This document shows, piece by piece, positions 1 through 35,236 of a stretch of 35,236 nt of DNA. The translations under genes were made by a program, and so were the position numbers. The stretch is from Clostridiaceae bacterium (lineage in GTDB: Bacteria; Bacillota; Clostridia; DSM-8532). Every line of letters starts with the position of its first letter. The stretch's first letter is position 1. Below the pieces are notes generated by a model that saw only the letters and a list, made by a program, of their open reading frames with translations, was not told the origin of the DNA and did not search any database. The stretch is taken from NCBI GenBank assembly GCA_012523705.1, contig JAAYTU010000014.1, positions 1 to 35,236 on the forward strand, given 5' to 3'.

Positions 1-989
1 AAGGAGATCATTGCAATCATCATTACAGGCATCATTGCTGAGTTTAAATCCTCTATTTTGCTTACATATGCTCCGCTGACGGCATTCATCATGGCATATA
101 AGGTATAACCCAGTAAGAAATATATGATTGTAAAGATTGCCGATTTATCAGTAAAGGCTGACAGCGAGATTTCCATTCCAAATAGCATAAAATCATCAGG
201 CAGTATGTATTTATAGCATAATGCACCTGCAAGTATAAACAATACAAACTGGGAAAGGCCTGCCAATCCCATGCCGAGACATTTTCCTATAAGTATCCTA
301 GAAGGCTTTGAGGATACCACCAGAGTTTCAATAACTCTCGATGTCTTTTCAGTGGCCACTGACATGGATACACCATAGCCGTAGAAGTATATTGCAAAAA
401 ATATAAGCATGGTAAGAACAATTCCCAGCATATATCCGCTAAAATCCATACCTCCCACAAACTCCTGGGTCATATCCAGGGTTGATTGAGCAAAGGCAAT
501 GGTCTCTTCATCAATTCCCTTAGAATTCAAAGTATTTGATATATATATATCACTTAATAGCTCAGATATCTCAGATGCCGAAACTCTGCTCATAAAGTCC
601 TTATTGGTAAAGGCTATAACAGGCAGACCATCAGAACCCTTGTTAATTTGAATTATAGAAATATCACCGTCGGCCTTTACAGCTTCCTTATACTCTGCAA
701 TTTTTGCAGGCTCACCCTTTTCAAATCGAATACTTGTTATAGTATCAGATAATGTCTCAAGCCCATTTTCGATCAATACCTCTTCATCGATATAATAACA
801 AACTGGCAATGATTCATCAGGCTCTGCAGTGCCAGGATCCTGAGTGCCGCCATCAACTGAAGCGACTAAACCCGGAATAGCAGACAACAAAACAATTAGG
901 CCCAGAATTATAATGGTAGTTATGATAAATGCTTTCTTTCTTACTGCGTCACGAAATGTAAATGCAAAGATGGTCAGTATCTGTTTCAT
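1..989 (-). CDS. ABC-2 type (NatB-like) exporter permease, partial
   Basis: Membrane subunit of an ABC exporter. I read it directly from the minus strand: it begins MKQILTIFAF, has a first membrane segment at about residues 20-42, then a hydrophilic extracytoplasmic domain of roughly 130 residues, then the start of a multi-helix region around the motif VATEKTSRVIETL. This N-terminal helix, large loop and C-terminal helix bundle, together with the ATEK...R..E motif, is typical of the NatB/YhaP group of ABC-2 permeases. The start codon overlaps the stop of the upstream ATPase gene by 4 bp (ATGA), so the two are probably translationally coupled. The 3' end lies outside the window; about 329 codons are visible. 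Substrate is unknown: NatAB in Bacillus exports sodium, but relatives export other compounds. Confidence 0.85.
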   Translation of the reverse strand, partial: MKQILTIFAFTFRDAVRKKAFIITTIIILGLIVLLSAIPGLVASVDGGTQDPGTAEPDESLPVCYYIDEEVLIENGLETLSDTITSIRFEKGEPAKIAEYKEAVKADGDISIIQINKGSDGLPVIAFTNKDFMSRVSASEISELLSDIYISNTLNSKGIDEETIAFAQSTLDMTQEFVGGMDFSGYMLGIVLTMLIFFAIYFYGYGVSMSVATEKTSRVIETLVVSSKPSRILIGKCLGMGLAGLSQFVLFILAGALCYKYILPDDFMLFGMEISLSAFTDKSAIFTIIYFLLGYTLYAMMNAVSGAYVSKIEDLNSAMMPVMMIAMIS

Positions 990-1879
990 TCTTCAGCACC
1001 AACCTTTCCTATAAAGATTTCATTTAAAGAAGGTTCCGTTATTTCATATTTCACAGGATATATTCCTGCCTCAAGAATCTTGTTTAAAAAGCTGTTTGCC
1101 ATTTCATCTCCGGTTATCCTGTATTCTGTCTCGTCAGCTCTTTCTCTGATTAATTGAAGACCTTCCTCCAGTGCAAATGCCGATATATCCTGATCGGTTT
1201 TTATTATAAGGTTTGTATGTCCATAGCCTGATTTAATCTGGCTGAGATTACCCTGAAGTATGGTCTTTCCCTTATGTAATATAACTAGATTCTTGCAGTA
1301 TTCTTCGACCGTTGACATTTGATGGCTGCTTAATACAATATATTTCCCTGCCTCAACAAGCTCATATAAAAGATTTCGCATCATTTCTGTGTTTACAGGA
1401 TCAAGCCCCGAAAATGGCTCATCAAGGAATATTAGCTTCGGATCATGAATGAGAGTAGTAATCAGCTGAATCTTTTGTTGATTACCCTTAGACAGCTTCT
1501 CAGTGAGCATGTTCTTATATTCGATTACTCCAAGGCGGTCCATTAATGATTGGGCTGATTCTTTTGCTTCGTGCTTTTTCATCCCCCTGAGCACACCAAA
1601 ATATATCAACTGTTCCAGGACAGTAGTTTTCATATATATGCCTCGCTCCTCGGGCATATATCCGAAATTCATTTCCCTTGTAATTATCTTGTCATCCCAA
1701 TAGCTTGATCCACTATCAGGCGGCATAATTCCGAGTATCATCCTTATGGTTGTTGTCTTCCCGGCACCATTTGTACCTATTAATCCAAAGACGCCTGGTT
1801 CTGCCATTTCAAAGCTGATATCATCTACGGCTACCTTCCCGTCAAAGGTCTTAGTTAAATTTTGTACTCTAAGGCTCAT
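986..1879 (-). CDS. ABC exporter ATP-binding protein, NatA-like
   Basis: ATPase subunit partnering the permease that overlaps its stop codon. A Walker A motif (GTNGAGKTTT), the signature LSKGNQQ, Walker B with LIFLDEPFSGLDP and the switch histidine in LSSHQM are all visible. The C-terminal about 80 residues (DUF4162-like region) are common in NatA/YhaQ-type ATPases. I place the start at the ATG at 1879 (MSLRVQNL, 297 aa), preceded by AGGG; an in-frame GTG at 1897 would add six residues but lacks a better ribosome site. It follows the methyltransferase gene by 76 bp on the same strand and may be read from the same transcript. Substrate not determinable. Confidence 0.9.
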   Translation of the reverse strand: MSLRVQNLTKTFDGKVAVDDISFEMAEPGVFGLIGTNGAGKTTTIRMILGIMPPDSGSSYWDDKIITREMNFGYMPEERGIYMKTTVLEQLIYFGVLRGMKKHEAKESAQSLMDRLGVIEYKNMLTEKLSKGNQQKIQLITTLIHDPKLIFLDEPFSGLDPVNTEMMRNLLYELVEAGKYIVLSSHQMSTVEEYCKNLVILHKGKTILQGNLSQIKSGYGHTNLIIKTDQDISAFALEEGLQLIRERADETEYRITGDEMANSFLNKILEAGIYPVKYEITEPSLNEIFIGKVGAEE

Positions 1880-1955
1880 AAAACACATCCCTATCACAAA
1901 ATATTCTGATTAATTATATAGGTCATTTATGGAAAAATCAATTGCCAGTTCTCTG

Positions 1956-2555
1956 TTATTCATTTACTGACCTGTAAACACGTATTCCACCCTTTTTTTC
2001 GATATCTTCAACATTTCCGAAGACCTCATTCATTATTCTTTTAAGAGTGGATCCCCCCTTGTTATGAAACGCAACCAGCCAAAGGGCTCCATTTTTTAAA
2101 AGATGATCCTTTGCACCCGAAATAATCTTGCTGTATACTGCCTTTCCAGCAGCTATGGGAGGGTTAGAAAGAATGTCTCCAAAAAGCCTTCCTTCCAGCT
2201 CTGAGTATAGATTGCTTTTTAATACTTCAATATCAAAGTCGTTGCTTTGAGCATTTTTCTTAGTATAAAAAACAGCCCTCTCATTAATATCTACGGCTGT
2301 AATCTGCATATGAGGATACCTTGATTTTATATACAGCGAAATGGGCCCGATTCCGCATCCCATATCAAGAAGAAAGTTTCCGGCTTTTGAGGGCCTATAG
2401 CTTTCAATTAAAAGCTGAGTAGCTCTGTCCACCTTGTTGGAAAAGGCAAAAACTCCGCTCACAGAAGTAAACTTTAGTTCTATTCCCTTGATGTTATAGC
2501 TAAATTCAATCTCTTTTATATCCGATTGAGGATTTTCACTATAGTAATGCTCCAT
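1956..2555 (-). CDS. class I SAM-dependent methyltransferase (RsmC/YbxB-like)
   Basis: A 199-residue methyltransferase of the 'small' MTS family. The SAM-binding glycine motif is LLDMGCGIGPIS, followed by the acidic ribose-binding position in AVDINERA, and the catalytic-type motif SNPPI at the end of strand 4. NPP[IFY] is characteristic of N-methyltransferases acting on bases or amide nitrogens. The closest family resemblance is to RsmC-like 16S rRNA guanine N2-methyltransferases, but at 199 aa it is the single-domain form common in Firmicutes (YbxB). The start ATG is preceded by GGAGG with 6 bp spacing. It sits 40 bp downstream of the corrinoid importer ATPase gene, so it is probably co-transcribed; no functional link to cobalamin is evident. 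Confidence 0.8.
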   Translation of the reverse strand: MEHYYSENPQSDIKEIEFSYNIKGIELKFTSVSGVFAFSNKVDRATQLLIESYRPSKAGNFLLDMGCGIGPISLYIKSRYPHMQITAVDINERAVFYTKKNAQSNDFDIEVLKSNLYSELEGRLFGDILSNPPIAAGKAVYSKIISGAKDHLLKNGALWLVAFHNKGGSTLKRIMNEVFGNVEDIEKKGGIRVYRSVNE

Positions 2556-2595
2556 TCTCTACCTCCATATCCTGGGGACTGTTCCGTGTCCAGCC

Positions 2596-3351
2596 TCACT
2601 TCCAATTGTAAAGTATCCCCTTCATCCATTCGGCAACATCGACATTATACACCGCTTGTAAATTATCTTGCGTCAATACTTCGTTGATAGGTCCTTTTGC
2701 ATAAGCTTTTCCGTCAAACATTAAAATGGCCTTGTTGCCATAGACATACGCAGTGTTCAAATCATGAACTACAGCTAATACAGCTCTGTTATCCTTCTTT
2801 ACCCATTCCTTTATTATATCAAATATTGCTATTTGATATTGTAAATCTAAATGAGTCGTGGGCTCATCCAGAATCAGAATCTGAGGATCCTGTGCAAAGA
2901 CCTGGGCCAAAAAGACCCGCTGAAGCTCCCCACCAGAAAGGGTTAAAATAGAGCGATTTTGAATATCAGACAACCCTGTAAGCTTCAGAGACTGTTCAAT
3001 TTTTTCCCTGTCTCTGTTATCGAGTCTTCCAAGCAAAGCCTTCTGGTGAGAATATCTGCCCAGACTTACAACATCATAAACCGTATGTGCAAACTGAAGC
3101 TGACGCCTTTGAGTCAAAACCCCGATTTTCCTGGCTAATTCTTTTCTTTTATACTTATTTATATCAATATTGTCGAAAAGAACTCCTCCCTCATGGGGAA
3201 CTACACCCATAATACCCTTAAAAAGAGTGGTTTTGCCTGCCCCATTAGGACCTGCGACCATGAAAATATCATGCTCCTTTAGCTCAAAGGAAACATGGTC
3301 AACTATCTTTTTGTTGTCAATGGTAACCGATAATCCCTTAACCTTTAACAT
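2596..3351 (-). CDS. btuD: cobalamin/iron-chelate ABC transporter ATP-binding protein
   Basis: ATPase of a FecCDE/BtuCDF-type importer (251 aa). Visible motifs are Walker A (GPNGAGKTT), the signature LSGGELQR, Walker B LILDEPTTHLDL and the switch histidine in VVHDLN. Energises uptake through the BtuC-like permease encoded just upstream on the same strand. The assignment to corrinoids rather than siderophores rests on the cobalamin riboswitch at the head of the operon. The ribosome site is poor: AGGAG lies 16 bp before the ATG, and a 29-bp tandem repeat separates this gene from btuC. Confidence 0.85.
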   Translation of the reverse strand: MLKVKGLSVTIDNKKIVDHVSFELKEHDIFMVAGPNGAGKTTLFKGIMGVVPHEGGVLFDNIDINKYKRKELARKIGVLTQRRQLQFAHTVYDVVSLGRYSHQKALLGRLDNRDREKIEQSLKLTGLSDIQNRSILTLSGGELQRVFLAQVFAQDPQILILDEPTTHLDLQYQIAIFDIIKEWVKKDNRAVLAVVHDLNTAYVYGNKAILMFDGKAYAKGPINEVLTQDNLQAVYNVDVAEWMKGILYNWK

Positions 3352-3392
3352 GAATAACTTAGCTTTACTCCTTTGCTCTTTACTTTAGTATT

Positions 3393-3471
3393 TTTCTCAG
3401 AAGCCTTTCGCTTTAGCACTCCTTTTTAGAAGCCTTTCGCGTGAGCATTCCATCTCAAAAGCCTTTCCTTG
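3393..3471 (-). repeat. three-copy 29-bp tandem repeat between btuC and btuD
   Basis: On the plus strand the core AGAAGCCTTTCGC occurs at 3399 and 3428, and a diverged copy (AAAAGCCTTTCC) at 3457. The period is exactly 29 bp. The outermost copy includes the last codons and stop of btuC, so the array looks like a duplication of the 3' end of that gene into the intergenic space. Confidence 0.7.
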
Positions 3472-4534
3472 ATTTTTTATAAAAAATATAAATAAATATT
3501 AATGCACCAATCAATGATGTAACTACTCCTATTGGTAATTCGGCAGGGCTAATAATTGTTCTGGATAATAGATCGGCAGCCATAAGAAAGCTTGCCCCGG
3601 ATAAAACAGAAAAAGGTAGCAGCTTTTTATGTCCCGGGCCTGTGATAAATCTTGTGATATGAGGAATCACAAGGCCCACAAATCCTATGGTTCCACTCAC
3701 TGCAACAGAAGCTCCAACTAATACCGATACCATAATCAGGATCAAAAGCTTTACTCTTTTTGTGCTGACACCTATATAGCGCGCCTGCTCTTCTCCTAGT
3801 GAAAAGGCGTCCAGCTCGCGGCTTAATGCAAGAAGTATTACTGTGGCGATTATAAAAAGAGGCAGCATCAGACATACATGAGACCAGCCCCGGCCGGAGA
3901 AGGATCCCATTGTCCAGAATATTACCTGCTTCAAGCCTTCTCCCGAAAGAGCTACAATCAAGCTATTTATGCTATTTATAAGCATTGTAAAAATAATACC
4001 CATAAGAATTATGGTTTGGGTTGATAAATGGTAATCTATTTTGTATGACAGAAATAATATCAATACCAAAGATAAAAAGGAGAAGATTATACTCATAACT
4101 ACAATGCCGATGCCTGGGATAAAGGGGATATTCGTATTAAGAGCAATTGCCAAAATGGCCCCTAATGTGCCACCTGATGTTATTCCCAATGTGGATCCAT
4201 CGGCAAGAGGATTCTTAAGAAGACCTTGCATAACCGCTCCCGAAAGCGAAAGGGCCGCACCCACCATAGCTGCAAGTATTGCTCTGGGAAGACGAATGTT
4301 CATTATTATTGTAATATTATTCTCTGGAATATTACTTATATCTCCGGTGCCAAATAAGGAATTCACAATAATCTTGAAAGTTTGAACCGGATGGAATCCA
4401 ATACTTCCGGCAGATATAGAAAAAAAGAGTACAACAAAGAATAAAAGCACACTAAAAAGCAGAACCAGAAAAGAGGGTGACTTTACTCCGGCATCCCCTG
4501 AAAAATTATAATTTTCTAAATTATGGTTCCTCAT
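3455..4534 (-). CDS. btuC: FecCD-family ABC permease, probable corrinoid importer
   Basis: Polytopic permease of 359 residues with about ten hydrophobic segments. Family hallmarks are visible: NIRLPRAILAAMVGAALSLSGAVMQGLLKNPLADG near residue 80, GFVGLVIPHITRF near residue 290, and ELPIGVVTSLIGALIFIYIFYK at the C-terminus. Works as a homodimer with two copies of the BtuD-like ATPase and receives substrate from the BtuF-like lipoprotein. The start ATG follows a G-rich ribosome site (GGGGGG, 4 bp spacing), 20 bp after btuF. The gene ends inside the first copy of a tandem repeat. Substrate is inferred from the upstream riboswitch. Confidence 0.87.
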   Translation of the reverse strand: MRNHNLENYNFSGDAGVKSPSFLVLLFSVLLFFVVLFFSISAGSIGFHPVQTFKIIVNSLFGTGDISNIPENNITIIMNIRLPRAILAAMVGAALSLSGAVMQGLLKNPLADGSTLGITSGGTLGAILAIALNTNIPFIPGIGIVVMSIIFSFLSLVLILFLSYKIDYHLSTQTIILMGIIFTMLINSINSLIVALSGEGLKQVIFWTMGSFSGRGWSHVCLMLPLFIIATVILLALSRELDAFSLGEEQARYIGVSTKRVKLLILIMVSVLVGASVAVSGTIGFVGLVIPHITRFITGPGHKKLLPFSVLSGASFLMAADLLSRTIISPAELPIGVVTSLIGALIFIYIFYKKSRKGF

Positions 4535-4554
4535 AAGTCCCCCCCCACAGCTTA

Positions 4555-5523
4555 TCAGTATATTAGCTTAACAAGTTCTTTAGCTCCATCCAGCAGCCTT
4601 GGTCCGGGACGGGTAACCATATCTCCATCTATCATAAATACTTTATCGTTTTTTACTGCCCCAGTCTGATTCCAATTTGCCCTTGATTTTATATCCCCTA
4701 CAGGATCATCTATACCTGTAAGGGGACTTGCTGTGGTAATAATAACATCGGGATTTCGAGTTAGTACTTGCTCTTCAGAGATAGCTGACCATCCTTCGAT
4801 ATCCTCGAAAATATTATTTGCTCCAACTATTTCTATAAGCTCATGAATAAAGGTATTTCTACCACAAGACCAAAGCCCGTACTCAAGAGGAGAAACCTCC
4901 ACAAAAATACTGACCGCTTTATTTCTCTCAACTGCAGCCCGTATGTCATCAAATCCCTCTTTCATTGCATTTACAAGGGCTTGGGCCTCTTCTTCCTTGC
5001 CCACTGTTTTACCTATAATTCCTATAACATCAAAGGTCTCTGAAAGGTTATTAGCCTCTGTTACTATTACATTTACTCCAGACTCCTCTAATTGATAAAT
5101 CTGATCCTCCATGGCAGACATATTCCCTAATATGACAACATCGGCTTCTAAAGCCAGTATAGCTTCCACATTTAACATTTCACCAGTGGGAAGCTTTGGC
5201 TTATTTTCAGTTTCTTCAGGATGGTTACAGTATTCACTGACAGCAACAATGCTTTCTCCGCAATTCAAAGAATACAGTATCTCAGTATTTGAGGGCATTA
5301 GCGACACTATTTTTTCAGGTACCTTTTCGAAGGGAACCTCTATCCCTCTGCTGTCAACTACAGTAAAACCGGTTTGTAAGCCTGTCTGGTTCTCTTCTAA
5401 AGAAGGCACCTGGCTTTGAGGTGCCGATTCGGTCGGCTGCCCTGATTGGAATCCGCAGGCCGATAATAGAAAAACCAGACTAAATACAACCAGAATGAAT
5501 AGCAGCTTATACGTTTTTTTCAT
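4555..5523 (-). CDS. btuF: corrinoid ABC transporter substrate-binding lipoprotein
   Basis: Extracytoplasmic binding protein of the BtuF/FhuD helical-backbone class (322 aa from the chosen start). The N-terminus MKKTYKLLFILVV is followed by a lipobox (LLSAC), so the mature protein is a membrane-anchored lipoprotein. The segment PEKIVSLMPSNTEILYSL and the later EADVVILGN are typical of the family. I prefer the ATG at 5523 because GAGAGGAG lies 9 bp upstream; an earlier in-frame start would add 13 residues ahead of the signal peptide. First gene of the operon; its leader contains the cobalamin riboswitch, which is the main reason to assign a corrinoid substrate. Confidence 0.87.
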   Translation of the reverse strand: MKKTYKLLFILVVFSLVFLLSACGFQSGQPTESAPQSQVPSLEENQTGLQTGFTVVDSRGIEVPFEKVPEKIVSLMPSNTEILYSLNCGESIVAVSEYCNHPEETENKPKLPTGEMLNVEAILALEADVVILGNMSAMEDQIYQLEESGVNVIVTEANNLSETFDVIGIIGKTVGKEEEAQALVNAMKEGFDDIRAAVERNKAVSIFVEVSPLEYGLWSCGRNTFIHELIEIVGANNIFEDIEGWSAISEEQVLTRNPDVIITTASPLTGIDDPVGDIKSRANWNQTGAVKNDKVFMIDGDMVTRPGPRLLDGAKELVKLIY

Positions 5524-5586
5524 TAATAAAGACTCCTCTCGTATTGAAAAACTTACAACCAAATGATAGTTTCCCCAAATACGAAA

Positions 5587-5621
5587 CCCGGCTGCATGCT
5601 GATTTATAGCAGGCCGCCGGG
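5587..5621 (-). terminator. stem-loop between riboswitch and btuF (possible expression platform)
   Basis: Inverted repeat with arms CCCGGC/GCCGGG and an inner TGCT/AGCA pairing. On the minus strand it is followed by TTTCGTATTT, a weak U-rich run. It lies downstream of the aptamer and upstream of the btuF ribosome site, so it could be the ligand-dependent terminator. The U-tract is imperfect, and no anti-terminator was worked out. Confidence 0.45.
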
Positions 5622-5704
5622 AGGTAAGAATCCTATGGCTAATAAATGGCTTGATAAAACAAAGCCGTTCTATAGCTTATTCTTAACCCCAGAAGAAACA
5701 TCCA

Positions 5705-5905
5705 TAATGGCAGGTCTCCCGACTTAGCATCATCCTCCACGGCACCTTCCCGTAAGTATTACTTTACAGTGGTTATTCACATTAGAATTATATTTCAATG
5801 TGATATCTGCCGTATCGTCAGCATCACGGTTGCTGGGACAGTCCGGGAATTACAGACAGTGAGACAGGTTTAGCTCAGTCTGCTGCACCCGGTTCCCTAT
5901 TAAGC
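5705..5905 (-). promoter_or_regulatory. cobalamin riboswitch
   Basis: Read on the minus strand, the leader contains AATAGGGAACCGGGTGC near its 5' end, GACTGTCCCAGCAACCGTGA in the middle and GTCGGGAGACCTGCC (B12 box) at 5709-5723. These are the conserved blocks of the cobalamin aptamer in the correct order and spacing, with an extra hairpin arm between the last two. It sits in the leader of btuFCD, where adenosylcobalamin binding normally lowers importer expression. Confidence 0.93.
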
Positions 5906-5944
5906 ATTTTCATGCACCATAATGTATTATTTGATTGTGCTACA

Positions 5945-5973
5945 ATTATAAACGCATTGTCCCTTTTATTCAA
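5945..5973 (-). promoter_or_regulatory. sigma-70/A promoter of the btu operon
   Basis: Minus-strand TTGAAT (5973-5968), 17-bp spacer, TATAAT (5950-5945). The expected start near 5938 lies about 35 bp ahead of the riboswitch aptamer. It begins immediately after the stop codon of the upstream kinase gene. Confidence 0.8.
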
Positions 5974-5982
5974 GGCCGGGCT

Positions 5983-6738
5983 TTATTCATAGTCAACTAC
6001 ATCGGCCCAGCGAAGCAGGAATTCCTTTTCCTCAGGCTTTCCTTTTACAGATTGTGATGCTGCGACTATTGGAAGCCATTTTTGTACATATTGCTTTGCG
6101 GTGTCAGTCTTTTTACAGAACAGGTTAAGATATTTATCACCATTTACAGTATCGCCCGCCAAGCAGAACAACAGGTAGGTTCTTGCCACATCAGCACTTG
6201 CATTTCCCTGGGTGGCATGGGACCAGTCAAGAATATATGGAATACCTTCATTGTTCATTATTATGTTCGTAGGGTTAAAGTCACCATGGCAAACCTTTTT
6301 ATGGACTGGCAGAGCATCTAGGCGAGTATGAAGCTCATAACGGGTAGTGGCATCAAGCTCAGTCTCAGAAATCTTTCTGTGCATTTTATCCTTCAGCTTG
6401 TTCAGAAGAGGGCATTCCTGTGCATGCATTTCTATTTGCAGATTAACAAACCTTTCTAAGTATTCGTCGTATTTGTCAGGCTCCTGCTCCATCATTTCTG
6501 CCATTGTTTTACCCTCAATAAACTCGGTTACAATGGCCCATTTGCCATCAATCATGCCAACCTCAATCAGCTTGGGGATATGGAGATTAGTCTCCTCAAC
6601 TCTTGCATGATTCAGGGCTTCATTGAGGATATTGGCCTTTGAAAAGCCCTCATCGAAAACCTTGATTGCAAGATTTCCATCTTTATATACGGTTTTGTTT
6701 GTTCTTACAGCAATTATTTTACTTTTATCAAGCTTCAT
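5983..6738 (-). CDS. aminoglycoside phosphotransferase (APH)-family small-molecule kinase
   Basis: A 251-residue protein of the APH/choline-kinase fold. The catalytic loop reads HGDFNPTNII (HGDxxxxN) and the metal-binding motif is YILDWSHA (D in place of the DFG aspartate). Upstream, AIVTEFIEGKTMAEM matches the hinge region. Cytosolic; transfers phosphate from ATP to a hydroxylated small molecule that cannot be deduced. The start has an excellent AGGAGGGG site that lies within the last codons of adhE, and the genes are only 12 bp apart, so the two are almost certainly co-transcribed. This suggests a housekeeping or metabolite-related kinase rather than antibiotic resistance. Confidence 0.85.
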   Translation of the reverse strand: MKLDKSKIIAVRTNKTVYKDGNLAIKVFDEGFSKANILNEALNHARVEETNLHIPKLIEVGMIDGKWAIVTEFIEGKTMAEMMEQEPDKYDEYLERFVNLQIEMHAQECPLLNKLKDKMHRKISETELDATTRYELHTRLDALPVHKKVCHGDFNPTNIIMNNEGIPYILDWSHATQGNASADVARTYLLFCLAGDTVNGDKYLNLFCKKTDTAKQYVQKWLPIVAASQSVKGKPEEKEFLLRWADVVDYE

Positions 6739-6750
6739 TTCTTTCCCCTC

Positions 6751-9372
6751 CTAAACCTTCTGATTAGTCCCGTAATAGGCATTCAGATACATTTGTCTGA
6801 TCTCGCTCATAAGTGGGTAACGAGGATTTGCACCTGTGCATTGGTCATCAAAGGCCTGCTCCACCATTTCCTCAAGGCTGTCTAAGAATACCTTCTCATC
6901 AACTCCATAGTCTCTTATAGTCTTTTTAATTTCAACCTTTTCCTTAAGCTCTTCTATATATTTAACCAAGTTTTTAACCAGTTCATCATCATTTTTACCC
7001 TTTAGACCTAAATACCTGGCTATTTCAGCATATCTTGAAAGGGCATGAGGATGATCATACTGAGAAAATGTACCCATCTTTGGAGGAGCCTCTTCTGAAT
7101 TAAAGCGGATTACCTCATTTATAAGCAATGCGTTGGCTACACCGTGAGGAATATCATGGAATGCACCCAGCTTGTGAGCCATTGAATGGCACACTCCTAA
7201 GAAGGCATTCGCGAAGGCCATACCCGCCATGGTTGCAGCGTTTGCCATCTTCTCTCTTGCTACAGGGTCCTTAGGCCCATTATCATAAGCTCTTGGCAAA
7301 TACTCAAATACATTCTTAAGCGATCCCAGCGCGAGGCTGTCAGTATAATCGGTAGCCATCACAGAAGCATATGCCTCAACAGCGTGGGTAACTACATCTA
7401 TACCCGATGCAGCAGTCAATCCTTTAGGAGCATTCATCATCAGGTCTGCATCCACAATAGCCATATGTGGCATCAGCTCGTAATCAGCCAGCGGATACTT
7501 TACTCCTGTAGTTTCATCAGTAATAACAGCGAAGGGAGTAACCTCACTGCCTGTTCCGGCGGAGGTGGGGATAGCAATAAAGTAAGCTTTTTCGCCCATC
7601 TTTGGGAAGGTATATACGCGTTTTCTGATATCTACAAATCTCATGGCCATATCCATAAAATCTGCTTCAGGATGCTCATAAAGAACCCACATGATCTTAG
7701 CCGCGTCCATAGCAGATCCGCCACCAATAGCAATTATGCAATCCGGTTCAAAGGAGCTCATGAGCTTTGCCCCTTCCTTTGCACTTGCCAGTGTAGGATC
7801 GGGAGCCACACCATAAAATGTTGTGTGCTTAACACCAATTTCATCCAGCTTATCAGTGACCGGCTTTGTATAACCATTGGCATACAGGAATTGGTCAGTT
7901 ACAATAAACACTTTTTTCTTGCCTAATACTGTTTTAATCTCATCAAGAGCCACAGGCAGGCAACCCTTTTTTATGTAGACCTTTTCAGGAGCTCTAAACC
8001 AAAGCATATTTTCTCTCCTCTCAGCCACTGTTTTAATATTCAATAGATGCTTTACTCCAACATTTTCAGAAACGCTGTTTCCGCCCCATGATCCACAGCC
8101 CAGAGTAAGGGATGGAGCCAGCTTAAAGTTATATAGATCACCAATTCCACCATGGGATGAAGGTGTGTTGAGTAATATACGGCAGGTCTTCATTCTGGCA
8201 GCAAACTCGTCATATTTATCCTTTGCAGTCAAGGGATTAAGGTAAGCAGATGCAGTGTGCCCATATCCCCCATCAGCAATTAGATGCTCGGCCTTGGATA
8301 ATGCTTCTGAAAAGTCCTTAGCCTTGTACATCGCAAGTACAGGAGATAATTTTTCATGGGCAAATTCCTCAGACAGCTCAACGCTCTCTACCTCACCTAT
8401 TAATATCTTGGTGTTTTCCGGAACCTTAAATCCTGATAACTCCGCAATCCTGAATGCTGTCTGGCCTACTATTTTTGCATTTAAAGCGCCGTTGATGATT
8501 ATTGTTTTTCTAACCTTATCTAACTCTGATTTATTAAGGAAATAGCAGCCTCTTTTTTTAAACTCATCCTTTACCTCTTTATATACCTTATCGAGTACTA
8601 TAACCGATTGCTCAGATGCACAAATCATACCATTATCAAAGGTTTTTGAATGAATAATGGAGTTAACAGCCAGTATAACATCTGCAGAATCATCGATTAT
8701 AGCAGGTGTGTTTCCGGCACCTACTCCTATTGCTGGTTTGCCGCTTGAATAAGCAGATTTAACCATCCCCGGGCCACCGGTAGCAAGAATAATATCGGAG
8801 GACTTCATTAAGTGATTTGTCATTTCTAATGACGGAATGTCAATCCAATCAATAATTCCTTCAGGCGCACCGGCTGCAACTGCTGCTTCCAATACAATCC
8901 TTGAAGCTTCTATCGTACACTTCTTAGCTCTTGGGTGAGGGCTGATAACAATGCCGTTTCTTGTTTTAAGAGCAATAAGAGTCTTAAATATAGCTGTTGA
9001 GGTTGGGTTGGTGGTAGGAATTACAGCGGCAACTACACCTACCGGCTCAACAATCCTCTTTATTCCATAGGCCTTATCCTCTTCAATCACTCCACAGGTC
9101 TTTACATCCTTATATGCATTATAGATATACTCTGATGCATAATGATTCTTGATGACCTTATCCTCAACAACGCCCATCCCTGTTTCTTCAACCGCCATCT
9201 TCGCAAGAGAAATTCTCTTTTTATTCGCAGCTGATGCTGCGGCTAAAAAGATTTTGTCTACCTGCTCCTGAGTATAGGTGGCAAATATTCTTTGAGCCTC
9301 TTTTACCCGCTCCAGGGCAATTTTTAACTTTTCTACATTGTCTACAATATCTCTTTTTTTGTTCTTATCCAT
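6751..9372 (-). CDS. adhE: bifunctional acetaldehyde-CoA / alcohol dehydrogenase
   Basis: Fermentative AdhE: reduces acetyl-CoA to acetaldehyde (N-terminal CoA-acylating aldehyde dehydrogenase) and acetaldehyde to ethanol (C-terminal iron-dependent alcohol dehydrogenase), regenerating NAD+. The aldehyde half shows the catalytic cysteine in GMICASEQS. The alcohol half shows [23 protein letters not shown] and the iron-binding histidines in [18 protein letters not shown] place the start at the ATG at 9372 (MDKNKKRD, 873 aa) with GGGAG 6 bp upstream; a TTG further upstream would add 11 Lys-rich residues. Length fits the family. The leader carries Rex operators, so expression probably rises when NADH is high. 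It could also consume acetaldehyde from the DeoC reaction encoded further right. Confidence 0.96.
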
Positions 9373-9454
9373 GCCCATCTCCCTTTCTTTTTTGGATTTA
9401 TCCAAATAATCCAGACAATTAAATTATAGTTGTTTCCATTGATCTACTAAATGA

Positions 9455-9472
9455 TTGTTAATTATTTAACAA
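9455..9472. promoter_or_regulatory. Rex operator (perfect palindrome) upstream of adhE
   Basis: TTGTTAATTATTTAACAA is an exact match to the clostridial Rex consensus TTGTTAA-N4-TTAACAA. Rex is the NADH/NAD+-sensing repressor of fermentative genes such as adhE. The site lies in the adhE leader, about 80 bp before the start codon. Confidence 0.85.
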
Positions 9473-9507
9473 CGATGAATAAAAAAATATAGTCCTTATT
9501 CATCTCT

Positions 9508-9525
9508 TCGTTATTATTTTAACAA
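9508..9525. promoter_or_regulatory. second Rex-like site overlapping the adhE -10
   Basis: TCGTTATTATTTTAACAA matches the Rex palindrome at 7/7 positions in one half and 5/7 in the other. Its centre is 53 bp (about five helical turns) from the perfect site, and it covers the predicted -10 hexamer. Confidence 0.55.
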
Positions 9526-9544
9526 TAAATACACTGAATGTAAA
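9516..9544 (-). promoter_or_regulatory. adhE promoter
   Basis: Minus-strand TTTACA (9544-9539), 17-bp spacer, TAAAAT (9521-9516). The Rex-like site at 9508-9525 covers the -10 and the expected start. A TATAAT at 9428-9423, with a poor -35, could be a second promoter. Confidence 0.6.
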
Positions 9545-9612
9545 TAGTATATTGACAAAAATTTAACGAATCTTTTCCTATGCTATTGTGCAACATATAT
9601 ATATGCTTCTTT

Positions 9613-9741
9613 CTAACCCCCTTTTTGCTTACTCCTCTTTGTATCGTGACCAGTTCCCGGCACAGGCTCTCCACGGTTATCCTTTGGCCTGTCAGTATCA
9701 GGAAAGCGTTTTTCGTTATATGAGCGTTTTTTATCAGACAT
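9613..9741 (-). CDS. 42-residue charged small protein, unknown function
   Basis: Short ORF reading MSDKKRSYNEKRFPD and ending in KRSKQKGG. It is very rich in Lys, Arg, Asp and Gly, with no hydrophobic segment and no cysteine. What makes it credible is a near-perfect ribosome site (GAGGAGGG, 6 bp before the ATG) located between the divergent CPBP gene and adhE. It could be an intrinsically disordered peptide. No family recognised. A longer overlapping frame on the same strand (84 codons) has no such ribosome site and I consider it spurious. Confidence 0.55.
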   Translation of the reverse strand: MSDKKRSYNEKRFPDTDRPKDNRGEPVPGTGHDTKRSKQKGG

Positions 9742-9780
9742 AATATCCCTCCTCTGTTGATATCATTTACCAAATCATTA

Positions 9781-9809
9781 TTGATAATTCAAAAATTTGA
9801 CTGTATTAT
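9781..9809 (+). promoter_or_regulatory. promoter of the CPBP protease gene
   Basis: TTGATA (9781-9786), 17-bp spacer, TATTAT (9804-9809), with a GGAGG ribosome site at 9826-9830 before the ATG. Confidence 0.65.
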
Positions 9810-9836
9810 TAATTTATATAAATTCGGAGGTGTAAG

Positions 9837-10745
9837 ATGAAAAACTTGCTTAAAGGAATCGGTGCAGCATTAGGATACGTTGCTTTGTACTTAGCTGTGA
9901 ATTTCATTGTTATCTTTGTCGCTTCCTTCTATTATATTTTCTCGGAAGTATTTAAAGGTAGCGTAGAAGATTTTACGGCACCTGCCCTTGAAGATATTGT
10001 GATAACCTCTATAATGGATAACGCTATTGAATTTACTCTTATAGCTTCTATTTTAACACTTGTGCTATATTTAATTATTCAGGCTCTATGGAAAAAACCA
10101 ATTAAGCCTACACTTTATCTAAACTCCATCCCATTTAGAGATTGGTGGCCCGCCCCTCTATTGGGTATAACTTTAAATGTTTTCATATCTTTTTTTATGA
10201 CCTTACTGCCAATACCTGAGAATATTATGGAGGACTACTCAGAATTTGTAGGTTACAGTGATGAAATCACCTTAATGCTAATTATTTCGGTAGCAATAGT
10301 TGTTCCGATTTTTGAGGAAATAATGTTCAGGGGACTTGTAATGCGAAGTTTCAACAGAGGCATGCCCCTAGCCGTAGCCATCATCCTGCAGGCTATTGTC
10401 TTCGGCATACTCCACGGACATATAATCTCAATCTTTTATACTACCTTCTTAGGCATTATTCTTGGAGTATTAAGGGCCCGATACGACTCACTCTATCCTT
10501 GTATTTTGATCCACATGCTGTTTAACGGTGCAAATTTTATCATGCTGCCAATCTATAATATTCTCCCAGACACGAATCTGACATATATTATTATAACAGT
10601 TGTCTCCCTTGTTCTGTCGATTTTATTATTCAGAATAGCACTTAACAAGAGTAAAAACTACCTAATTATTAATAACATGAATGATAGCAAAACTTTAGAG
10701 CACGATGATAATCTGCATGAACAGGATATAGTCTCTTATAAATAA
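9837..10745 (+). CDS. CPBP-family intramembrane glutamic endopeptidase (Abi/Rce1-like)
   Basis: Polytopic membrane protein of 302 residues with about seven or eight hydrophobic segments. All three CPBP motifs are intact: EE at residues 160-161 with R165 (FEEIMFRG), H193 in FGILHGH, and H226/N230 in HMLFNGAN. The family includes the CAAX prenyl protease Rce1 and bacterial proteins involved in bacteriocin self-immunity or anti-sigma processing; the actual substrate here is unknown. The start ATG follows GGAGG with 6 bp spacing. The C-terminal about 35 residues are polar and presumably cytosolic. It appears monocistronic. Confidence 0.88.
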   Translation: MKNLLKGIGAALGYVALYLAVNFIVIFVASFYYIFSEVFKGSVEDFTAPALEDIVITSIMDNAIEFTLIASILTLVLYLIIQALWKKPIKPTLYLNSIPFRDWWPAPLLGITLNVFISFFMTLLPIPENIMEDYSEFVGYSDEITLMLIISVAIVVPIFEEIMFRGLVMRSFNRGMPLAVAIILQAIVFGILHGHIISIFYTTFLGIILGVLRARYDSLYPCILIHMLFNGANFIMLPIYNILPDTNLTYIIITVVSLVLSILLFRIALNKSKNYLIINNMNDSKTLEHDDNLHEQDIVSYK

Positions 10746-10775
10746 AGCATACGCTATGACAGAGATTTGGAAATT

Positions 10776-10863
10776 AAGGCATTTGTTGTTTTTTGAATTT
10801 ATGTATTCTTAATCTTTCATTAGTGCAAGATTCTTTTATAAAATACAAAACAGCAAATGCTTT
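10776..10863. repeat. long imperfect inverted repeat between CPBP and PEPCK genes
   Basis: The left arm AAGGCATTTGTTGTTTT and the right arm, whose reverse complement is AAAGCATTTGCTGTTTT, match at 15 of 17 positions, separated by about 50 bases. It follows the CPBP stop by 30 bp and may act as a terminator or mRNA 3' structure, though no clean U-tract follows. The rest of 10864-11060 shows only a candidate -10 TATAAT at 10979-10984 for the PEPCK gene, without a good -35. Confidence 0.5.
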
Positions 10864-11078
10864 AAAAATCCCGTTTGCCTCTTGATTGCTAAGTATATGT
10901 TCAATAATAGATACCCTCTTCTAAAAAGTAAATATGAAATTTTTAATTATTTCTCTTTCAATAATATTTCTTGTATTGTATAATAGGAATAATCACATTA
11001 ATATGGATAAGTTTTCGATTTTATTATGAAAATAAGCTAAATAACTTATTAATATTTCAACTGAAGGGAGAATGATTG

Positions 11079-12866
11079 ATGAACAAAAAACTAGATGCTT
11101 GGATAAAAGAAATGGTTGACCTATGTAAGCCTGATAAAGTTTACTGGTGTGATGGTTCTGAAGAAGAGAACAATCGCCTCTTAAAAGAAATGGTTGACTC
11201 CGGTATGGCAACTGAACTGCCAAAGCGCCCTGGAAGCTATCTTTTCCGCAGTGATCCATCTGACGTTGCACGTGTTGAGGGTAGAACCTACATTGCCTCA
11301 AAAAAAGAGGAAGATGCAGGCCCAACAAACAATTGGATTGATCCTGAAGAACTGAAGAAGACAATGACCGGGCTTTATGACGGATGTATGAAAGGTCGTA
11401 CAATGTATGTTATTCCTTTCTCCATGGGACCTGTAGGTTCACCTGCATCCAAAATTGGTATTGAGCTCACTGACAGCCCATATGTTGTTGTTAATATGCG
11501 TATTATGACTCGCATGGGCAAAGATGTATTAGATGTTTTGGGTGATGACGGAGAATTCGTACCATGCCTACATTCTATCGGTGCTCCATTAGAAGAGGGC
11601 CAGAAGGATGTTCCATGGCCTTGTGCTCCTATCGAGGAAAAATACATCAGCCACTTCCCTGAGGATAGAGCCATCTGGTCATACGGTTCAGGATACGGCG
11701 GAAACGCTCTTCTTGGAAAGAAATGCTTCGCTCTTCGTATTGCCTCTGTATTGGCTCGCGACGAGGGTTGGATGGCTGAACACATGCTTATACTAAAAAT
11801 TACAAGTCCTGAAGGCAAGGTAAACTATGTCTGCGGTGCTTTCCCGAGTGCTTGTGGAAAAACCAATCTGGCTATGCTTGTTCCAACAATTCCTGGCTGG
11901 AAGGTTGAGACTATCGGTGACGATATTGCATGGTTAAGATTCGGAGAAGACGGAAGACTTTACGCAATTAACCCTGAGGCAGGATTCTTTGGCGTTGCTC
12001 CCGGTACTTCAATGGATTCTAATCCAAATGCTATGCACAGCATTGAGAAAAATACAATTTTCACAAACGTTGCATTAACCGATGACGGAAATGTTTGGTG
12101 GGAAGGAATTGGCCATCCCGCTCCTGAACACGCTATTGATTGGCAAGGCAACGATTGGACTCCTGAGTCCGATACTAAGGCTGCACATCCAAATGCACGC
12201 TTTACAGCTCCTGCTAGTCAGTGTCCTGTTATCGCACCTGAATGGGAAGATCCAAAAGGTGTGCCCATTTCAGCAATTCTTGTTGGCGGTCGCCGTCCAA
12301 GCACAATTCCTCTGGTACATGAAAGCTTCGATTGGAATCACGGAGTATTCTTAGGATCCATCATGGGTTCAGAGATTACTGCTGCTGCAATTTCAGATAA
12401 AATTGGTCAGGTTCGCCGTGATCCGTTTGCAATGCTTCCATTCATAGGCTATCATGTAGGCGATTATCTGCAACATTGGCTTGATATCGGTGCAAATTCT
12501 GCTGACCAGAGCAAGCTTCCTAAGATTTTCTATGTCAACTGGTTCCGTAAGGACGAGAATGACAAGTTCATATGGCCTGGATATGGCGAGAACAGCCGTG
12601 TCCTCAAGTGGATCTGCGAAAGAGTATCTGGTGAAGGCGACGCTGTTAAGACAGCTATCGGTTATATGCCTTCAGCTGATGCAATCGATACAGAAGGCCT
12701 TGATATTAGCAAAGAAGCTTTAGAGGGAATTCTTGATGTTAACCACGATGAGTGGCTAAGAGAGGTTGAATCAGTTAAAGATCATTATAATAACTATGGT
12801 CCTAAGCTTCCGAAGGAGCTTTGGAATCAGCTTGCTGCTCTTGAAGAAAGACTGAAAAATGCTTAA
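11079..12866 (+). CDS. pckG: phosphoenolpyruvate carboxykinase (GTP)
   Basis: GTP-dependent PEPCK (595 aa, standard length of the GTP family), which interconverts oxaloacetate + GTP and PEP + CO2 + GDP in the cytosol. Diagnostic features: the P-loop FPSACGKTN with the hyper-reactive cysteine, [23 protein letters not shown], and the GTP-family [12 protein letters not shown] region. In many Clostridia this enzyme runs in the carboxylating direction, making oxaloacetate during glycolysis. I chose the ATG at 11079 over an adjacent TTG because AAGGGAG lies 8 bp upstream. It ends in a strong terminator, so it is probably monocistronic. Confidence 0.96.
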
Positions 12867-12882
12867 TTAAGCAAAATATACC

Positions 12883-12920
12883 AGACCACCTTAAAGCCAA
12901 ACGCTTGGGGTGGTCTTTTT
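12883..12920 (+). terminator. intrinsic terminator after pckG
   Basis: Arms AGACCACC/GGTGGTCT with an inner AAGC/GCTT pairing, followed by TTTTT. Confidence 0.88.
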
Positions 12921-12960
12921 ATATCAAAAATGCACAACGAAAAAACTCCCCCACACAGAG

Positions 12961-13045
12961 CCCTGACACATTTATGGCGAAAGGCTAGACCTCACTAATA
13001 AGTGCCTCGACTTCATCACAAAACCCTGACACATTTTAATGGTGA
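12961..13045. repeat. pair of direct repeats in the pckG-pulA gap
   Basis: CCCTGACACATTTATGGCGA at 12961-12980 and CCCTGACACATTTTAATGG at 13024-13042 are 63 bp apart. Between them is a small dyad (CACT-AATA-AGTG). The remaining gap to 13191 holds only a possible -10 TATAAT at 13133-13138. Confidence 0.6.
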
Positions 13046-13191
13046 AGACAAAGCCGTTTAATGATATAATCTGACTGAATTTAGATATCAGCAACTAGCC
13101 ATAAAAAATTAAAATCACTACTAAAAAGTGGGTATAATAATATAATTGTAATGATACTAATACCATAAACCACCGTTTTCTGGAGGAGATT

Positions 13192-15720
13192 ATGCTTAAA
13201 ATATACTATTATCGCTATGATCAGGATTACTTCGGCTGGGAGCTTTGGATCTGGCAGAAGGGTCGTGAGGGATCTTTATTTATGTTCAATTCACAGGAGT
13301 ATCTTAACTCCGATATTGAAAAGGCTGCTATGGTAGCTGAGATAGATGTCTCCGCCTTTGAAAACAACGAAATAGGTATTATTGTGCGCCGTGGGGGCTG
13401 GCATGAGAGAGATTATTATCTGGACAGATACTTCCTCATGTCCGAAACAGCAAAGACCGATACCGAGTGCATCTATATAGTTCAGGACACTGCTGAAATA
13501 TTCAATTCATTAGACGAATTAAGGCTCACACCGGGATTCGAAAACGCAATCTTCAATAATTTCCGGGAAATATATGTGCGCCTTCAGGCTCCTGCTTTGC
13601 GTAGCCTGGAAAACGATCCCTTTGAAGTATATCAGGATGGTCAAAGTGTGCCTATAAGGCATGTTACACCAATACGCGGGTCAAGAGAATTTATTATATC
13701 CCTTAAAAAGGATATGAAACTCGGTTCGACCTATTCAGTTCATAAACCCGGATTCAGAATAGGCTATGTTGATTATGGAGTAATATATGATACTCAGGAA
13801 TTTTCAAATCAATTTACCTATGATCAGGATGATTTAGGCGCTACATGGTCTCCTGACTTAACGGTCTTTAAGGCATGGGCTCCCATTGCATCCTCCATGT
13901 TTTTAAATTTATATTCAACAGGCTCAGGGGAAAGCTTTATAAAGACTATAGAGATGACACGCCAAAAATATGGGGTATGGGAGACACAGGTTATGGGTGA
14001 CTTGTCGGGGGTTTATTATACCTTTAGCGCCACCAACCTGGGTAAGACTTATGAGGCAGCCGATCCTTACGCAGTATCTTCAGGTGTGAACGGCAGACGA
14101 AGTATGGTTGTAAACCCTGGATTAACTAATCCTGAGGGCTGGGAAAACATTCATCATAAGCTTCTTATAAATCCCACCGATGCCGTACTTTACGAAGTTC
14201 ATATAAGAGATATTACTATCCATCCAAGCTCAGGTGTACAATATCCCGGTAAGTTCCTGGGCTTAGCTCAGAAGGATAGCCAATCATCCGAAGCTCTTCC
14301 CACTGGACTATCACATTTAGTAGATTTGGGCATAACCCATGTTCATCTCATGCCCATTTTCGACTATTTTACAGTCGATGAAACCAAACCCTTGGAAAGC
14401 CAGTACAACTGGGGTTATGACCCAACCAATTATAATGTACCCGAGGGCTCCTATTCTACTGACCAGCATGATGGTTACAACCGGGTCAAAGAGCTTAAAG
14501 AAATGATTAAAGCAATAAAAGAGTGTGACATCGGAGTTGTTATGGATGTTGTCTATAATCATACCTACAAAACCATGGATTCTGATTTTAATAAGCTTGT
14601 TCCCGGCTATTATTACCGCAGAGATCAGCAGGGTACATTTTCAAATGGCTCCGGTTGCGGAAATGAGATTGCTTCTGAGCGTTCCATGGTAAGAAACTTT
14701 ATCCTGATTTCTGTTCAAAGATGGGCTTCTGAGTATAAAATAGACGGTTTCAGATTTGACCTAATGGGCCTTACCGATATTGATACAATGAACGATGTGA
14801 GATTGGCTTTAGACAGAATAAGTCCATCAATCATTCTTTACGGGGAGGGCTGGACTGGGGGAGCTTCACAATTAAAGGGTTATGAGGCAGCCACAAAGAC
14901 AAATGCACCAAAGCTCAACAGAGTTGGCTTTTTCAATGATAATTCCAGAGATGCTATAAAGGGTGACAATTTTCATCCGCACGATACCGGCTTCATCACA
15001 GGAAACTACAAATATAAGGAAGGCGTAAAATTTGGTGTGTCGGGTGCTGTTTTCCATCCTGCAATTGATTACACAAAGGTTAACTACTCAGGTCATCCCT
15101 GGGCAAGCTATCCCTGGCATTGCGTGAATTATGTGGCATCTCATGATAATCTTACTTTGTATGACAAGCTGATGGCAAGCCGTCCTGATTTAAGCTACAG
15201 CGAGCATTGTAGGCTTGTTAATCTGGCAAACGCTATTGTATTGACCTCTCAGGGCATCCCCTTTTTAATGCTTGGAATTGATATGATGAGATCCAAAAAA
15301 GGGGAGCATAATTCCTACAATTTGCCTGATGATATCAATCAGATTGATTGGTCTGCAAAGTTTAAAAATCAGCAGGTGTTTAATTATCACAAAGGCCTGA
15401 TTTCACTTAGAAAGGCTCACCCTGCTTTTCGCATGATATCCAGCGAAGAGGTAAGAAGAAATATCACCTTTTATCCTACCCCCGATTGGCTTATCTCCTT
15501 CTCTATTAATAATTTTGCAAATAATGACTCCTGGAAAACCATATTCGTTGCCTATAATGCCGGAATATACAATGAGACAATTGATCTTCCCAAATACGGT
15601 GAATGGGTGGTTGTAGCAGAGGATCAGCAGGCTGGAACAGAACCTATAAGATCCTTTACAGGCAATAAGGTGGAAGTCAGATACAGAAGCGCTACTGTAC
15701 TCTATCTTGACGAAAGATAG
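13192..15720 (+). CDS. pulA: type I pullulanase (GH13), intracellular
   Basis: Debranching enzyme hydrolysing alpha-1,6 bonds in pullulan, limit dextrins or glycogen. The 842-residue protein has no signal peptide, so it should act in the cytosol. Domain order: an N-terminal starch-binding-like domain (about 1-100), an intermediate domain, a CBM48-like domain (about 205-310), then the GH13 barrel and a beta-rich C-terminal domain. Pullulanase hallmarks are YNWGYDP (about 404), DVVYNH (about 451), GFRFDLMG with the nucleophile Asp (about 518), GEGWT with the acid Glu (about 550) and SHDN (about 649). GGAGGAG lies 4 bp before the ATG. It probably works with storage-glucan metabolism; the right-edge gene also carries a starch-binding module. 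Confidence 0.94.
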   Translation: MLKIYYYRYDQDYFGWELWIWQKGREGSLFMFNSQEYLNSDIEKAAMVAEIDVSAFENNEIGIIVRRGGWHERDYYLDRYFLMSETAKTDTECIYIVQDTAEIFNSLDELRLTPGFENAIFNNFREIYVRLQAPALRSLENDPFEVYQDGQSVPIRHVTPIRGSREFIISLKKDMKLGSTYSVHKPGFRIGYVDYGVIYDTQEFSNQFTYDQDDLGATWSPDLTVFKAWAPIASSMFLNLYSTGSGESFIKTIEMTRQKYGVWETQVMGDLSGVYYTFSATNLGKTYEAADPYAVSSGVNGRRSMVVNPGLTNPEGWENIHHKLLINPTDAVLYEVHIRDITIHPSSGVQYPGKFLGLAQKDSQSSEALPTGLSHLVDLGITHVHLMPIFDYFTVDETKPLESQYNWGYDPTNYNVPEGSYSTDQHDGYNRVKELKEMIKAIKECDIGVVMDVVYNHTYKTMDSDFNKLVPGYYYRRDQQGTFSNGSGCGNEIASERSMVRNFILISVQRWASEYKIDGFRFDLMGLTDIDTMNDVRLALDRISPSIILYGEGWTGGASQLKGYEAATKTNAPKLNRVGFFNDNSRDAIKGDNFHPHDTGFITGNYKYKEGVKFGVSGAVFHPAIDYTKVNYSGHPWASYPWHCVNYVASHDNLTLYDKLMASRPDLSYSEHCRLVNLANAIVLTSQGIPFLMLGIDMMRSKKGEHNSYNLPDDINQIDWSAKFKNQQVFNYHKGLISLRKAHPAFRMISSEEVRRNITFYPTPDWLISFSINNFANNDSWKTIFVAYNAGIYNETIDLPKYGEWVVVAEDQQAGTEPIRSFTGNKVEVRYRSATVLYLDER

Positions 15721-15855
15721 AAAAAATTTTCATATTATGTTATATCATGCACGCAGGTATGATAGAATAATTTTTAGCATGCTGAATGGTTTGACCGAAT
15801 GACGAATGTAAAGGTTCTAAACCTAGTTTACTAAGAAAGAACAGGAGAAGAATAC

Positions 15856-17472
15856 ATGAAGAAGAAAAACAATAATCTGATCCTCTATATTACCTCATTT
15901 CTATCAGGCATGACCGTTATGGCCGTTGAACTATCTTGTTCAAGGCTCTTAGCTCCTTATTTCAGTTCCTCACAGATAGTTTGGTCAGTAATCATCGGCC
16001 TTATTATGATTTGTATGAGTGTAGGTAATATTTTAGGAGGAAGAAGCGCAGACAAACACGGAAGCTTAAATCGCCTTTATGTCTATATCTGGATTGCTTC
16101 GATCTGGGTTGCCCTTATCCCTTTTATTGCGAAATACCTAATCGCTCTAGTTGCAGGCGGTCTTATTCTATTGTTTCCAAGCAGCAACTTGGTTGTTGCA
16201 GGTTCGGCCCTATCCTGCCTGATCATTTTCTCTCTTCCAATGATTCTTTTAGGCATGGTTTCACCATATCTTGTGAAGCTCGGAGTTGAGGATACCGAAA
16301 ACAGTGGCAAGATCACAGGGCAAATATATGCTATGGGTACTATAGGAAGCATTATTGGAACCTTTATCCCCACCTTCCTTACTATCCCGTACATAGGCAC
16401 AAGCAAAACATTTTTATTGTTCGCACTGCTTCTCAATATTGTATGCGCACTTTATTTCATACTCTCCCGTAAAAACGGGCTACGAAACACTATAACAGCC
16501 ATCCTAGTATTTGTATTATTACTTATTCCAATAAACGATTCCTATGCATTCTGGAAATCCGATATAGTGTATGAAGGGGAATCCCTGTACAACTATTTAC
16601 AGGTGGAAGAAACCGATGATTCGGTTATTCTTTCTACTAATGTAGCCTTTGGCGTACAATCCATCTATAAAAAGGATGGTTCCCTTTCAGGCTACTACTA
16701 TGAATATGCCCTTATGGCGCCTTATTTTATTGAAGATATGTCTCCTGAAAAAGAGCTTGATGTATTGGTCTTAGGCCTTGGAACAGGCACATACCCAAAG
16801 CAGATGAAAAAATATATTCCTAATGTAAGTATTGATGCCGTAGAAATAGACCAGAAAATTGCTGACTTGGCCTATGAATATTTTAACCTTCAGGAAGATG
16901 AGGCTAATGTATTCGTTAATGACGGACGCAGCTTTCTTTCAACACCAGATGCCAGACAGTATGATATAATCCTGGCCGACGCCTATCAGGACATCACTGT
17001 CCCCTTTCATATGTCAACAGTAGAGTTTTTCCAAGAGGTAAAGGATCACCTTAAGCCTGGAGGTGTCTTAATAGTCAATGTCAATATAAAATCGGGAAGT
17101 TTTACAGGAGTTCCTGAGTATCTGGCCAATACAGTAAAAAGCCTTTTTAATAAGGTTTACAGGGCAGACCTCAGACAGGTCACAAACTCCCTCTTATTTG
17201 TAAGTGATGATGTAAACATGATTGAAAACTATAAGACCAATGCAAAGGCTCAAATAGACGAAAACAATGATCTTTATTATATTTCAAGATATATCGAAGA
17301 TAATTTAGTTGAAATGACCGAGGACACTCTGTTATTAACTGATGATTTAGCTCCTGTCGAAATTCTGGGGCAAAGAGCCTTGGCTGAGATTGTTTCATCA
17401 GAGGTAGCGAGTTTCAGAAGTAATGTGGAAGGAAAGAGTATTTCTGAAATATTTGATTATCTTACAAACTGA
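15856..17472 (+). CDS. membrane-anchored spermidine synthase-like protein (fused MFS/spermidine synthase)
   Basis: 538 residues in two halves. Residues 1-215 form six or seven transmembrane helices resembling half of a major-facilitator transporter (includes GRSADKHGSLNRLYVY). Residues 225-500 form a Rossmann aminopropyltransferase domain: the SAM-binding glycine loop is LGLGTGTYPKQ (GGGDGG in classic SpeE), then VEIDQKIADLA, NDGRSF and the catalytic-type aspartate in ILADAYQD. Such fusions are common in bacteria, but their products are seldom demonstrated. The substitutions in the glycine loop leave open whether it makes spermidine. AGGAGAAG precedes the ATG. The 135-bp gap after pulA shows no clear promoter or terminator, so co-transcription with pulA is possible. 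Confidence 0.85.
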   Translation: MKKKNNNLILYITSFLSGMTVMAVELSCSRLLAPYFSSSQIVWSVIIGLIMICMSVGNILGGRSADKHGSLNRLYVYIWIASIWVALIPFIAKYLIALVAGGLILLFPSSNLVVAGSALSCLIIFSLPMILLGMVSPYLVKLGVEDTENSGKITGQIYAMGTIGSIIGTFIPTFLTIPYIGTSKTFLLFALLLNIVCALYFILSRKNGLRNTITAILVFVLLLIPINDSYAFWKSDIVYEGESLYNYLQVEETDDSVILSTNVAFGVQSIYKKDGSLSGYYYEYALMAPYFIEDMSPEKELDVLVLGLGTGTYPKQMKKYIPNVSIDAVEIDQKIADLAYEYFNLQEDEANVFVNDGRSFLSTPDARQYDIILADAYQDITVPFHMSTVEFFQEVKDHLKPGGVLIVNVNIKSGSFTGVPEYLANTVKSLFNKVYRADLRQVTNSLLFVSDDVNMIENYKTNAKAQIDENNDLYYISRYIEDNLVEMTEDTLLLTDDLAPVEILGQRALAEIVSSEVASFRSNVEGKSISEIFDYLTN

Positions 17473-17486
17473 TGGACTCAATAACA

Positions 17487-17630
17487 TTATTTATTGCCCG
17501 CTTTATTATTCTGGTTGTCATGGTATTCTTGATAAATTACAAATAAATCGATTAAGTCACCTATCACAACCAAGATAGCACTTATCACTGTCAGCTTAGT
17601 AATGTTGAATCTTCGGTTATTAAGTCCCAT
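17487..17630 (-). CDS. 47-residue single-pass membrane peptide, unknown function
   Basis: Minus-strand ORF beginning MGLNNRRFNITKLTVISAIL and ending DNQNNKAGNK. One clear transmembrane helix spans about residues 11-33, interrupted by GDLID, with a basic N-terminus (NRR) and a polar C-terminus; the positive-inside rule puts the N-terminus in the cytosol. CCGGAG lies 6-7 bp before the ATG. It occupies the gap between two convergent genes, downstream of the large secreted protein and its terminator. Not assigned to any family; compositionally it could be a small regulatory membrane protein or a toxin-like peptide. Confidence 0.55.
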   Translation of the reverse strand: MGLNNRRFNITKLTVISAILVVIGDLIDLFVIYQEYHDNQNNKAGNK

Positions 17631-17679
17631 AGAACACTCCGGGTAAAGCCATTAATCAATATATTATATTCTACAGGAT

Positions 17680-17720
17680 AAAAGACGGTTCTGCGTCCTA
17701 ATTAGACACAGAACCGTCCA
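17680..17720 (-). terminator. intrinsic terminator / palindrome after the secreted protein gene
   Basis: On the minus strand GACGGTTCTGTGTC pairs with the GACGCAGAACCGTC arm around a TAATTA loop and is followed by TTTTAT. The sequence resembles short palindromes recurring in clostridial intergenic DNA. Confidence 0.8.
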
Positions 17721-17725
17721 CTGTC

Positions 17726-20700
17726 TTATTCAACTAAAACTAATGGTTTACTTAATAGTCCATCTTTTCTGGCACGAATTTTTAGAGGCTCGCCTTTTTT
17801 CATGGTGAGCGTAAGAGCATTTGTCACTACCTGTCCCTTTTCATCAGTTGTCCAGAATGCATAGGATATATCATTAATATAAATCCCCGCTCCCTCAACT
17901 GGATTACCGTCTTTATCGGTAACTGTTATGGTGCTAGTATCTCCCTGGTTCAGGTTTTTTGCCTCGAGTATCAGAGGATAATCAACAGTAACATTCATTT
18001 TCGGAAGACTAAACCTTTGACTTCTAGGATTACCCTCTACAATCATAGCTCCTACAGTCAGTTCTATAGATGTACTGTCTGTCATGGTTTCCTTAGCTTT
18101 AAAGGTTATGGTAGCAAGCTTAGCTAATTCGCCATTTGATAAATTTGTCAAATTATCAATTTCATATATAATTCTGCCGTTTTGGGCGTCAACTCTGTGA
18201 CCAATTATTTTACCCTTTTTAGCCCAGGGCTCCAATAAAGTCTGAATGCCCACCGTATTGCCGTCCTGATCAACAGGAGCAACCTTATCAGGATCATACT
18301 TGATGTCTATATATACCTTTTTGAGATTTTTCGGATTCTTAATCTCAATAGTTGTATCAAAGTTTCCGCCTTCAAAAACAGTTGGGTGAGTTGTTGCCCA
18401 AACCTGCGGTGCTCCGGTATCTACAGTAAATCTTACGGTCTTAACCCCTTTATTTCCTGCTAAATCGGCATATTCCAATGTAAGTGTATGATAGCCATCG
18501 GCCAGCGGTAAAGCTGAACCTAGCTCTCCTTTTATAGCCAGATTGGAATCTCCCTCGATAATGAGATCTTCTAATTGCAGACCATCCAGCATAGCTTTTA
18601 TGCTGCTTTGATCAAGTCCGGTTACATTTGAACCCTTGATGATCTCGGCATTAAATGCTACTGTGCCGGTTTTAAGGCTGGCACCATCCTGAGGCGAGGT
18701 AATTTTGGCAGTAGTTTGCCTGTCAGATGACCCCTCTCCGTAAATGGCCCGAATCTGGTCAAAATACAAGGTTCCCTTTGTGCGCATCTCGTCTCTGGAA
18801 CACATAACCCTTATGGGAGTTTCAAGGACAAAGGGACCTTTTCTATTATCAGGAATCTTTGCCTCGACATAATTCCATCCCGTCCAGTTTATACCACCGG
18901 TTCCACTGACTGGATTGTAATCGGGAGTAAAGTCAATATAAAAGGTCTGACCGCTCGAATCTCTTACATTAGCTCTTAACCAGGCCTTACTATTGTCTCC
19001 GTAAACCCACATTCCTATAGCACTTGGATTTCCGGGAACGGGTGTTTCTATTTTAGCATTTGAACCCGGAGCTGTCATATAGGCATAGACACCTGCTACA
19101 CCGGCTTCAACACCTGAATCCAATGTGAAATCATAATCCAGCTTTAACAATCCCTTACCCGATCTTGCTAAATCTGCGTCTTCTATAAGTGATACATTGC
19201 CTGACCTAGATCTGACCGTAGAAGCTCCCCATTTCATATTGCCTTCGAAGTCTTCAATGGCATCTAGGTTTGCAGATGGAACAACCACATTTATATATGA
19301 AGCTGTATCTCCATACTGAACCTTAATTCGGCCCTGACTGGCATCTGTTGCGGTTAATGTGAATACTCCCTCAGGCGTTATTGATCCAATATTTCCTTCA
19401 ACCTGCCAGGTAAAGGAAGTGTCATGGGAGTTGACCTTAATCCCTTTATAATAAGCTTCGCAGCTTAAATCAACCTTGTCTCCCGGTAACATTGTCAACA
19501 TTGTTTTTGAAGGAGCAATTGATGTAACTTGGTCTAGGACTTTTACTGTGGCAGAAGTTCCACTAAGACCGCTTACAGCCAGCACTGAATAGTTGCCTGT
19601 CTTATCACCTATTGATAGATTGCCCTTTGAATCAATGGTGCCGGTTCCGGTAGCCCAATTAATTTGCTCAGGCACCTTCGCAGGAAGATAGTGCTCATCG
19701 GTTGCTAAAACTGATAGCTTGACCGATGATCCGGGCAGAGCATATACCACTTTTGGATATATATGTAGTTTCTCAGCTTTATCACTCTTTACTGCGGTAC
19801 CTTCTTTTATAGCCACACTTTGTTTAGAGATCAGAATAAGACCGTTTGAGTTAGCACGCTCTCTTCCATCGGAAGGACTGTTCAATAATTGGGGGCTATT
19901 ATATCCCGGCATCCTGCCAATAATCGCAGAAGAACCGCCGCCATCAAGTTTTAAGGCCTTAACACATCCAAGCTTATGCAGGAATTGGGCCATTTCGGCA
20001 CTTGATAAACCCTGGCTGGCTGTACTTCTTCCATCAACCTGAAAGAATACAACTTCGCCGTTTGCCTTAACCCCAACAGCCGAGTAGGGAGCATAATCAG
20101 ATGTGGATAACCCACTTGCAATTGCACCATTATTAATTAATATGGTGTCTCCGCCAACAGCCTGCTGAACATCGGCCCATTTATTCTCAACATCCTTGAA
20201 GTTGAAAACCAGTTCATCCCCCATTCTGAAATTCCCAAGAACACTATATCCGCTCTTATGATTCCGAGCAGACAGAACCAGCTGATTCGGGCCAATGGGA
20301 GTAGATTGAGCATTTAGCTTAATGCCCGAAACTACGGCCTTAACTTGTTCTCCTATCCTTAAATCACCTTCTGTTATATCCAGCACTATTTCAAGACTGG
20401 GCACCTTGCTGCCTGTATTTGGTCCAAAATCGCTGGTGTAAAGATATGGGCCCCAATCGTTCTGGGATTTGTTTAGATTCCTAAAAACATGAGTATTGCC
20501 CCCTGTGGTAAAACTCATCTCTATATTAGGTTTGTCAATAACTACAGAGCCGTCTGCATTGAAACCGACAGCATTCCAGTCAGTGTTACTGTAGCTGATC
20601 AAACGTCGATTTTGTACTAGAAGACCTATCGGAATACCCGTGTCAACATAATAAAAATCACCATTTATGCCGCCTATTATAGATAACCCCTGTTCTTCCT

Positions 20701-21019
20701 CTCTTTTGGATAAATTACTTAAGGTTACCCGGCTAGCCACACTGTTTCCATATGCAGCATAAATCATTGCATCAGAACTGGCGGGATTAAAAGTAATGGT
20801 TTTACCCACCTTGTTTTTCCCGCCGCTGTTGGCACCAATCCATTGGTTAAGGACTACACCTTCCGCTATCTCCCTTTCGTCATTATGAAAAATCTGTGTG
20901 GAAGAAAAATCATTGATGAAGGCAAGTGCAATATTCTCTGGCAAGTATGATAAAACTAATGCTATCGCGAGAAATACTGCGACTGTTGGCTTAAGTATTC
21001 TAAGTAGTTTTTTTCTCAT
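17726..21019 (-). CDS. secreted multidomain phosphodiester glycosidase (NAGPA/DUF2233) protein
   Basis: 1097 residues from the chosen ATG (21019, AGGGGG 6 bp upstream). The start MRKKLLRILKPTVAVFLAIA gives a signal peptide cleaved near residue 32. Residues about 50-400 form a phosphodiester glycosidase (NAGPA) domain: GGINGDFYYVDTGIPIG, GVKANGEVVFFQVDGR and the hallmark LKLDGGGSSAII. Next come two Ig-like (Big_2-type) repeats (about 420-590), a beta-sandwich carbohydrate-binding-like region (about 600-770), an Ig-like domain (about 780-880), a cohesin-like domain beginning near VYIDIKYDPDKVAP (about 890-1010) and a final Ig-like domain. Relatives remove N-acetylglucosamine in phosphodiester linkage from glycans or wall polymers. 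No sortase motif or SLH domain was seen, so it is probably released or held by its binding domains. Gram-positive cell-surface polymer remodelling is a reasonable inference. Confidence 0.85.
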   Translation of the reverse strand: MRKKLLRILKPTVAVFLAIALVLSYLPENIALAFINDFSSTQIFHNDEREIAEGVVLNQWIGANSGGKNKVGKTITFNPASSDAMIYAAYGNSVASRVTLSNLSKREEEQGLSIIGGINGDFYYVDTGIPIGLLVQNRRLISYSNTDWNAVGFNADGSVVIDKPNIEMSFTTGGNTHVFRNLNKSQNDWGPYLYTSDFGPNTGSKVPSLEIVLDITEGDLRIGEQVKAVVSGIKLNAQSTPIGPNQLVLSARNHKSGYSVLGNFRMGDELVFNFKDVENKWADVQQAVGGDTILINNGAIASGLSTSDYAPYSAVGVKANGEVVFFQVDGRSTASQGLSSAEMAQFLHKLGCVKALKLDGGGSSAIIGRMPGYNSPQLLNSPSDGRERANSNGLILISKQSVAIKEGTAVKSDKAEKLHIYPKVVYALPGSSVKLSVLATDEHYLPAKVPEQINWATGTGTIDSKGNLSIGDKTGNYSVLAVSGLSGTSATVKVLDQVTSIAPSKTMLTMLPGDKVDLSCEAYYKGIKVNSHDTSFTWQVEGNIGSITPEGVFTLTATDASQGRIKVQYGDTASYINVVVPSANLDAIEDFEGNMKWGASTVRSRSGNVSLIEDADLARSGKGLLKLDYDFTLDSGVEAGVAGVYAYMTAPGSNAKIETPVPGNPSAIGMWVYGDNSKAWLRANVRDSSGQTFYIDFTPDYNPVSGTGGINWTGWNYVEAKIPDNRKGPFVLETPIRVMCSRDEMRTKGTLYFDQIRAIYGEGSSDRQTTAKITSPQDGASLKTGTVAFNAEIIKGSNVTGLDQSSIKAMLDGLQLEDLIIEGDSNLAIKGELGSALPLADGYHTLTLEYADLAGNKGVKTVRFTVDTGAPQVWATTHPTVFEGGNFDTTIEIKNPKNLKKVYIDIKYDPDKVAPVDQDGNTVGIQTLLEPWAKKGKIIGHRVDAQNGRIIYEIDNLTNLSNGELAKLATITFKAKETMTDSTSIELTVGAMIVEGNPRSQRFSLPKMNVTVDYPLILEAKNLNQGDTSTITVTDKDGNPVEGAGIYINDISYAFWTTDEKGQVVTNALTLTMKKGEPLKIRARKDGLLSKPLVLVE

Positions 21020-21198
21020 GTAGAACCCCCTGATAATAATAATCCTTTCCAAATAAAAGCTTACCATATCTGTTATTCAGAGGACAGATTATTTCTGTTA
21101 ATTCTGTGTTTCTGTTTTGTTACGAAACTTAATCATAATAGAAGTCATAAACTTTTGCAGAAATAGTTATTAAATATCACCAAATTTTTATATGTCTC

Positions 21199-21227
21199 TT
21201 GTTCTAGGGAAATAATTACAATATAAT
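21199..21227 (+). promoter_or_regulatory. promoter of the AIM24-family gene
   Basis: TTGTTC (21199-21204), 17-bp spacer, TATAAT (21222-21227), about 100 bp before the start codon. Confidence 0.6.
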
Positions 21228-21326
21228 AGTTTTATAAAGATATTGGATGGATTTTATGCTAAATATCAGAAGCTTGGCATATTATTATCCGAAATGAATA
21301 ATTATTTTTTATGGAGGAGGCAAATT

Positions 21327-22007
21327 ATGAGATATGAAATCCTTGGCGAGCCACTACCAGCAGTCACTTGCTTTGTTAACGAAGGAGAAACCTTAATTAC
21401 TGAAAGAGGTTCCATGTGTTGGATGAGTCCTAACATGAAGATGGAAACATCAACAAATGGCGGCATCGGCAAAGCTTTCGGAAGAATGTTTTCTGGAGAC
21501 TCCTTTTTTCAAAACAGATACACCGCAGTTGGTGGTGAAGGAATGATTGCATTTGCATCAAGCTTCCCCGGATCTATCAGGGCATTTGAAATCAGCCCGG
21601 GAAATAATATCATCGTACAGAAATCAGCATTTCTTGCATCAGAAGCTGGAGTAGAACTATCTCTTCATTTCCGCAAGAATCTTGGATCAGGATTGTTCGG
21701 CGGAGAAGGCTTTATTATGCAAAGACTTTCTGGCAACGGCACAGCCTTTATAGAAATCGACGGTCATGCTGTTGAGTATGATTTGAAAGCAGGTCAAAGC
21801 ATTATAGTTGATACAGGATACTTGGCTGCAATGTCTGAGAGCTGCACAATGGATATTAAAACTGTGCCTGGCGTGAAAAATATGTTCTTCGGAGGCGAAG
21901 GAATATTTAACACCGTGGTTACAGGCCCCGGCAAGGTTCTGCTTCAGACCATGCCAATCAGCAATGTAGCGGCATCCATCAGGCCATTTATACCTTCAGC
22001 TAAGTAA
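21327..22007 (+). CDS. TIGR00266/AIM24-family protein
   Basis: 226 residues, MRYEILGEPLPAVTCFVNEGE onward. The glycine-rich beta-repeat architecture fits the TIGR00266 (AIM24-like) family: MSPNMKMETS, a RMFSGDSFFQNRY segment, IVQKSAFLASEAGVEL, LGSGLFGGEGFIMQRLSGNGTAFIE and a C-terminal VPGVKNMFFGGEGIF. No signal peptide or membrane segment. Biochemical function is not established; AIM24 in yeast is a mitochondrial inner-membrane organiser. GGAGGAGG lies 6 bp before the chosen ATG; an upstream in-frame extension of 28 residues lacks this support. Monocistronic, with its own promoter and terminator. Confidence 0.88.
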   Translation: MRYEILGEPLPAVTCFVNEGETLITERGSMCWMSPNMKMETSTNGGIGKAFGRMFSGDSFFQNRYTAVGGEGMIAFASSFPGSIRAFEISPGNNIIVQKSAFLASEAGVELSLHFRKNLGSGLFGGEGFIMQRLSGNGTAFIEIDGHAVEYDLKAGQSIIVDTGYLAAMSESCTMDIKTVPGVKNMFFGGEGIFNTVVTGPGKVLLQTMPISNVAASIRPFIPSAK

Positions 22008-22070
22008 TAACTTGTTACATAAATCTTCTATATCAAATTGCGCTATCTAGATGTGCTTTTGGACATAATT

Positions 22071-22117
22071 ATGTCGGGGAATGTAGGATTAATTTCGTAC
22101 CTCCCCGACATTTGTTT
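22071..22117 (+). terminator. intrinsic terminator after the AIM24-family gene
   Basis: ATGTCGGGGA pairs with TCCCCGACAT (22102-22111) and is followed by TTGTTTT. It lies between convergent genes and may also slow transcription from the minus-strand GRE operon, though that side has no U-tract. Confidence 0.85.
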
Positions 22118-22143
22118 TAGAACCTTTTTATAGAGCAATTATT

Positions 22144-23028
22144 TTAGCCTTTCAATGCCCTTAATTTGTCTAAGAGCTCAAGGCCATCCCCTGCCATTCC
22201 ATACTGTCCCATAGATATTGAAGGCTTTGTTTTTCCGTGGAAATCGCTTCCCCCTGTAACAACAAGAGAAAATTCCTCTGCCTTCTGCAAAAAGTATTGG
22301 TTCTCCTGAAGAGTATGATAACTGCTGTAGGCCTCTATCCCCTTTACTCCCTGCTTAACTATGCTATCAAGAAGATGCAGCCTGCCCTTCAGATTGTTTC
22401 CCGGATGAGCTAATACGGGTACTCCGCCTGTTTCTGTGACTAAAGAAACAGCTTCCTCCATGGAAATATAATTAATATGAACATAGGCTGGCTTTCCCTG
22501 AGAACAATAATCCCAGTAAAAGTTTACATAAGGATTGTCCGCCCTTGAGCCTCCCGGCAGAAAAGGCTTAAGAAGTGGATTCTTATGGCTATCGGGCTTG
22601 TTTAGTACGATTTCTGCAATAATCTCACCTGTAACAAAGCCATCTTTTGCATAACTCATGGCCTCATCAGGGTCAAGTTCAATGCCCATTTTTCTTACCA
22701 GATCAATCCTCTTTTTCGCCGCTATTATTTCCTGATTCCGTATATCTTCATCCACTTTGGCATAGGCTTTAGCTTTATGATTAATAAAATAACCTAGAAT
22801 ATGAAATACAACATCATTATGAATACAATCAAGCTCTACAGCCGGTATTACCTCTATGCCAAACTTCTTCCCTGCTTCAATACCCTCATCCACGCCCATG
22901 GTCGTGTTATGATCAGTTATGGCTATTGCCTTAAGTCCTGCGTTATCAGCAATAGACACAAGGGTTTCGGGAGTATACTCTCCGTCACAGCTATATATTG
23001 AATGCATGTGTAGATCTATTTTTGCCAT
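22144..23028 (-). CDS. PHP-domain phosphoesterase
   Basis: 294 residues. Metal-ligand motifs of the PHP fold are present: DLHMHSIYSCDG at the N-terminus, AITDHNTTMG, an AVELDC glutamate, VLAHPGN and GGSDFHGK near the C-terminus. Cytosolic, no signal peptide. Stand-alone PHP proteins of this size are usually phosphatases or phosphodiesterases (for example nucleoside bisphosphate phosphatases, RNase AM). Its position as the last gene of the GRE operon, 20 bp after the oxidoreductase, suggests it acts on a phosphorylated intermediate or damaged metabolite of that pathway, but this is inference. Start chosen at 23028 because AGGAG lies 6 bp upstream. Confidence 0.87.
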   Translation of the reverse strand: MAKIDLHMHSIYSCDGEYTPETLVSIADNAGLKAIAITDHNTTMGVDEGIEAGKKFGIEVIPAVELDCIHNDVVFHILGYFINHKAKAYAKVDEDIRNQEIIAAKKRIDLVRKMGIELDPDEAMSYAKDGFVTGEIIAEIVLNKPDSHKNPLLKPFLPGGSRADNPYVNFYWDYCSQGKPAYVHINYISMEEAVSLVTETGGVPVLAHPGNNLKGRLHLLDSIVKQGVKGIEAYSSYHTLQENQYFLQKAEEFSLVVTGGSDFHGKTKPSISMGQYGMAGDGLELLDKLRALKG

Positions 23029-23048
23029 AATAATCTCCTGCTTCTTGA

Positions 23049-24110
23049 TTAAAAATATTGATAGCAATCCTTCAGATTGTCAGAATCAAAGTCCTCAAGA
23101 GGTAAGAATATCTTGTTACCTGTCCGTGATGATTCATAAGAGGCAGCTATAAGCTGAGTAGTATTCCATTCCTTTGTAAGGGTATCAACTGCCTTTTCAC
23201 CATTTAATACACATTCAACAAATCTATCAATCTCTTTTTTGAAGCTATCCATATGTCCCGGATATACGCTGTTTATATCCCCATCCTCTGGAATAGAAAT
23301 GGTAATGTCTTCCCTCTTATCCCCAATATAAATCTCTGCCCATGCATCCGATGGCAAATAGGAGCTGAACGTAAAGTTTATCTGACCCTTCCGGCCTAGA
23401 ATACGACCTTTATAGAGCATTCCCTTTCGATCAAAATAGCTTCCCTGCAGCAGCAAGGTTGCACCGTTCTTATATTCTACCATATTAATTGTATAATCCT
23501 CTACTTCACGACCGGGCAATACTATTTTATTATTGGCGGTTATACACTCTGGCTCCCCGAGCCAATCAGCTGCCTGATCTATTAAATGTCCACAAAGTTC
23601 TCTCAGGATACCTCCGCCTGAAATCAACTTATGCTTCCACTTTATTTCCTCCCGATACATAGAGAATTCCAAATCTATGTGAAATATCTGACCTATTCTG
23701 GAAAGCTCTTTATTTATAGCAAGAATTGTTGGCTGACTTCTTATTTGTGAATCAGCATAGAAGCAGCAGTTACTATCTTCAAGCAACTCAAGGGTCTCCT
23801 TTACATCCCTTAGTCCGTATCCCATAGGCTTTTCTAAAAATACATGCTTGCCCTGCTCTATTGCCAGTTTGTATTTTTCAAGCCTGTCGGCCTGTGGTGT
23901 GCTAATTGTTATAACATCTATATCAGGATCATTAATCATATCCTGCCAACTGCTATATATTTTAGCCTCCGGATGATTTTTCTGAATTTCTGCTGCCTTT
24001 TCGATAGTTCTGTTATACAATCCCGTAATTCTGCAATTTTTATTCTTTGCGAACACTTCTGCGTGGACTCTTCCCATTTTCCCGCATCCTAAAATTCCTA
24101 TGTTTAGCAT
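23049..24110 (-). CDS. Gfo/Idh/MocA-family NAD(P)-dependent oxidoreductase
   Basis: 353 residues. The N-terminal Rossmann fold begins MLNIGILGCGKMGRVHAE (GxGxxG at 8-13), followed by the family motif LEKPMG with catalytic Lys94, and the C-terminal sandwich carries the conserved GGGILRELCGHLIDQ with the active-site histidine. The residue usually Asp before Cys/Gly-x-His is Glu here. The family oxidises or reduces sugars, inositols or sugar phosphates at a hydroxyl. The ATG at 24110 follows GGAGG; an upstream GTG is not supported. Within the GRE operon it may interconvert the imported compound with a polyol or keto form. Substrate unknown. Confidence 0.88.
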   Translation of the reverse strand: MLNIGILGCGKMGRVHAEVFAKNKNCRITGLYNRTIEKAAEIQKNHPEAKIYSSWQDMINDPDIDVITISTPQADRLEKYKLAIEQGKHVFLEKPMGYGLRDVKETLELLEDSNCCFYADSQIRSQPTILAINKELSRIGQIFHIDLEFSMYREEIKWKHKLISGGGILRELCGHLIDQAADWLGEPECITANNKIVLPGREVEDYTINMVEYKNGATLLLQGSYFDRKGMLYKGRILGRKGQINFTFSSYLPSDAWAEIYIGDKREDITISIPEDGDINSVYPGHMDSFKKEIDRFVECVLNGEKAVDTLTKEWNTTQLIAASYESSRTGNKIFLPLEDFDSDNLKDCYQYF

Positions 24111-24127
24111 AATTACCTCCACTGTGC

Positions 24128-24178
24128 GACAGGGTCAGCAAAGGGGGCGGTACTGTGTTTTTCCCGTCCCCTGTCTAA
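24128..24178 (-). repeat. intercistronic palindrome between activase and oxidoreductase genes
   Basis: On the minus strand GACAGGGGACGG is followed by CCGCCCCC and CCCTGTC, giving a long imperfect GC-rich hairpin in the 74-bp gap. It may be a degenerate member of the same palindrome family as 17680-17720. It could reduce expression of the two downstream genes. Confidence 0.5.
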
Positions 24179-24184
24179 TCTGTC

Positions 24185-25105
24185 TTATTTATTACTAAAA
24201 CCTGCATCTGAAATTATTTTTCTCAGCTCTTCAATCTTATCCTCTGCAGGAGGTTTGAAATCCTGCATTTCATAAGTCATTCCACAAGAAACATATTTCC
24301 CGCTCCCGTATTGATGGAAGGGCAGCAGTGCAAGTTTATCAATTCCGTATTCCTTAAGTTCGGAGATTACCTTGGATACAAATTTTTCAGTATCGTTGAC
24401 GCCCGGAATTACAGGTACTCGCACCAATATATTTGCCTTTTTCTCTGCAAGCATTTTTAAGTTTTCTTTTATATGGCTGTTTGAAGCACCGATATACTTT
24501 TTGTGAATCTCATTGTCCCAATGCTTAAAATCATACAGAAAGAGATCGGTATAGGGCAGAACATCCAACAACACCTTTTTATCTACAGCTCCTGTAGTTT
24601 CAATAGCTGTATTAACGCCTGCGTCATGGAGCATCTTAAGCAGTTCAAGGGCAAATTCAGATTGAACCAACGGTTCACCCCCAGAAAGAGTTAATCCGCC
24701 CCCGCTTTGATCATAAAAAACCTTATCTCTCATTACGATGTCGAAAACCTCTTGGGCTGTCATCTTTTCACCTTTAACGCCAAGTGCACCGGTTGGGCAA
24801 ACATTTACCCAGCTTAAATCCTTGGAGGCATTGATAGCTTTCCAGTCTATCAAAAGCCCGTCCTCGGTCAACTTCACTTCATTATTAGGGCAGCTACGCT
24901 CACATAAGCCGCAACCAATGCATTTGGATTTTACATAGAAAACCTGAGGTTCGTAGGCCTGGGATTCAGGATTGGAGCACCATTTACAGCTAAGAGGACA
25001 TCCTTTTAAAAATACAATAGTGCGTATTCCAGGGCCGTCATGTATACTATAGCGCTGAATATCAAAGACTGTACCAGTTATTGTGCGGGCATTTTCAGCA
25101 TTCAT
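24185..25105 (-). CDS. glycyl radical enzyme activase (radical SAM)
   Basis: 306-residue activating enzyme that installs the glycyl radical on the GRE two genes upstream. The radical SAM motif is CPLSCKWC (C36, C40, C43), preceded by the GRE-activase signature YSIHDGPGIRTIVFLKG, and SGGEP occurs near residue 138. The ferredoxin-like insert has CIGCGLCERSC (C62, C65, C68, C72) and a lone VNVCPTGAL (C103). The usual second CxxCxxC triplet between 72 and 103 is missing, so probably one auxiliary [4Fe-4S] cluster rather than two. Its start overlaps the pfkB-like stop by 4 bp (ATGA), indicating translational coupling. Confidence 0.94.
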   Translation of the reverse strand: MNAENARTITGTVFDIQRYSIHDGPGIRTIVFLKGCPLSCKWCSNPESQAYEPQVFYVKSKCIGCGLCERSCPNNEVKLTEDGLLIDWKAINASKDLSWVNVCPTGALGVKGEKMTAQEVFDIVMRDKVFYDQSGGGLTLSGGEPLVQSEFALELLKMLHDAGVNTAIETTGAVDKKVLLDVLPYTDLFLYDFKHWDNEIHKKYIGASNSHIKENLKMLAEKKANILVRVPVIPGVNDTEKFVSKVISELKEYGIDKLALLPFHQYGSGKYVSCGMTYEMQDFKPPAEDKIEELRKIISDAGFSNK

Positions 25106-26070
25106 GACTTCACCAGCCTTGGAACAGTTTTCATGCAGTTTTCTATCTCACTGATTGCAGGGACAGAAGATACTCCCCCCCGATTAGTTATAGATTGGGC
25201 ACCTGCGGCATTGGCGAAATCTAAAATATCTTCTATTTCATTTTGCGTCATCCCATCAATATTGCCACGCTTAATAATTCTATACAGCACAGCTGCCATA
25301 AAGCAGTCTCCGGCACCTGTTGTATCGACAGGCTTTGTATCATATGTGTTCTGACAACCCGTCCAACCATTATAATAGTAGAAGGATCCTTTAGGGCCGC
25401 AGGATACTATGACCATCTTCGGACCATAGGAAATAATTTTTTTGGCTGCCTTCTCAAGATCTTCCTCTCCTGTAAGCAGGGCAATTTCCTCTTCGGAAGA
25501 CTTATATATATCTACATAAGAAAGTGACTTTCTTATTATCTCTATAGCCTCTTCCTGGCTGGCCCAGAGACTTTCTCTATAATTAACATCCAATGTAATC
25601 AGCATTCCCTTTTGTCGAGCCTCATTTATCACGTGAAAGGTTGTATCACGAATTGGTTGATCTGTAAGGCACATGCCTGAAAAATGCAGGACTTTGGAGG
25701 CTAACACCTTTTCCATTGGAACATCCTCAAGTGTTAATCTTATGTCCGCAGCATATTTCCTTGAAAAAGTGAAGCTTCTTTCTCCATTGTTGAGAGTAAC
25801 AAGAGACAGGGTTGTAAAGGCTTCAGGGTCTGCTTTACATCCACTCATGTCCACATTGCAGCTTTCAACCTTACCTCTTATGTTTTTACCCAATTCGTCA
25901 TAGCCCACTTTGCCCACCATAAGGGTTCTGAGCCCTAATTTGCCTGCTGCAGCAGCTAAATTGGCTATAGTTCCACCGGCATTGCATTCAAATACTAAAT
26001 TCCCTGATGGCGATGGATCCATAGGTGTAAAGTCTATTAATATATCTCCTATTGCACAAAGATCATACAT
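25102..26070 (-). CDS. PfkB-family carbohydrate kinase
   Basis: 322 residues of the ribokinase/fructokinase fold. The first signature reads NAGGTIANLAAAAGKLG (near 30-46, usually GG.x.N.A) and the second is DTTGAGDCFMAA, with catalytic Asp255 and the anion-hole GAGD. The opening MYDLCAIGDILIDFTP is fructokinase-like. Phosphorylates a sugar or polyol hydroxyl with ATP. It lies between the GRE and its activase (13 bp after the GRE stop, 4-bp overlap with the activase), an unusual arrangement implying that kinase and GRE work on successive intermediates. The expected product is a sugar or polyol phosphate; the precise substrate cannot be read from sequence. Confidence 0.92.
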   Translation of the reverse strand: MYDLCAIGDILIDFTPMDPSPSGNLVFECNAGGTIANLAAAAGKLGLRTLMVGKVGYDELGKNIRGKVESCNVDMSGCKADPEAFTTLSLVTLNNGERSFTFSRKYAADIRLTLEDVPMEKVLASKVLHFSGMCLTDQPIRDTTFHVINEARQKGMLITLDVNYRESLWASQEEAIEIIRKSLSYVDIYKSSEEEIALLTGEEDLEKAAKKIISYGPKMVIVSCGPKGSFYYYNGWTGCQNTYDTKPVDTTGAGDCFMAAVLYRIIKRGNIDGMTQNEIEDILDFANAAGAQSITNRGGVSSVPAISEIENCMKTVPRLVKS

Positions 26071-26083
26071 AGTTATCTTCCTT

Positions 26084-28489
26084 TCATGAAACCTGTTGAA
26101 CAGTTCTAGCTATAATTTCATTTTGTATATCTCTGTCTAATTCTACAAAGAATGCACTGTATCCCGCCACACGAACAACCAGACTGCGATGCTTTTCCGG
26201 ATGCTTCTGTGCGTCAATCAGTTTTTCCTGTGTCAGAATATTAAATTGAATATGAAACCCACCCAAAGAAAAATACGCACGAATCAGATCAATAAGCTTG
26301 TGCTTATCCTCTTCTGTTTTTAAAATAGTGGGTATGAATTTCAGGTTAAAATTCACTCCGTTGACAGCCCGATCATGATTCAGCTTTGCCACAGATTTTG
26401 CTGCAGCTGTCGGACCATTGGTGTCCATACCATGCTTAGGTGACACGCCACCATCAGCAAGGGGAGTTCCTGATTCACGGCCGCTTGGCAGAGCTGCCAC
26501 TTGGCGTCCAAGGGGTGTATTGGAAGACAGACAGAATAAGCCGGGACGGAATTTCCCGCCACGGAAATCATACTTATCATCAAAGCAAGCACAATACTGT
26601 TCTGCTGCCCATGCTACCATATCATCAACCTCATCAATATCATTTCCATACTTAGGGATTTTATTAATGAGTCTGTGCTTCAAAATTTCATTGTTGGTGA
26701 AATTGCTTTGCAGAGCATCCAACAGCTCCTGCATGGTTACCAGTTTATCCTCGAAAACAGCCTTTTTAATTGCGGTCAAAGAATCACCTACATCCTGCAC
26801 ACCAACACCCTGAACTCCAATATAGTTATACTTTGCTCCCCCTTCGGTGCAATCCCTTCCATTTTCCATACAACCGTCAAGAAGCATGGAGCAGAATATA
26901 TGCTGACCAAATTTAGAATGTAGTATCTCTATGGAATTAAGAGAGCTCACCATCATATCAGTAAAATATCTTACCTGTGTTTCATATGCCTTTAAAATAT
27001 GCTCAAAGCTGGTGAAATCCTCCGCCTTTCCTGTTTTAGGACCCATCTGCTGACCGCTAAAGGCACATACTCCATCATTAAGGGCAAGCTCTAAGCATTT
27101 TGCCAGATTAAAATAACAGGCATTTGTAATACCCATGGTATTACCGCTTGGTGTAGGCTCAACACATCCAACAATGGCGTAATCCCTTGCATCCTCCAAT
27201 GAAGCTTTATCCTTAACCAGAGCATCTATAATGGCATCATCATTAAACAGAGGCAGCTTTCCGCCTTCTTTCTCAACCAGTATTTCCAATACCCTTTCAA
27301 TAAACTTGTCGGGAGTATTTTTAGATACTCTAATGCTCACATTTGGCTCCGAGTTGAAAACACTGGACTCAGCATCAAGGCAAAGATATGAAAAATCATT
27401 AGTTGCATCATTACCATCCTTACCAACGCCCGATAAAACGACATTAATTGTAGTGGCAAATCCGCCATTATTTCTTGCGCTGCTAAAAGTACCTGCTTTA
27501 ATAACATCACTATGCTTAACCCATAGGGCTTCAAGCAGCTCTCTTGCCTCTTCTCTGACTAATACTCCATCGGCAATATCCTTATCATAGTAAGGAGCAA
27601 TATACTGATCGAATCGGCCTGCTGAAATAGCAGAACCATTTTGAGATATGTAATCAATCAAAATGGTAAACCAGTAGGATTGCAATGCCTCGTAGTAGCT
27701 TTCCGCCGGATAGTAGGGCACTCTGTCACATACAGAGGCAATAAGCTCAAGCTCTTTTTTACGCCTTGTATCATCTGTTTCCCCAGCCATTTTCCTGGCC
27801 AGAGCTGCATAACGTTCAGAAAAGCACTTAACGCCTTCTATAATAATGAGAACAGATTTATAAAAATGAATCTTCTCAGTATAATCATGATCAAGTATGT
27901 CTAAATTCTCAATATGTTCCTTTGCTTCCTTTTCAAGGCCGGCAAATCCCTTTTTAAGAACAGTTTCAATATTAGGAATGTAATGACCGTAACCACTTCT
28001 AGTGCGACTGATGGGGTCAAATACGCGGTATTGAGAATTTAAAACTTCCATTATTTTATCATCTATATAATAGCGGGCCATGTCCCCCGTATTCTTATTC
28101 TTCCACCATGGATAAATCTCTTCAAGAAGGTACTTTTTATCCTCCTCTGTAATCTGCAATGTATCAACATTTCTGACTGGCATCAGATCCAGCTCTTTTT
28201 TATCAAATGAACCAAACTCAGGAAATAGTGGGGCAGAGCGTGGCTTGCTGGCATGATTTCCTACAATTAGCTCATCCTCGTCTATAAAAATAGTCATATT
28301 CTTAAGAACATGAGTAAGGGCATACGCGCGCCTCAATATGTTCGGAGCGCCTTCAGTCTGTTTATAGCTTTCTGTTAAAAGCTTTGCCCTTTCCACGCAT
28401 ATTGCAGGTTTTACTCCCCTCATTGCTTCATTTAGTTTCTTTGTTCGTTCTTCTCGTTTAATTCCCTCGGGAAGTAGTTTTTTTAGCAT
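26084..28489 (-). CDS. dehydratase-type glycyl radical enzyme, substrate unknown
   Basis: 801-residue GRE. The glycyl-radical loop is VVRVAGYSAFF (Gly776). The thiyl-radical motif is GCVEP (Cys442, Glu444); Glu two residues after the cysteine marks eliminating or dehydrating GREs and rules out pyruvate formate-lyase, which has adjacent cysteines. SGYGHYIPN keeps the histidine equivalent to glycerol dehydratase His164 (here His169). However, the segment usually NGHS (His281-Ser282) is NGSA (Ser286-Ala287), and the Asp447 position (Cys+14) is Asn456. This argues against glycerol or 1,2-propanediol as substrate. Context (sugar importer, PfkB kinase, DeoC aldolase) points to C-O cleavage of a phosphorylated polyol or anhydro-sugar. 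The ATG follows AGGTGA, 40 bp after the importer ATPase gene. Confidence 0.93.
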   Translation of the reverse strand: MLKKLLPEGIKREERTKKLNEAMRGVKPAICVERAKLLTESYKQTEGAPNILRRAYALTHVLKNMTIFIDEDELIVGNHASKPRSAPLFPEFGSFDKKELDLMPVRNVDTLQITEEDKKYLLEEIYPWWKNKNTGDMARYYIDDKIMEVLNSQYRVFDPISRTRSGYGHYIPNIETVLKKGFAGLEKEAKEHIENLDILDHDYTEKIHFYKSVLIIIEGVKCFSERYAALARKMAGETDDTRRKKELELIASVCDRVPYYPAESYYEALQSYWFTILIDYISQNGSAISAGRFDQYIAPYYDKDIADGVLVREEARELLEALWVKHSDVIKAGTFSSARNNGGFATTINVVLSGVGKDGNDATNDFSYLCLDAESSVFNSEPNVSIRVSKNTPDKFIERVLEILVEKEGGKLPLFNDDAIIDALVKDKASLEDARDYAIVGCVEPTPSGNTMGITNACYFNLAKCLELALNDGVCAFSGQQMGPKTGKAEDFTSFEHILKAYETQVRYFTDMMVSSLNSIEILHSKFGQHIFCSMLLDGCMENGRDCTEGGAKYNYIGVQGVGVQDVGDSLTAIKKAVFEDKLVTMQELLDALQSNFTNNEILKHRLINKIPKYGNDIDEVDDMVAWAAEQYCACFDDKYDFRGGKFRPGLFCLSSNTPLGRQVAALPSGRESGTPLADGGVSPKHGMDTNGPTAAAKSVAKLNHDRAVNGVNFNLKFIPTILKTEEDKHKLIDLIRAYFSLGGFHIQFNILTQEKLIDAQKHPEKHRSLVVRVAGYSAFFVELDRDIQNEIIARTVQQVS

Positions 28490-28529
28490 TTAATCACCTG
28501 TCTTTCTTATAACCCTAGGCAATTACCAA

Positions 28530-30020
28530 TTACATCTTAACCGGAACCTCTTTTGTCGCATATGACATCAACAATTCCTCATTTGCCTCCTCGGCATCGA
28601 CAATTGCCATCATATGGCCTTCATTCATAACCATAATTCTGTCACAGACCCCCAGAAGCTCAGGGAGCTCGGAGGAAACCATTACTATCGACATTCCGTC
28701 CTTAACCAGATTATTTAAGATGTTATAGATTTCTTGTTTTGCTCCTACGTCAATACCTCTTGTAGGCTCATCCACCAGAAGGATCTCACAATCGCAGGCC
28801 AGACATTTGGATAAAACAACCTTCTGCTGGTTTCCACCACTCATGTTTTGAGTAATTACATCGATTTTGCCCGGTCTTGTGTGGAACAGGTCCACATAAT
28901 CTTTGGCTATTTGTTTTTCCTTCCTTGTGTTTATCAATCCGTTTGTCATATACTTCTTTAATGAAGCTATACTTGTGTTGTAGGTTACGTTCTGCTTCAG
29001 CATCAGTCCTTGAGTTTTTCTTTCCTCAGGAACTATACCCAATTTAGCCCTGATTCCATCGGCTGGGCTTCTGAACTTAACGTTTTTACCCTTAATCTTT
29101 ACGCATCCGCCATCAACAGGATCAGCACCAATAATTGCACGAAGGATTTCAGTACGCCCTGCACCTGCAAGACCTGCTATTCCCAGAATCTCTCCTTTTC
29201 TCAAACAAAAGCTTACATCGTGCAGGATGCCTTTTCTTGTAAGGTTCTCTACACACAAAATTTCTTTCCCGATATTACGCTCCTTTTTAGGATAGATATC
29301 CGACATATCCCTTCCAACCATTCTGTTTACAAGCATATCGGTATCATAGTCACTGACTTTGCCGCTTTCTACCTTCTTACCGTCCTTTAAAATAGTAAGG
29401 GTAGTGCAGAGCTCAAAGATTTCCCTTAAGCGATGTGATATATATATAAAGGTTATACCTTTTTTGGCAAGAGACTTTACAAGGGCGAAAAGTCCTTCGA
29501 GCTCTGCTTCCCCTAATGTAGCAGTCGGTTCGTCCAATACTATTATTTTTGCATTACGGGACATAGCCTTGGCAATTTCAACCATCTGCCTCTTGGCTAC
29601 ACTTAAGTCACCTACTATGGCATCCGGATCCAGATCCAGCTGAAGCTCCTGAGATATTCTCAAGGCCTCATCTCTCATCTTCTTATAGTCAACCATGCCA
29701 TATCTGTTTTTAGGATAACGACCAATAAAGATATTTTCAGCAACTGTCCTATGCTCTAAAAGCATCAGCTCCTGATATATAACTGCTATTCCCTTTTCTA
29801 TCATCAATGCAGGAGTCGGATTTTTTATTTTCTCTCCATCTACAATCACTTCTCCTGAATCACTGACATAAGCCCCTGACAAGATCTTCATAAGGGTTGA
29901 CTTACCTGCACCGTTTTCGCCAATCAATGCATGTATTTCCCCCTTCTTTACTGATATAGAAACATCGTCAAGTGCCTTTACACCAGGAAACTCCTTTGAT
30001 ATGTTATTCATTACGAGCAT
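28530..30020 (-). CDS. sugar ABC importer ATP-binding protein (RbsA/MglA-like)
   Basis: 496-residue double-ABC ATPase. The first half has Walker A GENGAGKSTLMKILSG, signature LSVAKRQMVEIAKA and Walker B IIVLDEPTATLGEAE. The second half has the degenerate Walker A GLAGAGRTEILRAI, signature MSGGNQQKVVLSK and ILLVDEPTRGIDVGA. This tandem layout is diagnostic of CUT2-type importers for pentoses, hexoses, autoinducer-2 or related polyols. Start ATG after GGGGGG. Directly precedes the GRE gene, so import and radical chemistry are co-expressed. Confidence 0.95.
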   Translation of the reverse strand: MLVMNNISKEFPGVKALDDVSISVKKGEIHALIGENGAGKSTLMKILSGAYVSDSGEVIVDGEKIKNPTPALMIEKGIAVIYQELMLLEHRTVAENIFIGRYPKNRYGMVDYKKMRDEALRISQELQLDLDPDAIVGDLSVAKRQMVEIAKAMSRNAKIIVLDEPTATLGEAELEGLFALVKSLAKKGITFIYISHRLREIFELCTTLTILKDGKKVESGKVSDYDTDMLVNRMVGRDMSDIYPKKERNIGKEILCVENLTRKGILHDVSFCLRKGEILGIAGLAGAGRTEILRAIIGADPVDGGCVKIKGKNVKFRSPADGIRAKLGIVPEERKTQGLMLKQNVTYNTSIASLKKYMTNGLINTRKEKQIAKDYVDLFHTRPGKIDVITQNMSGGNQQKVVLSKCLACDCEILLVDEPTRGIDVGAKQEIYNILNNLVKDGMSIVMVSSELPELLGVCDRIMVMNEGHMMAIVDAEEANEELLMSYATKEVPVKM

Positions 30021-30192
30021 TGGAAACCCCCCTAATAATCCTCCAAAAATACTTTACTGGTTGTCCCTGTCGAAGAATCTGCTTACTATACCTGGGCTTA
30101 CTATGAGATTCTTCTATTTGGCGGGGCAAAGCCCCGCCTAGCCTATATTACATTACTAACTCTATACAGTATCTTGGCTTTGGTCTTGAATC
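30021..30192 (-). other. intercistronic hairpin region between binding-protein and ATPase genes
   Basis: A perfect GC hairpin GGCGGGGC-TTT-GCCCCGCC (30120-30138) without a U-tract follows the binding-protein gene. Nearer the ATPase is a second dyad, AGAATCT/AGATTCT (30073-30111), enclosing two direct copies of GCTTACTAT. In CUT2 operons such structures often protect the abundant binding-protein message from 3' decay while lowering downstream expression; that role is inferred here. Confidence 0.7.
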
Positions 30193-31185
30193 TTACAGAC
30201 CTTTACCAATCCATTCGTCAATGTTTTCTTCGCTTACAATTGCTGTGTCAAGCTGAATGCGTGTATCTATTTTTTCCCCGGTAAGTACCTTGTATGCATA
30301 TTGAATTCCTTCTGGTGCACAGTATGGATAAACAACTGTAAATGCCATAGAACCATTCTGAATAGCTTCAAATGCAACCTCGGTTCCGTCCATTCCTATA
30401 ACCTTTATACCCTCGTCTTCACGGCCTGCAGCTCTGATTGCTTCAACAGCACCTAATGCCATTTCATCATTGTGAGTATAAACTGCGTCAATTTCGCCAG
30501 GTCCAAAACGCTGTAGCATATCTTCCATGTATCTCATTGCATTCTCACGAAGATAATCGCAATATTGCTCTGCAATAATTTCCATTTCAGGATAATTAGC
30601 TAGCTCTTCAATAAATCCTTCATGACGATCGATTGTAGCTGATGCTCCTGCTGTACCCTGGATTTCAATTATTCTGCCTTTTTCGTCAAGCATTTCAGCC
30701 AATAGCTTAGCTGATGCAACACCCATAGGTCTGTTCTCTGCACCGATAAAGCTGGTTACTTCGGTATTAACATTTCTGTCGAGAGTAAGAACAGGAATGC
30801 CTGCCTTCATAGCCTTTTCACATACATCTGTCAGCGCCTCAGCTGTCAGAGGAGAAATCACAAGTAAATCAATACCTTGTGCAATCAAGTCTTCAACGTC
30901 TGCAACCTGTTTGGATGAGTCGTTGTTGCCGTCTGTCACGATAATCTCCATGTTTGGATAATGCTCTTTCGCGTATGCTACGTTTTCCTCAACCATAGCA
31001 ACTCTGAAAGGATGGTTCATTGTTCCTTGTGAAAAACCTACTTTATATTTCTTATCTGCAGGGCTTTCAGAAGGTGATGGTTCATTTGAGTTTGTTGCCT
31101 GTGGTGCAGCATTTCCTGTGCACCCTACTAGCATAGCCATTACTAAAATAACTGCTAGCAATGAAAAGATTAGTCTTTTTTTCAT
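30193..31185 (-). CDS. sugar ABC importer substrate-binding lipoprotein (RbsB-like)
   Basis: 330 residues, periplasmic-binding-protein type I (peripla_BP_4). Signal MKKRLIFSLLAVILVMAMLVGC ends in a lipobox (LVGC), followed by a short Ser/Pro/Asn linker. Family motifs are KVGFSQGTMNHPFRVAM near residue 47, GIDLLVISPLTAEAL, GIPVLTLDRNV and DAVYTHNDEMALGAVEAI. It captures the substrate outside the membrane. The ligand is not predictable: the binding pocket resembles those for sugars and polyols in general. AGGGGG lies 10 bp before the ATG. Second gene of the operon, an order (permease first) unlike the usual A-C-B. Confidence 0.94.
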   Translation of the reverse strand: MKKRLIFSLLAVILVMAMLVGCTGNAAPQATNSNEPSPSESPADKKYKVGFSQGTMNHPFRVAMVEENVAYAKEHYPNMEIIVTDGNNDSSKQVADVEDLIAQGIDLLVISPLTAEALTDVCEKAMKAGIPVLTLDRNVNTEVTSFIGAENRPMGVASAKLLAEMLDEKGRIIEIQGTAGASATIDRHEGFIEELANYPEMEIIAEQYCDYLRENAMRYMEDMLQRFGPGEIDAVYTHNDEMALGAVEAIRAAGREDEGIKVIGMDGTEVAFEAIQNGSMAFTVVYPYCAPEGIQYAYKVLTGEKIDTRIQLDTAIVSEENIDEWIGKGL

Positions 31186-31262
31186 TAGATTTTCCCCCTA
31201 ATAATAAAATTTATAATAAAATCACGCCCTGTGATATGGGCACCTGTTAATGGCATATTCTG

Positions 31263-32252
31263 TTATGCCTTACGCTTTTTCTGGTTTTGATCAAGTAGTA
31301 TAGCAAGGATAATGATTATACCCTTCACTATTCTTTGAATAAAAGGTGAAACACCTATAATGTTGAGAAGGTTCGCAATAACTGACAGAAGAGTTGCTCC
31401 CACCAGTGTTCCTATCACACCACCAATACCACCACTAGCACTGGTTCCACCAATTACTGACATGGCGATTGCATCAAGCTCAGCACCTTCCCCCGCTGTA
31501 GGCTCACCAACACTTAAACGTGATATCAGTATCAACGAGGATAGTCCTGCTAAAAATCCTGAGATTATATAGACAAGCCACTCTGTCCTCACTACATTTA
31601 TTCCGCTTAGTCTTGCCGCCTCACGGCTATCGCCAATTGCGTATACGCTTCGGCCAAAGGCTGTATACTTCAATATAAGGTGTGCGATAATCAATACCGC
31701 AAAGAAGATATATACCGGAACAGGAATTCCGAACAAATCTCCCTGACCTAGGAACTTAATATCTACGCCGCTTTTCCTCCAGCTCTGAGGTGAACCGTTT
31801 GCTATATACAGCGCCAATCCGCGGAAGGCTGTCAATGTTCCCAAGGTCATGATAAAGGGAACTATTTTACCCTTTGTTATGCCAAGACCATTGATGAAAC
31901 CGATTGCCGCGCCTATTACTAGGCCGATAATAATGGCAAGCACCGGATTAACGCCTTTTTGGAACAGCATGGCAACTGTTACTGCTACTACACCGACACT
32001 TGCTCCAACCGAGAGATCAATTCCCCCTGTTAAAAGAACAAATGTCATACCAACGGCAATAATGCCATTGATAGCAATCTGACGAATAATGTTTACTACA
32101 TTACTAAACTTTAAAAAAGTTGGCTCTAAAATTGATGCAATAATTATTATGGCAATCAATACCCATAATATACCGAAAGACTTTAGTTTCTGGATAGAAT
32201 TATTAAATATCGTATTGCCTGATTTTGCAGAAACTGATGACTTATGTGCCAT
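31263..32252 (-). CDS. sugar ABC importer permease (RbsC-like)
   Basis: 329-residue CUT2-type permease (BPD_transp_2) with about nine or ten membrane helices. Conserved segments are TFVLLTGGIDLSVGASVG, GLGITKGKIVPFIMTLGTL, GDSREAARLSGINV and AIAMSVIGGTSASGGIGGVIGTLVGA. I chose the ATG at 32252 (MAHKSSVSAKS) because GAGGAGG lies 6 bp upstream; an in-frame extension to 32306 would overlap the promoter start region. First gene of the eight-gene operon, directly behind the shared promoter and operator. Confidence 0.94.
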   Translation of the reverse strand: MAHKSSVSAKSGNTIFNNSIQKLKSFGILWVLIAIIIIASILEPTFLKFSNVVNIIRQIAINGIIAVGMTFVLLTGGIDLSVGASVGVVAVTVAMLFQKGVNPVLAIIIGLVIGAAIGFINGLGITKGKIVPFIMTLGTLTAFRGLALYIANGSPQSWRKSGVDIKFLGQGDLFGIPVPVYIFFAVLIIAHLILKYTAFGRSVYAIGDSREAARLSGINVVRTEWLVYIISGFLAGLSSLILISRLSVGEPTAGEGAELDAIAMSVIGGTSASGGIGGVIGTLVGATLLSVIANLLNIIGVSPFIQRIVKGIIIILAILLDQNQKKRKA

Positions 32253-32289
32253 TTTAATCCTCCTCAACTTGTTGTCCCGTTTGTTGCAT

Positions 32290-32302
32290 TTGTATGATAC
32301 AA
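32290..32302. promoter_or_regulatory. GntR-type operator at the operon promoter
   Basis: TTGTATGATACAA is a perfect 13-bp palindrome immediately downstream of the -10, covering the transcription start. On the minus strand it extends to TGTATCATACAAAT, identical to the deoC operator. The GTAT-N-ATAC core suits a HutC/UTRA-class GntR repressor. Confidence 0.75.
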
Positions 32303-32304
32303 TC

Positions 32305-32333
32305 ATTATAACACCGACAATTCTGTTTGTCTA
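32305..32333 (-). promoter_or_regulatory. promoter of the GRE/importer operon
   Basis: Minus-strand TAGACA (32333-32328), 17-bp spacer, TATAAT (32310-32305), with an extended -10 TGT before it. This is a strong promoter that would need tight repression. Confidence 0.82.
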
Positions 32334-32404
32334 TAAGTTTTGCTAAATATTTTTAGCAATTTCTAATAATTAATACCCTCAATAGTCGCTTGGAATTATG
32401 GGAA

Positions 32405-32447
32405 TTAACAGCTGTGTTTAATTAGTAGTATACAAATGATACAAATT
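32405..32447 (+). promoter_or_regulatory. candidate gntR promoter with operator half-sites
   Basis: TTAACA (32405-32410), about 18 bp, TATACA; the direct repeat ATACAAAT-G-ATACAAAT overlaps the -10. The half-site ATACAAAT also occurs in the other two operators, suggesting autoregulation. Confidence 0.5.
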
Positions 32448-32545
32448 ATATTAATATATACATTAGGGTTTTGTACAATGTAAATTATGGAGACTTATTG
32501 AAAAGCATGATAATTATTATTAACTATTGAAGGAAGGGAACAGCC

Positions 32546-33355
32546 GTGGATACTAATTACATCATGAAGACATTTAAATTCTCGCCAGACACCAATACTC
32601 CCCTTTATGAACAGCTTGCTTCATATATTAAGATTCAGATACAAGCAGGAGTTCTAAAACCAGGTGATAGAATAGTCACCGAGAATGCCTTGAGCGAGCT
32701 ATTAAACATCAGCAGGACAACTGTTCGCCAGTCTATGAATCGCTTAGTGGAGGAGGGGTTCTTGGTTCGCTATAGGGGAAAGGGGTCCTTTGTTGCAGAT
32801 CAAAAGCTGAAGCGAAACATAAACTATATGTATAATTTCTCTGAAAGCATAACGGATGCTGGAGCAACTCCATCCTCGACTGTACTTATTAACAAAGTAG
32901 TTGATGTGGATGAAAATACTGCTCAACTGCTTCAGCTTCCCCGTGGTCAGTCAAAGGCTTTCCATCTGAAAAGACTTCGTTGCGCTGATGACGAACCTAT
33001 CATACTTGAATCAACTTACATACCATATTATCTTTGCCCCGGAATTGAAAAATATGACTTTTCTACTGCTTCTTTATATAATACATTAAGTAACTACTAT
33101 AATCTTCAGCTCTATCATGCAATTGAAACCATAGAAGCAATAATCATTGAAAAAGAATATGCGAAGCTTCTAGAAATAAAGACCAAGGCTCCGGGCTATA
33201 AAATTAAGCGAATCTCATACCTTGATTCAGGCTTTGTATTCGAGCTGACAACATCAGTTTCCCGGTCCGACAAAACTATTTTCACCCTTGATCTTTATAA
33301 GAATTCAAACCCAAACAAGCATTTAGTCGAATTGAACAGACAGATAAACCTATAA
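32546..33355 (+). CDS. GntR-family transcriptional regulator with UTRA domain
   Basis: 269 residues. N-terminal winged helix (about residues 14-80) with PLYEQLASYIKIQIQAGVLKPGDRI and LLNISRTTVRQSMNRLVEEGFLVRYRGKGSFVA. The C-terminal UTRA ligand-binding domain (about 100-260) includes LQLPRGQSKAFHLKRLRCADDEPIILESTYIPYYLCPG. HutC-subfamily regulators of this form are usually repressors released by a sugar phosphate or pathway intermediate. Start is a GTG with AGGAAGGG 8 bp upstream. Divergent from the importer-GRE operon and upstream of deoC, so it is the likely regulator of both. Ends at its own terminator. Confidence 0.94.
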   Translation: MDTNYIMKTFKFSPDTNTPLYEQLASYIKIQIQAGVLKPGDRIVTENALSELLNISRTTVRQSMNRLVEEGFLVRYRGKGSFVADQKLKRNINYMYNFSESITDAGATPSSTVLINKVVDVDENTAQLLQLPRGQSKAFHLKRLRCADDEPIILESTYIPYYLCPGIEKYDFSTASLYNTLSNYYNLQLYHAIETIEAIIIEKEYAKLLEIKTKAPGYKIKRISYLDSGFVFELTTSVSRSDKTIFTLDLYKNSNPNKHLVELNRQINL

Positions 33356-33417
33356 ATTAACCTTCAAATCAAAGTATAAATTATATTAAAAACTACATAA
33401 TAATTATTAGCTCTTGG

Positions 33418-33466
33418 AATATCCCGAAACATACTGATAATCTCAGATTTTGGGATATTTTTTTTG
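33418..33466 (+). terminator. intrinsic terminator after gntR
   Basis: AATATCCC pairs with GGGATATT and is followed by a run of T (33458-33465). It separates gntR from deoC, which has its own promoter. Confidence 0.88.
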
Positions 33467-33518
33467 CTTAACCCAAGGATTATTATTATAACTTACTATA
33501 ATAATCCCAAAAAAATGC

Positions 33519-33547
33519 TTGATTTTGTATATTATTGCGTATATAAT
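33519..33547 (+). promoter_or_regulatory. deoC promoter
   Basis: TTGATT (33519-33524), 17-bp spacer, TATAAT (33542-33547). The start lies inside the operator. Confidence 0.82.
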
Positions 33548-33573
33548 AAATGTATCATACAAATCATACATTT
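33548..33573. promoter_or_regulatory. GntR-type operator at the deoC promoter
   Basis: AAATGTAT and ATACATTT form an outer inverted repeat with a 10-bp centre, containing TGTATCATACAAAT. The same 14-mer stands three bases after TATAAT at the GRE operon promoter. Confidence 0.75.
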
Positions 33574-33606
33574 ACATTAATGTATAGGGAAAGGGGTAAA
33601 TAATTT

Positions 33607-34323
33607 ATGAAGCCTACAAAGAAAGCAAGCGAAATGACAGTTAAGGAATTAGCATCCTACATCGACCAGTCGGTATTAAAACCCGAATTTACAGAGAGTG
33701 AAATCAGAAAGTATATCCAGGAGGGTATCGATTTTGGCTGCAGAACAGTATGCATTAATCCATCCGCCCTTGATATTGCACGTGAGATGACAAAAGGTAC
33801 AGAAACAGAAATCTGCGTTGTTTGTGATTTCCCCTTCGGCCTGTCAACTACAAAATCCAAGGTAATGCAAGCAGAAGAAATCTGTAAGGACGGCGATGTT
33901 TTCGAATTGGATATCGTCGCAAATTATGGCTGGATTAGAAGTGGACTAATGGACAAGGTTGAAGAAGATATCAGAGCGGTTGTGGAGGTTTGCCACAAAT
34001 ATGGGACTGCAGTAAAAGTCATTTTTGAAACCGACGCTCTTACCATTGAACAAGTGAAACAGGCTACTGAAGCATCAATTGCTGCAGGTGCTGATTTTAT
34101 CAAGACCTCAACCGGATTCTACACAGGCGGAGAGTCTAAAGGCGCTACCCCTGAGATTATTCAGATTATGATGGATACTGCAAAGGGCCGTTGCAAGATC
34201 AAGGGTTCCGGCGGAATCAGAACAAGAGAACATTTCCTACAGCTGATTGATATGGGAATAGATCGCATGGGAGTAGGCTATAGATCTACACCTGTTGTTT
34301 TGGATCAGGCTCCTAAAGCCTAA
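33607..34323 (+). CDS. deoC: deoxyribose-phosphate aldolase
   Basis: 238-residue class I aldolase cleaving 2-deoxy-D-ribose-5-phosphate to glyceraldehyde-3-phosphate and acetaldehyde. The catalytic residues are all present at the positions known from the E. coli enzyme: Asp102 (ELDIVANYG), Schiff-base Lys166 (ADFIKTSTGF) and Lys199 (KIKGSGGIRT). ATG follows GGGG with about 10 bp spacing. No nucleoside genes (deoA, deoB, cdd, pdp) are nearby, unlike normal deo operons. Instead it shares an operator with the GRE/importer operon, so its substrate is probably generated by that pathway. A variant aldolase acting on a related deoxy-sugar phosphate is possible. Confidence 0.93.
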   Translation: MKPTKKASEMTVKELASYIDQSVLKPEFTESEIRKYIQEGIDFGCRTVCINPSALDIAREMTKGTETEICVVCDFPFGLSTTKSKVMQAEEICKDGDVFELDIVANYGWIRSGLMDKVEEDIRAVVEVCHKYGTAVKVIFETDALTIEQVKQATEASIAAGADFIKTSTGFYTGGESKGATPEIIQIMMDTAKGRCKIKGSGGIRTREHFLQLIDMGIDRMGVGYRSTPVVLDQAPKA

Positions 34324-34367
34324 ACCGGTATAAAGCATATATAACCTTTTGAAAAATATTGGATTCG

Positions 34368-34405
34368 AAAAAGAGGGGATTGAAAATATCAATTCCCTCT
34401 TTTAA
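34368..34405 (+). terminator. intrinsic terminator after deoC
   Basis: AAGAGGGGATTGA pairs with TCAATTCCCTCTT around a short A-rich loop and is followed by TTAATTAAT. The stretch 34406-34609 shows nothing further that I can recognise. Confidence 0.82.
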
Positions 34406-34609
34406 TTAATAATTGTATGAAGTGAGGAATATTTACCACATTGTCTTCCCATAATCCTACAATCATTTGGAAATAATTACGATTGCCCAATGCTACTGAT
34501 ATCGGCATTAATACAGGTTTTCAGACCGAGATTGTATAGGTAAATTGCACAAATTATTGTTTGTTGTATACCAATTTTTACTTAATCAAACCAAACTTCC
34601 CCAATCGCC

Positions 34610-34638
34610 TTTACATCCATAAAATAGTAATATATAAT
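34610..34638 (+). promoter_or_regulatory. promoter of the CBM25-like gene
   Basis: TTTACA (34610-34615), 17-bp spacer, TATAAT (34633-34638), about 50 bp before the ATG. Confidence 0.72.
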
Positions 34639-34690
34639 TGTCTTTGAAATGGCTTGTCTTAAAGGCCTAAAAAAAGGAGCGACGTATACA

Positions 34691-35236
34691 ATGAAAAAGC
34701 AAGTTTTTGAAGAAAACGGTGTAATTTTTTCATGTGCTGCAGCTAAAGCAGGAGAAACTGTTGAAATTATCTATACTGGACTATTAAAGAATTCCGGTGC
34801 TACTGATGTAAAGGTTCACATTGGCTATAATGAATTATGGGAAAATGCTGAAACCATAGATATGGAATTAAAGGATGATGCATTTGTTGCAAGTGTTAAA
34901 ATAGCTCAGGCCGGAAGCCTAAATTGTGCATTTGTTGATTCTATAGGAAACTGGGATAATAACTCCGGAGCAAACTATAGCTTGGCAGTAGCTAAGAAAA
35001 CATCCCGAAAAACAACAACTACCCGAGCTAGAAAAACGGCTGAGACTGAAGAAGCTTCAGCAACAAAGAAAGCTGCAGCTAAAAAGACTACTAAAACAAC
35101 TGCGAAAAAGGCAACCGCTACTAAAAAGGCTACGACAACAAAGACAGCAGCAAAAAAGACAACTACTGCTAAAAAGACTACTTCATCAAAGGCAGCTTCA
35201 ACAAAGACTACTACTGCTAAGAAGACCGCTGCGAAA
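34691..35236 (+). CDS. CBM25-like starch-binding protein with histone-H1-like tail, partial
   Basis: Read directly from the sequence: 182 codons visible, open at the right edge. Residues 1-102 (MKKQVFEENGVIFSCAAA onward) form a beta-sandwich resembling CBM25/CBM53 starch-binding modules: VEIIYTGLL, HIGYNELWENAETIDM, and the hallmark FVDSIGNWDNNSGANYSL. There is no signal peptide, so it should be cytosolic. From residue 103 the protein becomes a low-complexity tail of Lys, Thr, Ala and Ser with repeated AKKTT/AKKA units, as in histone H1-like and AlgP-type proteins. Such tails bind nucleic acid or polyanions. The combination suggests a protein attached to intracellular glycogen or starch that can also contact DNA, RNA or polyphosphate. 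GGAG lies 11 bp before the ATG. Confidence 0.78.
   Translation, partial: MKKQVFEENGVIFSCAAAKAGETVEIIYTGLLKNSGATDVKVHIGYNELWENAETIDMELKDDAFVASVKIAQAGSLNCAFVDSIGNWDNNSGANYSLAVAKKTSRKTTTTRARKTAETEEASATKKAAAKKTTKTTAKKATATKKATTTKTAAKKTTTAKKTTSSKAASTKTTTAKKTAAK

Follow-up and report, generated by a model that had tools for sequence, protein, structure and literature searches.

A gene cut off by the end of a clostridial contig encodes a starch-binding module of family CBM25 followed by a Lys/Thr/Ala-rich tail of histone-H1-like composition. The pairing of module and tail is real and conserved rather than a fusion artefact: it recurs in 21 further proteins with complete tails, distributed over three families within the class to which this bacterium belongs. 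Reasoning by analogy, we tentatively propose that the product binds glycogen in the cytosol, that its tail binds nucleic acid or another polyanion, most likely chromosomal DNA, and that it anchors or spaces glycogen on the nucleoid. The protein family appears to be undescribed in the open-licence literature that we searched, where we found no report of an intracellular CBM25 protein, of a glycogen–nucleoid tether or of a starch-binding/histone-like fusion in bacteria.

The CBM25 domain and its basic tail

The window (the whole stretch of DNA analysed, 35,236 nucleotides) is the entire contig 56 (G000:C56) of a 1.94 Mb Clostridiaceae genome in 146 contigs, with an estimated completeness of 99.7%. 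The gene of interest occupies positions 34691-35236 of the plus strand, starts with ATG and is open as far as the contig end at 35236. It carries its own predicted promoter and ribosome-binding site, and the features of the region are as follows.

34610..34638, plus strand: putative sigma-70-type promoter, TTTACA-17-TATAAT, 11 of 12 consensus matches
34673..34679, plus strand: putative ribosome-binding site AAAGGAG, 11 nt 5' of the ATG, read off the sequence
34691..34993, plus strand: CBM25 domain, residues 1-101 (PF03423 score, alignment to the solved 2c3v and 2laa, beta-sandwich model)
34817-34819, 34838-34840 and 34952-34954, plus strand: presumed binding residues His43, Trp50 and Trp88 (alignment to 2c3v)
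34997..35236, plus strand: tail rich in Lys, Thr and Ala (residues 103-182), cut off by the contig end (composition; disordered in the model; basic tail kept in 21 relatives)
35105..35226, plus strand: 48-bp (16-codon) unit within the tail, 2.5 copies, 81% matches (Tandem Repeats Finder)

The remainder of the gene was not found on another contig: apart from the tail, a DNA search with its last 75 bases gave only short matches expected by chance. Relatives with complete genes have 121-204 aa when counted from the first Met, so that little of the window protein is likely to be missing.

The initial annotation had recognized a CBM25-like domain containing NWDNNSGANY (residues 87-96 of the window protein), and both profile scores and alignment to solved CBM25 structures bear this out. 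The window protein belongs to CBM25 by its PF03423 (CBM_25) score of 29.2 bits (cut-off 27.3) and lies below the cut-off of CBM53 (26.5 bits against 27.6); its closest relatives are just under the PF03423 cut-off, at 25.8-26.7 bits, and pass that of CBM53. A profile of the family retrieves 2laa (E 2e-9) and 2c3v (E 5e-7), both CBM25 domains of known structure. His43, Trp50 and Trp88, which are invariant in an alignment of nine tailed proteins, align with His26, Trp34 and Trp74 of 2c3v, a Bacillus halodurans module in which we take these three to be the sugar-contacting residues, a His/Trp/Trp platform for alpha-glucan. From the conservation of these presumed binding residues, alpha-glucan binding by the CBM25 domain is likely.

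The AlphaFold model of the CBM is a confident beta sandwich (pLDDT 89). A Foldseek search with the CBM alone placed 2c3w at rank 8 with 21% identity, and CBM25 structures were absent among the VIA-align matches listed for the same query. Other Ig-like sandwiches score about as well as 2c3w, and thus the beta-sandwich fold by itself is not specific to CBM25. When the full model of 182 residues was the query, the disordered tail caused the matches to be unspecific Ig-like ones.

The tail had been described as histone-H1-like, rich in Lys, Thr and Ala and at least 80 residues long. Its 80 residues up to the contig end include T28, K22, A19, S5, R3 and E3, with a net charge of +22 (K+R 31%, KRATS 96%). 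In the AlphaFold model it has low confidence and is without secondary structure, and so modelled it has the character of the Lys-rich, H1-like, disordered C-terminal tails of the histone-tailed phasins PhaF and PhaM. Its likeness to the bacterial histone H1-like families is one of composition only, with scores below cut-off for both HC2 (PF07382, 12.3 against 40) and NF038053 (15.9 against 80). Lys, Ala and Thr each use several codons within the tail, which is therefore not a simple triplet-repeat artefact despite the 48-bp repeat. Of the 410 complete ORFs in the fetched DNA that are 120 aa or longer, 10 have a basic C-terminus of this kind (K+R ≥28%, KRATS ≥62%, net charge ≥+7). All ten belong to relatives of this CBM protein, and no unrelated ORF in that set carries such a tail; nor did the tail match, as a module, other proteins of the same genome.

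A cytosolic location, also part of the first description, agrees with what was found. The maximum 19-residue hydropathy of the window protein is 1.3 and falls within the CBM, which by this measure leaves no signal peptide or transmembrane segment. No hydrophobic N-terminal segment was present in the window protein or in six relatives checked, the CBM of the relatives starts within a few residues of the protein start, and a Pfam search found no anchor domain in the window protein or its relatives. The complete relatives thus have neither a surface-anchoring signal nor a wall-attachment region, either of which would have spoken against an intracellular role.

The tailed family and its probable link to glycogen

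The search of other genomes for the same domain pair yielded the 21 complete-tail proteins, which form one clade. The pair was found in 9 of the 14 species of the genus, and the class-wide search added seven genomes of genus g32 (family f26) and seven of family f54, every one of which carries it. Because the tailed gene was not seen in the other 5 of the 14 species, it is dispensable. The 21 tails are 19-102 aa long, with 29-48% K+R and a net charge of +8 to +19, and beyond the CBM the tailed relatives barely align. Some tails in family f26 have 19-21 aa and are still at +8 to +10, and several tails are rich in acidic residues. One tail (L038) contains KRGRKPSK, which by eye is AT-hook-like.

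In a tree of 86 CBM domains (108 columns, tails excluded), all 22 tailed proteins fall on one side of one branch, with 95/90 support and presence in 92% of bootstrap trees; none of 500 shuffles reproduced this split. With only 108 columns, the deeper branching is uncertain. The simplest history suggested by these sequences is that the tail was gained once and then drifted in length and sequence while its charge was retained. Outside the Lys-tailed clade, a further CBM25/53 protein (L058:5977-6399) ends in a tail rich in Thr, Ser and Arg (net +5), which may have become basic independently.

For making and using glycogen, the genome of the window encodes glgC, glgP and two glgA-type matches, and the window itself holds a type I pullulanase without a visible signal peptide. 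This pullulanase had been offered as the connection to intracellular glucan metabolism. The connection to intracellular glucan holds, but the pullulanase lies 20 kb away and was not seen as a neighbour in relatives. A better link to glycogen is a paralog, the second, untailed CBM25 protein of the same genome, whose gene is flanked by M42 peptidases on one side and glgA on the other; several relatives likewise have glgA or M42 as a neighbour. The class has many CBM25 proteins with neither tail nor signal peptide, some adjoining glycosyltransferase and nucleotidyltransferase genes, a context that fits a general intracellular glucan role. In a class sample of 391 genomes, glgA was present in 21 of 21 tailed genomes versus 266 of 370 others (Fisher p 0.002, with kinship ignored and the tailed genomes drawn from three lineages); the gene is common in the class (287/391). 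One genome of the same genus (G012, 99% complete) is without both the tailed CBM gene and a glgA match and retains an untailed CBM25 gene.

Proposed role, gene neighbourhood and alternatives

In the mechanism that we propose, the CBM25 domain would hold alpha-glucan chains of glycogen and the disordered polycationic tail would bind a polyanion, most likely chromosomal DNA, so that the two parts jointly could anchor glycogen on the nucleoid or keep it spaced there. Anchoring would reduce clumping and polar drift and would help both daughters to inherit glycogen. We infer the DNA binding from the composition of the tail, and we also infer granule positioning and its benefit to the cell. In an E. 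coli csrA mutant, glycogen collects at the old poles, where the chromosome is excluded (PMC4836754), and a nucleoid tether would counter such old-pole accumulation. The proposal draws on the domain architecture, the absence of export signals, the single clade with a basic tail, the conserved promoter and the glycogen synthase of the genomes concerned. Against a tether, the 19-21 aa tails of family f26 are perhaps too short for one, several tails contain acidic residues and the gene is missing from some species. A further point against the proposal is the neighbourhood, in which the genes conserved best are those for RNA modification and methyltransferases rather than for glycogen.

The drift of the tails would also suit a granule coat without a tether, in which the CBM sits on glycogen and the charged, disordered tail is a brush that separates the particles or keeps them in solution and has no specific partner. 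Such a brush is consistent with the predicted disorder, with the retention of charge and composition but not of sequence and length, and with the positive charge still borne by the very short f26 tails. We consider it unlikely, as a brush would not require the charge to be so consistently positive and the untailed CBM25 paralogs in the same genomes do without a tail.

The neighbourhood of the gene bears on two further alternatives. In five sister species, genes for RsmF, an S4/pseudouridine synthase and a Methyltransf_32 methyltransferase are followed by the tailed CBM gene, and in most sister species the NadE gene lies 3' of it. The same three genes are upstream of the tailed CBM gene in one f26 genome (G056), and the methyltransferase gene adjoins it in the other f26 and f54 relatives. 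In the window genome, the methyltransferase and NadE genes are on contig 51 and the tailed CBM gene is elsewhere, beside deoC. The position that the CBM gene holds in the sisters, between methyltransferase and NadE, is taken on contig 51 by an unrelated antisense gene (L066:6005-7912, minus strand), the product of which has a [FeFe]-hydrogenase-like domain and a methyl-accepting chemotaxis-type signalling domain. The TTTACA and TATAA columns are conserved 5' of the tailed CBM gene in the aligned upstream DNA of five species, although the window gene is relocated; the window gene and its putative promoter moved together. Three sister species (G001, G002 and G011) have the methyltransferase and NadE genes with no CBM gene between them, and of the 391 genomes in the class sample, 136 have the methyltransferase and 21 the tailed CBM gene. 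Given the move of the window gene, the three sisters without a CBM gene and the far commoner methyltransferase, the neighbourhood is conserved but not needed. The methyltransferase was likewise rejected as an obligate partner, being far commoner than the CBM gene and separated from it in the window genome.

At its present location, the gene follows a predicted sugar pathway (window positions 24185-34323), comprising a glycyl radical enzyme and its activase, a PfkB kinase, a ribose-type ABC transporter, a GntR regulator and deoC. The glycyl radical enzyme and activase score above subfamily cut-offs and below every specific-substrate cut-off.

With RsmF, the S4/pseudouridine synthase and the methyltransferase as conserved neighbours, the tail might instead bind RNA or the ribosome and couple glycogen to the translation apparatus. 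This seems to us quite improbable, because the gene has its own promoter, has left the neighbourhood in the window genome and is missing from it in the three sister species, and because the methyltransferase is so much commoner than the tailed gene. Very unlikely, in our judgement, is a tail that binds polyphosphate, joining two storage polymers, or whose lysines are modified as a switch by the neighbouring methyltransferase. Lys-rich proteins such as AlgP do associate with polyphosphate granules (PMC9239181), and each of the three families has the methyltransferase gene next to the tailed gene; however, the methyltransferase looks RNA-directed from a weak TRM13 match, is widespread without the CBM gene, and is broken in one genome (G298, L080) in which the adjoining CBM gene is intact. 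The break there consists of two pieces in different frames, reflecting a frameshift or a sequencing error. Finally, characterised CBM25 domains occur mainly within secreted amylases (e.g. PMC10826348), but a surface- or wall-bound starch-binding protein is scarcely credible and was rejected for want of an export signal, given the N-termini of the window protein and six relatives, the position of the CBM near the start and the lack of an anchor domain.

Comparison with other polymer-binding proteins

The mechanism proposed for the glycogen–nucleoid tether is a strong analogy to PhaF, PhaM and AlgP, and on these grounds the initial suggestion of tethering to the nucleoid or to polyphosphate is plausible. 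PhaF of Pseudomonas and PhaM of Cupriavidus necator (Ralstonia eutropha) likewise join a storage-polymer-binding N-terminus, which sits on PHB, to a Lys-rich, histone-like, disordered C-terminal tail on DNA (PMC13052382; structure of PhaF, PMC3574117). Loss of PhaF leads to aggregated granules and loss of PhaM to one or two oversized granules (PMC13052382). DNA binding and nucleoid placement of granules have been proposed or shown for those proteins. They differ in having a phasin-type N-terminus and a polyester as polymer, in place of CBM25 and glycogen; no phasin family was among the Pfam matches of the window protein up to E 1, and no leucine zipper is predicted in it. AlgP of Pseudomonas aeruginosa has a long histone-H1-like tail, binds DNA and is required for the even spacing of polyphosphate granules (PMC9239181). 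It spaces the granules by means of this tail, which, unlike that of the window protein, consists of 154 residues of Pro-rich KPAA repeats, and it has no carbohydrate-binding domain.

Little is known of where bacteria place glycogen and how they share it between daughters, and a 2025 review of granule positioning leaves glycogen unmentioned (PMC13052382). With a conserved protein whose parts could link the chromosome and glycogen, the question comes within reach of experiment. We hold it doubtful, though possible, that this is the first bacterial protein dedicated to glycogen–nucleoid tethering, a glycogen counterpart of PhaF and AlgP that evolved independently by the addition of a histone-like tail to a starch-binding module. 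If true, storage-polymer binders with H1-like tails evolved on separate occasions for PHB, for polyphosphate and for glycogen.

Among eukaryotes, STBD1 of animals and SAGA1/SAGA2 of Chlamydomonas carry starch-binding domains of family CBM20. Like the tailed proteins, they combine such a domain with a second part, which in their case brings glycogen or starch to a structure within the cell (PMC5358331, PMC13167743); they differ in their starch-binding family and in their targets, the ER membrane or the pyrenoid. The CBM25 domains of the Bacillus halodurans amylase (2c3v/2c3w) and other amylases are of the same family and share the aligned presumed binding residues, but they are parts of secreted hydrolases, whereas the window protein is stand-alone and cytosolic with a basic tail.

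These bacteria also have cytosolic CBM25 proteins without a tail (e.g. L002/L067, beside glgA), which have a homologous CBM, no signal peptide and an adjoining glycogen gene; they differ in being without the Lys tail and in forming a separate branch of the CBM tree. In families f48 and f58, signal-less CBM25 proteins bear a different basic C-terminal extension, of the type LKKSYLIAKKIKIAFYKTISFLSKAF (L106:2506-2976, L108:2319-2861 and L109:2319-2792; also L112), which resembles an amphipathic helix of the kind that binds membranes. Fusion of an intracellular CBM25 domain to one anchor or another may have happened on more than one occasion.
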